A stretch of 64,000 nucleotides of DNA, taken from positions 2,691,734-2,755,733 of the forward strand of contig NZ_AQXI01000001.1 of NCBI RefSeq assembly GCF_000376445.1, read 5' to 3'. Of the stretch, positions 1 to 64,000 are shown in pieces. The notes beneath the pieces are model-generated. The model saw only the letters and a list, made by a program, of their open reading frames with translations. It was not told the origin of the DNA and did no database searches. The translations under genes were made by a program, and so were the position numbers. Every line of letters begins with the position of its first letter. The first letter of the stretch is position 1. The stretch is from Haladaptatus paucihalophilus DX253. Its GTDB lineage: Archaea > Halobacteriota > Halobacteria > Halobacteriales > Haladaptataceae.

Positions 1-1
1 C

Positions 2-646
2 GCGGAACTCGAACCCGCCGAATCGTTCTTCGACCGCTACCCGCACGAACTGTCCGGCGGACAGCGCCAACGCCTCGCCATCGCCCGCGCGCTGGTCATC
101 GACCCGGACTTCATCGTCGCCGACGAACCGGTGTCGATGCTCGACGTGAGCCTTCGGGCTGGCGTGCTCTCGCTCTTGGAGCGCATGACCGACGAGTTCG
201 GTCTCTCCGTGGTGTACATCAGCCACGACCTCTCGCTCCTGCGGCACATGTGCGACCGACTCGCCATCATGTACATGGGAAAAATCGTGGAGCAGGGACC
301 CACCGAGGAGATAATCACGAACCCAAAACACCCCTACACGCGGGCGCTCATCGACGCCGTGCCGGTTCCCGACCCGACGGCGGGCCGGGAGCGCGTCGAG
401 TTGCAGGGCGAAGTCGGCGATGCCGTCAACATCCCGTCCGGATGTCGGTTCAAGAACCGGTGTGAGAAGTACATCGGCGGCGTGTGCGATTCGGTGCAAC
501 CGCCGCTCGAAGCGAAGTCCGACGTCGAGGACGACCGGGAAGTCGCCTGCCACCTCTACGAGAGCGCGGAGGGCTTCGACCCGTACGCCGAGACTGACGA
601 GACGGACCGCGACGAGGCCGTCGCGGCGGAGTCGTCGGCGGACTGA
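2..646 (+). CDS. Peptide/nickel-type ABC transporter ATP-binding protein (C-terminal part)
   Basis: The reading frame is open from base 2, so the start and Walker A lie outside the window; 214 residues remain. The ABC signature LSGGQRQR and the Walker B stretch FIVADEP lie before the first internal Met. A switch histidine follows in VYISHDLSLL. The C-terminus has the Cys-containing oligopeptide-transporter extension (GCRFKNRC, then a Cys and ACHLYES) typical of OppD/OppF/DppF ATPases, followed by an acidic tail. It should energise uptake of oligopeptides or similar solutes at the cytoplasmic face. The exact substrate cannot be read from this fragment. Confidence 0.93.
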   Translation, partial: AELEPAESFFDRYPHELSGGQRQRLAIARALVIDPDFIVADEPVSMLDVSLRAGVLSLLERMTDEFGLSVVYISHDLSLLRHMCDRLAIMYMGKIVEQGPTEEIITNPKHPYTRALIDAVPVPDPTAGRERVELQGEVGDAVNIPSGCRFKNRCEKYIGGVCDSVQPPLEAKSDVEDDREVACHLYESAEGFDPYAETDETDRDEAVAAESSAD

Positions 647-892
647 CCCGTCGTCCGGTTTCGGGTCCGTGGCGACCGGATGATCGATGCGAAACTCCGA
701 CTCCGTTGGGTATTAATACGGTCCTGTTCTAACACCCAACATATTGAAAATAGAACTATTTTATATGGATTCAGATAGATATATTTCATCAATTTCGGAC
801 GTTGATTGGAAGTTCTGGGAAAATCTGTACCGTGCGGGTCGAATGCGTTCTCATCGAATATCTGGAATGATGGACGATACGTTGCAAGTTAT
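647..892. other. AT-rich intergenic region with an inverted repeat
   Basis: No gene is visible. The segment turns AT-rich after about base 710. GTTGGGT (705-711) and its exact complement ACCCAAC (734-740) flank a 22-nt spacer, which could be a hairpin after the transporter gene or an operator. TATA-like sequence (TTTTATATGG) occurs around 760-770, upstream of the HTH-10 gene. Confidence 0.4.
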
Positions 893-1813
893 ATGACGAA
901 GGTTTCTCGTCGGGACCTTCTCGATGTTTTTTCTCGTGCGGACGACCCTCACGCACCACTGACGACGAGCGAGATAGCGTCCGCGCTGGGACGTGTCGAA
1001 GAACAGACACTCGAACGACTACGGACGTTAGCGGACGACGGCCTCCTCCAAACGAGAACCGTCGCGGATACGCACCGAGTCTGGTGGCCGCCGTGCGGCC
1101 GCTCGGACTGTTTTGCGGAGAACGACCGCCCTACGGACGGCCACCCCCGGATTCGAACGGTGTTTCGTTCCACCGACCTCGCCGAACCGTTCCGTGAGTT
1201 GGCGAACGGTTCGCTGTTCATCGAAATCGATTCGGTCGTACACCTCTCGGAGGGCGAACATCTCCAGTACTGGACCGCGACGGGAATATCCGCGGAAGCG
1301 TTGCTCGAAACGGTGATGGAGTTTCCGGCGACACTCGACGCGCGGTTGTTGAGCACCGTCAACGGAACTCACCGGGTAGAGTCCCACAGTTCGTTTCAGT
1401 CGTTGTTATCGATATTCGGTGAATTCGACGGAAAAACGAAATCAGCGACGTACGACGAGCAGGAAATCCGTATCGTAGCGGAGTTTCCTCCTTCGGTCGA
1501 TACGGAACGCGTCCAAGCGGTCGTTCGAGACGTCTACCCGGACCTCGAACTCGTCTCCACCTGTCGCGTCATCACGTCGAGTTTCGATTATCACCTGATA
1601 GAAGAGAAGTTGACGGAGCGACAGTTGACCGCGTTGCAGATGTCCTACTTCAGCGGCTATTTCGAGCAACCGCGCAAGTGCTCGGGCGTGGTGCTGGCAG
1701 AGAGGATGGGTATCTCCAAGCAGGCGTTCCACGAGCATCTCCGCAAAGCGTACGATACGGTGTTCGAGCAACTGTTCACGAACGTCGATGAAACGACAGT
1801 GCCTGACCAGTAA
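893..1813 (+). CDS. HTH-10 family (bacterio-opsin activator-like) transcriptional regulator
   Basis: The protein has 306 residues. The N-terminal 60 residues look like a winged helix (SEIASALGRVEEQTLERLR). The C-terminus is a clear HTH-10 domain: LTERQLTALQ, a GYFEQPR turn, then SKQAFHEHLRKA. The middle resembles the ligand-sensing or dimerising region of Bat-type proteins. I chose the ATG at 893. A TTG at 806 would add 29 residues of poor quality. A DUF7344 gene follows 67 nt downstream on the same strand. It probably acts as a DNA-binding regulator with an unknown signal. No PAS or GAF domain is evident in this copy. Confidence 0.85.
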   Translation: MTKVSRRDLLDVFSRADDPHAPLTTSEIASALGRVEEQTLERLRTLADDGLLQTRTVADTHRVWWPPCGRSDCFAENDRPTDGHPRIRTVFRSTDLAEPFRELANGSLFIEIDSVVHLSEGEHLQYWTATGISAEALLETVMEFPATLDARLLSTVNGTHRVESHSSFQSLLSIFGEFDGKTKSATYDEQEIRIVAEFPPSVDTERVQAVVRDVYPDLELVSTCRVITSSFDYHLIEEKLTERQLTALQMSYFSGYFEQPRKCSGVVLAERMGISKQAFHEHLRKAYDTVFEQLFTNVDETTVPDQ

Positions 1814-1880
1814 AGCTCTATTTTCATTGGCTTCGGACGCGATTATATTCCTGACTCGTTTGAGTCAGTGACCTGTAGAC

Positions 1881-2216
1881 ATGATAGACGAACCCATCTG
1901 CTCGAAGCTTTCGGTAGATTCGGTGTGTGGTGTGTTATCGAATGGGTGCCGCCGAAGCGTTTTATACCACCTCGACGCCTCGTCGTCCGACGTGTTCACG
2001 AGGGACGAACTCGCCGACCACCTCGTCGCGGCGGACACCGAGTACGAGGACCGAGAGCGGGCGCTGGTGCAACTCCACCATACGACGCTTCCGATGCTGG
2101 AGGACGTCGGGGTCATCGAGTACGATTCCCGGAGCAACGTCATCCGCTATCGAAGCGACCCGCTGCTCGATCAGTTCTTGTCGCTCTCGGCCGCGGTAGA
2201 GAAGCCGACGGAGTGA
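1881..2216 (+). CDS. DUF7344-type winged-helix protein
   Basis: This is a 111-residue haloarchaeal winged-helix-like protein. The conserved core includes RRSVLYHL near residue 25, FTRDELADHL, and the hallmark LHHTTLPMLEDVGVIEYD. The family is thought to bind DNA, but no target is known. It shares the LHH..LPMLED motif with the protein at 38030-38434, so they are paralogues. In both places the gene directly follows an HTH-10 regulator on the same strand. The ATG at 1881 gives the usual family length. Confidence 0.8.
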   Translation: MIDEPICSKLSVDSVCGVLSNGCRRSVLYHLDASSSDVFTRDELADHLVAADTEYEDRERALVQLHHTTLPMLEDVGVIEYDSRSNVIRYRSDPLLDQFLSLSAAVEKPTE

Positions 2217-2242
2217 GGTCGATACCGCGCGAACCGTTTTTC

Positions 2243-2485
2243 TCATCCCTGCCGTTTTCGTTGACTTTCTTCCGCCTCGGCTTCGAAGCGCTCGGCGCGA
2301 ATCTGGTCCGAGCGTTTCCGACGCCACTCCCAGAGTCCGGCCACGATGATGAGGAGGCCGCCCGCCGCGCCGCGAACCGGCGACCCCTGTATCGAGAGGA
2401 AAACGAAGACGCCGACCGCGAAGAGGAGCGAGACGCCGAGCGTTATCTTCGCCCACCCACGCCGCGGTCCCCGGACTCGTCGCAT
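2243..2485 (-). CDS. Small two-helix membrane protein
   Basis: The protein has 80 residues. A basic N-terminus (MRRVRGPRRG) precedes two hydrophobic segments at about residues 14-33 and 37-52. A charged tail (RRKRSDQIRAERFEAEAEE) follows. No family is recognised. I used the internal ATG at 2485 because sequence further upstream in this frame has shadow-ORF composition. It lies downstream of the M42 peptidase gene on the same strand, so co-transcription is possible. Confidence 0.6.
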   Translation of the reverse strand: MRRVRGPRRGWAKITLGVSLLFAVGVFVFLSIQGSPVRGAAGGLLIIVAGLWEWRRKRSDQIRAERFEAEAEESQRKRQG

Positions 2486-2556
2486 ACCGGCCCGTCGGAG
2501 GGGAGCGTTGTGAACGTTACGGGACGACGGCAACCGGCGGTGGTACCGCGGACGAC

Positions 2557-3624
2557 TCACCGCGGCCGTCGGATGTCGTCCCGACTCGGGAACTCCCGTT
2601 CCAGCGCGGCCAACAACACCTCGGCCGTCGCGTCGGCGTCCCGCATCGAGAGCGTCTCGACCGGCGAGTGCGAGTAGCGACAGGGAACCGCGATGGCACC
2701 CGCGTGGCGGCCGCCGCGGACCTGTTGGAGTTCGGTCGCGTCGGTCGAACCGGTCAGCATCACGTCGTGTTGGAGGTCCACGTCGGTCGCGTTCGCCGCG
2801 TCCCGGAGCCACGTTCTCGTCTGGCGGTCAACGATGACCCCGCCGAAGAAGTACTCGGAGGTTCCGTCCCCGAACTCGACCACCGGACCCCCGTCCAGCG
2901 TCGCGTTCACGCCTTCTTTCCGCCCGGCGGGGTAGTCGTCCACCGGGAAGATTTCGAGCGCGATGCCGACGTCGGGGTCGAGGCTGTAGCCCGCCGTCCG
3001 CGCACCGCGAAGGCCGACTTCCTCCTGTACCGTTGCGACGTAGTGAACCGTCGCGTCCACGTCCTCTTCGCGGGCGATTGCGAGCAGGATGGCCAGCGCG
3101 ATGCGGTCGTCCAACGCTCGTCCGGTGATTCTGTCGTTTCCGAGTCGGGAGACGCCGTAGTCCCACACCGCGTAATCGCCCGGTTCGACGTTCATATCCG
3201 CGACCTCCTCGGGCGAGGTGGCTCCGACGTCGATGCGGAGCGATTCCGGGAGGGACTCCTTCTCGTCGTCGCTCATGTAGTGGCGACAGCGCGGGCCGAC
3301 GACGCCGAGAACGCCGTCCGGGCCGACGCGGACGCGTTGCCCTGACAGGTTCCCCTTGTAGTGTCCGCCGAGCATGTGGAAGGTGAGAAAGCCGTCGTCG
3401 TCCACGTCCTCGACGAGGAACCCGAGTTCGTCGGTGTGGGCCGCGAGCATGATTTCGAAGTCGCTGCCCTCGCTCGTGGCGACGACGTTCCCCATCGCGT
3501 CGAACGACACGCTGTCGACGTGTGGTTCGATGAGTTCGGCGAACCGATCCGCGACGGCGTATTCGTTTCCGGGTGCGCCCGGCGCTTCCACCAGCATTTC
3601 GAGGTCGTCGAACGAAACGTGCAT
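2557..3624 (-). CDS. M42 family metallopeptidase (aminopeptidase/endoglucanase-like)
   Basis: The 355 residues match the length and motif order of M42 co-catalytic metallopeptidases (FrvX/TET aminopeptidases). Probable metal and catalytic residues are His63 (AAHTDELGF), Asp172 (RALDDR), Glu201/202 (QEEVGLRG), Glu224 (ALEIF) and His319 (RYSHSPVE). These enzymes usually form large cytoplasmic complexes that trim peptides from the N-terminus. Glu224 stands where many family members have Asp. An upstream ATG at 3741 would add 39 unconserved residues. The ATG at 3624 begins directly at the conserved domain. Confidence 0.9.
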   Translation of the reverse strand: MHVSFDDLEMLVEAPGAPGNEYAVADRFAELIEPHVDSVSFDAMGNVVATSEGSDFEIMLAAHTDELGFLVEDVDDDGFLTFHMLGGHYKGNLSGQRVRVGPDGVLGVVGPRCRHYMSDDEKESLPESLRIDVGATSPEEVADMNVEPGDYAVWDYGVSRLGNDRITGRALDDRIALAILLAIAREEDVDATVHYVATVQEEVGLRGARTAGYSLDPDVGIALEIFPVDDYPAGRKEGVNATLDGGPVVEFGDGTSEYFFGGVIVDRQTRTWLRDAANATDVDLQHDVMLTGSTDATELQQVRGGRHAGAIAVPCRYSHSPVETLSMRDADATAEVLLAALEREFPSRDDIRRPR

Positions 3625-3850
3625 GCGGGAACCGGGTGTGAACGGACGATAATAGTTCGGGTCCCTGCAAACCGGCAGAAGGCGTTCCCCGTCGTTAATA
3701 AAACTGAATATTCTCGGGGACTCGTTGACATCTCCGTCCATCTATCATCTGTCTCCCAATATAATGGGATAATTATTCGTTTTCTCGGATTCCTTTCGAA
3801 AACGAACAAAACAACAATAAACTCCCGATACAACCCTCGACTGGGAAGCA

Positions 3851-5008
3851 ATGACTGCAACACGACGAACGTTTCTGACGGCGGCTGGCTGTGCGGGACT
3901 GCTTGGGCTCGGCGTAACGGCGACGACAGGTGAAAGCGAAACGACCGTTTCGCGCGATTCGTACACGATTCGGAGCGGCACCGACCAAGAAACGACGGTG
4001 TTCGTCACGTCCGCGAGCGAGTCCGGCCCGACGGTGATGGTCGTCGGCGGCGTACACGGAAACGAAAACGGAGGCTACACGGCGGCCGAGAAGGTCGCCC
4101 AGTGGGACATCGCCCGCGGAACACTGGTGACGATTCCGAAGGCGAACGCCGCGGCCGTCGAGGAGGATTCCCGCATCGCGGACGGCGGCGTGGACCTGAA
4201 TCGCCAGTTCCCGACCGGTGAGGAACCGGAGACGGAACTCGCCCGCGCCATCTGGGGCGTCGTCGAGCGATTCCAACCGGATACCGTCATCGACCTCCAC
4301 GAATCCGTCGGCATCTACGACGGCGATATGGTCGGTGGCGTCGGTCAGGCCATCTTCTCGTCGTGGGACGACCGGGCGTTCAGCGACGCCAGAGCGGCCG
4401 CAGACTATCTCAACGACAACTACGTCTCGCGCGACGGCTACGACTTCACGGTCGACCCGTTCTCCTCGTCCTCCAACGAACCGACCGGTCTGCTCACGCA
4501 CAAGGCCGCGCGCGACACCGACGCCGTTGCGTTCCTCGTCGAAGCGACCTCGGATGACACGGCCCTCGATACGCGAGTGCAGTGGCTCACCAAGATAACC
4601 CAACAACTCGTCGAGGAGGACGTGCTCACTTCGTCGGATGGCGGAAGCGGCGGAGACGGCGGCGACGATGGCGGTGACGACGGAAGCGACGGAAACGATG
4701 GCGGTGACGACGGCGACAACGAACAGAACGAGGCCCCGGTCGCGCGGATTCGGACGACGCCGAGCGACACGACCGGCGGGGCGCTCGAACGCGGCGATAC
4801 CGTGACGCTCGACGCCTCCCCGTCGTCGGACGGCGACGGCGAAATCGTCGAATACATGTGGGACACCGACGGCGACGGGTCGTTCGAGGAAAGCGGCGAG
4901 ACGGCCGAGATGACCCTCTCTACCTGTGGTCGTTACCGTGTCTCCCTCCAAGTCACCGACGACAAGGGGGCGACGGCCACGGACGAGGCTATCCTCTCCG
5001 TCAAATAA
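3851..5008 (+). CDS. Secreted succinylglutamate desuccinylase/aspartoacylase-like zinc enzyme with PKD domain
   Basis: The protein has 385 residues. It begins with a Tat-type signal (TRRTFLTAAG). An AstE/aspartoacylase-like carboxypeptidase fold follows. Zinc-site candidates are His69 and Glu72 (HGNE) and His150 (DLHES), with the family's DLNRQF motif at 115-120. A Gly/Asp linker at about residues 258-288 leads to a PKD-like domain (about 295-385). The architecture suggests an extracellular hydrolase acting on an amide or peptide substrate. AstE enzymes are usually cytoplasmic, so the substrate here is unknown. The G/D-rich linker is in frame and typical of haloarchaeal secreted proteins. Confidence 0.85.
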   Translation: MTATRRTFLTAAGCAGLLGLGVTATTGESETTVSRDSYTIRSGTDQETTVFVTSASESGPTVMVVGGVHGNENGGYTAAEKVAQWDIARGTLVTIPKANAAAVEEDSRIADGGVDLNRQFPTGEEPETELARAIWGVVERFQPDTVIDLHESVGIYDGDMVGGVGQAIFSSWDDRAFSDARAAADYLNDNYVSRDGYDFTVDPFSSSSNEPTGLLTHKAARDTDAVAFLVEATSDDTALDTRVQWLTKITQQLVEEDVLTSSDGGSGGDGGDDGGDDGSDGNDGGDDGDNEQNEAPVARIRTTPSDTTGGALERGDTVTLDASPSSDGDGEIVEYMWDTDGDGSFEESGETAEMTLSTCGRYRVSLQVTDDKGATATDEAILSVK

Positions 5009-5146
5009 CGACCGTACCGACCGATTCGCTCGTATTTTTCGAACGGGTTACGACCGACGTACATCGACCATTCCTCTCGCCGCGAGAGGACGCGCTCTGC
5101 GGTCGGAAATACGTGAGGAGAGGAAACGAACCCCCGAGAAACCGAG

Positions 5147-5389
5147 TTAGTCGTTGCTCGTGTCGAGACCGAGTTCCACCAATGTTTCTTCCGAGACGCC
5201 GCTATCGAGAAGTCGTCGTCGCAAATCCCGTCGATCCGCATCTGAGAGGTCGATAGATGTCCCGGTGTCGATGCCGTCGTCCCCGCGACTGTCGCCCTGC
5301 CTCGTGATTTCGTAGGCGTCGCGGATGAGTTCGGCTTCTAGTTTCGGGACTGATTGGGGAATCTCTGGTGATTTTTTGATTCCAGACAT
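5147..5389 (-). CDS. Small acidic hypothetical protein
   Basis: This is an 80-residue soluble protein with no recognised family. It begins MSGIKKSPEIPQS, has a central helix (LEAELIRDAYEITRQ), then an Asp-rich stretch and a predicted C-terminal helix (DRRDLRRRLLDSG). The composition is typical of a real haloarchaeal protein. It is a single gene convergent with the PKD-domain enzyme. An AT-rich segment upstream (about 5417-5450) could hold its promoter. Function unknown. Confidence 0.6.
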   Translation of the reverse strand: MSGIKKSPEIPQSVPKLEAELIRDAYEITRQGDSRGDDGIDTGTSIDLSDADRRDLRRRLLDSGVSEETLVELGLDTSND

Positions 5390-5580
5390 CGTTTCCCGCC
5401 ACTCACAGGAGGGTGTTAAAGTTATTTTAGACTAACAGATTTGTCTTTTCCCTGTTGTACTGTTCTCTTTCGTGATATGCACCGCAGGATAAGCGTAGGA
5501 TCGCTCCCCGTGTCTAATTAGACCACACCCGGAAAACAACGAAGCGGCATCGAGACGGAAAATACGCGACGGTGCCGTCA

Positions 5581-6489
5581 TCACTCGACGAGGAGCGGGA
5601 TTTCGGTCGCGTCCGCTCGAACGTCGTCCATGTCCGGCACCGTCGTTCCGGGAACGGTCACGACGCGCGACGCGACGGTGACGCCGACCCGGAGCGCGAT
5701 TCGGTCCGACTGCCCGCGAGCGAGCGTCGAGAGGACGCCCGCGAGCAGTCCGTCGCCAGCGCCGACCGTATCCACCACGTCAACGTCCAGCGGTTCCGCG
5801 TGGAACACGCCGTCGTCCGAGGTGAGCAGCGCGCCGTCGTCCCCGAGCGAGGTGATAACGCGGTCGAATCCCCTCTCGCGGAGCGCCTGCGACGCCTCGG
5901 CGCACTCCTCGATGCTGTGGACCGGCATCCCGGTCGCGCTCGCCAGTTCGCTCCGGTTGGGTTTACAGAGCGCGTAGTCGCCCGCGATGCCGGTCAGGAG
6001 GTCGCCCTGCACGTCCACGACGGTTTCCCACGACCCCGCGCCCGCGATGCGGTCGATGGTCGCCGGGCCGAGGTTCGGCGGGAGGCTTCCGGCGATGACG
6101 ACGATTTCGGGGTCGTACTCGCGGACCGTCCCGATGAGTTCGCGGACGGTTTCGTCCTTGACGCCCTGTCCCGACTGGTTGAGTTTGTACTCGCCGTCCT
6201 CGCCGAGAATCGTGGTGTTGAGTCGGGTGCAGACGTCCATCTCGACGAAATCGTTGGCGACCTTGCCGCGGGTGAGTTGTTCCTCGATGTACCGGCCGAG
6301 GAACCCGCCGACGAAGCCCGTTGCGAGCGTCTCGACCTCCAGTCTGGCGAGGTACTTCGAGACGTTGATTCCCTTTCCGCCGGGGTCGTACTGCGCCATG
6401 CTCGACCGGAGGACGCCGTTCGGTTCGATGTCCGATTCGACGGTGACGGTGTAATCGACGGCCGGGTTGAGCGTGACGGTCAGAATCAC
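5581..6489 (-). CDS. pfkB: 1-phosphofructokinase (PfkB family)
   Basis: The 302-residue sugar kinase begins at a GTG (MILTVTLNPAVDYTV) that overlaps the glpR stop by four bases (GTGA). The sugar-binding motif GGKGINVSKYL lies at 37-47, and the anion-hole/catalytic motif GAGDG at 243-247. The N-terminal TLNPAVD is characteristic of 1-phosphofructokinases and tagatose-6-phosphate kinases. It should phosphorylate fructose-1-phosphate to fructose-1,6-bisphosphate. In Haloferax volcanii, pfkB is co-transcribed with glpR and repressed by GlpR, and the same pairing is seen here. No fructose PTS genes are present in the window. Confidence 0.92.
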   Translation of the reverse strand: MILTVTLNPAVDYTVTVESDIEPNGVLRSSMAQYDPGGKGINVSKYLARLEVETLATGFVGGFLGRYIEEQLTRGKVANDFVEMDVCTRLNTTILGEDGEYKLNQSGQGVKDETVRELIGTVREYDPEIVVIAGSLPPNLGPATIDRIAGAGSWETVVDVQGDLLTGIAGDYALCKPNRSELASATGMPVHSIEECAEASQALRERGFDRVITSLGDDGALLTSDDGVFHAEPLDVDVVDTVGAGDGLLAGVLSTLARGQSDRIALRVGVTVASRVVTVPGTTVPDMDDVRADATEIPLLVE

Positions 6490-7253
6490 GCGTCCACCCC
6501 TTCGACGATTTCGACGCCCGTCGTCTCGAACGGTTCGCGGTACTCCGGCGGGACGGCCGCGTCGGTGACGATGGCGTCCACGTCTTCGAACGACGCGAAG
6601 CGGAAGAAACTCCGCCGACCGAACTTGCTCCCGTCGGCGACGAGGACGACGCGACTCGCCTTCTCGCACATCCGCGATTTGATGCGCGCTTCGTCCTCGT
6701 TCGGCGTCGTCAGTCCGGCGTCGGGGTGTATCCCGTTCGTCCCGAGGAACAGCACGTCGAAGTTGGTTCGGTCGAGAAAGCTCTCGCCGGTCGGGCCGAC
6801 GAGCGACCACGTGGAGCGCCGGAGCGTTCCGCCGGTGACCTTCACCTCGATACCCGCCTCGGCGAGTTGCACCGACACGAGCGGCGAGTTCGTCGCGGCG
6901 GTAATCGAGACGTCGCTCGGGACGTGCTTTGCGACCTCGATGGTCGTCGTCCCCGAATCGAAGAAGACGACCTGCCCGTCTTGGAGAGTTTCGGCGGCAC
7001 GTCGTCCGATGGTGCGTTTCGCCTCCCGCTTTTGGACCTGTTTCTGTCCGTACGTTCGCTCCTCGCCGACCGTCTCGACCGGCAGGGCACCGCCGTGCGA
7101 CCGCTCGATGCGACCCTCGTCCTCCAAGTCCCGGAGGTCGCGGCGGATGGTCGCCTCCGAGACGTCGAGGCGACCGGCGAGGTCGCCGACGGTACTGCCG
7201 TTCTCTTCGGAGACTATCTCGACGATTCTGCGTTTTCGTTCGTCAGGCAACAT
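6486..7253 (-). CDS. glpR: DeoR family sugar-metabolism repressor GlpR
   Basis: This 255-residue DeoR-type regulator has an N-terminal winged HTH (residues about 3-55; VGDLAGRLDVSEATIRRDL). A sugar-phosphate isomerase-like sensor domain follows, with the typical FFDSGTTT, LGTNG and SRMCEKA motifs. Haloferax GlpR represses pfkB and other fructose/glucose genes in glycerol-grown cells. This protein is the clear equivalent and leads a two-gene operon. It also lies next to the sugar ABC operon at 7415-11946, which may belong to its regulon. A palindrome upstream of its start may be an autoregulatory site. Confidence 0.93.
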   Translation of the reverse strand: MLPDERKRRIVEIVSEENGSTVGDLAGRLDVSEATIRRDLRDLEDEGRIERSHGGALPVETVGEERTYGQKQVQKREAKRTIGRRAAETLQDGQVVFFDSGTTTIEVAKHVPSDVSITAATNSPLVSVQLAEAGIEVKVTGGTLRRSTWSLVGPTGESFLDRTNFDVLFLGTNGIHPDAGLTTPNEDEARIKSRMCEKASRVVLVADGSKFGRRSFFRFASFEDVDAIVTDAAVPPEYREPFETTGVEIVEGVDA

Positions 7254-7269
7254 ATGTTCGTATCGAATC

Positions 7270-7285
7270 GACTCGGTATCGAGTC
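7270..7285. promoter_or_regulatory. Palindrome upstream of glpR; candidate GlpR operator
   Basis: GACTCG-gtat-CGAGTC is a perfect 6-bp inverted repeat lying 17 nt before the glpR ATG. A TATA-like TTATAG on the minus strand (about 7325-7331) would place transcription start near 7300, so the palindrome falls just downstream of the start. That suits autorepression. The assignment to GlpR is inference. Confidence 0.4.
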
Positions 7286-7414
7286 AAGGGCGGCGCGTTC
7301 GTTGGTTTTGTTGGCCATTCGACGCTATAACCTCTCTGGTGACGTCGGATTATATTGCCGCTTTCGTCGCGGCTTTGCCTTCCGTTTGCGAGAGGAGGGC
7401 GAGCGGACGGCATC

Positions 7415-7591
7415 TCACTCCGACAGCAGGACGAGAAACGTCAGCGCGATTCCCGCCCCGACGGTTGCGACGACGGTCCCGCCGTACGCGCCGACGTGGT
7501 AGTCGTAGGCCGCGACGGCCGCCATGAGACAGCAGGCGGCGACCAACAGGTTCTCTCGGTCCGGTACCCACGAGGTGACGCTCACTGCCAT
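7415..7591 (-). CDS. 58-residue membrane protein downstream of sugar ABC ATPase
   Basis: Translating the minus strand gives a 58-residue protein beginning MAVSVTSWVPDREN and ending FLVLLSE. Two hydrophobic helices (LLVAACCLMAAVAAY and GTVVATVGAGIALTFLVLL) flank a short YDYHVGAYG turn. Its ATG starts three bases after the ATPase stop codon, so it is almost certainly co-transcribed with the ABC operon. No family is recognised. It may be a small accessory of the transporter. Conservation in other haloarchaeal sugar operons would confirm it. Confidence 0.65.
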   Translation of the reverse strand: MAVSVTSWVPDRENLLVAACCLMAAVAAYDYHVGAYGGTVVATVGAGIALTFLVLLSE

Positions 7592-7594
7592 CGG

Positions 7595-8716
7595 TCAGTG
7601 CGTCGCCTCCGTCGCTTTCGGCTCTTTCGGCGGCGAGTACGTCAGCGATTCGCCGGTGTCGGCGTCGAAGTAGTGGAGCGACCGACGGTCGAACTCGACG
7701 TTAACGCGGTCGTTGAGTTCGACGGGGACGCTCGGTTCGACGGACGCTTTGATGGTGATGTCGTCGCCGAGGTCGAGTTCGAGGACGGTCTTTTCGCCCT
7801 GCGGTTCCACGACCTCCACGAGCGCCGGGAGGCCGTCCGGCCGGAGCGTGACGTTCTCCGGACGGACGCCAACGACGATTCGGTCGCCGACCCGGCCGTC
7901 GAGCGCGTCGCGGTAGGACTCGGGAACCTCGTGTTGGAACGGCCCGACGTCCACGACGAGGCTGTCGTCGCGGCGGGTCAGTTTCCCTTCGACGAAGTTC
8001 ATCGACGGACTGCCGAGGAAGTCGGCGACGAAGCGGTTTCGCGGATGGGCGTAGACGTACGTCGGGTCGCCGACCTGCTGAATCTCGCCGTCGTTCATGA
8101 CCGCGATTTGGTCGGCGAGCGTCATCGCCTCGATTTGGTCGTGCGTGACGTACACCGTCGTCGTCGAGAGCTGCTCGTGCAGTTTGTTGAGTTCTGCGCG
8201 CATCTGCACGCGCAGCTTGGCGTCGAGGTTCGACAGCGGTTCGTCCATCAGGAACACGTCGGGTTCCCGGACGATGGCGCGGCCGAGCGCGACGCGCTGT
8301 TGTTGCCCGCCTGAGAGCTCCGCGGGGCGACGGTCCAGCAGTTCGTCGATTTGGAGGAGGTCGGCGGCGTCGTCCACCCGCTCCTCGATGATGTCGTCGT
8401 CGACGCCGTGTTGTTCCAGCCCGAACCGCATGTTCTCGCCGACGGTCTTGTGCGGGTAGAGCGCGTAGTTCTGGAACACCATGGCGATGTCCCGCTCGTA
8501 CGCCCGGTGGTCGTTGACCATCCGGTCGCCGATGTATATCTCGCCGTCCGTCGCGCGTTCGAGTCCGGCGATGAGACGAAGCGTCGTCGTCTTGCCGCAC
8601 CCGGACGGGCCGACGAACACCGTGAAGGATTCGTCGGGGATGTCGAGCGAGATGCCGTCCACCGCAACCACGTCGTCGAATCGCTTTTCGAGCGCGTCGA
8701 GCGTTACTTCAGCCAT
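7595..8716 (-). CDS. Carbohydrate ABC transporter ATP-binding protein (UgpC/MalK type)
   Basis: The protein has 373 residues from MAEVTLDALEKRF. Walker A GPSGCGKTT is at 36-44, the signature LSGGQQQR at 134-141, Walker B FLMDEP at 155-160, the D-loop SNLDAKLR follows, and a switch histidine sits in VYVTHDQIEAM. The C-terminal 130 residues form the OB-like regulatory domain found in MalK/UgpC (GVRPENVTL). It powers the two permeases encoded upstream. The ORF could start three codons earlier, but the family begins at this Met. Confidence 0.94.
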   Translation of the reverse strand: MAEVTLDALEKRFDDVVAVDGISLDIPDESFTVFVGPSGCGKTTTLRLIAGLERATDGEIYIGDRMVNDHRAYERDIAMVFQNYALYPHKTVGENMRFGLEQHGVDDDIIEERVDDAADLLQIDELLDRRPAELSGGQQQRVALGRAIVREPDVFLMDEPLSNLDAKLRVQMRAELNKLHEQLSTTTVYVTHDQIEAMTLADQIAVMNDGEIQQVGDPTYVYAHPRNRFVADFLGSPSMNFVEGKLTRRDDSLVVDVGPFQHEVPESYRDALDGRVGDRIVVGVRPENVTLRPDGLPALVEVVEPQGEKTVLELDLGDDITIKASVEPSVPVELNDRVNVEFDRRSLHYFDADTGESLTYSPPKEPKATEATH

Positions 8717-8770
8717 CGATACCACATCCGTCGTCAGTCTGATTGAATCGCATAGTGGGGGTCGGTTTCG

Positions 8771-9691
8771 TCATTCTTTCACTGCTCCTTGCGTGAGGCC
8801 GCTGACGATGTAGCGCTGGAAGAACAGGCCGAACAGGATGCCCGGCAGGGCCGCTATCATCCCGCCCGCGGCGAGGTGCGCCCAGTCGATGAAGTCGTCC
8901 GCGACGAACAGGGAGACGCCTATCGGGAGCGTCTGTGAGACCTCCGAGGACGTGAGAACGAGCGCGAAGACGAACTCGTTCCACGAGAAGATGAAGGCCA
9001 GGATGGCCGTCGCCGCGATGCCCGGCTTCGCCACCGGGAGGATGACCTTGAAGAAGCCCTCCCACGTCGAACAGCCGTCGACTTGGGCCTGCTCGTCCAG
9101 CGAGCGCGGCACGCCGTCGAAGTAGTTCTTCATTATCCACACCGCGAAGGGGAGGTTGAAGAACGTGTACGTCAGGATGAGCGCCGCCTTCGTGTTGTAG
9201 AGGCTGCCCGTGAGCGCGCCGATGACCGGCGGGTTCGACATGATTTCGAAGAACGGGACGATGAGCGCGATGGGCGGAATCATCCGCGCGGCGATGATGG
9301 ACAGCAACAGCGCCTTGTTGCCGAGGAAATCGTAGCGGGAGAACGTGTATCCCGAGAGCGTCCCCAGCGTGACGCAGATGAGCGTCGTCGTCCCGGCGAC
9401 GATGAGGCTGTTCAGCGTGTAGGTGCCGAACGGCCGGTTCTGGAAGATTTCGACGTAGTTCGAGAGCGTCGGGTCGTGCGGGTAGAACGTGATGGGGAAC
9501 GAGAGCGTCTCCGAGGGCGCCTTGAAACTCGTGATGAGGATGTAGTATATCGGGAACCACACCACCACGACGTACAGGGCGAGCAGGCCGTACGCGACCA
9601 TCCGGTCCCGGACCACGCTCGACCACTCGTCTTCCGTGTTCAGGTTCAAGCTACGACGAACTCTGCTCAGCGTGTCTGTTTTCGTACTCAT
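8771..9691 (-). CDS. Carbohydrate ABC transporter permease (MalG type)
   Basis: The 306-residue integral membrane protein has about six hydrophobic helices. The first begins at about residue 33, after a hydrophilic N-terminus. The ABC permease EAA loop is visible as EQAQVDGCSTWEGFFKVILP near residue 195. MalG-like features include the first-helix region YYILITSFK and a C-terminal RYIVSGLTQGAVKE that matches MalG-family ends. Its start overlaps the end of the companion permease gene (9688-9691), so translation is probably coupled. It should form the channel with the MalF-type subunit. Confidence 0.93.
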   Translation of the reverse strand: MSTKTDTLSRVRRSLNLNTEDEWSSVVRDRMVAYGLLALYVVVVWFPIYYILITSFKAPSETLSFPITFYPHDPTLSNYVEIFQNRPFGTYTLNSLIVAGTTTLICVTLGTLSGYTFSRYDFLGNKALLLSIIAARMIPPIALIVPFFEIMSNPPVIGALTGSLYNTKAALILTYTFFNLPFAVWIMKNYFDGVPRSLDEQAQVDGCSTWEGFFKVILPVAKPGIAATAILAFIFSWNEFVFALVLTSSEVSQTLPIGVSLFVADDFIDWAHLAAGGMIAALPGILFGLFFQRYIVSGLTQGAVKE

Positions 9692-10614
9692 GTTTCGTAG
9701 GGGGTCCCTCCGAAGACCTTGTAGAGGACCGCGACGACGGCGAACGTCACCGCGAGCATGACGACGCCGAGCGCGGCACCTTGGCCGGTATCACCGAACA
9801 CCATCGCGGTGCGGTAGAGCCACGAGGCCCACACTTCGGTGGACTTTCCGGGGCCGCCGTGGGTCATCACCCACACGAGGTCGAGCGCCCGGATGTCGAA
9901 GATGATGCGGATGGTGAGCGCGACCAGAATCGACGGCTTGAGGAACGGGTAGGTGACGTTCCAGAACCGCGACCAGCGGCTCGCGCCGTCCACCTCGGCC
10001 GCGTCGTACAGCTGTTCGGGGACGTTCTGGAGTCCCGCGAGGAGGATGATGATGATGAAGGGCGTGAACACCCACACGTCGGCGATGATGAGCGCCATCA
10101 TCGCCAGCGTGCCGTCCGAGAGGAACGGAATCTGTTCCGAGATGACGCCGCCGCCGACGAGGACACCGTTAATCGCGCCGTACTGCGTCTGGAACATCCA
10201 GCGCCACATCAGGCCGCTCATGACGTAGGGGAGAATCCACGGCACGATGACCGCCGTGCGAATCCACCCGCGCCCCTTCAGGTCCTTGTTGAGCAGCATG
10301 GCGATGCCGAGGCCCAACAGGAACGAGATGGTGACGCTACAGCCGACGTAGACGAGGGTGTGTTTCGTGAACTGTACGAGGTCCGGGTTGAGCGCCCCGA
10401 CGGTGCCGTTCTCGAAGATGAGCGAGGCGAAGTTATCCAGCCCGACGAACTGTTTTTCCTGCGTTATCGGGTTCGTGTAGAACAGACTCGACCACAGGAG
10501 TTGGAGCGTCGGATAGAGGATAACCCCGGCTATCCAGAGCACCGTCGGTCCCACGGTGAGGGGGATGAACAGGCGGTCGAGCCGCCGTCGAAGCGAACGT
10601 GTATTCTCTGCCAT
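9688..10614 (-). CDS. Carbohydrate ABC transporter permease (MalF type)
   Basis: The 308-residue permease has a basic N-terminus (RSLRRRLDRLF), a first helix at about 17-35 and five more hydrophobic segments. The EAA motif reads EQLYDAAEVDGASRWSRFWN near residue 200, and GLMWRWMF and TEVWASWLYRTA are typical of sugar permeases of the MalF/UgpA group. It sits between the solute-binding protein gene (24-nt gap) and the MalG-type permease (4-nt overlap). Together these form a four-gene importer. Substrate specificity is not readable. Confidence 0.93.
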   Translation of the reverse strand: MAENTRSLRRRLDRLFIPLTVGPTVLWIAGVILYPTLQLLWSSLFYTNPITQEKQFVGLDNFASLIFENGTVGALNPDLVQFTKHTLVYVGCSVTISFLLGLGIAMLLNKDLKGRGWIRTAVIVPWILPYVMSGLMWRWMFQTQYGAINGVLVGGGVISEQIPFLSDGTLAMMALIIADVWVFTPFIIIILLAGLQNVPEQLYDAAEVDGASRWSRFWNVTYPFLKPSILVALTIRIIFDIRALDLVWVMTHGGPGKSTEVWASWLYRTAMVFGDTGQGAALGVVMLAVTFAVVAVLYKVFGGTPYET

Positions 10615-10638
10615 GTATTGGAAAGGGGAACCCGAAAT

Positions 10639-11946
10639 CTAGAGGACCTTGTTCTTCTTGTAGAGCGACGTGATGTCCTCTTGGGCCTTCGAGAGGGCCG
10701 ATTTGGCGTCCTTCTTCCCGAGGAAGACGGGCGTGATGTTCGACGACAGAATGTCATCGACCTGCGGTTGCAGGCGGTAGACCTCGCTCTTGGCGTTCTT
10801 GAGGTTGTACTTCATGTTCGCGCGCAACTCCTTCGGATACTTCTTTTTGACCTCCTCGTCCTCGTACACCTCGGGAATGGCCGCCGGGTTGCCCTCGACT
10901 ACCATGTCGGTCTTGCAGGACTCGGGGGTGCTCATGAACTCCGCGAACTTCTTCGCGGCCTTCTTGCGCTTCGAGAACGCCGAGACGGCGACGCCGTTCG
11001 TGTCTTGGAACGTCGCGCGGGAGGCGGGACCCTTCGGCGGTTTGGCGATTCCGAGACGGTCCTTCTTCCAACCCTCGTTGAGCGCGCGCGACCCGAGCGG
11101 CGTCCAGCCCTCGACGGTGGCGAACTTCCCGCCGACGAAGGCGTCGCCGACGTTCCCTTCGTTCATGCTCTGGATGCCGCTGGGGAGGAGTCCCTTCTTG
11201 CGGAGCGGCGTCAGGAAGTCGTCGAACACCGTCGCGCCTTTGTCGGCGAAGACGGGTTCGTGTTTGTCGTTGAACAGTTGGCCGCCCGCCTGCCAGAGGA
11301 ACTGTTTGAACATGAAAACGTCCTTGTTCGCCCACGTGAAGCCGAACCCGGACTTGTCGTTGCCCACCTTGTCGCCGAGCGCGAGCACGTCGTCCCACGT
11401 GTCCGGCGGCGACGAGATGCCCTGCTTCTCGAAGTACTGTTTGTCGTAGAGGAAGTTCCCCCACTTGCCTATCTGCGGGGCCATGTACGTCTTGCCGTCG
11501 AACGTGACGAGGTTTTGGAGGTTCTCCGGAAACTTGCCCATGTGCGAATCGGAGAGGCCGAGGGGTTCGAGCCAGTCGGCCGCGACGAAATCGGCGAGCC
11601 ACCACGTCGGCCCGTTGAAGGCGTCCACCTTGCTCCCCTCGTTTCGCCACTGCGTAATGAGCGTCGTCTTCAGGTTGCTCCACGGCACCTCGTTCACGTC
11701 GACCGTGATACCCGTCTCGTCTTCGAACCGCTTGATGTTCTTTTCCGTCCCGGGGTCGTCCTTCAGACTGCCCGCGTTGAAGAAGACGATTTTGTCGGCC
11801 ATCTCGCCGTCGTCGCTACCGTCGCTTTTCGAACCTTTACCGTCTTTCGAGGAGGTACAGCCCGCCAACGCGGTCGTTCCCGCGATACCGAGTGTGCCCG
11901 TCGCTTGGACGAATCGACGCCGTGTATGGTTGTATTTATCACCCAT
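10639..11946 (-). CDS. Extracellular sugar-binding lipoprotein of ABC transporter
   Basis: The protein has 435 residues from the ATG at 11946. The N-terminus has a Tat motif (TRRRFVQATG) and a lipobox (ALAGC, Cys at about 29), so it is probably exported folded and lipid-anchored. The mature part is a family-1 extracellular solute-binding protein (WWLADFVAADWLEPL, GKWGNFLYDKQYF, AFVGGKFATVEGW). It is first in the ABC operon. It is richer in lysine than neighbouring proteins, which is unusual for a haloarchaeal surface protein. An upstream Met at 12000 is unlikely, as it would bury the signal peptide. Confidence 0.93.
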   Translation of the reverse strand: MGDKYNHTRRRFVQATGTLGIAGTTALAGCTSSKDGKGSKSDGSDDGEMADKIVFFNAGSLKDDPGTEKNIKRFEDETGITVDVNEVPWSNLKTTLITQWRNEGSKVDAFNGPTWWLADFVAADWLEPLGLSDSHMGKFPENLQNLVTFDGKTYMAPQIGKWGNFLYDKQYFEKQGISSPPDTWDDVLALGDKVGNDKSGFGFTWANKDVFMFKQFLWQAGGQLFNDKHEPVFADKGATVFDDFLTPLRKKGLLPSGIQSMNEGNVGDAFVGGKFATVEGWTPLGSRALNEGWKKDRLGIAKPPKGPASRATFQDTNGVAVSAFSKRKKAAKKFAEFMSTPESCKTDMVVEGNPAAIPEVYEDEEVKKKYPKELRANMKYNLKNAKSEVYRLQPQVDDILSSNITPVFLGKKDAKSALSKAQEDITSLYKKNKVL

Positions 11947-12140
11947 GACATCCAGAACCATACAGAACGACCATAATAAATGTTCTGCAAAAACACGCAT
12001 ATTCAGTCAAATCCAATCACGAACTGCATCAATTGGGAACAAAAATAAACAATGTCGGGTGGGTCGCCGTTCGATATGCCGTGGGAGAATCGTAGAAAAC
12101 GCGGGAGTAAAGCGACGTACGGCCGATTTACCGGAAACGA

Positions 12141-12162
12141 CACGAGTCGATGACGACTCGTG
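12141..12162. terminator. Perfect 9-bp hairpin downstream of the amino-acid transporter gene
   Basis: CACGAGTCG-atga-CGACTCGTG is a perfect inverted repeat. It lies about 50 nt past the stop of the minus-strand transporter gene and about 195 nt upstream of the sugar operon start. A second palindrome (CGAACGCGTTCG, 12175-12186) sits between it and the stop codon. It could terminate the transporter transcript, though haloarchaeal termination relies mainly on U-tracts. Confidence 0.35.
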
Positions 12163-12208
12163 TTCGAATCTGCACGAACGCGTTCGTTCGACTGATTCGG
12201 CGGCGGGG

Positions 12209-13585
12209 TCACTCCCAGTTCGTCGCCGCGTCCCGCTGCCGGAACAGGTCGGGTCGCCGCAGATACCGGACGAGGAAGTACGTGCCCAAGAGGGCGATGC
12301 TTCCCACGGACCAGAGGACCTCCGTCGAACCCAGTCCGACCATGGCGACGCTCAACGCGACCAGCGCCACGGCGGGGAGGGCGTCGCCGCCGGGAGCGCG
12401 AAACGGCGGCGTCACGTCGGTGCGGTAGTGTCGAAGCCCGACGAACGAGACGATATTGAGGGCGTACGGGAGGCCGGTTCCGACGACGGAGGCGATGACC
12501 AGCAGTTCGTAGAAGTACTCCGGGAAAATCGTCAACGCGGCCGCCACCAGACTGACCGCGACCAGCCCGACCCACGGCACCTGAAACCGCGAGTGGACGG
12601 CTGCGAACGCCCGCGGCAGGGTTCCGTTTCGTCCCAGCGCGAACACGACGCGACTGGCGCTCATCGTCCCGACGAGCATCGTGGTGAAGATGGCGACGAC
12701 CGCGGCGAGCGGGAGGAAATATTGTCGAACCATCGGTACTCCGAGTTTCGACGCGGCCACCCCGAGCGGCACCGTCGTCACGGGGCTTCCCTCCGCGAAC
12801 GCCGACGGCGCGACGACGCCGTGCAGCGCGACGACGACGGCGGTGTAGAGGACCGTCGTGACGAGGAGCGACAGCAAAATCGCCCGCGGGACCGTCTTCG
12901 CTGGCCGTTTCACCTCCTCCGCGACGGACGGAATCGCGGTCCACGCGCCGTAGCCCGTGAGCGCTAGTTGCACCGCGGCGAAGAACTTCGCGGGACCGCT
13001 CGTGAAGAAGGGGTCGTAGTTGGTCGGCTCGAACCGCGTGAGGCCGATGGCCACGAAGACGAGCAGTATCGTGAGCAACAGCGCGGACAGGACGAGGTTC
13101 GTCCGACTCGTGCTCGTCACGCCGACGAGGTTGACGAGGAAGCTCAGCGCGATGGCGGCGAGGGCGATGGGAACGACGTACCCCTTCGCGCGCGGAAACG
13201 CGATGCCGAGATACTGCGCGATGGCGAGCGCCGAAATCGTGACGCTGAACACCATACCGATGCAGTAGGACGTCCCTTCGAGGTAACTGGCGAAGAGTCG
13301 AACCGTCCGGTTCCGCCCGAACGTCTCCGCGGGGAAGACCGCGGGACCGCCCGCCTTCGGGAACGCCAGCGCGAGTTCCGTATAGCAGAGCGCGATTATC
13401 ATCATCAGCAGTCCGGCGACCACCCACGCGAGCGTCGAGGCGGGACCCGCCAGCCGTCCCGTCGAACCGGGAAAGACGAAGATAGCCGACCCGACCATGC
13501 CCCCGACGCTCAGCAAAACGCAATCCAGCAGTCCGAGCGTTCGCGTCAATCCGTCGTCCGCCGTCGATCCATCGTATTCACTCAT
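12209..13585 (-). CDS. APC family amino-acid transporter
   Basis: This 458-residue protein has about 12 hydrophobic helices. The first contains GGMVGSAIFVFPGS, matching the substrate-binding glycine region of APC-superfamily permeases. Further family motifs include EGTSYCIGM, GYGAWTAIPSVAEEVKRP (helix 6/7) and GTMSASRVVFALGRNGTLP (helix 8). It should be a cytoplasmic-membrane amino-acid/cation symporter or exchanger. The start at 13585 gives a short hydrophilic N-terminus. The longer reading frame to 13627 adds residues without family character. It appears monocistronic. Confidence 0.9.
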   Translation of the reverse strand: MSEYDGSTADDGLTRTLGLLDCVLLSVGGMVGSAIFVFPGSTGRLAGPASTLAWVVAGLLMMIIALCYTELALAFPKAGGPAVFPAETFGRNRTVRLFASYLEGTSYCIGMVFSVTISALAIAQYLGIAFPRAKGYVVPIALAAIALSFLVNLVGVTSTSRTNLVLSALLLTILLVFVAIGLTRFEPTNYDPFFTSGPAKFFAAVQLALTGYGAWTAIPSVAEEVKRPAKTVPRAILLSLLVTTVLYTAVVVALHGVVAPSAFAEGSPVTTVPLGVAASKLGVPMVRQYFLPLAAVVAIFTTMLVGTMSASRVVFALGRNGTLPRAFAAVHSRFQVPWVGLVAVSLVAAALTIFPEYFYELLVIASVVGTGLPYALNIVSFVGLRHYRTDVTPPFRAPGGDALPAVALVALSVAMVGLGSTEVLWSVGSIALLGTYFLVRYLRRPDLFRQRDAATNWE

Positions 13586-13786
13586 TTTCCGACCACCGTC
13601 TCGGCCGAAAAGAGGGGTACCCCTCATATAGTGATTCTCAAATCAGTTTAGCATCTCAAAATTGGAACGGTGTCGGTGACGGTCGGTTGTCGACGGCCAA
13701 TTTCGCTCGCCGATAGTCGCCATCCATTTAACAGCGTCTTGAAGGTAAATTTATGGCGGACACCGACGTCTACTGGATGGTTCACG

Positions 13787-15076
13787 ATGGATACAACAGC
13801 GAAGCGACGCGGATTTCTCAAGGGAATCGCGGCGACGACCGTCGGCATCACCGCCACGACGCCCGGAAGCGCCTCCGAAACGGTGACGTACCTCGTCACG
13901 ACTGGAAGCCGAAACGCCGTTCGAAAACTCGAACGGGCGGGGTACACTGTCCAGAACGAAATCCCGGACGCGAACGTCCTGTTCGTCCTCGGTCCCGCCG
14001 ACGCCGAAGACGACCTTCGGGGCGTCCCCGGTGTTCACGAGGCGGTGTCGGACATGGCGTACGAGTTGGGCACCTCGACCGTCGAATCGACCGGCGTCGC
14101 GGCGGACGCCGAATACGCCGAGTTACAGTGGGACAAGCAGGTCACGGACGCGTTCGAGGCCCACGCAACCGCGACGGGAGAGGGAACGCGCATCGCCATC
14201 GTCGATACGGGTGTCGACCACACGCACCCCGACCTCGCGGCCAACGTCAATACGGACCTCGGACGGTCGGTCATCGACGGGGAGTTCGGAACGGACGCCG
14301 GACCGGTCGCGGCCCACGGGACGCACGTCGCCGGAATCACCGCCGCGACGGGCGCGCAAGGCGTGGTCGGCATGGCTCCCGACGCCGAACTCGTCCCGCT
14401 CCGCGTGTTCCCCGAGGAGGGACCGCTCCTCGAACGAATCAGCGACTGCCTGCTGGCCATCGACTACGCGGCCGAAATCGGTGCGGACGCGGTGAACATG
14501 AGTCTCGGGTGGGACCCGCGTCCGCCGCGGGAGAACCAAACGTCGCGCGGCGTCCGTCGCGTCATCTGCGAACGCGTCGTTCGGAGCGCCCTCCGGCGCG
14601 GGACGACCGTCGTGGTGTCGGCGGGCAACGAGGAAACGGACCTCCAACACGGGGGCTACCGCGACATGTGGACGAGCCTCGAAAGCACGCTGGGCGTGAG
14701 CGCGACCGGTCCGAACGACGAACTGTCGTTCTACTCGAACTACGGCGTGGACGACGTTGCGGTCGGCGCGCCCGGCGGTGGCTACGAGACGCTCGAAAAG
14801 AGCCTCGCGGACGACACCGCGTGGCCGTATCCGACCAACCTCGTGCTTTCGACCGTCCCGGGAGACGACTACGCCTACTTCGCGGGCACGTCGATGGCGT
14901 CGCCGCAGGTCGCCGGTCTCGTCGGACTCGTCCGTGAACTGGACCCCACCGTGAACCCCCAACAGGTGGCCGGTGTCATCGAACGCAACGCCGAGAAAAG
15001 CAACGGTCGGAGCGACCCCGACCTCGGTGCTGGCCGGATAAACGCGCTGCACACGGTCGAGTCGCTCACGAAATAG
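13787..15076 (+). CDS. Tat-exported subtilisin-like serine protease (S8, halolysin-like)
   Basis: This 429-residue protease has a Tat signal (KRRGFLKGIAATT), an inhibitor_I9-like propeptide (about 30-105) and an S8 catalytic domain. The triad is Asp140 (AIVDTGVDH), His177 (HGTHVAGI) and Ser369 (GTSMASPQ). It should be an extracellular endoprotease that matures by removing its propeptide. It lacks the C-terminal extension found in some halolysins. An earlier in-frame Met at 13670 would bury the signal, so the ATG at 13787 is used. Confidence 0.93.
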   Translation: MDTTAKRRGFLKGIAATTVGITATTPGSASETVTYLVTTGSRNAVRKLERAGYTVQNEIPDANVLFVLGPADAEDDLRGVPGVHEAVSDMAYELGTSTVESTGVAADAEYAELQWDKQVTDAFEAHATATGEGTRIAIVDTGVDHTHPDLAANVNTDLGRSVIDGEFGTDAGPVAAHGTHVAGITAATGAQGVVGMAPDAELVPLRVFPEEGPLLERISDCLLAIDYAAEIGADAVNMSLGWDPRPPRENQTSRGVRRVICERVVRSALRRGTTVVVSAGNEETDLQHGGYRDMWTSLESTLGVSATGPNDELSFYSNYGVDDVAVGAPGGGYETLEKSLADDTAWPYPTNLVLSTVPGDDYAYFAGTSMASPQVAGLVGLVRELDPTVNPQQVAGVIERNAEKSNGRSDPDLGAGRINALHTVESLTK

Positions 15077-15086
15077 GCGCGGCCGT

Positions 15087-15269
15087 CTATCGCCACTCGG
15101 TCAGCACTGCCGTGTCCGTACTGTCCGTTGCAATCCACGCGTCGTCCCGCGTGATGTCCGCGATGATGGCCCGGTTCGGACACCGTTCGTCGGGCGTCTC
15201 GTCTATCGCGAAGACGATTTCGGGTGCGTCCGTTCCGTCGCGCCGTCTGCCGAGTGCTGAGTGCGTCAT
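15087..15269 (-). CDS. Small conserved-looking haloarchaeal protein
   Basis: This 60-residue soluble protein has the core PEIVFAIDETPDERC followed by RAIIADITRDDAWIA. It resembles small DUF proteins found widely in haloarchaea, but I cannot name the family with certainty. It is convergent with the subtilisin gene, leaving a 10-bp intergenic gap. Function unknown. The coding composition is good for its size. Confidence 0.6.
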   Translation of the reverse strand: MTHSALGRRRDGTDAPEIVFAIDETPDERCPNRAIIADITRDDAWIATDSTDTAVLTEWR

Positions 15270-15358
15270 GGTGGTTGGTTTCGTTCGTTCGGTTGTCGAT
15301 GTTCCTCGTCAGTTGCTTCGAAGGTCAGTATAAAAGCCGTTCTGACCACACTGTCGAA

Positions 15359-15544
15359 TCACCGCGGCTCGAAGTCGTCCGGGTCGAATCGATACTCGCC
15401 GTCCGGGTGGGTCGGTGTCGGTCGCCGGGTCGAGAGTTCGGGGGCGAACATCCAGACCAAGACGAGAATCCCGATGAATGCCGGAAGGACGGTGAAAAAG
15501 GGGACCGTCTCTCCGAGCCATCGAACTCCCTCCCAGAAGTCCAT
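15359..15544 (-). CDS. Small single-helix membrane protein
   Basis: The protein has 61 residues from MDFWEGVRWLGE. It has one strong membrane helix (FFTVLPAFIGILVLVWMFA, about residues 14-32). An acidic and proline-containing cytoplasmic tail ends in GEYRFDPDDFEPR. A start at 15565 would add seven residues (MGVTLTL) and cannot be excluded. No family is recognised. It lies on the same strand as the 60-residue gene downstream, with an 89-nt gap. Confidence 0.55.
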   Translation of the reverse strand: MDFWEGVRWLGETVPFFTVLPAFIGILVLVWMFAPELSTRRPTPTHPDGEYRFDPDDFEPR

Positions 15545-15658
15545 AAGTGTGAGTGTCACTCCCATACGTCGTTCGGCTGATACCTAGAACTGCTATGGCA
15601 TAACGGTACCGATTTTTCATCCAAAACAAACCCTACAGGTTCGCCGGTCTCCTCGTCG

Positions 15659-15883
15659 TCACCCTCGCCGCCCTGTGACGTTGTTCATCCGCGTCGCCGT
15701 CGTCTTCCCGCATCCGGTGCACGTACTCACCCGGTACGGTTCACGCGAAAACACCGCGTTGTCGCTGTCCCCGTTCTCGGTTCGAATCTCGATTTTCACC
15801 TCGTGAGGCGTTTGCCGCCCGCACTCCGGGCACGATTCCACGATGTCGGTCACGAACCCGTCTCCGGATTTCGTCTCCGTCAT
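15659..15883 (-). CDS. Small zinc-ribbon-like protein
   Basis: The protein has 74 residues from MTETKSGDGFVTD. Two CxxC pairs (ESCPECGRQTPH and VSTCTGCGKTTATRMNN) frame a beta-rich middle (HEVKIEIRTENG), suggesting a single zinc ribbon. The pattern fits a family of about 70 residues that I recall as widespread in haloarchaea (possibly DUF7835). The frame extends to an ATG at 16033, but those extra 50 residues are low-complexity and probably not translated. Function is unknown; RNA or protein binding is possible. Confidence 0.65.
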   Translation of the reverse strand: MTETKSGDGFVTDIVESCPECGRQTPHEVKIEIRTENGDSDNAVFSREPYRVSTCTGCGKTTATRMNNVTGRRG

Positions 15884-16203
15884 GGTGACGCCACCTCCGG
15901 GTCGGTTCGCCGCATCGAATGCTGTGGCGGTCCGTACCGCGTCTCCTTGGTGGACGGTTCGTTCGTCGCTTCGGTATCGAGCTGAAGTGTGGTTTTCATC
16001 TGTTTTCCCCTCCATCTCCGCCCCTTCGGTCACGGGTCGCTCGTCGGTGAGCTACTACATACCACTGGAGGGAGTAAAAAGGAGGTTCTGACCACCGTAT
16101 CAAAACGTCGCGTGTAAATCGTCACGGAATCCTCTCGATAATTACAAAAGTATAGTTATGGTTTGGGGGATGATTAAATAGATGGCTATTGTTATGATTG
16201 GTC
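15884..16203. other. Divergent intergenic region with AT-rich promoter sequence
   Basis: This separates the zinc-ribbon gene (minus) from the TackOD1 gene (plus). Its left part is an open frame extension of the zinc-ribbon gene without convincing coding character. Bases 16137-16180 are strongly AT-rich, with TATA-like stretches (AGTATAGTTATG, GATTAAATAG) about 25-50 nt upstream of the plus-strand start. No RNA gene is evident. Confidence 0.4.
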
Positions 16204-17193
16204 ATGGCTTCACCGGGAACAGTCCGACTGCTGGCCGCCCTCCGGGAGGGGTCACTCGACGAGGTTCGACCGATACTCGACATCGAGACGGGGTTGGTGA
16301 CGTACCCCGATGCGACCGAATATCTCGACGACAGCGACGGTCAAACCTTCGAAGTGCTGGAAACGCTGGCCGAACGAGACCTTCTCCACCGCGAGTTTCA
16401 GGAAAAACAGTACATCTGCCCCCGCTGCGAGGCGAAGGGGATGCAGTACACCACGGCCTGTCCGTCGTGTGAATCGCCACAGACGATTCGGACGGACAGA
16501 TACCGACACCCCGACTGCGGTTACGAGGGGATGCGCGAGCAGTTCGTCGGCGACGACGCCATCGTCTGTCCGAACTGCGACACCGAACTGGAGTCGTTGA
16601 AACACCTCGAAGCGAACGCCGCGCACGTCTGCGAGGACTGTGACGAGGTGTTCGAGACGCCGAAACACCGGCTTCGATGCCGGGACTGCTTCTACGTCTC
16701 CGACCCGCTGCATACCATCGAACGGGTGCTGTATCGCTACTTCCTGAGCGAGGGCGGTGCCCACTGGATCGACGAGCAACTGACCGCCCGGCAGTCGGTC
16801 GCCGAGGCGTTCGAGGAACGACAGCTCCGCACCGAAATCGATACCGTCGTCACCGACGGCGCGGGAGAGGAGGTACCGGTTCACGTCTACGCGCGCGACG
16901 ACCTGCTCAACGACCGGGTCATCGCGGCGATTCACGAACGCCCGGACGAGAACGATATCGCCGCCCTGACGTCGCTCGCGGCGGACGTCGGCGCGCGTGC
17001 GACACTCGTCACCACGTCCGGGGAAATCGTCGGCGAACGCGCCGGGAGCCTCCTCTCGGACGACGGCCTGACGGTACTTCGGTTGACGAACGACGACGCC
17101 CTGAAACGCGAGTACGAGGTCGTCGCCGACGAGCGCGGCAGCAATTCCTTCGTCGGTCGGCTCGCCGACATCTTCAAACCACAGAACGGGTAA
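16204..17193 (+). CDS. TackOD1 domain zinc-binding protein
   Basis: This 329-residue protein has a cysteine-rich first half with repeated zinc knuckles (ICPRC, ACPSC, DCGYEG, VCPNC, VCEDC, RCRDC) at about residues 75-170. It matches the Thaumarchaeal output domain 1 (TackOD1) architecture. The family is proposed to act as an output or effector module of prokaryotic signalling. The C-terminal 150 residues form an alpha/beta domain (TLVTTSGEIVGERAGSLL). Biochemical role unproven. It stands alone on the plus strand. I start at MASPGT, two codons inside the longest frame. Confidence 0.75.
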   Translation: MASPGTVRLLAALREGSLDEVRPILDIETGLVTYPDATEYLDDSDGQTFEVLETLAERDLLHREFQEKQYICPRCEAKGMQYTTACPSCESPQTIRTDRYRHPDCGYEGMREQFVGDDAIVCPNCDTELESLKHLEANAAHVCEDCDEVFETPKHRLRCRDCFYVSDPLHTIERVLYRYFLSEGGAHWIDEQLTARQSVAEAFEERQLRTEIDTVVTDGAGEEVPVHVYARDDLLNDRVIAAIHERPDENDIAALTSLAADVGARATLVTTSGEIVGERAGSLLSDDGLTVLRLTNDDALKREYEVVADERGSNSFVGRLADIFKPQNG

Positions 17194-17308
17194 TCGCCGG
17201 ACGTCCGGACATTTTCGACGACGTTAAAGCAACGATGGGCGCTCACCGAGCGCGCCGTCCCCCGAAGCGTCGCGGTCAGAACGCCGTCATCGACCGAACG
17301 TCGGGCCG

Positions 17309-18727
17309 CTACAACAGCGACCCATCGTCCGAGCCGTCGGTTCCGTTCGTCGCTCCCGTCGTGACGGTGCCCGTGTCAGTTGCGTTGCCGACGATTCCAC
17401 CGACGGTAGTCGAGGCGTTTTGGACGAGTCCGGTCGTGGTATTCGCCGCGTCGTCGGCGATGGCGGTCGTATTACTGACCGCCGTCGTGACGCCGCCCGT
17501 CGTGTTCTCGGCACTGTCGTCGAGTACCTCGGTCGTCTCGTTCACGTCGGTCGTCGTCTCGTTTACTCCGTCCGTGATCATTCCCGTGGTGTCGTCCGCC
17601 ATCCCCGTGGTTTGGTCGATGCCGTCGGTGGCTTCGTGGGTCGTGTTATCGACCGCATTCGTCGTCTCGTTTACTCCATCCGTGACCGTATCCGAGCTTC
17701 CAGCCACCTGTTCCGTCGCGTCGTCGATACCGTCAGTGACCGAATCCGTGGTCTCGTCAACCCCGTTCGTGACTGAATTCGACGCGTTATCGACCGTATC
17801 CGTCCCGTCATCGACTCCGTTCGAGACGTTCTCGGCCGTGTCGTCCACCGCATCCGTGACGTCATCCACGCCGTCCGTGACGTCGCGTGTCGTGTCGTTT
17901 ACGGTGTCCGTCCCCCCGCCCACGCCGTCGGTCGTGTTATCGACCGTATCCGTTCCCTCGTCCACCGCATCCGTGACGTTCCCCGTGGTGTCGTTCAGGT
18001 GATCCGTGAGGTCGTCCGATGCGTCCTTTGCTCCGTCCGTGACGGTATCGACTCCATCCCCGGCCCGCTTCGTGGAGTTCCCGAGGTCGTCCGTTCGGTT
18101 ATCGACGTCTCCGCTCTCGTCCGCGGTGTCGTTCACCACGTCCCCGACGTCTCGCGGTCTGTCGCCGACGTCGGGTCCGCCCGACCGATTCTCGTCTCCG
18201 ACCGGACCATCGGCCGGAGTCGGTGTCGCGCCGCTGTCGTCGCCTCCATCGTTCGTCGTGTTCCCTCCCAACTGGTCGCGGAACCGATCGCCGATGCGCT
18301 TCGGGACGCGGAACGATATCGAATCGGCCGTCGCCCGTTCGAAACGCATCTCGGCCCCTTGGAGCATCGTCTTTTTCAACACCGCGTCGTGAAACGTCAA
18401 CCGAACGCCCGCGCCGTCGTCCGTGGATTTCACCCCGATACAAATCCTCTCGGCGTGCATCCGAGCGATATCGACGGAGAGTGCACCGTCGCTCGTTCCC
18501 CCGTCGAGGGCCCCGGACATCGCCTCCTCGACGTGGAGGTTTCGAGCGTTCTGACCGAATGCGGGAAACGTCGTGTTCCGGAACGTAACGTCCCTGAAGC
18601 AGTGTGTCGCACCCGGCTGCGTCTGCTGTTCTGGTATTCCCGGTCGTTCATGCCGTGTCGCTGCTGTCGGCGCGGTCGAGGCGACCACGAGACAGAAGGC
18701 GACGGCGAGGATGACTCGATGTTCCAT
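17309..18727 (-). CDS. Secreted protein with a long 11-residue-repeat, Asp/Thr-rich domain
   Basis: The protein has 472 residues. A Sec-type signal peptide (VILAVAFCLVVASTAPTAA) covers residues 4-23. A globular N-terminal domain (about 30-150, with Cys43 and Cys96) is followed by an Asp/Gly/Pro linker. About 260 residues (193-452) of imperfect 11-residue repeats of the type VTDGVDDTTDA then run to near the end. The repeats are acidic, lack aromatic residues and hold more than a dozen N-x-S/T sites. They look like a hendecad helix or coiled coil, or a glycosylated stalk. No membrane anchor is visible. It heads away from a regulator and two exported/membrane proteins on the same strand. Function unknown. 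Confidence 0.75.
   Translation of the reverse strand: MEHRVILAVAFCLVVASTAPTAATRHERPGIPEQQTQPGATHCFRDVTFRNTTFPAFGQNARNLHVEEAMSGALDGGTSDGALSVDIARMHAERICIGVKSTDDGAGVRLTFHDAVLKKTMLQGAEMRFERATADSISFRVPKRIGDRFRDQLGGNTTNDGGDDSGATPTPADGPVGDENRSGGPDVGDRPRDVGDVVNDTADESGDVDNRTDDLGNSTKRAGDGVDTVTDGAKDASDDLTDHLNDTTGNVTDAVDEGTDTVDNTTDGVGGGTDTVNDTTRDVTDGVDDVTDAVDDTAENVSNGVDDGTDTVDNASNSVTNGVDETTDSVTDGIDDATEQVAGSSDTVTDGVNETTNAVDNTTHEATDGIDQTTGMADDTTGMITDGVNETTTDVNETTEVLDDSAENTTGGVTTAVSNTTAIADDAANTTTGLVQNASTTVGGIVGNATDTGTVTTGATNGTDGSDDGSLL
17372..18151 (-). repeat. Imperfect 33-bp (11-codon) tandem repeat within the secreted protein gene
   Basis: The DNA repeats blocks such as GTCGTGTTATCGACCG and CCGTCCGTGACG at multiples of 33 bp. 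These encode the 11-residue units. The copies diverge at the third codon position as well as in amino acids, so the array is old rather than freshly expanded. Confidence 0.7.
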
Positions 18728-18840
18728 CGAATATCACTGTCGATTGTGGTTATCTCTACCATACCGTTTCAGCCGCATATTTATTCCCGCCGTAATACAC
18801 GGTTATTTATATGCCGTCGCGTCTGCGACGGACGTCACTC

Positions 18841-19500
18841 TCACCGTCCGAAAAGGGTGGAAAAGAGGTGCGCTTCGGCCTTTCGAAGGTGTTCGTCCAC
18901 GGTGCTCGGTGCACATTCCAGTCGTTCCGCGATGTCCGCGTGAGTGGCCTGTCGCGGTATCTGATAGTACCCGTGTTTGACGGCGGTTTCGAGCACTTCG
19001 CGCTGTCGGTCAGTCAGTCCGGAGAACAGGTGGTCGGAGTCCGGTGCGTACTCTCCGGTCTGTTCGACGCGAATGTCGATTCGCTGCGGTAGTTCGCGGA
19101 ACGCTCGCTGTATCATCTCCTGCGTCCCGACGACGGTTGCGAGGATGTCTCCGGAGTCGGTGTACGTGAGCGGCGTGTCGATGATGAGCGCGTACTTCTC
19201 GACGACGTACATGAGCGTCCCCGCCGGTTCACCGGCTTCGACGTAGATGTAGATATGGAACGATCCGTCGTGGACGTCGAGGATATCGTAGGCCAACACG
19301 GATTCGTGTGCGTCCAAATCCTCCACGAGTCCGTCCGAGTTCCCCCGAAGTCGATAGAGGAGGACGCCGCCGCCGTTGAAGATGGAATTAACGTGGAGGA
19401 GTTGGTCCCGCGTCACGTCGGCCCGCGCCGCGATGACATCTCCGACCGGATGGATGCCCTGACCGTCGAGCACTAATTTGAGCGTTAGAAATCTCATCAT
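18841..19500 (-). CDS. HTH-10 family (Bat-like) transcriptional regulator
   Basis: This 219-residue regulator has an N-terminal sensing region of about 155 residues without an obvious PAS or GAF domain. A C-terminal HTH-10 domain follows (LTDRQREVLETAVKHGYYQIPR, then DIAERLECAPSTVDEHLRKAEAHLF). Helix two holds the recognition segment APSTVDEHLRKA. It lies between the genes for the secreted repeat protein and the DUF6114/DUF6230-like pair, all on the minus strand. It is the natural candidate regulator for them. An AT-rich region upstream (19505-19555) should hold its promoter. Confidence 0.85.
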   Translation of the reverse strand: MMRFLTLKLVLDGQGIHPVGDVIAARADVTRDQLLHVNSIFNGGGVLLYRLRGNSDGLVEDLDAHESVLAYDILDVHDGSFHIYIYVEAGEPAGTLMYVVEKYALIIDTPLTYTDSGDILATVVGTQEMIQRAFRELPQRIDIRVEQTGEYAPDSDHLFSGLTDRQREVLETAVKHGYYQIPRQATHADIAERLECAPSTVDEHLRKAEAHLFSTLFGR

Positions 19501-19607
19501 CCGATTCTAACACGCACTCATCTCCCGAATATACATAATTATTTATCTATTAAACGGTGTCCGGTGTTCGATAGCACGGCGAAAACGGACGGTCGGACTC
19601 CCCGATG

Positions 19608-20009
19608 TCACGCTCCTGTTGCCGCCTCGTCCGTGTCGAGGTCCGGTCGTTCCCACGCGACACAGAGGGCACCGCCGACCGTTCCGAGCAGCATTCCCAC
19701 GCCGAATCCGCCGAGCGCCCCGAAAATCGATGCGACCGACAGCAGTATTCCCGCGGCACCGAAGAACTCGGCTAACTCCGGGCGCAGAAGGGCGAAGACG
19801 CCACAGAGGAAGACGAAGACGGCGAACACCAATCCCGCGAACATGAACGTACTCGGAACGAGCGCGAAGGTCATGGCCAGCTGTGCCGGGATGATGCCGA
19901 TGACGAGTCCGGCGAGGATGACGAGGAGCGCTCCCCAGAACGGTCGTTCGTGTCGCCACGACGCGAAGTTCGAGCGGTACGATGTGAGCTGTGATGTGTG
20001 TGTGGACAT
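19608..20009 (-). CDS. DUF6114-like four-helix membrane protein
   Basis: The protein has 133 residues from MSTHTSQLTSYRSN. A hydrophilic start (WRHERPFWG) is followed by four hydrophobic helices rich in Gly and Ala. The layout and the RPFWGALLVILAGLVI start match DUF6114, known from actinobacteria and archaea. In actinobacteria DUF6114 genes sit beside DUF6230 genes. The gene just upstream here encodes a DUF6230-like exported protein, reproducing that pairing. Function unknown. It could be a membrane partner or exporter of the secreted protein. Family assignment is from memory of motif and context. Confidence 0.65.
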   Translation of the reverse strand: MSTHTSQLTSYRSNFASWRHERPFWGALLVILAGLVIGIIPAQLAMTFALVPSTFMFAGLVFAVFVFLCGVFALLRPELAEFFGAAGILLSVASIFGALGGFGVGMLLGTVGGALCVAWERPDLDTDEAATGA

Positions 20010-20038
20010 GTCGTGTTCCTCCAATCGTTCGGTTCAGT

Positions 20039-20641
20039 TTACGCTCCTGCCGCACACTGGCTCGTCGGGAAACTCGTCTCGTTCTCGGGGTTCACGACCG
20101 TCTTGACGTGCGCTCCGGAGAGCGTGATACTCCGCAGGAACTGACTTTGTGCTCGTATCTCCCCGTCGTCGATGACGATGGTGGGCGCCGAGAGCGAGAA
20201 CGAACTCTTCACGGTACCCGGTTCGGACGTCGTCTTCTGGCTCTTCATCTTGAGGTTCCCCCGTAGATAGGTGAACTTCTGGGTCATTCCCGAGAACTTC
20301 ACCGCCTTATCGGAACTGATCATGAGACGGATGGTGTTGCCACCGCCGGGCATCCCATCGGGAACTTCGACGTCCTTGTACATCTTCAGTCCCGTTATCT
20401 CCCCTTTGTCGATCTGTGCGACCGCCGACGGATACGTCCCGCATTCGCTTGAGTTCTCCAGCGACGCGTACTGTGTGAACCCTTGACCCTGTAACTGGTC
20501 GAACGTCACCGTGAATCCGCCCACTCCGGCCGTGGGCACCGCGATGGCGACGCCACCTGCCATGACCGCGCCGACGGTTCCGGCTTGAAGCACCAATGCC
20601 GCGACGATCACGATAGCAAACTTTCTGGTATTGATTGCCAT
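20039..20641 (-). CDS. DUF6230-like exported protein
   Basis: The 200-residue protein has a hydrophobic signal or anchor (FAIVIVAALVLQAGTVGAVMAGG) and then a beta-rich domain (FTVTFDQLQGQGFTQYASL, TIVIDDGEIRAQSQFL). Two cysteines (SSECGTYPS and SQCAAGA at the extreme C-terminus) may pair outside the cell. Order and content match actinobacterial DUF6230 proteins, which have a signal, a QLxGxGFxQY-type motif and a neighbouring DUF6114 gene. The start at 20641 is preferred over 20659 because the signal then begins MAINTRKFA. The 29-nt gap to the DUF6114-like gene implies an operon. Role unknown. Confidence 0.6.
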   Translation of the reverse strand: MAINTRKFAIVIVAALVLQAGTVGAVMAGGVAIAVPTAGVGGFTVTFDQLQGQGFTQYASLENSSECGTYPSAVAQIDKGEITGLKMYKDVEVPDGMPGGGNTIRLMISSDKAVKFSGMTQKFTYLRGNLKMKSQKTTSEPGTVKSSFSLSAPTIVIDDGEIRAQSQFLRSITLSGAHVKTVVNPENETSFPTSQCAAGA

Positions 20642-20948
20642 ACACATACCAACGATCATTTATTACATTAAGGATTGGCGCGGTTTTACCCGGGAATATA
20701 CAAGGGGGATGATTTTAAATCAATAAATTTACTATGAAAGAGAGGTGTAATTCAAAATTATATTACTTATGGTGTCGGACAGATACCGCGGTTCGGTACC
20801 GTTCCCGGAGGCGGAAACGGACCGTCTCCCGTTGGTCATCCGTGTCTCGTCGCGGCTTTCGCACCGCGCTGTCCGTCGTCCGTTCAGTCGTAACGCGTGA
20901 GAAAAAGAGCGCTTTCGTCTCGTTTCGGTACCTACGGGTTCACGCGAC
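20642..20948. other. AT-rich intergenic stretch without a recognised gene
   Basis: The first 120 bases are AT-rich and probably contain the promoter of the minus-strand DUF6230/DUF6114-like operon. The rest (20780-20948) has open frames on both strands, but their Arg/Ser-rich translations look like shadows. No RNA gene or repeat was recognised. Confidence 0.4.
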
Positions 20949-21074
20949 CTACATCGGTTCGATGGAACAGCCGTGGTCGGTTTCGTCGACGTGCGACTCA
21001 GCCCGCGATTCCGCGCCGATGCGTGATGGGTGGAAACCGATCTGTCCGCAGGATTCACACTGTATTCTGTACAT
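20949..21074 (-). CDS. 41-residue zinc-finger micro-protein
   Basis: Reading the minus strand gives 41 residues: MYRIQCESCGQIGFHPSRIG, an Ala/Glu helix, then SHVDETDHGCSIEPM. A CxxC pair (Cys6, Cys9) with a later His-x5-His-x-Cys group could bind one zinc ion. The arrangement matches the small zinc-finger proteins abundant in haloarchaea. A TATA-like AT-rich block (21101-21120) sits about 27-46 nt upstream of the ATG, consistent with a short-leader or leaderless mRNA. It falls in a region otherwise without genes. Function unknown. Confidence 0.6.
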   Translation of the reverse strand: MYRIQCESCGQIGFHPSRIGAESRAESHVDETDHGCSIEPM

Positions 21075-21211
21075 GGGTTCCGATTGCCTCGTCGTTTTCT
21101 TCACTATTAATAATTACTATTGTGGCATCGTCTGCGATGCCGTCCGTTCGTCCGCGAAGAGGTGTGATTCGAGTCGCTCCGTCTCCCGTCTGGTCGTCTA
21201 CTTCCGCTCCG

Positions 21212-22513
21212 TCATCCGACGTTCATCGCGCGTTCGACCACGTTCTCGCCGTACAGTTCCGCCAGCGCCTCGCGCTGGTCCGGGCGGTTCTCGTACACGT
21301 CTTGGAACAGGGAGACGGGCGTCATCGCGGCCTGATAGGTCGCTTCGTCCCACATCCTGTCCTTGCTGATGTCGATTTCGATGCCGTCGATGACTATCGT
21401 CGCCGACTGCGTCATCGAAATCGCGCCCGTCCCCGCTTCCTTGGCCGCTTCGAACTCCTCCATCGAATCCACGATGTCGTCCATGCTCGGGACGTACTCG
21501 GTCATGTCGAGCAGTTCCTCGCGCAACTCGTCTTCGCCGAGGTCGCGCTCGTCGCCGCCGACCCGGAGGCTGTAGCCCGTCTCGGTTTCGTCCAGTCCGA
21601 TCCTCTCGCCGTCGTAGAACTGGGTGCCGTCTTCCGATTCGAGTTCCGTCGTGCCGTCGCCCGTGTCGAGCAGCCAGCGGCCGGTCTCCGGCGGGAGCGG
21701 AGCCTTGTTCGCCTCGACGACTTGCCCGGGGGTGAGCGACCAGATGCCTATCATCCCCTTGGCCCGGTTGTCCTCCATCCGCTCGTTGTACCCCTCCACG
21801 TCCCGGATGTCGTCGTACGGCCCATCGACGGCGATGAGACCGGCGGCGCTCGCGCCGCGGGACGTGTTGTGGCGCAGTTCCGCCCACGGGGGCAGACCGC
21901 CGGTGGGCGTCATCGCGCGCATGTCCTTGGTGTAGTCCACCTCGCCGTCCACGAGCAAGAACAGGCGTTCGAGGTTGTTGTCGGGCTTGCCCATCTCCTC
22001 GCGGAGGTCGCCCATCGCCAGTTCCGCCGCCGCACTCTCGACGATGACCGACATTGCGAGGCTGCCCTCTTCGAGACCGTACTCGTTCTCGACGATGGTG
22101 ATGAACTCGTCCGCCTTCTTCCAGTCGTCGATGCCGCCGACCTCGGGAATCACGAACCCGTCGATGTGTTCGATGGCTCCTTTTTCGGGGTCCGCGATTT
22201 GAAGCAGGTGCTGAAAGCACCGATACCGTGTCCCGGGGCTGTCCCGATGCCAGACGATGCGGGGGTGGATTTCGCCGGGGAAGTCGGCCCCGTGTTCGGA
22301 CACCACTTCGACGATGTTGTCGGCACCCTCGTCGCGCATCGACGGGGCCGTCGCGTCCTCGTTGTCGGGCACCCACACGTCCGGTGCTTGCATGCCGCGG
22401 AGCTGGGCCGCGCTCCGGATCATCTTGGCGGAGTCGTCCTCGCCCTCCACCGCCGTCGGCGAGGTGAAGAACGTCCGCACGAACTCGCGGTCGTGTCGTC
22501 GTTGCGTGCTCAT
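21212..22513 (-). CDS. aceB: Malate synthase (haloarchaeal type)
   Basis: This 433-residue enzyme condenses glyoxylate with acetyl-CoA to malate in the glyoxylate bypass. The length and sequence (PDVWVPDNEDATAPS, IHPRIVWHRDSPGTRYR, NYDDIRDVEGYNERM-like segments) fit the short haloarchaeal malate synthase class studied in Haloferax volcanii, which is distinct from isoforms A and G. It is a lyase-family TIM-barrel protein. Its ATG follows the isocitrate lyase stop by only two bases, so both are co-transcribed and made together, allowing growth on acetate or fatty acids. Confidence 0.92.
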   Translation of the reverse strand: MSTQRRHDREFVRTFFTSPTAVEGEDDSAKMIRSAAQLRGMQAPDVWVPDNEDATAPSMRDEGADNIVEVVSEHGADFPGEIHPRIVWHRDSPGTRYRCFQHLLQIADPEKGAIEHIDGFVIPEVGGIDDWKKADEFITIVENEYGLEEGSLAMSVIVESAAAELAMGDLREEMGKPDNNLERLFLLVDGEVDYTKDMRAMTPTGGLPPWAELRHNTSRGASAAGLIAVDGPYDDIRDVEGYNERMEDNRAKGMIGIWSLTPGQVVEANKAPLPPETGRWLLDTGDGTTELESEDGTQFYDGERIGLDETETGYSLRVGGDERDLGEDELREELLDMTEYVPSMDDIVDSMEEFEAAKEAGTGAISMTQSATIVIDGIEIDISKDRMWDEATYQAAMTPVSLFQDVYENRPDQREALAELYGENVVERAMNVG

Positions 22514-22514
22514 A

Positions 22515-23579
22515 TCAGTCGTCTCCTTGCTCGGAGGCGACCATCTCTTCGTCCTCCTCCGAGTTAGAAGTAATGGGGTTCGACTCGTCCTCGGAGAACC
22601 CTTCCGACTCCTCGATGCGCTCGCGGGCCTCGGGGTCGAACTGCGTCTCGATGTCCTGATACCGGCTCACGAACGAGAGCTCGTGGTGCGATTCGGTCGG
22701 GTGGTCGAGGTAGCGGCCTTCGAGGTCGAACTGCGCGCGTTCGTCGTCTTCGGCGAGGCGTTCGAAGTCCTCGTAAACGCTGTGTGCGCCGGAGTGGAGC
22801 GCGAACAGCGTGATGAAGATGTACTTGTAGCCGAGGTTGCCCAGTTCCTCGAAGGTGAGCGGGTCTTCCTCCTCCGACCACGCGAACGACGAGGAGTAGT
22901 TGAACGCGAGCTTCAGGTCGGGGTGCGTCTCGTGGATGGTTTCGGCGTACTCCACCGCGTCCTCCCGACTCGGGTCCGGCATCTCGGGCCAGACGATATC
23001 GACGCCCGCGTCGGCGTAGATGCGGCCGCGTTCGAGGTGTTCCTCCCAGTCGCCGTTGGCGGAGCCGTAGGCGTCGGTTCGGGCGATGATGACGGTATCG
23101 TCGGACTGCTTCGCGTCCACCGCGGCCTTGAAGCGCGAGCGGGCCTTCTCCCGGGAGACGATCTGCTTTCCGGCGATGTGGCCACACCGCTTCGGCGACG
23201 TCTGGTCCTCGATGTGGACCGCGGCCACGCCCGCCTTCTCGTACTCGCGGACGGCGCGGCGGACGTTGTGGATGCCGCCGTACCCCGTATCACAGTCCGC
23301 GACGACGGGGAGGTTGCAGGATTCCACGATGCGCTTTGCGTTCTCGACCATCTCGGTCATCGTCACCATCTCCAGGTCCGGGAAACCGAACTGGCCGAGC
23401 ACCGTGGAGTAGCCGCTCATGTACGCGGCGTCCAGTCCGGCCATCTCCGCCAGTCGCGCGTCGAGGGCGTGGTAGAGGCCGGGTGCGAAGACGTAGTTCT
23501 GGGAGTTCAGCATCTCGCGGAACTCCTTTCCAGCGCGGTTCTCGATGTCTCTCGTGGTCGTGTCGGTATCGGATATCAT
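22515..23579 (-). CDS. aceA: Isocitrate lyase
   Basis: This 354-residue enzyme splits isocitrate into glyoxylate and succinate. The active-site loop is [12 protein letters not shown], with the catalytic Cys in RCGH. The metal site includes DCDTGYGG and IEDQTSP. It belongs to the ICL/PEP-mutase superfamily and is short, like other haloarchaeal enzymes. A small repeat protein gene overlaps its start by four bases upstream, and malate synthase follows two bases after its stop. The three form one operon. The acidic C-terminal tail ([20 protein letters not shown]) looks like salt adaptation. Confidence 0.94.
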
Positions 23580-23875
23580 TGGTTATCCTGTAGGGTAGCT
23601 TCGATTCGGTCGAGTTGCGTTCGGAGGGTCCTGAGTTCCCGTTCGAGTTCGGACGGGAACTCCGTTCGCGGGCGGTCGGAGGGCGTTCGGGCGGCGGTCG
23701 GTCCGTCGTCAGTTCGCCGCTCGTCGGTCCACCGGTCGTCCGTCGTCCGGCGGTCGGTCGTCTGGCGGTCGATGGTCGGTCGGTCCGTCGTCGGTCGGTC
23801 GCGTCCCGTCGTCCCGATGAACGGGACGAGCGGGGCTTCTTCTTCCGTGCGGTCGTAGCGAGTTCGGTCTGTCAT
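23576..23875 (-). CDS. Small Thr-Asp-Arg-repeat protein leading the glyoxylate operon
   Basis: The protein has 99 residues from [21 protein letters not shown]. The middle is a low-complexity array of TDR-type units ([20 protein letters not shown]). The end is a predicted coiled-coil helix ([20 protein letters not shown]). The last codons overlap the isocitrate lyase start (ATGA), so translation is coupled. No family is recognised. It may regulate or scaffold the lyase, or only assist its translation. The repeat composition is unlike its neighbours. An upstream Met at 24043 lies in non-coding AT-rich sequence and was not used. Confidence 0.6.
23676..23812 (-). repeat. Short CGGTCGGTCGTC-like tandem units encoding TDR repeats
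   Basis: Degenerate 9-15 bp units (CGGTCGTC, GGCGGTCGG) recur across this span in frame with the small protein. The spacing varies, and there are no spacers between conserved repeats. It is a coding low-complexity tract and not a CRISPR array. Confidence 0.55.
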
Positions 23876-24219
23876 ATAGGTCGTATTGTCAGTCGATCTG
23901 TCGTCGGTGACGTTTTGCGAGTGGTTCCGGTGCGTGCCGAGGAGCGTGCTGCGTGTACTGACATTTGTTTCACCGCATCCACTCCGACAACAGTATCGGG
24001 CATAAACATTATGATTTATAATGATAATATTCTTTAATGCCATTCATCTCTCCAGTGGCGGTTAAGGAGATATAATTGTCGTTCGGTATCATCCCACACG
24101 GCGGCTCGCGCTCGCTCCGGCTTCCTCCCACTCGTCCCTACTTTCCCGCGTTCGTTTCGGTTTCCCGAGTGCTTATCTTCGCTCGTCCCCGAGTTCAGGT
24201 ATGAAACGAGGGTGGGAAC
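23876..24219. other. Promoter-bearing intergenic region between aceA operon and membrane protein gene
   Basis: AT-rich sequence at 24000-24036 (CATAAACATTATGATTTATAATGATAATATTC) sits upstream of the minus-strand glyoxylate operon and probably supplies its TATA box. A possible 43-codon minus frame (23872-24003, MPDTVVGVDAVKQ) overlaps the small repeat gene start, but it has little coding character. The right part (24080-24219) is GC-rich with no gene seen. Confidence 0.4.
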
Positions 24220-24576
24220 GTGCGAAATAGGGGTTTCGGACGATGGCGACTCCTGCGTATCCTGTTGCTGTTGATGTTCCTTTCTGCCGGACGCGGTATT
24301 TTCGGCGGAAAGAAACTTCAAGACGTGCCCTACGTTCCCGGAACGGACAACGGTCTGGTGCTCGTCGCGCTCGTCGGGGCCATCGTCGTCATCGGCGGCG
24401 TCCTCGCGTTCCGCGCGGGAGTGCTTCCGGGAACGTCGTCTTCGTCGTCGGAAACCGAGGTTCACCCCCCGGAGGGCGGATACAACTGTCGGTACTGCGG
24501 TCGGAACTTGGAACGGTACCGCAACCGCTGTCCCTACTGTGAGACGCGGGACCCGGTCGGCAACGAGGACTGGTAG
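24220..24576 (+). CDS. Membrane protein with C-terminal zinc ribbon
   Basis: The protein has 118 residues from a GTG start. Two membrane helices (LLRILLLLMFLSAG and LVLVALVGAIVVIGGVLAF) are followed by a Ser-rich linker. A compact zinc ribbon with two CxxC pairs comes next (YNCRYCGRN and NRCPYCETRD). The ribbon would face the cytoplasm if the N-terminus is inside. The start is uncertain because a Met further in (MFLSAG) would remove most of the first helix. No named family. It shares its helix-plus-ribbon plan with the protein at 28125-28436. Confidence 0.65.
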   Translation: MRNRGFGRWRLLRILLLLMFLSAGRGIFGGKKLQDVPYVPGTDNGLVLVALVGAIVVIGGVLAFRAGVLPGTSSSSSETEVHPPEGGYNCRYCGRNLERYRNRCPYCETRDPVGNEDW

Positions 24577-24705
24577 CCGCCGCGACCGGCGGACGCGGTG
24601 GCGAGCGGAGCGCGTGTGACGTATTCCGGGGTGTCGCCGAGCGCGGGACGAGACGCGTCGCTGGGCCGTGGCGATTATCCGGTCGCCGCCCGATACTACC
24701 ACCTC

Positions 24706-25437
24706 ATGCAGCGAAGGCGATTTCTCGCCCGAATGGGTGCGGCGGTGGGTGGTATCGGCGCGGTCGTGGGAACCGAAATGAATGGCGTCGTCGGTGGCGC
24801 ACAACGTCGCGGGCCGTACCGGGAACCGGTCGTCACGTCGCCCGCGATTCGGCGGTGGACCCTCGAAGAGAAACGAACCGACAGGACCGTGATTCGGGCC
24901 GGGGGACGGTCGTTCGGCGACGCCTACACGAGCACGCTCATTTACAAGGATGCACGGCTGGCGTCGGGTCTCGATAGATACGTCCGCGGGAACTTCGAGG
25001 GAATCGTCGGCGCGTTCATGGCGACCCGCGTCACGTTCGACTCCCCGCTCTCGATTCTCGCGCAACCGTCGCTGGTGACGGGCATCGCAAAGGAGCGCTT
25101 CGAACGGAACCTTCGACGCCTCGGATTCTCGGACATCCGCGAGCGTCCCCCTTCCGAACGCGAGACGACGGCGGAACAGGCCGTCGCCGAGTACGAGGCC
25201 GACTACGATGCGAGCGAGTACATCGAGCGCCCGAACTCGCCCGCGTACCGTCTTCCGTCGGTCACGCCGGACGGACGCGTGAAGACGATACTGTACCTCG
25301 AAGTACTGAAACCGGGCGAGACGCTGCTGTTCACGGCGGGAATCAGGCCGACGGACGAACTACTCCGAGTGGTTTTCGACCGCGACGGCGACGCCTACCG
25401 CGCGGAACTCCTCCGGTTGATGCACGACGTGAAGTGA
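24706..25437 (+). CDS. Tat-exported protein of unknown function
   Basis: The protein has 243 residues from MQRRRFLARMGAAVGG, which is a clear twin-arginine signal with a hydrophobic core to about residue 22. The mature domain is alpha/beta (GRSFGDAYTSTLIYKDARLA, LEVLKPGETLLFTAGIRP). It has no cysteines or obvious catalytic motif. No family is recognised. It is followed 51 nt downstream by a membrane-anchored repeat protein on the same strand. An earlier in-frame GTG at 24598 would place 36 residues before the Tat motif and is rejected. Confidence 0.65.
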   Translation: MQRRRFLARMGAAVGGIGAVVGTEMNGVVGGAQRRGPYREPVVTSPAIRRWTLEEKRTDRTVIRAGGRSFGDAYTSTLIYKDARLASGLDRYVRGNFEGIVGAFMATRVTFDSPLSILAQPSLVTGIAKERFERNLRRLGFSDIRERPPSERETTAEQAVAEYEADYDASEYIERPNSPAYRLPSVTPDGRVKTILYLEVLKPGETLLFTAGIRPTDELLRVVFDRDGDAYRAELLRLMHDVK

Positions 25438-25488
25438 CCCGACCGCTCGGCGAAAAGCCTCAACACCGTGGGGTACGATACCCGAGCG

Positions 25489-26748
25489 ATGGTCGATTCG
25501 ACACGCTCGGAGCGTCGCTTCGTTCCCTTCTTTCGGCGCTACACGAAGACGTGGATTCACGCGGTCGCGACGGCGGGACTGACCGCGTTCGGGACGCTGA
25601 CGTTCGTCAATCGGGCGTTCGCCGTCGTCGCGCTCGGCATCTACGTCCTCCCGCCGGTCGTCCTCTACCTTCGCGGCGCGAATCCGGGAGAAAGGGGGTC
25701 GAACGCCACGAAAACGGGCGTTACCGAGGCCGACCCCCGCGGCGATTCAGGGACTTCGCCCCCCGACAGAAACGACGCAATCAGGGGCAGTAACGCCGAA
25801 TCGGAAACGGTCGATGACGCTAAATCCGAGTCGGACGGCGACGCCCCAACTCGCTCGTGGACGGTCGCGGAAACGCCGACGGACGGGACCCTGTTCGATA
25901 CCGTCGTCGCCGAGGGTGCCGCCTACACCGTCGGCGAGAACGGCGTCGTCCTCCGAAGCGAGGGCGACGAAGGCGACAGGAACGACTGGCGAATCGCCCT
26001 CGAAGACGGGCCGGGAGCGAACGCGGCCGACCTTCGCGGCGTCGATGCGACGACCGACGGGCGGGCCGTCTGGGTCGCCGGGGACGGCGGCGCACTCGGG
26101 CGGTTCGACGTCGCGGAGGGCCGACACACCGACCACTCCGCTCCGGCGGACGTGACCGACAACTGGACGGCCGTCGCGGTCGGCGGAACGACGGACGACG
26201 AAACGGTACTGCTCGCGAACGGCTCCGGACAGGTCCTCCGCGGGCGGTATCGAGACGGCGACCTCGCGTGGGACACTCCGGTCAAGCCGGGGAGCGGCTC
26301 CAGCCTGTGCGCGGCGACGATGGTCGGTGCGTCCGTCGGCGTCCTCTGTGACACGAACGACGGCGTGTTCGAGACGGACGACGGCGGCGAGACGTTCGGT
26401 CGAATCGGCATCGACGGCGTGGACGGGACCCTGACCGACGTGACGGCGACCGGCGGCGGTCGCCGGTACGTGACGACCGACGACGGGATTTGTTACCGCG
26501 GTGACGACGGAACGTGGACGCCGACCAGACTCGGCGACGAGGGAATTCGGGCCGTTTCGGCGGCGGACGGGGCGGTCGCCGCGTGCGGGGAGACGGGCGT
26601 CGTCTACGAACGAGCGGACGGCGAGTGGGACCGAACCCTCACGCCCGCCAACGGGACGCTTCACGGCATCGCGGTCACACCGTCCCGGTCGGTCGCGGTC
26701 GGCGCGGGCGGAACCGTCGTCGAGCGGCGGACCGACGCGACCACGTGA
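25489..26748 (+). CDS. Membrane-anchored beta-propeller-like protein (YCF48/sialidase-type repeats)
   Basis: The protein has 419 residues. Two hydrophobic helices near residues 25-65 (AVATAGLTAFGTLTFV, VVALGIYVLPPVVLYL) are followed by an acidic linker. About seven repeats then occupy residues 115-419, with motifs such as VAEGAAYTVGENGVVLRS, WVAGDGGALGRF, GVFETDDGGETFGRI and AAGAGGTVVERR. The GDDGGxxxx pattern resembles YCF48/sialidase-like propellers, which often bind proteins or glycans outside the cell. It is convergent with the MFS gene (9-bp gap). Function unknown. Confidence 0.65.
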   Translation: MVDSTRSERRFVPFFRRYTKTWIHAVATAGLTAFGTLTFVNRAFAVVALGIYVLPPVVLYLRGANPGERGSNATKTGVTEADPRGDSGTSPPDRNDAIRGSNAESETVDDAKSESDGDAPTRSWTVAETPTDGTLFDTVVAEGAAYTVGENGVVLRSEGDEGDRNDWRIALEDGPGANAADLRGVDATTDGRAVWVAGDGGALGRFDVAEGRHTDHSAPADVTDNWTAVAVGGTTDDETVLLANGSGQVLRGRYRDGDLAWDTPVKPGSGSSLCAATMVGASVGVLCDTNDGVFETDDGGETFGRIGIDGVDGTLTDVTATGGGRRYVTTDDGICYRGDDGTWTPTRLGDEGIRAVSAADGAVAACGETGVVYERADGEWDRTLTPANGTLHGIAVTPSRSVAVGAGGTVVERRTDATT

Positions 26749-26757
26749 GGCGCTTCG

Positions 26758-27981
26758 TCAGTCGCCGCGAAGCGTCAGAAATCCACCGACCCCGGCGACG
26801 AACGCCAGCCCCGCCCCCAACAGGAACGTCGGCGACCACCCGAATCGGAGGACGAGGAGGCTCGTCCCCACCCCGCCGTAGATACCGCCCCACAGCTTCG
26901 CCGTGAGCATCACCGCGTAGTTCTCCGAGGAGTACTCCTCGCCGTAGTACTCGCCGACGAGTCCGGGGAGGATGGAGAACGACGGACTCCTGAAGAACAT
27001 CGTGACCCCGGCGAGCGCGACGAAAGCCCACTGTGCTCCCACCCCACCCGCCGCGACCATCGCGGCGAGGGCGATACCGCAACAGACCAGCGACCCGGTG
27101 AGAGTGCGCACGCGGCCCAACCGGTCCGACGCGGTGCCGACGACGATGACGCCGGACGCCTGCCCGAGCGCGACGAGTGCTGCGGCGGTCGTCGCCGCGG
27201 CCGCCGAGAGGCCGAAGTGCGCCGCGTACACCACGACCTTCTCGACGAGCAACAGCCCGACGCCGTTGACGACGGCGAACACGACGTACAGGACCCAGAA
27301 CCGACGCGTTCGAACCATCGTCCGCCACGTGACGTCGGGTCCCGACGGTGATGACCCGTCCGGCGACGAATCGCCCGCCGACTCGTCGGACCCATCGTCC
27401 GTCGAATCCCGCTCGTCCGGGTCGTGAACGACGAGCGCGGCGGTCACCGCCGTCACGCCGGATGCCACGCCCAACGCGAGCAACGTCGCGGAGAAGTCGG
27501 TCTCGACGCTCCGCTTGACGACCGGGATGAGCAGGAAACTCGTCCCGCTGAACGCCATGCTCACCGCGCCGGTCGCCATTCCGCGGCGCGAGACGAACCA
27601 CCGCGAGGGAGTGTTGATGGCGACGTCGTACGCGATTCCCACACCCGCGCCGCCGAGCGCGAACCAGAGGAAGAGCGCCGGAAGCGTCGGGTCGAAGGCG
27701 GCCCCGACGAAGCCGGAGAACAGCAACACCGCGGCCGCGAAGAACGGAATCCGCGGGCCGTACCGGTCGCGGGTCCATCCCGCGGGAAACGCCGTGAGCG
27801 TCTGTGCGACCACCATCACCGAGAATATCGTTCCCAGCGCCGTCCCGGATGCCGTCGCCTGCGCGCCCAGCGCGCCGCGGATGGCGGGCCACGAGAACTG
27901 GTACGTTCCGGCGGTGCCGGCGGTTCCGACCGCGGCGGCGACGTACAACCAGCGGGACGAACGCGAACGGCCATCGGTCAT
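26758..27981 (-). CDS. MFS transporter, OFA (oxalate/formate antiporter-like) group
   Basis: The protein has 407 residues from MTDGRSRSSRWLYV. It has about 12 membrane helices split by an Asp/Ser-rich central loop (ERDSTDDGSDESAG) near residue 190. The MFS loop motif GWTRDRYGPR lies between helices 2 and 3, and a repeat-like ASDRLGRVRTL lies in the second half. FSWPAIRGALGA at helix 1 resembles OFA-family carriers for small organic anions. Substrate unknown. The open frame extends to 28347, but sequence upstream of the ATG has shadow composition. Confidence 0.85.
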   Translation of the reverse strand: MTDGRSRSSRWLYVAAAVGTAGTAGTYQFSWPAIRGALGAQATASGTALGTIFSVMVVAQTLTAFPAGWTRDRYGPRIPFFAAAVLLFSGFVGAAFDPTLPALFLWFALGGAGVGIAYDVAINTPSRWFVSRRGMATGAVSMAFSGTSFLLIPVVKRSVETDFSATLLALGVASGVTAVTAALVVHDPDERDSTDDGSDESAGDSSPDGSSPSGPDVTWRTMVRTRRFWVLYVVFAVVNGVGLLLVEKVVVYAAHFGLSAAAATTAAALVALGQASGVIVVGTASDRLGRVRTLTGSLVCCGIALAAMVAAGGVGAQWAFVALAGVTMFFRSPSFSILPGLVGEYYGEEYSSENYAVMLTAKLWGGIYGGVGTSLLVLRFGWSPTFLLGAGLAFVAGVGGFLTLRGD

Positions 27982-28124
27982 GCGGGTAGTGGCGAATCGA
28001 TACGTCACCCACTCAAGTATAGCCAGCGACGGACTGGTCGAACGGCCGTCGTGTCCATCGGCGGTCGTGTCCCCCGTTCGCCGTCGGATTACAGAGCTAA
28101 GGTCGTCGAGTGCCAACGCACTAC

Positions 28125-28436
28125 ATGGCTCTCGAAATAGTCTTTCGGGTGTTCGTCGCGGGCGTGCTGGTCGTCGCGCCCACGCTCCTGTTTCTCGGCC
28201 TGTGGCGGGGGTTGATGGCGCTTCGTAACGACGACCTCGTGAACCGAACCATGAACGGCGAGTACGGCCCGATTCCCGAGTCGCCGATTGCAGCCGCGAT
28301 GTTCGGGTTCGGCGGCGGCGGGCGTTCTCGATTGACCAGTTCGACACACGGCGGACAGGTCCGCTGTCGGCAATGCGACGCCGTGAACCCCGAGTACGCG
28401 GATTACTGCGGAAACTGTCTGGACAGACTCGGTTGA
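28125..28436 (+). CDS. Small membrane protein with C-terminal zinc ribbon
   Basis: The protein has 103 residues from MALEIVFRVFV. One strong N-terminal membrane helix (VFVAGVLVVAPTLLFLGLW) leads to a hydrophilic, Gly-rich region. A double CxxC zinc ribbon follows (VRCRQCDAVNPEYADYCGNCLDRLG). The ribbon matches the zinc_ribbon family of membrane-tethered haloarchaeal proteins. An in-frame upstream Met at 28110 would add five residues. Role unknown. It is convergent with the mechanosensitive channel gene. Confidence 0.75.
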   Translation: MALEIVFRVFVAGVLVVAPTLLFLGLWRGLMALRNDDLVNRTMNGEYGPIPESPIAAAMFGFGGGGRSRLTSSTHGGQVRCRQCDAVNPEYADYCGNCLDRLG

Positions 28437-28518
28437 GGTCGGTTGCGGGGGATGCGTTTCGGTCGGTCCGCGATGGGTCGGTCCGCGGCGGGTCGTTCGA
28501 GAGCGGGTTCGCGGCGAG

Positions 28519-29706
28519 TCAGTCGGGTCGGTCCCGCGGGTCGCCTCGATTGCGCCGGTCGTGTCCCTCGTACTGGTCGGGGCGGTCACGCTGGTCCGGG
28601 AAGTCACTGACGACCCGGAACCCGCCGGTTTCGTCGCGTCCGGCGACCTCCCGCTGTGGGACGGGTATCTTGATTCCCTCCCGGTCGAAAGCGTGCTTCA
28701 CCGCCGCGATGACGGCTGTCGTCGCGCGCCATCGACGGCGGCTACTGGGGCGGTCTATCCAAAACCGAAGTTCGAGGATGACGGCGGACTCCCCGAACCC
28801 GGTCAGCACGGCGTTCGGTCGCGGGACGTTCAACACCTCGTCCACCTCTTTCATCGCCCTCTTCGCCACGTCGACCCCTCGTTTCGGGTCGGCGTCGTAG
28901 TCGATGCCGACCTCCACTTCGATCCTGAGCCGTCCCTTCCGCCCGAAGTTGACGAGCGTGTTCGAAGTCACGAGGTCGTTGGGGAGAACGACGTACTTCC
29001 CGGAGAACGTCTCGATTCGGGTCGAGAACAGCGTGATGTCGGTGACGATGCCGTCGGTTTCTCCCCCGTTTTCGAGCGGCACCTGAATCCAGTCCCCGAT
29101 TTCGAACGGCCGCGAGAACATGAGCGTGAATCCCGCGATGAGCGCGCTCAGCGTCTCGTTCGCGGCCAACCCGATGATGATGCCGAGGAACCCTGCACCG
29201 ATGAGGAACGCTCGGACGTCCACCTGCCAGACGCTCAACAGCAACAGTCCGGCGAGGAGGTACACCGCGACTTCGGTGAGTCGGGAGAACACCTCGCTCT
29301 GATGGCTGGTGAGGCCCCCGGTTTCGGTCGTGAATCGGTCCACGGCACGAACGAGCATTCCCGACCCGATGTAGGCCGCCGCGACGACGCCGACGGTGAT
29401 GACGATTCGAAGCCCGGCGGACGTGAGCTGCGAGAACACGTCGACGGTCGGCGCGTTCGGCGCGGCGCTGGCCCAGAGCGACAGGGCGCTCTGGCCGATG
29501 AAGAGCGCGACGAGGCCGCTCACGACGAGGAGGACGACATCGACGACGCGGGGGTCGACCTGTCGCTTCAGCCGCGGCGCTATTTTCCACAGCACCCACA
29601 CGACGAAGACGAGGATGACGAGGAGAAACGTCGATTGTAAGACTCGCGCTTCGGGCAGGGGAAGCAGTTCGGCGAGTCCGAGAGAGTTGGTCCACAGATT
29701 GGTCAT
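28519..29706 (-). CDS. Small-conductance mechanosensitive channel (MscS family)
   Basis: This 395-residue channel has four or five membrane helices. The pore-lining region AFLIGAGFLGIIIGLAANETL is followed by the MscS beta domain (FEIGDWIQVP, GIVTDITLFSTRIETF, VVLPNDLVTSNTLVNF). The C-terminal domain (LRIEVEVGIDYDADP) is intact. It should open under membrane tension and release solutes during hypo-osmotic shock, which fits a halophile. The ATG at 29706 is chosen. The longer frame to 29775 adds an Arg-rich tail outside the family. Pore glycines and alanines are conserved in type. Confidence 0.93.
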   Translation of the reverse strand: MTNLWTNSLGLAELLPLPEARVLQSTFLLVILVFVVWVLWKIAPRLKRQVDPRVVDVVLLVVSGLVALFIGQSALSLWASAAPNAPTVDVFSQLTSAGLRIVITVGVVAAAYIGSGMLVRAVDRFTTETGGLTSHQSEVFSRLTEVAVYLLAGLLLLSVWQVDVRAFLIGAGFLGIIIGLAANETLSALIAGFTLMFSRPFEIGDWIQVPLENGGETDGIVTDITLFSTRIETFSGKYVVLPNDLVTSNTLVNFGRKGRLRIEVEVGIDYDADPKRGVDVAKRAMKEVDEVLNVPRPNAVLTGFGESAVILELRFWIDRPSSRRRWRATTAVIAAVKHAFDREGIKIPVPQREVAGRDETGGFRVVSDFPDQRDRPDQYEGHDRRNRGDPRDRPD

Positions 29707-29831
29707 GGTGAATCTCCGGTGTCGTCGTCGCCGGTTCCGCACCGGCCGAACTCCGACCACGGGATTCCGAGTCAATCGCGCTCTGCTTCAGTGTATTGGG
29801 CGGAAAAACGACCTCGCCGTGGCCGACGTCA

Positions 29832-30245
29832 TCACTCCGCGTTCGAACTTCCCGCCGTCTGTATCGTCCAGTCGGCCGATTCGCGCAAGTAGTCGGGAAT
29901 CTCGTCGTCGTCAAGTTTCTCGTGGAGGTAGATCGTCTCCTCCTCGACCGCGCCGCGGCCGAGGTCCACGAACAATCGCTGGAGTCCGTTGCGCCACTCC
30001 GCGTCCACCAGCTGTCGCCAACACGCCTCGAACGCGTCCTGTTCGGAGCCCGTCGGACCCCCGCTTTCGCGCGCGATTTCGAGGCAACACTCCGGGCAGT
30101 TGCGGACGGAGACGGGTTTCGTGAGCGCGTGCACGTGACCGTCGAAGGTGACGACCGGCGCTTGCTGTTCCATCTCGCCGTGGCGGTCGCACGTCGCGCT
30201 TTCGGGTTCGGTTCCGATGTACATCGGGCGTCTGTTCTGGGACAT
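29832..30245 (-). CDS. Hypothetical protein with cysteine-rich core
   Basis: This 137-residue soluble acidic protein starts MSQNRRPMYIGTEP. A likely metal-binding or treble-clef-like portion is ATCDRHGEM followed by VRNCPECCLEIA. A helical C-terminal half follows (FEACWRQLVDAEWRNGLQRLF, then YLHEKLDDDEIPDYLRESADW). No family is recognised. It is divergent from the PQQ-propeller operon at 30353. A Met at 30347 would overlap that operon's promoter and is not used. Function unknown. Confidence 0.6.
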   Translation of the reverse strand: MSQNRRPMYIGTEPESATCDRHGEMEQQAPVVTFDGHVHALTKPVSVRNCPECCLEIARESGGPTGSEQDAFEACWRQLVDAEWRNGLQRLFVDLGRGAVEEETIYLHEKLDDDEIPDYLRESADWTIQTAGSSNAE

Positions 30246-30352
30246 GGTTGGAGGAGAAGAAGTATCGACTGACGAGAGTATCAAGCTACTGGCGGCGAGC
30301 ACCCCCGTCACAGAAAGCTCATGTAGGGGGCGTAACAATCGGCACAATCGAC

Positions 30353-31696
30353 ATGACCCTCCAGCGTCCTAGTCGGCGGCGGTTCGTCGCCGCCCTCGGC
30401 GTCGGTGCGGTCGGCGCGCTCGCCGGGTGTTCCGGCGATTCGTCGCCGACGAACTCGTCGCTCGAACGGTCCGACGACGAGTGGCCGGTCGCCCACGGGA
30501 CGCCGACGAACGTCGGCTACTCTCGCGCGCGAAACACACCCCGAAGTGACCCGAAGCTCGCCGAGTGGAAACTCTGGGTCATCGCGCGGTCCGAGTCGGT
30601 AATCGAGAAAGAAACCGTCCAACACGGTCGCGTGAGCAGTCCGGTCGTCGCGGACGGCACCGTGTTCGTGGCGACCGGTCTCCCCGGCCGCAGGCCGGAC
30701 GGGGATGGCGCGCTCGTCGCCCTCGACGCCACTACCGGGGAACCAGAGTGGTCGGTGAGACTACCCGACGGGGGGTCGGGAACGCCCGCCGTCGCGGACG
30801 GCCTCGCGTTCGTCGGGTCGAACGACCGGGCGCTGACCGCTTTCGACGCGGCTTCGGGCGACGTCCGCTGGCGAACCACGACGGGCGCGCCCGTCGGAAC
30901 CCCCGCCGTCGCCGGAGCCCACGTTTACGTCGGCGACCGAGAGGGGTCCGTCCACGCGTTCCGACGGACGGACGGAACCCTTCGCTGGCGGTACGGACAG
31001 CGGCCCCTCAAATCGTTCTTCTCGCACAAGCGGTGGCGGATACGCGCCAAACCCGCCGTCACCGAGGACACCGTGTACGTCACCACGGGTATCGGGTTCG
31101 ATGACACCACCGAGACCCGCGCCGGGAACCTCCTCGCGCTGTCCCGCTCGGGCGGCGACGAGCGCTGGCGCTACGAGTACCGACCGCGATACGGGAGCCA
31201 CGACCTGCCGCGGGCACCGGTCGTCGCGGACGGGACGGTCTACGTCGGTCAGTCCATCCTCCACGCCGTCGATGCGGCTGACGGGTCGAAGCGGTGGCGG
31301 TTCAACTCGGGATACGAGACGGTCAGCGCGCCCGCCGTCCGCGACGGGACCGTTTACGTCTCCTCGAAGAACGTCTACGCCCTCTCCGCGGACGACGGAA
31401 CCGAACGGTGGCGGTTCGTGAACCTCTCGAAGGATTCGTACCGCGACGAGAGCCGCGTGCCGATGGAGAGCGCGCCGGTCGTCGCGAACGGAACGGTCTA
31501 CGTCGGCGCGGGCGCGCTCGACGCATCGTCGGGAAAACGGCTGTGGGGGAACGTCGGGAACCGGGAGGATGACGACTTCTTCTCCGATTTGAGCGACGCG
31601 AACGCCGTCGTCGAGGGTCCGGCGGTCACCGACGGTGCGGTGTTCGTGGCGACGCAGTACGGTGCCATCCGGCGGGCGACGCGGGGTGACGAATGA
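30353..31696 (+). CDS. PQQ-type beta-propeller lipoprotein (first of pair)
   Basis: The protein has 447 residues. A Tat signal (PSRRRFVAALG) and a lipobox (GALAGC) predict a lipid-anchored surface protein. Seven or eight PQQ-like blades repeat the pattern VADGTVFV...LDATTGEPEW and DAASGDVRWR. The fold is a beta-propeller like BamB or quinoprotein dehydrogenases. Catalytic dehydrogenase residues are not evident, so a binding or scaffold role is likelier. Its stop overlaps the start of a second propeller gene (ATGA), so they are translationally coupled and may form a complex. Confidence 0.82.
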   Translation: MTLQRPSRRRFVAALGVGAVGALAGCSGDSSPTNSSLERSDDEWPVAHGTPTNVGYSRARNTPRSDPKLAEWKLWVIARSESVIEKETVQHGRVSSPVVADGTVFVATGLPGRRPDGDGALVALDATTGEPEWSVRLPDGGSGTPAVADGLAFVGSNDRALTAFDAASGDVRWRTTTGAPVGTPAVAGAHVYVGDREGSVHAFRRTDGTLRWRYGQRPLKSFFSHKRWRIRAKPAVTEDTVYVTTGIGFDDTTETRAGNLLALSRSGGDERWRYEYRPRYGSHDLPRAPVVADGTVYVGQSILHAVDAADGSKRWRFNSGYETVSAPAVRDGTVYVSSKNVYALSADDGTERWRFVNLSKDSYRDESRVPMESAPVVANGTVYVGAGALDASSGKRLWGNVGNREDDDFFSDLSDANAVVEGPAVTDGAVFVATQYGAIRRATRGDE

Positions 31697-32907
31697 AGCG
31701 CCGCGCCTTCCTCGCGGCGGGCGGCCTCGCGCTCGGTGCGGGCTGTTCCGACCTGCTGGCCGACTCGAAGAAAACGGAGCAGTCCCCGCCGCCGGAAGAG
31801 TGTGCCATCGACCCGAGCGTGACGCCCGGCACGTCCGACTGGACGAGCAAGCGCGGCGGGCCGAAAAACACCGGTTCGGTGCCGAGCGACGACGTTCCCG
31901 CGCCGCCGCTTCGCATCGACTGGACGTACACGATGGGCGGACACACGGGTGTGTCCCCTCCGGTCGTCGCGCACGAGACGGTGTACACCACGAACCTCGA
32001 TAGGGAAGTTCACGCGGTGGACGCGAAGACGGGGGAACACCGGTGGCAAGCGAACGTCTCGGTGAGTTCGGCGGCGGCGGTCGCCGGAGGTCGCGTGTTC
32101 GTCGCGGACGACGGCTCCGTCACGGCGCTCGACGCGATGAGCGGCGAGCAGCGCTGGCGGACCGACTCCGACGTCGGGGCGCACCTGCTCAGCGGCGGCG
32201 TGCAGGCGACCGAGCGGACGGTGTTCGTCTCCGGGGACATTTTCCTGTCCGCGTTCGACGCCGAGACGGGCGAGCGACGGTGGCGCTTTTCGACCGGACT
32301 GGAGACGAAGTGCCGTCCCGCAATCGCCAATGGAACGGTCTACGTCGGGAGCGACGACACCTCCGTCTACGCGCTGGACGCCGAGACGGGTGAGCGACGA
32401 TGGCGATACAAAACCGACGGACGCATCAACTGTGACCCCGCGGTTGCCGACGGTGGGGTGTACGCCGCTTCGGACGACGGGAACCTGTACGTGCTCGACG
32501 CCGAGATGGGCGAGAAGCGGTGGCGAAAGGAGGTCGGGACCGTCGGCCATCTCGCGGTGGACGGCGGCCACGTCTACGTGGGGTTCGGGGGCCAGTACGG
32601 GCCGACGATGGACGCGTTTACCGCGGCGTCCGGGACCGCGTGTTGGTCATCGGAGGAGTACGTGTCGGGCTACGCCAGCGGCATCGCCGCGAGTTCCGAG
32701 TACCTCTACCTCCCCGTCGGGTCGCTCAGCGGGTCCTACTCGGTGACGCTCGGCGCGCTCGACCCGAAAACCGGAGAAACCGCGTGGCGATTCCCGAACT
32801 CGAACGCGCGGTTCGACAATGGCCCCGCCGTCGTGGACGGTGCGGTCTACGCCGCCGGTATGGGGACCGACGGGTTGACCGTCGCCCGGTTCGTTCCGAA
32901 GGATTAG
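31693..32907 (+). CDS. PQQ-type beta-propeller lipoprotein (second of pair)
   Basis: The protein has 404 residues. The N-terminus KRRAFLAAGGLALGAGCSD combines a twin-arginine motif and a lipobox Cys near residue 18. Blades repeat VDAKTGEHRWQ, LDAMSGEQRWR, FDAETGERRWR, LDAETGERRWRY and LDAEMGEKRWR, with striking similarity between the middle three. It begins inside the last codon of the preceding propeller gene. It is probably surface-exposed and acts with that partner, with unknown ligand. The near-identical blades suggest recent internal duplication. Confidence 0.82.
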   Translation: MKRRAFLAAGGLALGAGCSDLLADSKKTEQSPPPEECAIDPSVTPGTSDWTSKRGGPKNTGSVPSDDVPAPPLRIDWTYTMGGHTGVSPPVVAHETVYTTNLDREVHAVDAKTGEHRWQANVSVSSAAAVAGGRVFVADDGSVTALDAMSGEQRWRTDSDVGAHLLSGGVQATERTVFVSGDIFLSAFDAETGERRWRFSTGLETKCRPAIANGTVYVGSDDTSVYALDAETGERRWRYKTDGRINCDPAVADGGVYAASDDGNLYVLDAEMGEKRWRKEVGTVGHLAVDGGHVYVGFGGQYGPTMDAFTAASGTACWSSEEYVSGYASGIAASSEYLYLPVGSLSGSYSVTLGALDPKTGETAWRFPNSNARFDNGPAVVDGAVYAAGMGTDGLTVARFVPKD

Positions 32908-34547
32908 TCCTCGTCGCGCAGTTCCGTCCGGCGAATCTTCCCGGTCACGGTTTTCGGGAGTTCGTCCACGAACTCGACCTCGCGGGGGTACTCGTGGGCG
33001 GACAGTTCCTCCTTGACGTGGGTCTGAATGTCCTCCGCGAGGTCGGGCGACGGCTCCGCGCTCGCGCTCGGGACGACGTATGCCTTCACGATGTTGCCCC
33101 GCTCGCGGTGGGACTTGGGCACCACGGCGGCCTCCGCGACTGCGGGGTGTTCGCCGAGCGAACTCTCGACCTCGAAGGGACCGATGCGGTAGCCCGAGGA
33201 GATTATCACGTCGTCGGCGCGGCCCTCGAACCAGACGTAGCCGTCCTCGTCGAGGTGGCCGAGGTCGCCGGAGAGATACCAATTGTTCACGAAACAGTCC
33301 GCCGTCTTCTCGGGCTTGTTCCAGTACTCGGCGAAGAAGCACGGATAATCCCCGCGCTGAGCGATTTCGCCGGTTTCGCCGGGGTCGAGGGGTTCGCCGC
33401 TTTCGGGGTCCACGACGGCGGCCTCGATGCCGGGGAGCGGTTTGCCCATGCTTCCCGGCCGAACCTCCATCGTCGGGTAGTTGTTGATTATCATGTTGCC
33501 CGTCTCGGTCTGACCGTAGGTGTCGTGGATGGTGACGCCGAGGGTCTCCTCGCCCCACTCGACCACGCCCGCGGATAGCGGTTCGCCGATGGAGAGCGCG
33601 TGGCGGAGGTCGAGGTCGGCGTCGTCCAGTACCGACTCGTTTTCCCGAAGCATCCGGTAGGCGGTCGGGACGCTGAACAGCACCGAGATGGGGTACTCGT
33701 CCAACAGGCCCGCCCACGTCTCGGGGTCGAACTCGCCCTCGTAGGTGAACAGCGTCGCACCCCAGAACCACGCGCCGAGCGTGTTGATGGGGCCGGTCAG
33801 CCATCCCAAGTCGCCGGTGGACCAGTAACAGTCGCCGGGTTGCAGGTCCACGGCGAAGCGTTGGGTCGCGGCGACACCGGCGACCCAGCGGTGTTTGTGG
33901 AGGACGCCTTTCGCCAGTCCCGTCGTTCCGCTCGTGTAGTACAGCAGCGCGTTGTCCTCGCCGCCCGTCTCGGCCGTCTCGTACTCTTTTTCCGCATCCT
34001 CCATCGCGGCGCGATAGCTGACGTCGCTGCGTCGAATCCCCGTCCCGTCGTCGCTGATGACGATGACGTGTTCGACCGAAGGGGCGTCTTCGAGCGCCTT
34101 CTCGATGGTGTCCCGGTTCGACGCCGTGGTGATGACCGCTTTCGCGTCGCAGTCGTCCAGTCGGTAGGCGATGCCGTCCGGGCCGAAGCGCTCGTTGACG
34201 CCGCCCCAGACGCCGCCCGCTTTGAGCGTCCCGATGAGCGCGACGTAGTGCTCCGGGATTCGCGGCAGGTAGGAGAACACCCGGTCGCCGGAGTCGATGC
34301 AGTCGGAGAGAACGTTCGCAAAGCGGTTGGACTCCTCGGCCAGTTCCCAGAAGGTGAGCGTTTCCCGCTCGCCGTTCTTGCCCGCGTAGTACAGCGCGAC
34401 TTTCCCACGGTCATCCGCGTGTCGGTCACAAACCTCGTGGGCGATGTTCAGTCGCTCGGGTGCATCCCAATCGGCTTCCGCGAAAATGTCGTCCCACTCG
34501 AACCTCTCTCGTTCACTGTCGTAATCGTGAAGATTGTGACCGTTCAT
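32904..34547 (-). CDS. AMP-forming acyl-CoA synthetase (medium-chain/acetate-type)
   Basis: This 547-residue ANL-superfamily ligase activates a carboxylic acid with ATP and transfers it to CoA. Motifs are the P-loop YYTSGTTGLAKGVLH near residue 205, the A5 motif DTYGQTETG near 355, the hinge YLSGDLGHLDEDGYVWFEGR near 430, RADDVIISSGYRI, and the adenylating Lys in PKTVTGKIRR near the end. It resembles medium-chain (ACSM-like) enzymes. An adjoining GTG at 34550 is an alternative start. It may supply acyl-CoA to pathways ending in the glyoxylate bypass encoded at 21-24 kb, but they are unlinked. Confidence 0.9.
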   Translation of the reverse strand: MNGHNLHDYDSERERFEWDDIFAEADWDAPERLNIAHEVCDRHADDRGKVALYYAGKNGERETLTFWELAEESNRFANVLSDCIDSGDRVFSYLPRIPEHYVALIGTLKAGGVWGGVNERFGPDGIAYRLDDCDAKAVITTASNRDTIEKALEDAPSVEHVIVISDDGTGIRRSDVSYRAAMEDAEKEYETAETGGEDNALLYYTSGTTGLAKGVLHKHRWVAGVAATQRFAVDLQPGDCYWSTGDLGWLTGPINTLGAWFWGATLFTYEGEFDPETWAGLLDEYPISVLFSVPTAYRMLRENESVLDDADLDLRHALSIGEPLSAGVVEWGEETLGVTIHDTYGQTETGNMIINNYPTMEVRPGSMGKPLPGIEAAVVDPESGEPLDPGETGEIAQRGDYPCFFAEYWNKPEKTADCFVNNWYLSGDLGHLDEDGYVWFEGRADDVIISSGYRIGPFEVESSLGEHPAVAEAAVVPKSHRERGNIVKAYVVPSASAEPSPDLAEDIQTHVKEELSAHEYPREVEFVDELPKTVTGKIRRTELRDED

Positions 34548-34728
34548 CACGGGGAACGTCGTAGACTGAACGTATAATTATTATCTAACGATGCAATCAC
34601 TTCCGGCTGCGGTTCGTTTCGAGGACACCAGTCGGCGAGCGGTCGCAGAACGGAGAGCCGCCCCGTCTAAAAATGGGTGAAAGCGAAACCAGAGATGGAA
34701 TGACGATACTGGTGGATAGCATACGTCG

Positions 34729-35166
34729 ATGGAGGACGACGAGCCCCTGCCGGATGTTTCGTCGGTGTCACCACCCAACGACCGTCGGAGCGACTCCCAT
34801 CGCTCTCCGCTCGTCGTCGATACCGCGGAGTCCCTCGCCCGTCTCTTTTCGGTGCTCGCGGACGCGGAACCCCGACACATCATCTACGTCCTCTTTCACC
34901 ACGACGAGACTACGATTGCGCTCCCGAGACTCGTGCGCTCGGTCGCCACGATTTCGGACGTAGACGACCGGACCCGACTGCGCGAACGGATGGTTCGAAT
35001 GCACCTCCCGCGACTCGGGTTCGTCGGAATCGTCGATTACGACCTCACCGGTGACCCTCACGTCTGGCTCTCCACGAACACGGACATCGTGGACAAGGAG
35101 CTGCTCTACGACGTCGTAAAGCGGAGTTACCGGTACGAGCGGAGAGGTGTCGAAGCCGAATCATAG
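34729..35166 (+). CDS. DUF7344-like winged-helix protein
   Basis: This 145-residue acidic protein has a winged-helix-like core (SLARLFSVLADAEPRHIIYVL, RLRERMVRMHLPRLGFVGIVDYD). The MHLPRLGFVGIVDYD segment corresponds to LHHTTLPMLEDVGVIEYD of the two other DUF7344 proteins in the window, though it is more divergent. DNA binding is plausible. It lies upstream of a PAS/GAF HTH-10 sensor on the same strand, separated by about 290 nt. Its stop overlaps the end of a small convergent reading frame. Confidence 0.65.
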   Translation: MEDDEPLPDVSSVSPPNDRRSDSHRSPLVVDTAESLARLFSVLADAEPRHIIYVLFHHDETTIALPRLVRSVATISDVDDRTRLRERMVRMHLPRLGFVGIVDYDLTGDPHVWLSTNTDIVDKELLYDVVKRSYRYERRGVEAES

Positions 35167-35322
35167 ATAACGGCCGTTCGAGTATCCGAAGACGGCTCGC
35201 GGCATCGCTCCCCATTCGACCGAACGGAGCGTCGAACCCGTTTCCGTCGCACCGAGCGTGTGCCCGTCGGCTTCGAGGACGAACTCAGCAACCGGACCCG
35301 CGACTTCGACGAACGTGTTCAT
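35161..35322 (-). CDS. Possible 53-residue protein
   Basis: The minus strand encodes 53 residues (MNTFVEVAGPVAEFVLEADG, a Thr-rich middle, ending VFGYSNGRYL). It begins at an ATG with no competing gene on the plus strand. Its stop overlaps the last six bases of the convergent winged-helix gene. Composition is haloarchaea-like (acidic, VxEVAG). No family is recognised. An AT-rich stretch at 35360-35385 could serve as its promoter. The sequence is short and evidence is limited to the intact frame and location. Confidence 0.4.
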   Translation of the reverse strand: MNTFVEVAGPVAEFVLEADGHTLGATETGSTLRSVEWGAMPRAVFGYSNGRYL

Positions 35323-35455
35323 GGAAGGTAACGGCAACCGACGTCCCAGTGTGTTCTACCCGTATATACAAGCGGTTTAAATACTCCATCCCCTGCCCAT
35401 CGTTCGGACGTCGGGCAAAAGCCTCTTACTCATCGACTGCGTGATTCTCCCAACC

Positions 35456-37972
35456 ATGACCGAACCGCTTTCGAACGAAAATCTCTCCACGCGGTCCTCG
35501 CTCGCCGAGACGGAAACCGAAGCGGAGACCGCCTTTTTCAAGCACATCGTCCGGGATGCGCTCGATGCGGTGGTGACGATTTCCGAGAACGGAACCATCG
35601 TATTCGCGAACGAGGTGGCGGGACGACTCTTCGGTTACGACCAAGACGAGTTGCTCGACGAGTCGATACGGAGTCTCTTCCCGGAGCGACATCAAGAGAC
35701 CTATCTCGACGAGTTTCGACGGCAGGTCGAGAACGCGGACTCGACGGTCGAACACAGCGGTCTCGAACGAACCGCAATCCGTCGAGACGGGGAGGAGTTT
35801 CCGGTTTCCTTTTCGCTCCGGGAACACCGGTATCACGACCGGCGACTGTTCACCGCCACGATTCGAGACATCTCCGAACGGAAACGACGGCAACGGGAAC
35901 TGGAAACCGTCACCGAAAAGTATCGAACGCTGGTCGATACCGCGCCCGATGCTATCTTTCTCGCCGACGCGGAAACGGGGACGATTCTGGAAGCGAACCG
36001 GGCGGCGTCCGAACTCCTCGACCGGCCGATAGAGGAGATCGAGGGGATGCACCAGTCCGAACTCCACCCCGAGGACGACCGCGACCGATACGAACGGCTG
36101 TTCGATCGACCGCGCGAAAGCGACGCGTCCGTTCCGGACAGCCACGGCCTTTCGGTGGTCGATTCGAACGGGAATCGCATCCCCGTGTCCATCAACTCGA
36201 ACTCGACCGAGCTGAACGGGCGACGAGTGGTTCAAGGCATCTTCCACGACATCAGCGACAGGAAGCGGCGCGAGGAGGCCCTGAACAGGTTACACGCGAC
36301 GACGCACGAGATGCTCGAAACGTCGTGCCCCGAAACCATCTGTCAACGTGCGGTGGAAACCGCGGCCGACGTGCTCGACCTGCCCGCGACGGGCATCTAC
36401 CTCCTTTCGGAGGACGACGACGTGCTCGAACCGGTCGTGATGACCGAACGGGTCGAGAACCTGTTCGACGGTGACGTTCCGACGTACACGTCCGACGATG
36501 ACCTCGCGTGGGACGTGTTCGAAACGAACGAACCGAGGGCCATCTCCGACTTCGATGCGACGCCCAGCGTGGCGGACCGGGACACGCCGGTTCGAAGCGG
36601 TATCATCGTTCCGCTCGGCGAACACGGAATCTTCATCACCGCGTCCACGACCCCCCGCGATTTCGACCGCATCGACTTCGACCTGATGCGGGTGCTGGCC
36701 ACCAACACCGAGACGGCCCTGACACGGGCCGAACGCGAGCGCGACATCGCCCGACAGCGCGACGAGTTGACGACGCTGAACCGCATCAACGCCATCGTTC
36801 GGGATATCAATCAAGCCCTCGTCGCCGCGCCGTCGCGCGAGGAGATCGAACGGACCGTCTGTGAACGGTTCGCGGATTCGAGCGTCTATCACGGTGCCCT
36901 CATCGCAACGCTCTCGTCGACCGAGGAGCGGTTGGTGGTTCAGACGGCCGCCGGTATCGACGACGACTATCTGGACCTGATTACGGAGTTAGGGCCCAAG
37001 TCGAAACGCGGGGGTGCCGGGACCGCCCTCCAAACGGGACAGTTCAACGTCGTCGAGGACGTGTCGTCCTTGTCGTCGTTGCCGCAGTCGTTCACATCCG
37101 CCGCCAACGAACGCGGGTACGGTTCCATCGCGTGTATTCCCATCAGTTACCGCGGAACCACCTACGGCGTGTTGGTCGTGTACGCGACCAAACTGACGTC
37201 GGTCAGCGAGCGCGAGCGGAGCGTGTTCAGCGAGTTGGGGGAAACCATCGGCCACGCCATCAACGCCGTCGAGAGCAAGAAACTCCTCTACTCCGACAGC
37301 GTTCTCGAACTCGAATTCTCGATCACGAACACGGGTTCGTTTTTCGTCGTCACGTCCGAGGAACTCGGCTGTTCGTTCGAACTCGATGGCGTCGTCCCTC
37401 GACGGGACGACGTGTATCTGTTTTACGTGACGTTGAGCGGGGCTCCCTCCGAGAAGGTCATCGAACGCGCGGACGAGTCACCCATGGTCGAACACGTCCG
37501 TGTCATCCAAGAGACCGGCGACGAAACCCTGTTGGAGGTGGCGCTTTGCGGAACCGAAACGTCCGCCCAAGCGCTCATCGAACGCGGTGCCTACGTCCAA
37601 CGTGGTTCGATAGAAGACGGAAAGGGAAGCATCGTCGTCGAAGTCCCGGCGAACACCCGCGTTCGTCCCTTCTTGGACGCCGTCGAGGAGGTGTACGAGG
37701 AGACGAGTCTGCTCTCGAAGCAGTCCCGCGACCGGCCGTTTCACTCGACCTCCGAGTTCTACCACGAACTGGGCGAGACGCTCACCGAACGACAGGCCGA
37801 AATCCTGCAAGCGGCGTATCTCGCGGGATACTTCGACTACCCCCGCGCGAGTTCGGGGGCGGAGCTGGCCGACACGCTGGATATCTCCTCGCCCACGTTT
37901 CACCAACACCTCCAAACGGCCGAGCGAAAACTCCTCTCGCTGCTGTTTTCGGAGCGTCCACGGATAGACTGA
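35456..37972 (+). CDS. PAS-PAS-GAF-GAF HTH-10 sensor-regulator (Bat-like)
   Basis: This 838-residue soluble protein combines sensing and DNA binding. PAS 1 is at about 20-145 (DALDAVVTISENGTIVFANE). PAS 2 is at about 155-275 (LVDTAPDAIFLADAETG), ending in the ISDRKRREE linker. Two GAF-like domains cover about 285-430 and 440-610 (RVLATNTETALTRAERE; YGSIACIPISYRGTTYGVL). A Bat-like module and the HTH-10 domain (LTERQAEILQAAYLAGYFDYPR, SPTFHQHLQTAERKLLSLLF) end the protein. There is no kinase or receiver domain and no membrane helix, so it is a one-component regulator of possibly redox or light-related signals. A DUF7344 gene follows. Confidence 0.9.
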   Translation: MTEPLSNENLSTRSSLAETETEAETAFFKHIVRDALDAVVTISENGTIVFANEVAGRLFGYDQDELLDESIRSLFPERHQETYLDEFRRQVENADSTVEHSGLERTAIRRDGEEFPVSFSLREHRYHDRRLFTATIRDISERKRRQRELETVTEKYRTLVDTAPDAIFLADAETGTILEANRAASELLDRPIEEIEGMHQSELHPEDDRDRYERLFDRPRESDASVPDSHGLSVVDSNGNRIPVSINSNSTELNGRRVVQGIFHDISDRKRREEALNRLHATTHEMLETSCPETICQRAVETAADVLDLPATGIYLLSEDDDVLEPVVMTERVENLFDGDVPTYTSDDDLAWDVFETNEPRAISDFDATPSVADRDTPVRSGIIVPLGEHGIFITASTTPRDFDRIDFDLMRVLATNTETALTRAERERDIARQRDELTTLNRINAIVRDINQALVAAPSREEIERTVCERFADSSVYHGALIATLSSTEERLVVQTAAGIDDDYLDLITELGPKSKRGGAGTALQTGQFNVVEDVSSLSSLPQSFTSAANERGYGSIACIPISYRGTTYGVLVVYATKLTSVSERERSVFSELGETIGHAINAVESKKLLYSDSVLELEFSITNTGSFFVVTSEELGCSFELDGVVPRRDDVYLFYVTLSGAPSEKVIERADESPMVEHVRVIQETGDETLLEVALCGTETSAQALIERGAYVQRGSIEDGKGSIVVEVPANTRVRPFLDAVEEVYEETSLLSKQSRDRPFHSTSEFYHELGETLTERQAEILQAAYLAGYFDYPRASSGAELADTLDISSPTFHQHLQTAERKLLSLLFSERPRID

Positions 37973-38029
37973 CCCCGATACCTCAGTACTGAGGCAAAGG
38001 ACTGGTGCCCCCGGAACGGATTGTAGGTG

Positions 38030-38434
38030 ATGATGAGCGACTCGGAGCAACCAAACGACACACATCTCGAAACGAGTCGACGACACCCGGAGGAGGAGAG
38101 TGACAGTTCGTTACCGCCGGGAACCGTGGAGCGAATCCTCTCGGATGCACAGCGGCGTGCTCTCTGCCAGTATCTCGTCGAATCGCCGCTTACGACGATG
38201 GACGAACTCATCGACTTGCTCGTTCAGCACGACGATTTCCGCGGTCGTGAGACGGCGCTGATTCGCCTCCACCACATTCACCTGCCGATGTTGGAAGATT
38301 GCGGTATTCTGACGTACGAAGCACGGAGCGAAACCGTCCGGTATTGGGGACACGAGGAACTCGAACGACGACTCGAACTGTGCCGCGACTCGGAGACGGA
38401 CGACGTGAACGACCATCCGAAAAGTCGGACGTGA
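38030..38434 (+). CDS. DUF7344-type winged-helix protein
   Basis: The protein has 134 residues from the second of three tandem possible starts (GTG 38027, ATG 38030, ATG 38033). The core reads DAQRRALCQYLVESPLTTMDE, then ALIRLHHIHLPMLEDCGIL and a beta-wing (YEARSETVRYW). It is a clear paralogue of the protein at 1881-2216. It sits 57 nt downstream of the PAS/GAF HTH-10 gene on the same strand, which suggests co-regulation. The acidic N-terminal 35 residues are probably disordered. Its role is likely gene regulation, not demonstrated. Confidence 0.8.
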   Translation: MMSDSEQPNDTHLETSRRHPEEESDSSLPPGTVERILSDAQRRALCQYLVESPLTTMDELIDLLVQHDDFRGRETALIRLHHIHLPMLEDCGILTYEARSETVRYWGHEELERRLELCRDSETDDVNDHPKSRT

Positions 38435-38656
38435 ACGTCGCCGACGAACGCGAGTAGCGATAGTGTATTTTCGGACAACCGACAAAGATTGCTGAGACGT
38501 TTCACTCATCGTCCACTCTCCCTGTACGCCTTCAACCGTTCGACACGTTTGCCGAGGAAAGGAGCGCTGTGAAGGCTCTGTTCACTCCGAAGCTACCATA
38601 TCAATTCGAATAACGACATACGTGAGAGTAGCGTGCCCTCTTTGGGGTGGATTGAA

Positions 38657-39823
38657 ATGTCAATGGAAGCGGTCGTGTACCAAGGACCGCACGACGTAGA
38701 CGTAGAAGAGGTAGATGAACCGGAGATAGAGCACCCGAACGATGTCGTCATCGACATCACCACGACGGCCATCTGCGGGTCGGACCTCCACATGTACGAG
38801 GGGCGAACCGACGCCGACCCCGGTATCGTCTTCGGGCACGAGAACATGGGAATCGTGGACGAGGTGGGCGACGGCGTGACGACGCTCGAGGAGGGTGACC
38901 GCGTCGTCCTTCCGTTCAACGTCGCCTGTGGCGTGTGTAAGAACTGTGAAAACGGCTATACCGGCTTCTGTCTGAACGTGAATCCCGGCTTCGCCGGGGG
39001 GGCGTACGGATACGTCGCCATGGGGCCGTACAAGGGCGGACAGGCCGAGAGACTCCGCGTGCCGTTCGCGGACTTCAACGCTCTCAAACTTCCGGAAGGG
39101 AGGGAACACGAGGATTCGTTCATCCTGCTCGCGGACATCTTCCCGACGGGATGGCACGGGACGGAACTGGCGAACCTTCAACCGGGCGAATCCGTCGCCA
39201 TCTTCGGTGCCGGACCGGTCGGACTGATGGCCGCCTACAGCGCCAAAATCAAGGGCGCGGCGGAGATTTACGTGGTCGATAGGGTCGACAGCCGACTCGA
39301 ACTCGCCGAGAAACACTGCGATGCGACGCCCATCAATTTCGAGGAGTCGGACCCGGTGGAGCAGATAAAGAGCATCCACGGCGGCGGCGTGGACAAGGGC
39401 GTCGATGCGGTCGGCTATCAAGCCATCGACCCGGAGACGGACGTGAGCGACGACGCCTACGACCCGGCGCGGGAGAACCCGGCCGTGGTCCTCAACCAAC
39501 TGATTCAGGTCGTCCGGGCGACCGGTCAACTCGGCGTCCCCGGACTGTACGTGCCCTCGGACCCCGGAGCGCCGGACGAGATGGCCGCACAGGGTCGCCT
39601 CGGCATCGACTTCGGGAAGTTCTTCGAGAAGGGGCTGAAGGTCGGCACCGGCCAGTGTAACGTCAAGGAGTACAACCGAGAACTCCGCGACCTGATAATT
39701 CAGGGGCGCGCCGACCCGAGTTTCGTCGTCTCACACCGCGTGGACCTCGAAGAAGCGCCCGAGATGTACGAGCGCTTCGACAACCGCGAGGAAGGCGTGA
39801 CGAAAGTGCTGCTCGAACCCTGA
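38657..39823 (+). CDS. Zinc-dependent alcohol/formaldehyde dehydrogenase (glutathione-independent type)
   Basis: This 388-residue MDR enzyme oxidises an alcohol or aldehyde with NAD. Catalytic zinc ligands are Cys40 (ICGSDLHMYEGR), His61 and Glu62 (FGHENMG). The structural zinc site is Cys91, 94, 97 and 105. The Rossmann motif is GAGPVGLMAAY near residue 190. The overall length and the insertion AIDPETDVSDDAYD around residue 265 match glutathione-independent formaldehyde dehydrogenases such as the Pseudomonas enzyme. It is monocistronic. Two close Met codons (38657, 38663) make the start uncertain by two residues. Confidence 0.9.
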   Translation: MSMEAVVYQGPHDVDVEEVDEPEIEHPNDVVIDITTTAICGSDLHMYEGRTDADPGIVFGHENMGIVDEVGDGVTTLEEGDRVVLPFNVACGVCKNCENGYTGFCLNVNPGFAGGAYGYVAMGPYKGGQAERLRVPFADFNALKLPEGREHEDSFILLADIFPTGWHGTELANLQPGESVAIFGAGPVGLMAAYSAKIKGAAEIYVVDRVDSRLELAEKHCDATPINFEESDPVEQIKSIHGGGVDKGVDAVGYQAIDPETDVSDDAYDPARENPAVVLNQLIQVVRATGQLGVPGLYVPSDPGAPDEMAAQGRLGIDFGKFFEKGLKVGTGQCNVKEYNRELRDLIIQGRADPSFVVSHRVDLEEAPEMYERFDNREEGVTKVLLEP

Positions 39824-39984
39824 GTCGAAGCCACGACCAACTCTTTTTGTGTCGATACCCGTCGAACGACGACATCGGTCCGACGTGACGAGCGACTGGT
39901 ATGCGAAAAAGTAATAAATACCTTTCTGAGTATGAGCACGGGTTAATGCGTGTCCGCCCCCTCCGTTTAAACGGTGGTGAGCAC

Positions 39985-40242
39985 ATGGAAATGCGGGGGA
40001 GACGGAGCGCGCGCCGGGACGAGCGTCAGCGGCAGTTGCGCCAGATAGCTCGACTACAGCGTCAGCTGAACGAACAACGCCGGAAGATAGACGAACTGGA
40101 GCGTATCCGGGATACGGTCCTGCGTACCTCGTCGGGGTCGGCCACGTACGAGGGAACCTGCGCGGAGTGCGGTATCGGCGTCATCGTTCGGGAGCACGAC
40201 ACGCTTCGGTGTTCCTCGTGTGGCTTTCGGTGCCACCTCTGA
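39985..40242 (+). CDS. Coiled-coil zinc-ribbon small protein
   Basis: The protein has 85 residues from MEMRGRRSARRDERQ. A basic helix or coiled coil (QLRQIARLQRQLNEQRRKIDELERI) at about residues 15-40 is followed by a zinc ribbon with CxxC pairs (TCAECGIGV and RCSSCGFRCHL). A GGTGGTGAG purine-rich sequence 5-13 nt before this ATG resembles a ribosome-binding site, favouring it over the Met codons at 39901 and 39946. No family is recognised. It could bind nucleic acid. It is convergent with the DUF6360-like gene, one base apart. Confidence 0.6.
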   Translation: MEMRGRRSARRDERQRQLRQIARLQRQLNEQRRKIDELERIRDTVLRTSSGSATYEGTCAECGIGVIVREHDTLRCSSCGFRCHL

Positions 40243-40243
40243 C

Positions 40244-40522
40244 CTACTCCGCGTCCTCGACTTTTTCCGCGTATCGCTCCAGTTCGCCCGCGAGCGTTCG
40301 CGCCTCGTCGGGCGACAGCGACACGGTTTCTGCGTGCGCGGGGAGGTTGTCGAGGGAGGTGTTGTCCAGTTCGAGTTGGAGCAACACCTCGTCGGGGTCG
40401 TTTCGCGGCGTTTTGACGTTCAGTACGGCCATCGCCTCGTCCGTCCAGCCGTGGCCCTCCGCCACGGCGTTCAGCAGGTCGAAGGTCGTGTAGGCCGTCA
40501 CCGAGAGCACGCGGTCGGCCAT
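40244..40522 (-). CDS. DUF6360-like small protein
   Basis: This 92-residue acidic protein has beta strands (VLSVTAYTTFDLL, VLLQLELDNTSLDNL) and a C-terminal helix (SPDEARTLAGELERYAEKVEDAE). It fits the haloarchaeal DUF6360 family, which I recall being near assimilatory reductases. The assignment is tentative. The 80-nt gap to the reductase gene on the same strand suggests co-transcription after it. It could be a small partner of that enzyme. Function unknown. Confidence 0.6.
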   Translation of the reverse strand: MADRVLSVTAYTTFDLLNAVAEGHGWTDEAMAVLNVKTPRNDPDEVLLQLELDNTSLDNLPAHAETVSLSPDEARTLAGELERYAEKVEDAE

Positions 40523-40602
40523 CTCAGTCGCCCCCGGAAACAGCGCGAGACGGTCGCCTTCGGCGCTGCGACTCGCTGGCTTCCGGGACTCCTTCGCTGC
40601 AC

Positions 40603-42381
40603 TCAGTCATCGCCGGAAATCGCGTCCACCGGACTGTTCGGGGCCGGACTCGACTCCATGTCGTCGTCCTCGGCGTACGGATACCACGTCTTCTTCGTGT
40701 TGTGCATGTACGGGTCCTCGTAGCTGGTTTCTTCCGGGCTGGCGAGGGTTTCGAGTTCGTCGGCGTGGAGCGAGTTCACGAACTCGCGGAACGTCTGGCC
40801 GTCCTCGCGTCGGGCCGCGAAGCCCTCGACGAGGTTCCGAATCGCGCCGGGAACCTCGTCCACGGCGATGCGCTCCTGTATCCACGTCGCAAAGCTCGGG
40901 TCCTTTCCGAGGCCGCCGCCGACGCCGATGTCGAGCGCCTCGACGGTTTCGCCGTCCTTTCTCGTCTTCATGCCGCGGAGGCTGATGTCGGCGATTTGGG
41001 GTTGCGCACAGGACGCGGTACATCCCGAGAGGTGGATGTGGAAGTTCGACACGTCCTCCGGAAGCTCGACGTTCTCCTTGAGCCAGCGCGAGAGGCGCAC
41101 TTGGCGGTTCTTCGTCTCCACGATGGAGAGCGAACAGAACTCCGTCCCGGTGCAGGCGATGGAGCCGCGCTGGAACGGGTGCGGGTCCGGGCTGTAGCGC
41201 TCCAAGACGGGTTCGTCGAGCATGGCGTCGAGCCGCTCTTCCGGCACGTCCATCAGGATGATGTTCTGGCGCTGGGTGAGCCGCGCCTCGCCGGAGCCGT
41301 ACTTCTCGGCGACATCGGCAATCTCTATCATCTCTTCCGCGCCGACGCGGCCGACGAGGACGTTCAGGCCGACGTAGTAGTTGCCGTTGGGTTGCTCGTG
41401 GACGCCAACGTGGTCCGCGTGGCCGTGGTCGTCCGGGACGCCAGCGTTGTACGAGTACTCCTCGCGGAGGTCCTCGCCCGCCGTCTTGAGGTAGAAGTCC
41501 ACGTACTCCTCCTGCAGCGTCTCGCGGACCTTCTCCGGCCCCCACTCGTCCACGAGGAACTTGATGCGGGCGCGGCGACGGTTGTCGCGGTTGCCGTAGT
41601 CGCGGAACAGCCCCGAGAGGCCGCCGAGAATCGGCGTAACTTCGTCGGGTTCGGCGAACACGTCGATGTCGCGGGCGAAGCGCGGTTCGCGGCCCGCCAG
41701 TCCGCCGCCGAGGCGGATGTTGAACCCGCGGACGGTTTCGCCGTCGATGTTTTTCTCCGCGGGTTCGATACCCACGTCGTTGATGTCGCCCTGTCCGCAG
41801 CCCTCGCGGCACCCCGTCACCGACACCTTCCACTTCCGCGGCAGGTTGGCGTACTCCGGGTTGCCCTTGAAGTTCTCGTTGAGGTCCTTGACGACGGGAA
41901 GCGCGTCCACGAACTCGCGTTTGTCCTTCCCGGCGACCGGACAGCCGACGATGTTCCGCCACGAGTCACCGCAGGCCTGTTTCGTGGAGAGGCCCGCCTC
42001 GTCCAAACGGTCCCAAATCTTCGGCACGTCCTCGATGTTTATCCAGTGCAGTTGGACCGCCTGCCGCGTCGTCACGTCGGCGTAGCCGTTGCCGAACTCG
42101 GGGTTCGCGGCCGGACCGGTGGCGAAGTCGCGGGCGATTTCGCCGATGACTCGCAGTTGTCCGGGTTCGAGCACGCCGCTCGGCGGCCCGATGCGCATCA
42201 TGAAGTAGCTCTCTTGGCCGTCGCGCTGGTGGTACAGCCCCCACCATTTGAACCGCTCGAACCACGCGTCGTGTTCGTCCTCCGGGATGGCCTCCCAGCC
42301 CTCCTCGGCGAATCGACGCATGTGGTCCTTGATCTCTTCCCCATAGATATCATCCTTCCATTTCTCTACGTCGGTCGGCAT
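40603..42381 (-). CDS. Siroheme-dependent nitrite/sulfite reductase (ferredoxin type)
   Basis: This 592-residue enzyme performs a six-electron reduction of nitrite to ammonia or sulfite to sulfide using siroheme and a [4Fe-4S] cluster. The cluster-binding pattern is CTGTEFC followed about 40 residues later by CTASC. Two ferredoxin-like half-domains are visible (RIGPPSG..LRVIGEIA and YVGLNVLVG..MIEIADVA). The siroheme-synthesis genes 1-6 kb upstream support this. Nitrite versus sulfite cannot be decided from sequence alone. The ATG at 42381 is used. The longer frame from 42702 overlaps unrelated sequence. Confidence 0.92.
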   Translation of the reverse strand: MPTDVEKWKDDIYGEEIKDHMRRFAEEGWEAIPEDEHDAWFERFKWWGLYHQRDGQESYFMMRIGPPSGVLEPGQLRVIGEIARDFATGPAANPEFGNGYADVTTRQAVQLHWINIEDVPKIWDRLDEAGLSTKQACGDSWRNIVGCPVAGKDKREFVDALPVVKDLNENFKGNPEYANLPRKWKVSVTGCREGCGQGDINDVGIEPAEKNIDGETVRGFNIRLGGGLAGREPRFARDIDVFAEPDEVTPILGGLSGLFRDYGNRDNRRRARIKFLVDEWGPEKVRETLQEEYVDFYLKTAGEDLREEYSYNAGVPDDHGHADHVGVHEQPNGNYYVGLNVLVGRVGAEEMIEIADVAEKYGSGEARLTQRQNIILMDVPEERLDAMLDEPVLERYSPDPHPFQRGSIACTGTEFCSLSIVETKNRQVRLSRWLKENVELPEDVSNFHIHLSGCTASCAQPQIADISLRGMKTRKDGETVEALDIGVGGGLGKDPSFATWIQERIAVDEVPGAIRNLVEGFAARREDGQTFREFVNSLHADELETLASPEETSYEDPYMHNTKKTWYPYAEDDDMESSPAPNSPVDAISGDD

Positions 42382-42487
42382 GGGAATCGCTACAGCACAC
42401 ACGCCTAAACACCCCATCTCCGCGTCAATGTCCGCCGGGGGTCGGAAAAAGCGGCAAGTATCGCGGGAACATGGTAGCGACCCCTCC

Positions 42488-42808
42488 CTAGTCCGAGAAC
42501 CGGGCGTTCGACGGTCGTTGGCCCCCTTCGTAGTCGATGGAACGGAATTCGTCTCCGTCGGCGCGTCCGATTCGAAGCCACCCGGTCGCGCCCCGTTCTC
42601 CACAGCCGATGCACTGTCCCGCCGCACGGGCTTCCACCCACGGACCGTCCACTCCGATGTCGGTGAACACCTCGACGAGGAACAACGCGGTATCACAATC
42701 ACAGACGTCGTGGTCCACGAGCGGCCAGATATCGCTTACGCCGACGATTCGGGTATTGTTCACGTTGACCCACGCACCCTCGTCCAGCGTCCGAACCGCA
42801 GTTACCAT
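42488..42808 (-). CDS. Hypothetical protein with cysteine clusters
   Basis: This 106-residue protein starts MVTAVRTLDEGAWVNVNN. Cysteines in VCDCDTALFLVE and QCIGCGERGATGW suggest metal binding. The translation has balanced composition and ends IDYEGGQRPSNARFSD. No family is recognised. It lies upstream of the reductase on the same strand (106-nt gap) and could be transcribed with it. Function unknown. Confidence 0.55.
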   Translation of the reverse strand: MVTAVRTLDEGAWVNVNNTRIVGVSDIWPLVDHDVCDCDTALFLVEVFTDIGVDGPWVEARAAGQCIGCGERGATGWLRIGRADGDEFRSIDYEGGQRPSNARFSD

Positions 42809-43136
42809 GCCCTATCTCCGCGTCTCCGAACCCTCAATACATCGGCGGACGCAATCCCCGCCGAATCACTTGACGCGTCGAAACCGGTTGAACGCTCGAT
42901 ACCTGCACGGCCACCCTATTTCCTGCACGAATTGCCGGAATACGGCGGTCGGAGATAGCAGTGGTTCTTACCGGTATGTGGGAGCAGTGGCCGGAATTAC
43001 GGGTAGAGACGCGATTTAGGGGGCAGGCGACAAAGCGGGTTGTGATGAACATCAGCTATTCAGCCACGCGCCGATTGACGGACCGGTCGGTCGCCGAAAC
43101 GACGGACGAACGGTTCACCGCACGGGGTGACGGACG

Positions 43137-43286
43137 GTGAGCGAAAAGCCGGTGGCCGAACAGACGGTCAGCGAACCGCGCGACGACGACCACTTGAAGG
43201 GCGTCCCGGACGGTGCGGGATGCACGGAAATCTGGGAGCACCTCTCCGACGGTCGGGACGAGGAGGACGACGAACCGGAAGAATGA
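43137..43286 (+). CDS. 49-residue acidic leader protein of the siroheme operon
   Basis: A GTG-started frame encodes 49 residues with the core DHLKGVPDGAGCTEIWEHLS and an acidic end (DEEDDEPEE). Its stop overlaps the CbiX gene's ATG (ATGA), so it is translationally coupled. It has one cysteine. A shorter 30-codon frame (43044-43140) ends in the same way at its start (GTGA), which may form a chain of coupled small genes or be part of a leader. The protein may be a chaperone or small accessory for siroheme formation. Function unknown. Confidence 0.6.
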   Translation: MSEKPVAEQTVSEPRDDDHLKGVPDGAGCTEIWEHLSDGRDEEDDEPEE

Positions 43287-44809
43287 CGGCGGACACGGCG
43301 CTCGTCCTCGTCGGGCACGGCTCACATCGGAACTCGGGGTCCGCCAGACCGGTGTACGACCACGCCGACGAGCTTCGCTCTCGGGGAATCTTCGCCGAGG
43401 TGCGCGAGGCGTTCTGGAAGGAAGCGCCGTCGCTTCGGAACGTCCTTCGAACGGTCGAGTCGACCGACGTGGTCGTCGTCCCACTTTTCACCAGCGAGGG
43501 GTATTTCACGGAACAGGTGCTCCCCCGTGAGCTCCGACTTACCGACGAGTGGGACCTCGACGTGGACAAGCGAGTTCGCTACGCCGACCCGGTCGGGACC
43601 CACGAATCGATGGCCGACGTCATCGTCGAACGTGCCGAACACGTCACCGGCGACCCGTCCGTGGGCCCGGGCGTCGGGTTGGCAATCGTCGGCCACGGCA
43701 CCGAACGAAATCCGAGAAGCGCGAAGGCGACCCGCGACCACGCGAACGCCATCGACCACCGCGAGCGCTTCGACGAGGTGCGCGCGCTGTTCATGGACCA
43801 AGCGCCGTACATCGACGACCTGACCGACCACTTCGAGAGCGACGAACTCGTCGTCGTCCCGCTGTTCGTCGCCGACGGCTACCACACCCAAGAGGATATT
43901 CCGGAGGACATCGGCCTGACCGACGACGCCGAATCGGGGTATCCCGTTCCCGCCGACGTCGATGGCAAACGGGTCTGGTACTCGGGTGCCGTCGGAACCG
44001 AACCGCTCGTCGCGGACGTCGTCATCGAGCGAGCGCGAGCGACGCTCGACGACGGGGATGAGCCGGTCGAAACCACAGAGCAGGCCGACGACGCCGAGCG
44101 TAGCGAGGCCGAGACGGCCCGCGATGCGTTTTTGGGCTGGCTGGCGGACGGGGAGAGCGACGAATCCCACGACGCGACCCGAACGTGGGGGCAACTCACC
44201 ATCACGACCACGCGAACCGCCGACGGTAACCGTCGGTACGAAATCCGGCACGTCGAGGACCGCAGCGCGGAGTCGGACGAACTCGACTCCCACGCGGACC
44301 CGGAGGAGACGCGCGACGCCGTGCGGTTCTCGGACGACGGCGAGTACCGCCCGCTGGCGACGGCGGCGACGCTCCCCACCGGGTGGGTGTGTTCGGACCT
44401 CGACGCCGACGAACTCCTGCGGGCCGTCGAGTTCGTCTATCCGGCGACGATTTCGAACTGGTACCGCGAGCGGAACGGCGAACTCGACGTGAGCCACTTT
44501 CGGGAGACGGCCGAGCGCCAAACCGGCGTGTACGCCGACGTGGAGGACATCGGGCGCGAAGCGCTCGACCACGCCGTCGAAGCCTGCTGTGTGGATTCAC
44601 AGTGCAGTGCGCGGCGCGAATGGGACGCGGCGGACGCCGACGAAATCGCGGTTCCGCGCGGGGACGGCGAGTTCCCCTGCCGGGAGCCGTGTTCGTTGTT
44701 CATCGCGAAGGTGCGGGAGTTTCAGAAGATGGAGGAGTGCGGGGAAGACGACGCCGAAGACGGCTACCGAGCGCGGTACCGGAGCGCACGAAGCGGAGGA
44801 CGAACATGA
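43283..44809 (+). CDS. cbiX: Sirohydrochlorin chelatase CbiX with C-terminal DR2241 Fe-S domain
   Basis: This 508-residue fusion has two CbiX half-domains, at about 1-125 (ALVLVGHGSH, with the catalytic His) and 130-260 (AIVGHGTERN, VVPLFVADGYH). A charged linker follows, then a DR2241-type C-terminal region (about 290-508) with a probable [4Fe-4S] site (CCVDSQC and FPCREPCSLF). CbiX inserts Fe2+ or Co2+ into sirohydrochlorin. With SUMT and precorrin-2 dehydrogenase nearby and a siroheme reductase, iron insertion to siroheme is likelier. The start overlaps the small leader protein and the stop overlaps cobA (ATGA). The Fe-S domain suggests redox control. Confidence 0.88.
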   Translation: MTADTALVLVGHGSHRNSGSARPVYDHADELRSRGIFAEVREAFWKEAPSLRNVLRTVESTDVVVVPLFTSEGYFTEQVLPRELRLTDEWDLDVDKRVRYADPVGTHESMADVIVERAEHVTGDPSVGPGVGLAIVGHGTERNPRSAKATRDHANAIDHRERFDEVRALFMDQAPYIDDLTDHFESDELVVVPLFVADGYHTQEDIPEDIGLTDDAESGYPVPADVDGKRVWYSGAVGTEPLVADVVIERARATLDDGDEPVETTEQADDAERSEAETARDAFLGWLADGESDESHDATRTWGQLTITTTRTADGNRRYEIRHVEDRSAESDELDSHADPEETRDAVRFSDDGEYRPLATAATLPTGWVCSDLDADELLRAVEFVYPATISNWYRERNGELDVSHFRETAERQTGVYADVEDIGREALDHAVEACCVDSQCSARREWDAADADEIAVPRGDGEFPCREPCSLFIAKVREFQKMEECGEDDAEDGYRARYRSARSGGRT

Positions 44810-45639
44810 GCATGCACACTGGAACGGTTTATTTGGTCGGTGCAGGTCCGGGCGACCCGGAACTGCTGACGGTAAAGGCGCGGAAACTGCTGGACGACGC
44901 GGACGTCGTTTGCCACGACAACTTGGCGGACGACCGAATCGTGGAGTCGTGTCCCGAGACCACGGAGCGGATGTACGTCGGCAAGCGCCCCGGTCCGGAC
45001 GGCGAACGGACGACGCAGGAGGAGATAAACCGCCTGCTCGTCCGACTGGCCCGCGAGGGAAAGGACGTCGTTCGACTGAAGGGCGGTGACCCGACGGTCT
45101 TCGGCCGCGGCGGCGAGGAAGCGGAACACCTCGCGGCCGCCGGAATCGACTTCGACATCGTGCCCGGCATCACGAGCGCGGTGGCCGCGCCCGGCGTTGC
45201 CGGGATTCCGGTCACGCACCGCGACCACGCGTCTTGCGTCACTGTCGTCACGGGGCACGAGGACCCGACGAAGGCCGAAAGCGCCCTCGATTGGGACGCG
45301 CTCGCCGCGACGGTCCGGGCGGGCGGAACGCTGGTGATTCTGATGGGCGTCCGCCGACTGCCGGACAACGTGGCCGCGTTGCGTTCCGCTGGCGTCCCGG
45401 CGGACACGCCCGCCGCGATGGTCGAGCGGGCGACCCGCGAGGACGAGTTCACCGTGACGGGGACGCTCGACACCATCGTCGAACGCCGGGACGAGGTGGG
45501 CATCGAACCTCCCGCCGTCACCGTCGTCGGCGACGTCGTTTCTGTCCGCGACCGCGTGGCGGAGTATCTGGACGGCGCGCCGTCCGTCGGCGTTCCGTCG
45601 TTCGCCGACACCGCGGTCTCCGAACGGGGGGTCGAGTGA
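44806..45639 (+). CDS. cobA: Uroporphyrinogen-III C-methyltransferase (SUMT)
   Basis: This 277-residue enzyme makes precorrin-2 from uroporphyrinogen-III using two SAM molecules. Motifs are VGAGPGDPELLT (11-22), RLKGGDPTVFGRGGEE (90-105) and the later VPGITSAVAAPGVAGIP. It is a single-domain protein, with the dehydrogenase/chelatase functions on separate genes. It overlaps cbiX upstream (4 bases) and the TrpD2-like gene downstream (stop and start share bases). The C-terminal acidic tail is probably disordered. The pathway runs uroporphyrinogen-III, precorrin-2, sirohydrochlorin, siroheme. Confidence 0.94.
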   Translation: MSMHTGTVYLVGAGPGDPELLTVKARKLLDDADVVCHDNLADDRIVESCPETTERMYVGKRPGPDGERTTQEEINRLLVRLAREGKDVVRLKGGDPTVFGRGGEEAEHLAAAGIDFDIVPGITSAVAAPGVAGIPVTHRDHASCVTVVTGHEDPTKAESALDWDALAATVRAGGTLVILMGVRRLPDNVAALRSAGVPADTPAAMVERATREDEFTVTGTLDTIVERRDEVGIEPPAVTVVGDVVSVRDRVAEYLDGAPSVGVPSFADTAVSERGVE

Positions 45640-46667
45640 TGGGGCGCGATTTCCGGGAACTCGTCTCGCACGTCGGGTCCGGCCCGAAGTCGGCCGACGA
45701 CATGGACTACGAGGCGGCCAAACTCGCCTTCGGGGAAATCCTCTCCGGCGACGTCTCCCCCGTCGCGCTCGGTGGGTTTTGGGTGGCGAACCGCTGGAAA
45801 CGGAACACGCCCGAGGAACTCGCGGGGTTCGTGGACGCGATGCGCGAAGACTCCGTGTCGGTCGCCGCTCCCGACTGCTCCCCCGTCGATTGCGGCGCGA
45901 ACTACGACGGTAAGGCCAGAACCGCCCTCCTCGGCGTGGCGTCGGGACTGGTCGCGGCGGCCGCCGGAACGCCCGTCGTCGTCCACAGCGGCGACCGCGT
46001 ACCCATGAGCGAGGGATGTGCCTACCGGCACGTCCTCGACGAACTCGGCGTGGACACCGACCTCGACCCCGAGACGAGCGCCGACATGACCGACGAGGTT
46101 GGTTTCGGATTCTACGACCAAGCTCGCTTCAATCCCGGCGTGGCCGCCCTCGAAGCCGACAGGCGCGCCCTCGGCGTGCGGACCTTCGTCAACACCGTGG
46201 AGACGCTCGCCAACCCCGCTGACGCGTCGGTCCACCTCGGAAGCTTCTTCCACACGACGTTCGGCGAGCGAATCGTGAACACGTTCGCCGAGAGTCGAAC
46301 GCAGGACGTGGAACGCGTCCTCATGTTTCAGGGATTGGAAGGCTACGACGACGTTCGACCCGGACGGACGACCGTCGTGGAGTGGGACGGCGCGGAGATA
46401 GAAACGGACCGCCACGGGATGGACTTCGACGGCGACGCCCTCGACGTCGCCGACGTTCCGGCAGACTCGGCGCGCATCACCGAGGAGGTCCTCTCCGGCG
46501 AACGCGACGGCGACCTCGCGGACGCCGTTGCGTTCAACGCCGCGCTCAGGTTGTACGCCCGCGACGACGTGCAATCGATAGACGACGGCGTGGAGCGAGC
46601 GCGGGACGCGCTCGCGGACGGGTCGGCGGCCGACCGACTCGTCGCGCTCCGGCAGTTCGACGGCTGA
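45639..46667 (+). CDS. TrpD2-like protein of the anthranilate phosphoribosyltransferase superfamily
   Basis: The 342-residue protein has the glycosyltransferase-family-4 fold of TrpD. The N-terminal helical domain contains YEAAKLAFGEILSGDVSPVAL. The phosphoribosyl-pyrophosphate loop GTGGD is absent. In its place is NYDGKARTALLGVASGLVAAA, the pattern of YbiB/TrpD2 proteins. VVVHSGDRVPMSEG and TFVNTVETLANPAD are retained. It is therefore unlikely to make phosphoribosyl-anthranilate. It is locked into the siroheme operon by a one-base stop/start overlap with cobA, so a role in siroheme or assimilation control is plausible. E. coli YbiB binds nucleic acid. Confidence 0.8.
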   Translation: MGRDFRELVSHVGSGPKSADDMDYEAAKLAFGEILSGDVSPVALGGFWVANRWKRNTPEELAGFVDAMREDSVSVAAPDCSPVDCGANYDGKARTALLGVASGLVAAAAGTPVVVHSGDRVPMSEGCAYRHVLDELGVDTDLDPETSADMTDEVGFGFYDQARFNPGVAALEADRRALGVRTFVNTVETLANPADASVHLGSFFHTTFGERIVNTFAESRTQDVERVLMFQGLEGYDDVRPGRTTVVEWDGAEIETDRHGMDFDGDALDVADVPADSARITEEVLSGERDGDLADAVAFNAALRLYARDDVQSIDDGVERARDALADGSAADRLVALRQFDG

Positions 46668-46669
46668 AT

Positions 46670-47335
46670 TCAGTCGCCGAGCACTCGCTCCGCGATTTCC
46701 GTCGCTTTCTTCTTCGACCCTTCCTCGGTTTCGGCGCGCCAGACGGCATCCGATTCGACGACCGCACGGACGGCATCTCGGCGCGTCTCCGCCGGAAGTC
46801 CCCGCCGTTTCAGGTCTTCTCGTAGTTCAGCCGTGACGACCGCGACGGTTTCCGCGCCCGCCAGTTCCGGTTCGATTCGCTTCCGGAGTTCGCGGCTCAG
46901 CGCGGGACTCCGCCCGCCGGTCCCGACGGCGACGACCACGTTTCCGTCGCGGGCCGTGGCCGGGACGACGACGCTCCCCGCGTCGCGGCCGCCGTGCTCG
47001 TCCGTTCGATTCACCAGCACTCCTCGCTCGCTCGCCGCTCGCTCGACCGCTTCGTTCAACGCGGCGTCGTCCGTCGCCGCGACGACGAGCGCGGGCGCGG
47101 CCCTGTCGAGCCACGTTCCCACATCGGACGGGTCGATGCGGGCTTTGACGGGCGACAAGGGAGGTCGCTCGTCGCCTTCGTCCTCGAAGAGGGGTTCGAA
47201 TTCGTCCGCGAACGCCGCCGCAACGACGACGACTTCCGCTTCGCGCGCGAAGCGGCGCGCCTTCCGATAGCCGACCCGCCCGCCGCCGAACACGAGCACG
47301 CGCTCCCCGCGGAAGTCGTGGAACAGCGGAATCAT
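46670..47335 (-). CDS. sirC: Precorrin-2 dehydrogenase (siroheme synthase N-terminal type)
   Basis: The 221-residue protein has an NAD-binding Rossmann motif VFGGGRVGYRKARRF (15-29). Family residues follow (LVVAATDDAALNEAV, then VLVNRTDE and VVVPATARDGNVVVAVGTGGRSPALSRELR). It oxidises precorrin-2 to sirohydrochlorin, the substrate of CbiX. It is convergent with the TrpD2-like gene (2-bp gap) and its start overlaps the DUF3891 gene stop by four bases, so it is translated after that protein. It completes the siroheme route together with cobA and cbiX on the other strand. Confidence 0.9.
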   Translation of the reverse strand: MIPLFHDFRGERVLVFGGGRVGYRKARRFAREAEVVVVAAAFADEFEPLFEDEGDERPPLSPVKARIDPSDVGTWLDRAAPALVVAATDDAALNEAVERAASERGVLVNRTDEHGGRDAGSVVVPATARDGNVVVAVGTGGRSPALSRELRKRIEPELAGAETVAVVTAELREDLKRRGLPAETRRDAVRAVVESDAVWRAETEEGSKKKATEIAERVLGD

Positions 47336-48210
47336 TCTCGGAGGGTGAACTCGACCGTCTCGTGCTCGCCGCCGTAGTACGCCCGGAGGAGGGCCGCTTC
47401 GTCGTCGTATCCGCCGTCCGGGACGATTCTCGCGGGAACCGACGCGGTGAGCGGCGCTTCGTCGAACGGGTACGGGTCGAGTCGGAACTCGTCGTCGCCG
47501 AGGGGTGTCACCGTCATCGAGACGTCCGCGGTTTCGGGCGACGTCGGCACCGAATCGATGGTCGTCTCCTCGGGCCATTCGCTGGTGCAGAGGACGAGCG
47601 ACAGGAAGTCCCACACCTGCAGGAGCTCGTAGTTACACCACAGCCTGCTCTCGGTTCCTTCGGGTGGCTCACCCTCCTCGTGCAGCGCGGTGAGGAGGTC
47701 GATGTCGGCGTCCGAAAGTCGTGTGTCGGCGTTCGAACGTCGCTCGTTGCCGTGTTCGCCGTCGGCTTCTCTCCCGTGTAACTCCTCCGCGAGACGGGTC
47801 TGTCGCCGTTCCTCGCGGTCCACGAACTCCTCGAAGGCGGGCGGCGTGTCGGGCCACGACGATGACAGGCCGTAGCGGCGGCGGCGAAGCCCGGAGCCGT
47901 GCATCGACGTCACGAGTCCGGCGTAGTCGTTCAACTCGATGACGCTCTCGATGCCGCCGTCGTAGAACGCCACCCACGCGTCCGCCGGGACGCTCAGGAA
48001 GTCCACGACTTCGCCGTCTTCGAGGTGCGGCCGTCGGTCGTACTCCCACCAGCCATCGTCGTGCGCGTCCGCCGCGAGCACCATCGCGGCGAAGGGTTCG
48101 GGGCGTTCGAACGTTTCGTTCCCCCAGTGCTCGGCGAACCGTCCGGCCAACCTCGCGTGGTCGGGTTGGGTGATGAACCGATAGTGGCCCTCCCCGTCGG
48201 CGATAATCAT
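47332..48210 (-). CDS. DUF3891 family protein
   Basis: This 292-residue acidic protein has the DUF3891 pattern: QPDHARLAGRFAEHWG, an HDDGWWEYD core near residue 52, and conserved histidine/tryptophan residues later in the chain. Metal-dependent hydrolase activity has been suggested for similar folds, but nothing is proven. It is upstream of and translationally coupled to precorrin-2 dehydrogenase (ATGA overlap), so it may serve siroheme biosynthesis or its regulation. The start at 48210 gives MIIADGEGHYRF, which matches the family N-terminus. Confidence 0.75.
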   Translation of the reverse strand: MIIADGEGHYRFITQPDHARLAGRFAEHWGNETFERPEPFAAMVLAADAHDDGWWEYDRRPHLEDGEVVDFLSVPADAWVAFYDGGIESVIELNDYAGLVTSMHGSGLRRRRYGLSSSWPDTPPAFEEFVDREERRQTRLAEELHGREADGEHGNERRSNADTRLSDADIDLLTALHEEGEPPEGTESRLWCNYELLQVWDFLSLVLCTSEWPEETTIDSVPTSPETADVSMTVTPLGDDEFRLDPYPFDEAPLTASVPARIVPDGGYDDEAALLRAYYGGEHETVEFTLRE

Positions 48211-48347
48211 GTCTCGGCATTGGCACGGAACCGGCATAAAAGCGCGTGCCGACCCGCCGTCGGCGGGTCAGCGGGTCGGTCGTCGCGGTTCCCCGCTCGG
48301 CCGCAGTCGGTCGGTTTTTCCTGCCGCCCCGTCGGGGTTTCCCCGTC

Positions 48348-48818
48348 TCACTCCGAATCGGCGTCGGGACCGATGGTGATGACGGCCGTCCCGAACGGTT
48401 CCATCGGCTTTTCGAACGTGGCGGTCAGTTCGTCGTTCGGAAAGATTCCGAGAATGTGCGCCGTCTCGTCCCCGATGTTTCGGATGCTGTGTGGTGCCTC
48501 GACCGGAACGAGTGCGATTTCGCCCGCCGACAGTTCCGTCGTCGCGCTTCCGACCGTCGCCTCCACGGTTCCGGCGGTCACGTGGAGCAACTCCTCGTTG
48601 CTGTCGCGGTGTGTCGGGAGGTAGTTTCCGGGTTCGAGTTCGATGCAGACCACCATCAGGTCCTCCCCCGAAACTCCGCTCGCTTGCGGCGTTCCCGGCG
48701 ACAGCGGGAAGTAGCCGCGTAGTCGCGCGTGGTCGTCGCCTTCTTGCCACACGTCGGTACCTTCGAACTGGTAGAGTCGGACCGGTTGCAGGTCCTCGTC
48801 CCGTGATTGTACTGCCAT
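48348..48818 (-). CDS. Cupin domain protein
   Basis: The protein has 156 residues. The conserved cupin barrel is at about residues 60-130 (HRDSNEELLHVTAGTVEATVG, then ELSAGEIALVPVEAPHSIRN). Metal ligands are probably His71, Glu75 and Glu76 in the first motif and His112 in the second. It may act as a small-molecule-binding or regulatory cupin. Substrate unknown. A TATA-like GGATATAATC on the minus strand at 48874-48883 lies about 57-65 nt upstream of the ATG. It is monocistronic. Confidence 0.8.
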   Translation of the reverse strand: MAVQSRDEDLQPVRLYQFEGTDVWQEGDDHARLRGYFPLSPGTPQASGVSGEDLMVVCIELEPGNYLPTHRDSNEELLHVTAGTVEATVGSATTELSAGEIALVPVEAPHSIRNIGDETAHILGIFPNDELTATFEKPMEPFGTAVITIGPDADSE

Positions 48819-49033
48819 GGTTTTCCCCTCTCTCGTCGCTCGCGGTGGGGTACGCGGAACGAACCGTCCGCGAGATTATATCCCCGTTCGACGCTAGGCG
48901 GATTCGAAGCATCACCCTTTCGTGGGGCAATTTCCCGACAGTAAGGGTGCCGGTAGGCGGTCGCTATCGTCCCGCGGCGACGGCGGTACGGACCCCATAC
49001 TCTTGCGGGGACGGCTCGTGCTGTGGACGAACG

Positions 49034-49300
49034 ATGGCTCCCGAGACGAACCACGCCGACGATTGCGTATCGGACGACTGTTCGCGCTGCCGGGACGACG
49101 CCGTACTTCGCGTCGTCCGCACCGAAATCGACGCTGGCGTGAGTGCCGCCAGACCGTCGTCCGGCGACTCCGCGAGCGTCTGTCGGGACTGTTTCGCCCG
49201 CCTCCGCGCCGACCCGGACGCGTCGTTCAACAGCCTGTTCGAGGACGGGTCCGACGCCGCCCGCTCCACGAGACGGTTCATCAAAATCGAGCGACTGTAG
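49034..49300 (+). CDS. Small cysteine-rich (zinc-binding) protein
   Basis: The protein has 88 residues from MAPETNHADDCVSD. Cysteines at DDCSRCRDD and SVCRDCFARL form two pairs that could hold one zinc ion. The rest is helical and acidic or basic at the ends. No family is recognised. The ATG at 49034 is used. The same open frame extends far upstream only as a shadow of the antisense cupin gene. Function unknown. Convergent with the next cupin gene. Confidence 0.55.
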   Translation: MAPETNHADDCVSDDCSRCRDDAVLRVVRTEIDAGVSAARPSSGDSASVCRDCFARLRADPDASFNSLFEDGSDAARSTRRFIKIERL

Positions 49301-49320
49301 CGTCGTCCGCCGCGTCTTCC

Positions 49321-49626
49321 TCAGTATTCGGGCGGCACGTAGAGGTTGAGCGTTTCGAGCGGCTCATCGCCCGTGTTCGTGATTTCGTGCGTCTCGCGCT
49401 CCTCGATGCACACGAGGTCGCCCGCCGAGAGGTGGACCGTCTCGCCCTCGACGATTGCTTCGCCCTCTCCCGACGCGACGAACAGCCACTGCTCGCTCCC
49501 CTCGTGGCGGTTGTCCGGGCCGCCGGTCGATTGTCCCGGTGACAGCACCATGGAGGCGGCTTGTGCTCGCTCGGTTTCCAGCAGTACGTCGAACCAGTCC
49601 GCCGTTTTCGTGGTCGTTCGCTTCAC
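49321..49626 (-). CDS. Small cupin protein
   Basis: The protein has 101 residues from a GTG. It is a single compact cupin (DNRHEGSEQWLFVASGEGEA, then VHLSAGDLVCIEERETHEITN). Metal ligands are His and Glu in HEGSEQW and His in ETHEIT. It resembles stand-alone cupins that bind small metabolites. Its substrate is unknown. The GTG at 49626 gives the natural length; upstream codons in this frame are shadow sequence, and the divergent gene begins about 100 nt away at 49726. It is probably independent. Confidence 0.65.
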   Translation of the reverse strand: MKRTTTKTADWFDVLLETERAQAASMVLSPGQSTGGPDNRHEGSEQWLFVASGEGEAIVEGETVHLSAGDLVCIEERETHEITNTGDEPLETLNLYVPPEY

Positions 49627-49725
49627 GGGTTCGCGTTCGTTTCCAAGCGCCAGAAGCGTTCGGGGTAGCTGTGCAGCAGCACGGCCACTCGTCGATTTAT
49701 GTTCGCTCGACCCGTTTTGGTAGCC

Positions 49726-50109
49726 ATGCCAGAGAGGGGGTACGCGGAGAACGCGGCTGGCGGGGGATTGCTGTCGCTGCTCTACCGGCTTCGTCGGGGG
49801 GACTCGGTGACGGTCGGCACCGACACCGGACCGCTCAGAAGTCCGCGGCAGTTCACCGTCGAACGAATCGCCGAGGAGCGCTCGGCGCGCGACGACGAGA
49901 TATATTACCGGGTCCACCTTCGCGGGTCGCGCGACGGCCACTACGTGGTGATGCCCGAGAAACCGCAAGGGAAGGGCGCTCACGTCCCGCCAGAGCTGTT
50001 CTATCAGCACCCGAACGACAGCGACAGGTGGGGCGAACCGGCGGAGGACACCGAGGGGAGCGTCGTCTTCCTTCGAGTAACCGCCGGAACGCCGGTATCG
50101 ACGGAGTAG
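49726..50109 (+). CDS. Hypothetical protein
   Basis: The protein has 127 residues from MPERGYAENAAGGG. An N-terminal helical piece (LLSLLYRLRRGD) leads to a beta-rich domain (TVERIAEERSARDDEIYYRVHL, DGHYVVMPEKPQGKG, SVVFLRVTAGTP). It has no cysteines or catalytic motif. The ATG at 49726 was chosen over 49699, which would extend into the divergent promoter. Composition fits a real haloarchaeal gene. Function unknown. Confidence 0.55.
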   Translation: MPERGYAENAAGGGLLSLLYRLRRGDSVTVGTDTGPLRSPRQFTVERIAEERSARDDEIYYRVHLRGSRDGHYVVMPEKPQGKGAHVPPELFYQHPNDSDRWGEPAEDTEGSVVFLRVTAGTPVSTE

Positions 50110-50201
50110 AGTGGCGGGGAGACTGGTTCCGAGGTTCCGAGACGGTCGGACTGTTCCCGACGGTCGAACCGACTCCCGACGGTGGACCGACTTCGGGACG
50201 G

Positions 50202-51905
50202 TCACACCGACTCGACGAACAGGTCCAGCTTCGAATTCGGCTCGTTCACGGTGAGCCGAACCGCGTCGAAGTGGCCGTCCGCCGTGGTTCGGTAGGTGAC
50301 GCCGCGAATCCCGCCGCCGACGCGCCCGAACGAGAGTTTCGGACGGTGTGCGTAGGGTTTCTCGAATTTCACCGTCGCGCGACCTGACTCATCGACGGAC
50401 ACGCCGCGGTGCACGTCGAACGCGGGGGTGTGGTCGCGCACCATCGATTTCGCGCTCCCGATGTGCCACGGGTTTCGAACGTCCGACCAGTTCCCGTCGT
50501 AGCAGTTGTCCGTCCCGCCGTCACCCTCCACGATCGCCGGAGCGCCGCTCCGGTAGATTCGGTTGCGCCGGACGATGTTTCCGGTGCTACGAATCAACAG
50601 TCCGGCTTCGTGTCCCTCTCCGGCGGCGAAGCCGCGGACGTGGTTGTCGCTGATCTCGTGGTTCGTCTCACCCCCCGCCGAGAGGATTCCGACGCGTTCG
50701 AGGTCTCGGAGGCGGTTCCCTTCGACCGTGACGAACCGCGCGTTTTCGAGGATGATTCCAGTTCTGCCGGTGTCGGAAATCGTGTTTCGCGCGACGAGAC
50801 CGTCCTCGCTCCCGGCGATTCTGATGCCGTCGCTCGCCACGTTCCGGATGCGATTTCGGGCGACGACGAAATCCGAGATTCCGTCGGCGACGTTGATGCC
50901 GCGGCCGCCGTAGCCGTACAGGTCGTTGTCCACCGCGGTGATGTGGTCCGCGCGGTCGATGTCGAGCGAGATGCCCGAGAAGTCGTCGCGTCGCTCTTGC
51001 ACGCTGACGTTCCCGTCGATTCGAACGTCCCGAACGGTTCCCCCGAACCCGAGGTGGCAGAACGATTTGTGGTGGCCGAACCCGAGGTTGTCGGCGATGA
51101 CGACGTAGCCCCCGCCGTCTGTCAAATCGTCCCCGCCGATGCCGACCAGACTTCCCTCCGGGTTGTTCCCCATCACGTTGCCGACGACGGCGACGTTTTT
51201 TCCCTGTCGATGGCGACCCTTCCGCCACACGTCACAGGAGATGGAGCGGTCGAGCCCGTTCGTGAGGACGTTCCCGGAGACGACGACGCGCGTGCCCCCG
51301 ACCTGAATCCCCCTGTCGCCGATGTCGTGAATTCGGTTGCCGACGATGCGGACGTTCCGGCTGGCCGGTTCCACGCTGATGCCGCTCCCGCCGGTGCCGT
51401 GTTCGCGGTACGGATGCGTCCGGGTCACGTAGTTTCTCGCTACCGTGACGGTCTCCGCGTCCTTCACCACGATGCCGTGACACAGCTTCGTGAAGACGCT
51501 CTGTTCGTCGGGATTCCCGTCGAAGCCGATGCCGCGAATCGTGACGTTCGAACAGTGGCGGTGATGACCGACGCGAAAGCCGCCCGCGTTGGCGTCCGCC
51601 GCCGGTTTTATCAGCGTCCGAACGCCGGGACCGACGACGGTCACGTCGTCCACGTCGATGTCGAGCCATCCGGTCGTCCGGTACGGCGCGTTCTTCGCCG
51701 TGATGAGAATCGTCTCGCCGGGCGAGAGGTTCTCGAACGTCGATTCGAGTTCGTCGGTTGTCGTGACGACGGAATCGGCCACCGCTCGCGTCCGTCGCTC
51801 GTCCCGCGTGTCGGTCGCACGGCCGTCGTCCGCTCCCCACCCCGTGAGCGCGAACGCCAGCCCAGCAGTTCCCCCCAGCACCCGCCGTCGTGGAATGTCG
51901 GGCAT
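50202..51905 (-). CDS. Tat-exported right-handed parallel beta-helix protein
   Basis: This 567-residue protein begins with a twin-arginine signal (DIPRRRVLGGTAGLAFALTG). The body consists of repeated parallel-beta-helix rungs (VTIRGIGFDGN, VTVARNYVTRT, VRIVGNRIHDIGDRGI, VARNRIRNVASDGIRI, VEGNRLRDL). These match the pectate-lyase/NosD-like superfamily. A short beta-sandwich-like C-terminus (RAVTVKFEKP-type segment) follows. It is probably a polysaccharide lyase, hydrolase or binding protein outside the cell. Catalytic residues cannot be assigned. It is divergent from a secreted deacetylase, hinting at a shared polysaccharide role. Confidence 0.8.
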   Translation of the reverse strand: MPDIPRRRVLGGTAGLAFALTGWGADDGRATDTRDERRTRAVADSVVTTTDELESTFENLSPGETILITAKNAPYRTTGWLDIDVDDVTVVGPGVRTLIKPAADANAGGFRVGHHRHCSNVTIRGIGFDGNPDEQSVFTKLCHGIVVKDAETVTVARNYVTRTHPYREHGTGGSGISVEPASRNVRIVGNRIHDIGDRGIQVGGTRVVVSGNVLTNGLDRSISCDVWRKGRHRQGKNVAVVGNVMGNNPEGSLVGIGGDDLTDGGGYVVIADNLGFGHHKSFCHLGFGGTVRDVRIDGNVSVQERRDDFSGISLDIDRADHITAVDNDLYGYGGRGINVADGISDFVVARNRIRNVASDGIRIAGSEDGLVARNTISDTGRTGIILENARFVTVEGNRLRDLERVGILSAGGETNHEISDNHVRGFAAGEGHEAGLLIRSTGNIVRRNRIYRSGAPAIVEGDGGTDNCYDGNWSDVRNPWHIGSAKSMVRDHTPAFDVHRGVSVDESGRATVKFEKPYAHRPKLSFGRVGGGIRGVTYRTTADGHFDAVRLTVNEPNSKLDLFVESV

Positions 51906-52152
51906 TCTCCGTGAGACCCACGACGCCGACCACCCACTGATTTGTGGCCGCAGACGTCGGTTCGCCGCAACGCCGGTCGCCCCTCGTTTAACCGTCTGTT
52001 AATCGTTCCAAGGGGCGCATTACAAATTATTAGGACACCGTTCCACTTCCTAAGATGTCCCCTGCTGAACGTTCAACCCCGAGACCACAACCGGAGAAGC
52101 GGACGCTCCGGACAGACACGCTACCGCCGAAGAACCGGTGGGGTGTCGGACG

Positions 52153-53337
52153 ATGAGCGAACTTCCGGACGTGAGTCGTCGTCGCTTCTGTCAATCGGCG
52201 GGTGCGCTCTCCCTCCCGCTCCTCGGTTCGACGGCCGCCGCCCGGTCAACGGACGGGCGGGTCGTGTTCATCTACGACGACTCCCCGGAGGAGGACTACA
52301 CTCGAATCTTTCCGGTTCATCAGGACGAGGGCGTTCCGGGGTGCGTCGCCGCGGTCGCGGACCGCATCGGCCACTCGTCGTGGCTCTCGCCGGAGCAGTT
52401 GCGGGAGATGGAACGCGAGGGCTGGGAGATGATGTCTCACTCCGTCCGCCACCGCGCGCTGGGCGAAATCGCGGTCACGCGGGACGTCGAACCGGGCGAG
52501 ACGAAACTGTACGTGGAGTCGAACTTCCACAAGCGCGTTCCCGGCGACGAAATCGTGGTGGACGACGGCCGCCGGACGGAAACGTTCACCGTCGCTGACG
52601 GCGGCGAGGATTCCACCGGCGAGTACCTCGTGGCGGAAGAACCGCTCCGGACGCCCTTCCGCGCGAAGGACGGCGTGACCGAACGCTACACCGACGACTT
52701 GCTTCGGCGGTCCCTGAAGAACTCGAAGGAGACGCTGGAGGGCTTCGGCGTGAACGTCTCCAGTCTCGTCCTCCCGTTCGGGCGCACGCGCGGTCGGGTG
52801 CAGGAACTGGTCCCCGACTACTACGACGTGCTGGCGAACGAACACCACGGCGGCTTCAACGCTCGGGCCTCGCTCGACCGCTATCACCTCGGCCGCGCCG
52901 TCTTCCGCGACGGGTCGATGACCGAGGCCGAAATCGGGGCGTTCCTCGACCGCGTTCGGAACGAGGACGCCCTCGGGATATTCGTCGGGCACAGTCAGGA
53001 CGGCCACCTCGCGCCCTCCCGCGTTCGGGCGACGATTCGCCTCGCCAAACGCCGGAACCTCGAAATCGTGACGTTGCGGGATGCGTTGGAGAAGTTCGAC
53101 GCGCTCCCGGCGACCGCCGAACCCACGACGCCCGCTCCGTCCACCACACGGACCACCTCGTCCGCCACGTCCACCGCGTCGACGTCGGCCCGTGGGGACC
53201 CCTCGTCGGGGACGACCGGCGACCCGTCCGATACGAAATCGGCGGGTGACGACACGCCGTCGGCGAGCCAACTCGGCGCGGTGTCGCTCCTCGGCGCGCT
53301 CGGTCTGGGCGCGCTCGGCTACTTCCGTCGGCGATAG
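52153..53337 (+). CDS. Secreted polysaccharide deacetylase family protein
   Basis: The protein has 394 residues. A Tat signal (SRRRFCQSAGALSLPLLGS) is followed by a NodB-type fold. The metal-binding Asp pair is in FIYDDSP and the His-x3-His pair in MMSHSVRHRAL. An inserted beta domain (EPGETKLYVES...DEIVVDDGRR) splits the core. A Thr/Ser-rich linker at about 325-370 leads to an apparent C-terminal membrane anchor (LGALGLGALGYFRRR). It should remove acetyl groups from a surface polysaccharide. It is divergent from the beta-helix protein gene across a 247-nt intergenic region. Confidence 0.82.
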   Translation: MSELPDVSRRRFCQSAGALSLPLLGSTAAARSTDGRVVFIYDDSPEEDYTRIFPVHQDEGVPGCVAAVADRIGHSSWLSPEQLREMEREGWEMMSHSVRHRALGEIAVTRDVEPGETKLYVESNFHKRVPGDEIVVDDGRRTETFTVADGGEDSTGEYLVAEEPLRTPFRAKDGVTERYTDDLLRRSLKNSKETLEGFGVNVSSLVLPFGRTRGRVQELVPDYYDVLANEHHGGFNARASLDRYHLGRAVFRDGSMTEAEIGAFLDRVRNEDALGIFVGHSQDGHLAPSRVRATIRLAKRRNLEIVTLRDALEKFDALPATAEPTTPAPSTTRTTSSATSTASTSARGDPSSGTTGDPSDTKSAGDDTPSASQLGAVSLLGALGLGALGYFRRR

Positions 53338-53431
53338 GTCGCTCGGCGGTCGCCCTTCGCGCGCTCGCCGTTCTCCGGCGAGCCTCGCCCGCGTCAGCAC
53401 CGCTTTATTCCTCGATACTGTCGGGACGAAC

Positions 53432-54361
53432 GTGTCCAGTTCTCGCTCCCGGTTCATCGCCGCGCTCTTCGCCTTCGTCGCGCTGGCGTGGGGCGGTTCC
53501 TACGTCGCAATCTCGGTCGGCCTGCACAACCTCCCGCCGGTGTTCTTCGCCGCGAGCCGCCTCGACATCGCGGCGGTCGTCCTCCTGCCGTCCGTCGTCG
53601 CGTGGTTCGACGACTGGCGACCGACGACGGCCGGCGATTGGCTCACCGTTTTCGCCGCCGGGCTGTTCGTCGCAGGGGGAACCAACGCCTTCCTGTTCGT
53701 CGGCCAGCAGACCACGCCGAGCGCCGTCGCCGCCGTGATATTCGCGCTCAATCCGATACTGGCGACGCTGTTCGCGTGGGCGCTGCTGCCGAGCGAACGG
53801 CTCTCGGTCGTCTCGGTCCTCGGCGTCGTCCTCGGGATTCTCGGCGTCGCCATCGTCGCCGACCCGACCCCCGAGATGCTCCTCTCGGCGCGGGGACTCG
53901 GTCCGTGGATACTCCTCTGTGGCGCGGCCTGTCTCGGGTTCGGCACCGTCCTCACGCGGCGGTTCGAGACGACGCTTCCGACGCTCGTGACGACCAGTTG
54001 GGGCCTCCTGTTCGGCGGCCTCTTCCTCCACGCCGTGAGCTACGGACTCGGCGAGCACGTTTCGACCGCGTGGAGTTCGACGCTTCTGGTATCGATTGCC
54101 TACCTCGGCGTCGTCGCCACCGCGGGGGCGTACTCGGCGTACTTCGAACTCATCGCGCGCATCGGCGCGGTTCGTACGGCGCTCGTCTCCTACGTCGTCC
54201 CCGTCGTCACCGCGATTGCGGGCTGGCTCCTCGTCGGCGAGACCATCACGCTCCACACCGTCGCCGGATTCGTCGTCATCGCAACGGGCTTCGCGCTGAC
54301 CGAACGGCGGACGCTCGTCGCCGGACTTCGGGACGGCGGCGGGACGGAAACGGACGCGTGA
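53432..54361 (+). CDS. EamA/DMT family transporter
   Basis: This 309-residue protein has ten predicted membrane helices in two EamA halves. The first half includes WGGSYVAISVGLHNLPPVFFAASRL. The second includes AGAYSAYFELIARIGAVRTALVSYVVPVVTAI. Such proteins export small metabolites such as amino acids or nucleosides. Substrate unknown. A GTG start at 53432 places a short SSSRSR basic N-terminus before helix 1. A longer in-frame extension overlaps the deacetylase gene in another frame and is rejected. Confidence 0.82.
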   Translation: MSSSRSRFIAALFAFVALAWGGSYVAISVGLHNLPPVFFAASRLDIAAVVLLPSVVAWFDDWRPTTAGDWLTVFAAGLFVAGGTNAFLFVGQQTTPSAVAAVIFALNPILATLFAWALLPSERLSVVSVLGVVLGILGVAIVADPTPEMLLSARGLGPWILLCGAACLGFGTVLTRRFETTLPTLVTTSWGLLFGGLFLHAVSYGLGEHVSTAWSSTLLVSIAYLGVVATAGAYSAYFELIARIGAVRTALVSYVVPVVTAIAGWLLVGETITLHTVAGFVVIATGFALTERRTLVAGLRDGGGTETDA

Positions 54362-54694
54362 CCGTTCTCGGACCGCCTCGCTTCTCGAATTCGAATCCTA
54401 CCAGCATTCGCATTTCCGGGTGGCGCGCGCTGGCGAGGCGGTGAGGCCAGCGAGGTTTCGAGGAAACCTCGTATGCGAACGGTAACGCCGTGAGCACCGG
54501 ACGCTGTGCGGTCGCGGGTGGACTTCTGAAAGGCTCCTCCTTTCGAGGTCGTCTCTCCGGCGATTGTGATTCAGTTACCCTCGGCTGTAACACGTAGCGA
54601 GCGTGGCGGGGGTGTTCGAAGTCAACTTCAGGGTAACCCCGTCGTCATCACCGAAACCGATACGTGCTGGGTCTGTCGATACCGTTCGAAGTGG
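54362..54694. other. Convergent intergenic region with structured repeat element
   Basis: This region lies between two converging genes and contains no open frame with coding character. Its main content is the set of nested inverted repeats at 54407-54479. A further weak CGGT/ACCG pair sits at 54480-54500. AT-rich sequence with transcription-initiation features is absent. Confidence 0.5.
54407..54479. repeat. Nested hairpin element (possible three-way junction)
   Basis: An outer stem TTCGCAT (54407-54413) pairs exactly with ATGCGAA (54473-54479). Inside are CTGGC (54430-54434) with GCCAG (54446-54450), and the perfect hairpin CGAGGTTTC-gag-GAAACCTCG (54451-54471). The arrangement resembles small structured intergenic repeats of haloarchaea. 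It may serve as a bidirectional transcription terminator for the convergent genes or be a dispersed palindromic element. No other copy was noticed in the window. Confidence 0.55.
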
Positions 54695-55714
54695 TCAGTC
54701 CTCGTCGAGCGCGAGCGTCCTGAAGAACCGGTCGGCGACGATTTGGAAGAGGCGTTCGTTGATGACGGGCGAGTCCATGTCGGTGTCCGCGAAGATGCCG
54801 AGCGATAGCTGTCCGCCCGCCCGGTCTTGGTGGCCGCCCGCGGTGCCGAACTCGGAGAACGCGCCGTTGAGTGCCATCCCGATGTCGATTCGGGGGTCGA
54901 ACGAGCGTCCGCTGAGCCAGAGGTCGCCGTTGACGACGCCCATGACGAGGACGGTCCGGATGCCTTCGAGTCGAAGGAGGTACTCCGCGGCCTGTGGGAG
55001 CGCGCCGCTGTCGGACGTCTGTCCGATGCTGGAAACGAGGACGGACCCGCGCATGGTCCGGTGATGGATGGCCCGTCCAACCGCATCGAGCGTCTCCGGG
55101 GTGAGCGACGACCCGTACACCTCTTCGATGAGGTCGATGTCGGCGTAGGGAAAGAGATCGAGCGCCGCTCGGTAGTCGAGTCTGGTCGGATAGCGAACGT
55201 CGTCGAGTCGTTCTCGGTGGATGGCAAAGAGCAACGCCGAGGCGACCAGTTCCGGCGGGTCATCGTCCCAGTTGGTCACGTACTCCGCCAGAATCGCCGC
55301 CGTCGAACCGTACTCCGGTCGCGTGTCCACGAACGAGGCGTCCGGGTCTCCGGGCGGTTCCACGTTGTCGATGACGACATCGGCGTCGACGGTCGGCGGG
55401 ATTTCGACCTCCGTGCCGGAAATCGAGTGGTCCACGAACGCCACGATGTCGTAGCTCTCGAGGGAGGCGTCGTCGATCTCCTGCAGGCTGATGTCGAAGA
55501 TGCCGATGAACGAGCGAATCTCCTGATGGGTGATGTGACCCTGGTAGAAGATGTCCGTGTTGGTCACGCCGTTTCGCGCGGCGATCCATTGAAGCGCATA
55601 TGCACTCGCCAGACAGTCCGGGTCCGGCTGGTAGTGACAGACGATTGCCAGCGAGTCGGTGTCTTCCAAAACGGTCTCCAGTTCTTCGGCTTCCCCGACG
55701 GCAACTTCCCCCAT
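54695..55714 (-). CDS. DHH family phosphoesterase (NrnA-like)
   Basis: The protein has 339 residues from MGEVAVGEAEELE. The N-terminal DHH domain has the metal motif HYQPDPDCLAS and FVDHSISG. The latter shows DHS where many relatives have DHH, so one His ligand is replaced. The C-terminal DHHA1 domain has GGHQDRAGG. The family degrades short oligoribonucleotides or pAp, and haloarchaeal members are common. The altered motif may weaken or shift activity. The start at 55714 avoids 16 unconserved upstream residues. Convergent with the EamA gene. Confidence 0.85.
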   Translation of the reverse strand: MGEVAVGEAEELETVLEDTDSLAIVCHYQPDPDCLASAYALQWIAARNGVTNTDIFYQGHITHQEIRSFIGIFDISLQEIDDASLESYDIVAFVDHSISGTEVEIPPTVDADVVIDNVEPPGDPDASFVDTRPEYGSTAAILAEYVTNWDDDPPELVASALLFAIHRERLDDVRYPTRLDYRAALDLFPYADIDLIEEVYGSSLTPETLDAVGRAIHHRTMRGSVLVSSIGQTSDSGALPQAAEYLLRLEGIRTVLVMGVVNGDLWLSGRSFDPRIDIGMALNGAFSEFGTAGGHQDRAGGQLSLGIFADTDMDSPVINERLFQIVADRFFRTLALDED

Positions 55715-55789
55715 ACGAGACACTACGTGTGTACGTAACAGGAAGCTGCCGGTTGGTTTCACCGTCGAGCGGAAAAATGAACGAGTCGG

Positions 55790-56239
55790 TCAGTCGGAGA
55801 GTTCGGTCAGTTCGTCGGGCGTCGGGACGATGCCGAGCTGTTGCATCATCCCGAGCATGTCCCAGTTGGCCCACGTCTCCGTTATTTGGCCGTCCCTGAC
55901 GCGGTGCATGGCGAGGCCGGTAATTTCGAACGTCTCGCCCGTCGGCTCGTGGCCGACGAACTCGCCTTCGTGGGTGCCGGTTTCGGTGCCGCGGAACACG
56001 ACCAAATCGCCCTCCCCGATCATCTCCTCGATTTTCACCTCGGCGTCGGGGAACGCCTCCCCGAACGTCCGAATCATCGCTTTGAACTCGTCCGCGTCCT
56101 GCGTCCCCGACGGCGCGTCGGGGTCGTAACGGACGTAATCCGCCGCGAGCAGTTCGTCCGCGACCGCTTCGTTCCCCTCGTTGACGAACTCGTTGATGAG
56201 CCGATTGACTACTTCCTTGTTTTCGTCTACGTCTTCCAT
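55790..56239 (-). CDS. SnoaL-like ester cyclase domain protein
   Basis: The 149-residue single-domain protein has the NTF2-like/SnoaL fold. It has an N-terminal helix (NKEVVNRLINEFVNEGN), the core FKAMIRTFGEAFPDAEVKIEEM, and a hydrophobic pocket segment (MHRVRDGQITETWANWDMLGMMQQLG). Such proteins are often annotated polyketide cyclase-like but have many roles. It is monocistronic and divergent from the siderophore operon (254-nt gap). No catalytic assignment is possible. Confidence 0.8.
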   Translation of the reverse strand: MEDVDENKEVVNRLINEFVNEGNEAVADELLAADYVRYDPDAPSGTQDADEFKAMIRTFGEAFPDAEVKIEEMIGEGDLVVFRGTETGTHEGEFVGHEPTGETFEITGLAMHRVRDGQITETWANWDMLGMMQQLGIVPTPDELTELSD

Positions 56240-56426
56240 AGGTCCCCCCGCGCACGGGTACGTCGGCGGGGTACAAAGTGTTGTCCGAGAAGAGTCTCTT
56301 CGGGAGCAGAGCCGTGGCTGCTCGGGGGCGTCGAACGCGGCGAAACGGCCGCGACCACCCGGGAGTAATCCGACAATGAGGGGTAAATATTATTTCATAC
56401 TATCGGAACATTACTATCGGGCAACG

Positions 56427-56444
56427 TTTTAGGTAGGCCTAAAA
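56427..56444. promoter_or_regulatory. DtxR/IdeR-like operator 1 of siderophore operon
   Basis: TTTTAGG-tagg-CCTAAAA is a perfect 7-bp inverted repeat. The TTAGG...CCTAA half-sites match the consensus bound by DtxR-family metal repressors (IdeR, and Idr/SirR in haloarchaea). It lies about 50-67 bp upstream of the first siderophore gene, downstream of an AT-rich TATA-like region at 56382-56400. Iron-dependent repression is expected. Confidence 0.75.
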
Positions 56445-56463
56445 ACCGATGGGTTTACGTTGG

Positions 56464-56479
56464 TTTAGGCGAGCCTAAA
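56464..56479. promoter_or_regulatory. DtxR/IdeR-like operator 2 of siderophore operon
   Basis: TTTAGGC-ga-GCCTAAA is a perfect 7-bp inverted repeat with a two-base centre. It ends 14 bases before the ATG of the first gene. Its centre is about 36 bp from that of operator 1, roughly three to three and a half helical turns. Two repressor dimers could block the core promoter and early transcribed region when iron is plentiful. Confidence 0.75.
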
Positions 56480-56493
56480 ACCCGTATGCAGCG

Positions 56494-57909
56494 ATGGAAG
56501 CCCCGAAGAGCACGGATAGCGACGGCTCTACCACGCGAACCGACGGAGTGGTCGCAATGAGTCGTTCCGAAAGCGAGCGGCTGCTCGCAAAACAAGCGCG
56601 GCGCGAGTCGAACGCGCGGACGTACCCGCGTCATCTCCCCCTCGCAATCGAGCGCGCGGAGGGGGTCACGGTGGAGGACGTGGACGGTCGGGAGTACTAC
56701 GACTGTCTCGCGGGCGCGGGGACGCTCGCTCTCGGCCACAACCACCCGGTCGTCGTGCAGGCCATCGAGGACGTGTTGGACGCGAGCGGCCCGCTCCACA
56801 CGCTCGATATCACGACGCCGACGAAGGACGCGTTCGTGGACCGGTTGTTCGAGAGCCTCCCCGACGAGTTCGCCGACACCGCGCGCGTGCAGTTCTGTAG
56901 CCCCGCGGGAACCGACGCCATCGAGGCGGCGCTGAAGCTCGTCAAGACCGCGACCGGAAACCGCTCCCTCCTCGCGTTTCAGGGCGGCTATCATGGGATG
57001 ACCCACGGCGCGCTCGGGCTGATGGGCGACACCGACCCGAAGGCGGCCGTTCCGGGGACGATGCCCGACGTCCACCACCTGCCGTACCCATACGACTACC
57101 GCTGTCCGTTCGGCATCGGCGGCGAGGACGGCCACCGGACGTCGAGTCGGTACGTCGAACGACTGCTGGACGACCCGGAGAGCGGTATCGTTGCCCCCGC
57201 CGGAATGGTGCTCGAACTCGTGCAGGGCGAGGGCGGTGCGATTCCCGCCCCCGACGAGTGGACCCGCGAGATTCGGCGGATGACCCGCGAACGCGACATC
57301 CCGCTCGTCGTGGACGAGATTCAGACCGGACTCGGACGGACGGGCGAAACGTACGCCTTCGAACACGCGGACATCGTGCCGGACGTGGTGACGCTCTCGA
57401 AAGCGGTCGGCGGCGGCCTCCCCCTCGCGGTGGTCGTCTACGACGAATCGCTCGACGTGTGGGAACCGGGTGCCCACGCCGGGACGTTCCGCGGCGACCA
57501 GTTGGCGATGGCCGCCGGGCAGGCGACCATCGAGTACGTCCTCGAAAACGACCTCGCCGCTCACGCGGAGCGGATGGGCGAGCGCCTCCGAAGTCACCTC
57601 GACGGGACCGCGGAGACGTTCGATTTCGTCGGCGACGTTCGCGGCCGCGGGCTGATGCTCGGGGCCGAAATCGTGGACTCGACGTCCGAGCCGGACGAAC
57701 TCGGCAGTTATCCCGCCGCGCCGGACCTCGCGTCGGCCGTCCGCGCCGAGTGTTTCGACCGTGGTCTCATCGTGGAACTGGGCGGTCGTCACGGCAGCAC
57801 CGTCCGATTCCTCCCGCCGCTCGTCGTCACGAAGGACGACATCGACGCCATCGCGGAACGGTTCCACGACGCTGTCGCGGCGGCCGAGCGCGAGGTGGTG
57901 ACGGCATGA
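56494..57909 (+). CDS. rhbA: Diaminobutyrate--2-oxoglutarate aminotransferase
   Basis: The 471-residue class-III aminotransferase makes L-2,4-diaminobutyrate from aspartate semialdehyde. Motifs include LAGAGTLALGHNHP, FCSPAGTDAIEAALK, the PLP-binding DEIQTGLGRTG and the Schiff-base Lys near residue 302 (TLSKAVGGGLP). It is the first gene of the siderophore operon, directly behind the two operators, and overlaps the decarboxylase by four bases. An internal Met (MSRSESER, 56557) is a possible shorter start. It supplies the first precursor of 1,3-diaminopropane. Confidence 0.9.
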   Translation: MEAPKSTDSDGSTTRTDGVVAMSRSESERLLAKQARRESNARTYPRHLPLAIERAEGVTVEDVDGREYYDCLAGAGTLALGHNHPVVVQAIEDVLDASGPLHTLDITTPTKDAFVDRLFESLPDEFADTARVQFCSPAGTDAIEAALKLVKTATGNRSLLAFQGGYHGMTHGALGLMGDTDPKAAVPGTMPDVHHLPYPYDYRCPFGIGGEDGHRTSSRYVERLLDDPESGIVAPAGMVLELVQGEGGAIPAPDEWTREIRRMTRERDIPLVVDEIQTGLGRTGETYAFEHADIVPDVVTLSKAVGGGLPLAVVVYDESLDVWEPGAHAGTFRGDQLAMAAGQATIEYVLENDLAAHAERMGERLRSHLDGTAETFDFVGDVRGRGLMLGAEIVDSTSEPDELGSYPAAPDLASAVRAECFDRGLIVELGGRHGSTVRFLPPLVVTKDDIDAIAERFHDAVAAAEREVVTA

Positions 57910-59426
57910 CGAAGGCCAACGCGAAGGAAATCGAGAAACGTGAGAGCGCGGACTCGCTGTTCCTCGGCAGCGACGGGGGGGACGACGCCTACCGGCGGGC
58001 GATGGCAAAAGCGACCGACGCGGTTCTCGATTCGGTCGGCGACGGCGAGCAACCCTACTCCGGTCAGTCGCCGGAATCGCTTCGAGAACTGTTCGCGGAC
58101 GAATCGATGATTCCCGAGGAAGGTACGGGTGTCGAGGAAGCCATCGAGGACGCGAAGTCGATACTCCGGAACTCCGTGAACGTCTCGAACCCGACCTGTT
58201 TCGCCCACCTCCACTGCCCACCCGCGGTGCCGGGACTTGCCGCGGAGGCGATGCTCTCCGCGACGAACCAATCGATGGACTCGTGGGACCAGAGTCCGGC
58301 GGCGACGATGCTCGAAACGCGGATGGTCGAGGACCTCTGTTCGCTCTTCGGCTACGACGCCGACGCCGGAGACGGGGTGTTCACCAGCGGCGGCACGCAG
58401 TCGAACTTCCTCGGACTCCTGCTCGCCCGCGAGCGGTTCGCCGCGGAGCGCTTCGGCACCGACGTTCAGCGGTCGGGCCTTCCGCCGCGCGCGAAGGCGA
58501 TGCGAATCCTCTGCTCCGAGGAGGCACACTTCACGGCCGAACAGGCCGCCGCCCACCTCGGGTTGGGGGAGAACGCGGTGACGACCGTCGAAACCGACGA
58601 GGACCGACGGCTGTGCCCGGACGCGCTCGACCGAACCCTGTCGGACCTCCACGAGCGGGAACTGGTCCCGTTCGCCCTCGTCGGCACCGCCGGAACGACG
58701 GACTTCGGGAGCATCGACCCGCTTTCCGAACTCGCCGACCGGGCGGACGAACACGACCTGTGGTTCCACGTCGATGCGGCCTACGGCGGCGCGCTGGCCG
58801 CGAGCGACCGCCACCGCGACCGGCTCTCCGGCATCGACCGCGCGGACTCCATCGCCGTCGATTTCCACAAACTGTTCTACCAGCCCATCAGCTGTGGCGC
58901 GTTCCTGCTGCGCGACGGCTCGCGGTACGAACACATCGCGCGAAACGCCTCCTACCTCAACCCCGAAGGGGACAACGCGCCGAACCTCGTCGCCAAATCC
59001 GTCCAGACGACGCGCCGCTTCGACGCGCTCAAACCGTACCTCACGTTCAAAGCCGTCGGGCGGAGCGGATTGGCCGCCCTCATCGACGGCACCGTCGACC
59101 TCGCCGCCGACGTCGCGGACCTGCTCGCGGAGGACGATTCGTTCGAACTGGTCGCCGAACCGACGCTCAACGCCATCGTCTTCCGCTATCGGCCGCACGA
59201 CGACCTCTCCGACGACCTGCTGGGATGGATAAACGAGGCGATACGCGAGTCGCTGCTCCGGGAGGGCGAGGCGGTCCTCGCCCGAACCGAAGTCGATGGC
59301 GTTTCCGCGCTGAAGTTCACCCTCCTCAACCCGCGGACGACGCTCTCGGACGTCGCCGCCGTCCTCGATACGCTCGAACGGCGCGGCGATTCGCTGTGCG
59401 CCGTCTCGCCGGAGGTGAGTCGATGA
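57906..59426 (+). CDS. rhbB: L-2,4-diaminobutyrate decarboxylase (PLP-dependent)
   Basis: This 506-residue group-II decarboxylase converts 2,4-diaminobutyrate to 1,3-diaminopropane. The PLP region includes FTSGGTQSNFLG, HVDAAYGGAL and the Lys in AVDFHKLFYQP (about residue 322). It starts within the previous gene's stop (ATGA) and its own stop overlaps the following synthetase. The family also includes glutamate and tyrosine decarboxylases, but context with a diaminobutyrate aminotransferase fixes the likely substrate. It corresponds in position to bacterial rhbB. Confidence 0.9.
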   Translation: MTKANAKEIEKRESADSLFLGSDGGDDAYRRAMAKATDAVLDSVGDGEQPYSGQSPESLRELFADESMIPEEGTGVEEAIEDAKSILRNSVNVSNPTCFAHLHCPPAVPGLAAEAMLSATNQSMDSWDQSPAATMLETRMVEDLCSLFGYDADAGDGVFTSGGTQSNFLGLLLARERFAAERFGTDVQRSGLPPRAKAMRILCSEEAHFTAEQAAAHLGLGENAVTTVETDEDRRLCPDALDRTLSDLHERELVPFALVGTAGTTDFGSIDPLSELADRADEHDLWFHVDAAYGGALAASDRHRDRLSGIDRADSIAVDFHKLFYQPISCGAFLLRDGSRYEHIARNASYLNPEGDNAPNLVAKSVQTTRRFDALKPYLTFKAVGRSGLAALIDGTVDLAADVADLLAEDDSFELVAEPTLNAIVFRYRPHDDLSDDLLGWINEAIRESLLREGEAVLARTEVDGVSALKFTLLNPRTTLSDVAAVLDTLERRGDSLCAVSPEVSR

Positions 59427-61213
59427 TTCCCCCGAGTGCGACCGACGACCCCGACGTCGTTGCCGCCGCCGCGACGACCCACGCCTTCCTCAACTCCTAT
59501 CTCCGGGAGACCGGCGACTACGAGGTCGTCGAAGATTCCTCGGCGGAGTCCGGGAACGCGATTCGGTTCGAACTGTCGGCCGTCGGCGTCGAAGTCGTCG
59601 TTCCGCTTTCGTACCGGTCGGAGACGGGTCGTCACCTGTTCGACCTCCCGGCGCGGTTCCGCGCGGGCGGCGAGTGGACGACGCTCGACTACGCCACGCT
59701 GGCGTCGCTCGTCGTCACGGACCTGTCGAAAAAGCGCGCGGACGACAACGTTGCCGACGAGTTCCTCGGCAGGGTGCTGTCCAGCAAACGGGCGACGGAG
59801 CGGTTCGTCGAAGCGCGCGCCGACGATCTCGATAGGTTGTACGGCACCGACTTCGAGTTCGCCGACGCCGAGCAGTCGCTCGTCTTCGGCCACCTGCTCC
59901 ACCCGACGCCGAAGAGCAGGGAGGGAATCGCCGCCCGCGACGCGCCGACGTACGCCCCGGAACTGCGCGGGTCGTTCCCGCTCCACTACTTCCGGGCGTC
60001 CCCCGAACTCGTCGCGCACGATTCGGCGCGGGACGAGAGCGCGACCGAGTGGGTGAAATCCGAACTCCGCGACGACCCGGCCGTCTCCGAGTCGTTCGTC
60101 GCGGAACACGTCGAAAGCGACGACGCGTTGATTCCGGTTCACCCGTGGCAGGCCGAACACCTGCTCCGGAAACCGTTCGTGGAGTCGCTGTCGGACGACG
60201 GGTCACTCGAACACCTCGGTCCGGTGGGTCGGGACTTCTATCCCACCTCGTCGGTTCGGACGCTGTACAGCCCGGAATCGTCGTTCATGGTGAAGGGGTC
60301 GCTCGCCGTCACCATCACGAACTCCGAGCGGACGAACAAGCGGCCCGAACTGGAACGCGGCGTCGCCATCACCGAACTCATGGATACGGCCCTCGGGGAC
60401 GAACTGCGGTCGCGGTTCCCCGACTTCGACGTGGTGCGCGACCCGGCCTATCTGACGGTCGAAGCGGGCGACGGAGCGGAATCCGGGTTCGAAGTCGTCC
60501 TGCGCGAGAACCCCTTCCGCGGCGAGGACGCGAGAAACGCGACGCCCATCGTGGGGCTCTGTCAGGACTCGCTGTCCGGCGGTAACTCCCGGCTCGCCAA
60601 CATCGTGGAGGAAATCGCGGAGCGGGAGGGCCGGTCAACCGCCGCGGTGAGCCGGGACTGGTTCCGCGAGTACCTCTCCGTCGCCATCCGACCGGTGCTG
60701 TGGCTCTATTTGACCCGCGGCGTCGGATTGGAAGCCCACCAGCAAAACAGCGTGCTGATGCTTCGGGACGGCTATCCCGACGAATTCCGCTACCGGGACA
60801 ATCAGGGCTACTACTTCGTCGAATCGACGCAGAACGAAGTCGAGGAGTTCCTCCCCGGCGTCGCCGAGCGTGCGGACACGCTCGTCTCCGACGAACTGGC
60901 CGACGAGCGAATCCGCTACTACGTGGTCCTGAACAACGCGTTCGGGGTGGTCAACGCGTTCGGCTGTGCCGGACTCGTGGACGAACGCGAGTTGCTCTCA
61001 CTCCTGCGCGAGGAACTGGAATCGCTCGCGGAGTACGAACGCGAGGAGTCGTCGCTGGCGACGAGTTTGCTCACGGAGCGGCGGGTCGCGTGCAAGGCGA
61101 ACCTGCTCACCCGGTTCCACGGCATGGACGAACTCACCGGAACGCTCGAAAATCAGTCCGTCTATTCGAACGTCCCCAACCCGCTCGTGACGGAACTGGA
61201 GGTGAAACCATGA
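59423..61213 (+). CDS. iucA: IucA/IucC family siderophore synthetase (first copy)
   Basis: The 596-residue NIS synthetase couples a hydroxamate amine to citrate using ATP. Conserved segments include IPVHPWQAEHLL, YPTSSVRTLYSPESSFMVKGSLAV, the HQQNSVLML catalytic region near residue 450, and DNQGYYFVES. It starts at the ATG within the upstream stop. Positional equivalence to rhbC suggests it adds the first acylated hydroxy-diaminopropane arm. A second family member closes the operon and would add the other arm. The coding sequence runs intact to a four-base overlap with the acetyltransferase gene. Confidence 0.92.
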   Translation: MIPPSATDDPDVVAAAATTHAFLNSYLRETGDYEVVEDSSAESGNAIRFELSAVGVEVVVPLSYRSETGRHLFDLPARFRAGGEWTTLDYATLASLVVTDLSKKRADDNVADEFLGRVLSSKRATERFVEARADDLDRLYGTDFEFADAEQSLVFGHLLHPTPKSREGIAARDAPTYAPELRGSFPLHYFRASPELVAHDSARDESATEWVKSELRDDPAVSESFVAEHVESDDALIPVHPWQAEHLLRKPFVESLSDDGSLEHLGPVGRDFYPTSSVRTLYSPESSFMVKGSLAVTITNSERTNKRPELERGVAITELMDTALGDELRSRFPDFDVVRDPAYLTVEAGDGAESGFEVVLRENPFRGEDARNATPIVGLCQDSLSGGNSRLANIVEEIAEREGRSTAAVSRDWFREYLSVAIRPVLWLYLTRGVGLEAHQQNSVLMLRDGYPDEFRYRDNQGYYFVESTQNEVEEFLPGVAERADTLVSDELADERIRYYVVLNNAFGVVNAFGCAGLVDERELLSLLREELESLAEYEREESSLATSLLTERRVACKANLLTRFHGMDELTGTLENQSVYSNVPNPLVTELEVKP

Positions 61214-61803
61214 CCGGCCCGGCCGGACTCGTGGCGTCGAACTACGACTTCCAGACGCGCGACGACGATGCGGAAAAGACGATTTCGTTCCGGGAGGCGT
61301 CGATGGAGCGCGACCTCGGCCGCCTGCACCGCTGGCTGAACGAACCCCACGTCCTGCCGTACTGGCAGTTGGACGACCCGCTTCCCGAGTTCCGACGGAC
61401 GCTCGCCGGAAAGCTGGCCGACGACCACCAGACGCTCTACGTCGGCCACCTCGACCACGTTCCGATGAGCTACTGGGAATCGTACTGGGCCGCGGACGAC
61501 GACCTCGCGGACCACTACGATGCGAAGCCGACGGACCAAGGAATCCACCTGCTCATCGGCGTCCCGGAGTTCCTGGGCCACGGCTACGCCGAACCCCTGC
61601 TCCGGGCCATGACGGCGTTCCAGTTCCGCCACGACGAGACGGACCGAATCGTGACGGAACCCGACGTTCGCAACGACAAGGTCATCTACGTCTTCGAGAA
61701 CTGCGGGTTCGAACCGCGACGGGAGCTGTCGTTGGAGGAAAAGGACGCCCTGCTGATGGTCTGTGAGCGCGAGCGATTCGAGACGGAGGTGCTGGGTCGA
61801 TGA
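61210..61803 (+). CDS. iucB: Siderophore N-acyltransferase (GNAT, IucB/RhbD type)
   Basis: This 197-residue GNAT enzyme is in the AlcB/IucB-like group. Motifs are NEPHVLPYWQLDDPL, PMSYWESYWA, HLLIGVPEFLGHGYAEPLLRA (the acyl-CoA-binding turn), and YVFENCGFEPRRE. It transfers acetyl from acetyl-CoA to the N-hydroxylated diamine, forming the hydroxamate. It overlaps both neighbours by four bases. If acyl specificity is acetyl, the product is schizokinen-like. A longer chain would give an acinetoferrin-like molecule; this cannot be decided here. Confidence 0.88.
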   Translation: MTGPAGLVASNYDFQTRDDDAEKTISFREASMERDLGRLHRWLNEPHVLPYWQLDDPLPEFRRTLAGKLADDHQTLYVGHLDHVPMSYWESYWAADDDLADHYDAKPTDQGIHLLIGVPEFLGHGYAEPLLRAMTAFQFRHDETDRIVTEPDVRNDKVIYVFENCGFEPRRELSLEEKDALLMVCERERFETEVLGR

Positions 61804-63182
61804 CGGACGACGAACGTTCGACGGACAGCTACGACGTCGTTGGTATCGGCCTCGGCCCGTTCAACCTCGGTTTGGCGGCGCTGCTCGAGGAGACGGAGAG
61901 CGACGCGCTGTTCCTCGAACGGAAACCGGAGTTCGAGTGGCACGGCGGCATGCTCATCGAGGACGCGACCCTCGAAGTGCCGTTCCTCGCCGACCTCGTG
62001 ACGCTCGCCGACCCGACGAGCGAGTACACGTATCTGAACTACCTCCGGGAGACGGACCGTCTCTACGAGTTCTACTTCTACGAGACGTTTCAGGTGCCCC
62101 GGCGGGAGTACGACGACTACTGTCGGTGGGTCGCCGAAACCCTCGGCAACACGGCGTTCTCCCGCACCGTGACCGACGTTCGGTACGACGAGGACCGGAA
62201 GGAGTTCCACGTCACCGCCCGCGACCCGGAAAGCGGCGGGACGTGCGGGACGTTCGAGTACCGCGCGGAGAACGTGGTGGTCGGCGTCGGAAGCGTCCCG
62301 AAGATCCCCGAGGCGCTACAAGGGCACCCGAGCGAGGACGTGTTCCACACCGCCAGCTACCTCGACCGCAGGGAACGCTGTCTCGACGCCGGGGCGATTA
62401 CGGTCGTCGGGTCGGGCCAGAGCGCCGCCGAGGTGTTCTTAGACCTGCTCAAGCGACAACCCGAGGCGAGCTACCGCCTCGACTGGCTCACGCGCTCGGA
62501 GGGGTTCTTCCCGATGGAGTACTCGAAACTGGGGCTTCAGCACTTCACGCCCGAGTACACCGAGTACTTCTACGACCTGCCACAGGAGCGAAAGGACGAC
62601 CTCGTGCCCGAGCAAGGGTTGCTGTACAAGGGAATCGACCCGGAGACGAGCGAGGAAATCTACGACCTGTTGTACGAGCGCTCCATCGGCGACGCGGACC
62701 CGGACGTCGGCATGCTCGCCACGACCGAAGTCGAGGACATCGAGGCGACGGACGGCGGCTACCGACTGACCTGCGAGCAGTGGCAGGAAGGCGAGCGGTT
62801 CGCCCACGAAAGCGACGTGGTGGTCCTCGGAACCGGCTATCACCGCCCGAGGCCGCCGTTCCTCGCCGGAATCGAGGATCGAATCGCCCGCGACGCGAAG
62901 GGACGCCTTCGCATCGCCGAGAACTACGAAATCGAGTTCGACGGCGCGGCCCGCCTGTTCGTGCAGAACGCCGACCTGTACAGCCACGGCGTCGGGACGC
63001 CCGACCTCGGACTCGGCTGTCAGCGAAACGCGGTCATCATCGAGTCGCTGCTCGGCGAGGAACGGTATCCGACCGACGAGGACACCGTTTTTCAGGATTT
63101 CTCCGTCGAGCGGTTCTGCTCGAAATCACCCGGAAGCGAACGATTGGACGACGAACGCGCGACACCCACACAGGAGGACTGA
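61800..63182 (+). CDS. iucD: N6-hydroxylating (lysine/ornithine/diamine) monooxygenase, IucD family
   Basis: The 460-residue flavoprotein uses FAD, NADPH and O2 to N-hydroxylate a primary amine. FAD binding is at GIGLGPFNL (15-23), the NADPH site at VVGSGQSAAEVF (about 202-213), and the terminal L-A-T/G-Y-like motif at LGTGYHRPRPPF. In this cluster the expected substrate is 1,3-diaminopropane, as in RhbE. It starts within the acetyltransferase stop and ends two bases before the next ATG. Confidence 0.92.
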   Translation: MTDDERSTDSYDVVGIGLGPFNLGLAALLEETESDALFLERKPEFEWHGGMLIEDATLEVPFLADLVTLADPTSEYTYLNYLRETDRLYEFYFYETFQVPRREYDDYCRWVAETLGNTAFSRTVTDVRYDEDRKEFHVTARDPESGGTCGTFEYRAENVVVGVGSVPKIPEALQGHPSEDVFHTASYLDRRERCLDAGAITVVGSGQSAAEVFLDLLKRQPEASYRLDWLTRSEGFFPMEYSKLGLQHFTPEYTEYFYDLPQERKDDLVPEQGLLYKGIDPETSEEIYDLLYERSIGDADPDVGMLATTEVEDIEATDGGYRLTCEQWQEGERFAHESDVVVLGTGYHRPRPPFLAGIEDRIARDAKGRLRIAENYEIEFDGAARLFVQNADLYSHGVGTPDLGLGCQRNAVIIESLLGEERYPTDEDTVFQDFSVERFCSKSPGSERLDDERATPTQED

Positions 63183-63184
63183 CG

Positions 63185-64000
63185 ATGCAGACCCCAACGC
63201 AGGATTCGAACGACATCGACATCGATAGCACCGACGGCAGTATCGAGTACGAACACCTTCGGGACGCACTGGCCCCCGGAATCTGGGAGACGGTCGGTCG
63301 GCGACTGCTGGCGAAGATGCTGGCCGAGTTCGGCTACGAGGAACTCGTCGTGCCCCGGCGAACGGAGGACGGCTACTTCCACCTCGGTCTGTCCGACGGG
63401 GTTGAGTACCGGTTCGAGGCCGACGACCGGCTGTTCGACTGGCGGAGCGTTCACCCCGACTCCATCGAGCGCCGGGAGTCCGGCGACTGGGAACCGGCGA
63501 CGGACCCCGTTCGCTTCCTGCTCGACGCGCAAGGGACCATCGGCGTCTCGGACATGACCGCCGGACACCTGATTCGGGAGTACCGCAACACGATGCTCGC
63601 CGACGCCCACATCGAGGCGAAATCCCGCGACGGCGAGCGGGACCTCACGGCGCTCGACTACGCCGAACTCGAAGGCGAGATGACCGGCCACCCGTGGATA
63701 ACCTACAACAAGGGTCGGCTCGGCTTCGGCTACGACGACTACCTCGACTACGCGCCGGAGCGGAAACAGCCCGTGACGCTCTCGTGGCTCGGCGTCTCCC
63801 GCGAGCGGGCCACCTTCAGCGCCGTCTCGGGACTCGACCACCAGTCGCTCGTCGCCGACGAACTCGGCGACCTGTACGGGGCGTTCCGAGCGAAACTCGA
63901 AGCGAAGGGTCTCGACCCGGACGACTACTACTTCCTGCCGGTCCACGAGTGGCAGTGGGACAACAGCGTCGTCCAACTGTTCGCGGACGAAATCGCGACG
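63185..64000 (+). CDS. iucC: IucA/IucC family siderophore synthetase (second copy, cut by window end)
   Basis: The frame is open from an ATG two bases after the iucD stop to the last base, giving 272 residues. The N-terminal part shows ALAPGIWETVGRRLLAKMLAEFG, EGEMTGHPWITYNKGRLGFG and the VHEWQWDN region. These are typical of NIS synthetases (type C/RhbF group). The catalytic HQQ region lies beyond the window. It should attach the second hydroxamate arm to the citrate intermediate. The gene order equals rhbF in bacteria. The true end and any following transport genes are unseen. Confidence 0.9.
   Translation, partial: MQTPTQDSNDIDIDSTDGSIEYEHLRDALAPGIWETVGRRLLAKMLAEFGYEELVVPRRTEDGYFHLGLSDGVEYRFEADDRLFDWRSVHPDSIERRESGDWEPATDPVRFLLDAQGTIGVSDMTAGHLIREYRNTMLADAHIEAKSRDGERDLTALDYAELEGEMTGHPWITYNKGRLGFGYDDYLDYAPERKQPVTLSWLGVSRERATFSAVSGLDHQSLVADELGDLYGAFRAKLEAKGLDPDDYYFLPVHEWQWDNSVVQLFADEIAT

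Follow-up and report, generated by a model that had tools for sequence, protein, structure and literature searches.

Bat-type regulator genes followed by a gene for a predicted winged-helix protein, DUF7344: a recurrent, favoured pairing in haloarchaea

Among described systems, the closest to the gene pair considered here is that of Bat, Brz and Brb at the bop locus of Halobacterium salinarum, in which Brz is a zinc-finger protein. There, likewise, a Bat-type (HTH_10) regulator is accompanied by small regulatory proteins encoded nearby (PMC3184054); Brb is a small basic protein according to the published abstract, and PMC3184054 names two options for Bat and the small regulators of the same region: they cooperate as proteins, or one of them regulates another. 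However, neither Brz nor Brb is a winged-helix protein, as DUF7344 is predicted to be, and bop control concerns one locus, whereas pairs with DUF7344 recur in many genera. A second point of comparison is HalOD1 (PF18545), which, like DUF7344, is a small, many-copy haloarchaeal signalling protein also found directly behind HTH_10, although its domain is unrelated to DUF7344 and has no winged helix; PMC5847659 presents it as a possible metal-binding output domain. As for the regulators themselves, the HTH-10 protein HVO_1357 of Haloferax volcanii is linked to hypermotility in PMC7824242. Matches to both HTH_10 and DUF7344 were found in this species. The DUF7344 family (PF24035) is without an assigned function and we found no paper naming either DUF7344 or PF24035 in the open-licence literature, within which the statement of an earlier note on this DNA, that the pairing had not been described, therefore holds.

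The window, i.e. the whole stretch of 64,000 nt that was analysed (C1:2691734-2755733; the genome comprises 4.32 Mb on 6 contigs), contains the pairing twice. The earlier note had read an HTH-10 regulator followed 67 nt later by a DUF7344 gene on the same strand and a recurrence of this layout at 35456-38434, and ORFs and Pfam domains agree with both readings:

893..1813, + strand: first regulator, with HTH_20-like (N-terminal), BAT and HTH_10 domains (ORF and Pfam)
1814..1880, + strand: first gap, 67 nt, with the dyad CTGACTC-GTTT-GAGTCAG at 1851-1868 (candidate operator)
1881..2216, + strand: first DUF7344 protein, 111 aa, modelled as an ArsR-like winged helix
34729..35166, + strand: third, divergent DUF7344 ORF, 145 aa, 27.4 bits (hmmscan), marginally below the cut-off of 27.8
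35441..37972, + strand: second regulator, with PAS, PAS, GAF, GAF, BAT and HTH_10 domains (ORF and Pfam)
37973..38026, + strand: second gap, 54 nt, with the palindrome CCTCAGTACTGAGG at 37981-37994 (candidate operator)
38027..38434, + strand: second DUF7344 protein, 135 aa, 43.1 bits (Pfam)

The ORF of the first regulator, which ends at 1813, has possible starts at 893 (ATG) and, upstream, at 806 (TTG), while the second regulator has 843 aa if started at the GTG at 35441 and has an ATG at 35456. Both exceed the curated cut-offs for HTH_10 (PF04967, 23.1 bits) and BAT (PF15915, 25.8 bits), with BAT preceding HTH_10: HTH_10 scores 71 and 74.3 bits and BAT 67.7 and 147.1 bits in the first and second regulator, respectively, and the first also has HTH_20 at 29.9 bits. 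BAT and HTH_10 were found together in 4/4 short paired regulators tested elsewhere in the genome. Both follower proteins are members of DUF7344 above its curated cut-off (PF24035, 27.8 bits), the first scoring 57.6 bits. The divergent third ORF sits 274 nt 5' of the second regulator, giving a DUF7344 - HTH_10 - DUF7344 sandwich, and a similar row was seen at another locus (L167). Another HTH_10 match in the window (18862-19017, - strand, in a 219-aa ORF) has no DUF7344 behind it. The stretch LHH..LPMLED, which the earlier note found to be shared by the two DUF7344 proteins, turned out to be the signature of the whole family (H67 in 98%, L70 in 93% and P71 in 100% of 58 aligned proteins) and was rejected as a feature that would set the pairs apart.

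Is this adjacency more frequent than gene abundance predicts? This check had been set in advance by the earlier note, and its outcome favours pairing. The window's genome has 63 HTH_10 matches and 42 separate DUF7344 matches (43 in the raw listing, one of which was dropped because the protein it belongs to was already represented by its other half), and a DUF7344 gene lies directly behind on the same strand for 10 of the 63 HTH_10 vs 0.18 expected under uniform placement, with gaps between ORFs of 43-126 nt. As controls in the same genome, HTH_10 followed by HTH_20 was found once (0.28 expected), and HTH_10 followed by HTH_10 or DUF7344 followed by DUF7344 not at all. The count was extended to eight genomes of eight families (the window's own and seven from seven other families, picked from 59 for family spread and DUF7344 counts), in which 19 regulator-first pairs were found within 600 nt (own 10, G016 3, G039 2, G053 2, G012 1, G011 1, with none in G048 and G052), whereas 5000 random shifts of each genome gave 0.49 pairs on average and never more than 4. 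These numbers test the pairing described here, not the bop locus. The order is strongly biased: beside the 19 regulator-first pairs within 600 nt there were four DUF7344-first (three in G048, where gaps of 2 and 3 nt occur, and one in G039) and no convergent or divergent cases; within 1500 nt, the figures were 21, 6, 2 and 4, respectively. Since HTH_10 is at the C-terminus of the regulator, the 600-nt limit yields too low a count for the DUF7344-first order. The pairs of the window's genome, moreover, all involve short-form DUF7344 proteins of less than 165 aa (10/27 short vs 0/15 long; Fisher p 0.007). That the pairing of HTH_10 with DUF7344 is real, and not the product of chance, is thus well supported.

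One could nevertheless imagine that there is no functional tie, two large and expanding families in regulator-rich or plasmid-borne regions having been brought side by side by duplication and hitch-hiking. The size of the families with their many paralogues, the disagreement between partner trees (see below) and the occurrence of DUF7344 relatives on plasmids (136 plasmid records) would be in keeping with this. We consider it very improbable and disfavour it, since the 19 pairs far exceed the mean of the shifts, pairings within either family show no excess and HTH_10 is followed by HTH_20 in one case only, order and strand are strongly biased, the pairs in the window's genome are chiefly on its main contig (8 on C1, 1 on C4 and 1 on C3) and one orthologous pair has been kept in 12 genomes.

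The latter pair, which consists of a GAF-BAT-HTH_10 regulator and a DUF7344 protein, is found in 12 genomes of one genus (g2), with identities to the reference copy of 58-80% for the regulator and 50-85% for DUF7344. DUF7344 itself is present in 59/59 sampled genomes of the order. A search with the window's DUF7344 protein covered 28 genomes of its family, the window's own among them, and in 14 of the 29 loci examined from the other genomes the matching DUF7344 gene was directly behind HTH_10. No clear orthologue emerged for the window's own pair, the matches listed outside its genome being 29-48% identical. Named genomes, scanned with an alignment query made from paired proteins, yielded 243 relatives, and 79 distinct loci (some of them duplicated copies) were examined. 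Matches in Haladaptatus and Halorussus among these relatives suggest that the window's genome belongs to their family. DUF7344 was directly behind HTH_10 in 29 of these 79, a fraction that is biased towards pairs because the query was built from paired proteins. They represent 16 named genera (Halorussus, Halorientalis, Halomarina, Haloarcula, Haladaptatus, Halomicrococcus, Natrarchaeobius, Natribaculum, Natronocalculus, Halorubrum, Salinadaptatus, Halovenus, Natrinema, Halosimplex, Natronosalvus and Natronolimnohabitans) and one Haloarculaceae. The other 50 loci have no HTH_10 directly upstream; a G+C heuristic found an upstream gene in 40 of them. Among the annotated plasmid homologues listed, 22/30 are named 'hypothetical protein', and one plasmid homologue is annotated as 'ArsR family transcriptional regulator'; the window's DUF7344 protein had no match at E 0.1 among phage records.

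In a tree of 61 of the 63 HTH_10 matches, paired members are found in a short-regulator clade (5/17) and a Bat-like sensor clade (5/17), with 0/22 in a third group and 0/5 among the others, and the ten paired regulators require 9 changes vs a mean of 9.5 for shuffled labels, which is no better. The DUF7344 tree is poorly resolved, with the paired proteins spread across it. Those of pairs 6 and 10 cluster at full support (100/98), together with one reversed-order relative, and their regulators belong to different clades, so partners were exchanged or the pairing arose more than once. Tree distances of the partners are uncorrelated (r -0.04 for 35 pairs, r -0.19 for the 10 own pairs); identity-based distances do correlate in two of three sets (35 pairs, r 0.35; 24 short-regulator pairs, r 0.26) and not in the third, made up of the ten pairs of the window's genome (r -0.17). 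Although a shared history of the partners may be hidden by saturation, the scatter of paired members and the uncorrelated tree distances leave a single ancestral pair copied as a unit unsupported, and the partners look reshuffled. A subgroup of DUF7344 (W..., GP.FEEI.PLL) that looked linked to HTH_10 in its first six loci proved not to be exclusive to HTH_10 on a wider search, its 30 best loci comprising six regulator-first pairs and one reversed pair flagged by the script, with two further reversed loci (L169 and L171) outside the script's window.

DUF7344 genes also keep other company. A regulator of the Lrp/AsnC type directly precedes DUF7344 in five cases in the eight genomes vs 0.21 expected (76 AsnC matches above cut-off), and in none of the 79 named loci. 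One locus (L131) has AsnC, DUF7344 and HTH_10 in series. At another (L183; genome G072, contig 4), an ORF joins DUF7344 in frame to the C-terminal portion of an AsnC-like protein, and a stop codon interrupts the AsnC sequence further upstream. HalOD1 is behind DUF7344 in 10/79 named loci, two of which are HTH_10-DUF7344-HalOD1 rows; such triples occur at L222, L233 and the pair at C1:794521 in the window's genome, and a RefSeq plasmid record has a bacterio-opsin activator protein, a 'hypothetical protein' (DUF7344) and HalOD1 in series. HalOD1 is also directly behind HTH_10 in four cases in the window's genome (loci e.g. C1:2599090, 656018, 766000 and 1150113), and receiver-HalX proteins are behind two more HTH_10 there (one by Pfam, one by eye). 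The unpaired short DUF7344 genes adjoin varied genes. One of them (L104, C1:73659-73892) lies 33 nt 5' of a GrpE-like and then a DnaK-like gene (named by eye), and it is possible that its product regulates a heat-shock operon.

The earlier note's notion of a two-protein regulatory module thus captures a pairing that does exceed chance and is otherwise too narrow: 32/42 DUF7344 matches of the window's genome are not behind HTH_10 and 53/63 HTH_10 have no DUF7344 behind, AsnC and HalOD1 are neighbours as well, partner trees mismatch, the order is sometimes reversed and one Halorussus locus has DUF7344 with only a remnant of a regulator. The tie is favoured, not obligate. A possible, rather doubtful reading of this variety is that DUF7344 proteins are plug-in winged-helix co-regulators recruited repeatedly by unrelated sensors (BAT/HTH_10 and Lrp/AsnC), in either order, each forming a complex with its sensor.

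What kind of protein is DUF7344? A structure model built from 58 aligned proteins (pLDDT 89.6, pTM 0.81) has helices at 12-19, 22-33, 41-50, 58-75 and 94-107 and strands at 79-82 and 87-90 that form a wing, and it is confidently modelled as a winged helix, probably an ArsR-like one. ArsR-type repressors (AntR, CadC, HlyU, SqrR, BigR, SmtB and CzrA) predominate among the top-ranked solved structures, with Z 9.5-10.5, the best being AntR at 10.5; ArsR-type rows overall have Z 8.6-10.5, and other winged helices (Jet proteins and replication initiators/ORC) Z 8-10. Foldseek with the DUF7344 model returned nothing at E 0.001, nor did a viral structure library at the same threshold. Whereas the predicted fold may be that of ArsR/SmtB repressors, likeness in sequence is marginal: a search of the PDB by sequence gave no convincing match (SmtB at E 0.27), the ArsR sequence family NF033788 scores 15.7 bits against a cut-off of 55 for one of two DUF7344 proteins and gives no match for the other, and HTH_20 is detected in 2/58 DUF7344 proteins at E 0.001. 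In contrast to ArsR/SmtB, DUF7344 has a near-invariant H-x-x-L-P motif in the region of the recognition helix, the strongest conservation among the 58 proteins being at R24, R25, L44, L65, H67, L70 and P71, and it lacks conserved cysteines (no column with more than 9% cysteine), so ArsR-type metal sensing via cysteines is not expected.

DUF7344 might have kept the shape of a winged helix without binding DNA and serve as an adaptor relaying the sensor's signal to outputs such as HalOD1, as could be suspected from the triples mentioned above, from a single 402-aa ORF with DUF7344 and HalOD1, from the invariant proline in the recognition-helix region and from the net acidic character of the 58 aligned DUF7344 proteins. 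Net acidic proteins are, however, common in haloarchaea, the model shows both the helix and the wing undisturbed and the gaps between paired genes have an excess of dyads, and we regard such a role as improbable. The ORF in question (L060) is in the window's genome at C1:975506-976084.

The gaps of the ten pairs in the window's genome have longer inverted repeats than dinucleotide shuffles (arm sum 55 vs 45.1, z 3.3), with a similar excess in 25 unique gaps of named loci (z 2.7), while control segments show no clear excess (z 1.1 for the 88 nt behind unpaired HTH_10, z 0.9 before unpaired and z 0.2 before paired HTH_10). Both window gaps have 7-bp arms. The signal is modest and the repeats vary in sequence, arms of at least 7 being also present in 9/52 control segments before unpaired HTH_10. 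The pairing is conserved in Halorussus-type genomes, where the gaps begin with a conserved block, TTTAGG-n6-GTTCTT (and variants), which precedes the ATG by about 39-56 nt. Judged by this position, the block may be an upstream promoter element of the DUF7344 gene itself. It is retained where the regulator has been lost: in Halorussus aquaticus (L200, about 4590-4925), the regulator is gone save for an apparent C-terminal remnant, and the DUF7344 gene and the preceding block are intact.

Such a promoter would also suit a purely local role, in which DUF7344 is an autonomous repressor of its cassette, acting on its own gene and perhaps on that of the regulator, with neither contact to HTH_10 nor a wider regulon. 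The dyads before DUF7344, the survival of the promoter-like block after regulator loss and the lack of any HTH_10-DUF7344 fusion among the ORFs of 277 loci speak for it. Yet there is no excess of dyads before paired regulators, and DUF7344 pairs with specific families (HTH_10 and AsnC, HTH_20 accounting for one case only, which is the AsnC one), and feedback confined to the cassette therefore seems unlikely to us.

On balance, we lean towards DUF7344 being an exchangeable small winged-helix co-regulator of the neighbouring sensor-regulator in a recurrent signalling cassette. The first gene would encode a Bat-type one-component sensor-regulator (BAT and HTH_10, with or without PAS/GAF) and the second a small, soluble, ArsR-like co-regulator. 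The latter, probably as a dimer, would bind DNA at dyads, including candidate sites in the gap that precedes its own gene, and would thereby damp or shape the output of the regulator. Its gene, probably with a promoter of its own in the gap, would probably be a local target of the regulator, which would make the cassette a relay with feedback. Different HTH_10 clades, and Lrp/AsnC regulators as well, would each have acquired such a partner, which would act with its sensor-regulator much as Bat acts with Brz and Brb. The case for co-regulation is built on the enrichment, the bias in order, the orthologous pair of genus g2, the paired named loci, the restriction to short forms, the winged-helix model, the gap dyads and the Halorussus block; weighed against it are the many unpaired genes, the uncorrelated partner trees, the lack of a clear orthologue of the window's pair, the Halorussus DUF7344 gene without a regulator and the modest, sequence-varied dyads.

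A family that is found in all sampled genomes of the order, mostly without a role, thus gains from its neighbours a testable one, and the same neighbour rule provides partners for particular sensors and promoter segments in which operators can be searched for. If small winged-helix partners are indeed recruited repeatedly by unrelated sensors, transcription in haloarchaea would be rewired through the exchange of a small second DNA-binding subunit, without the need to evolve new sensors. These observations also suggest that combining Bat with a small partner represents a general design, not a peculiarity of bacteriorhodopsin control.
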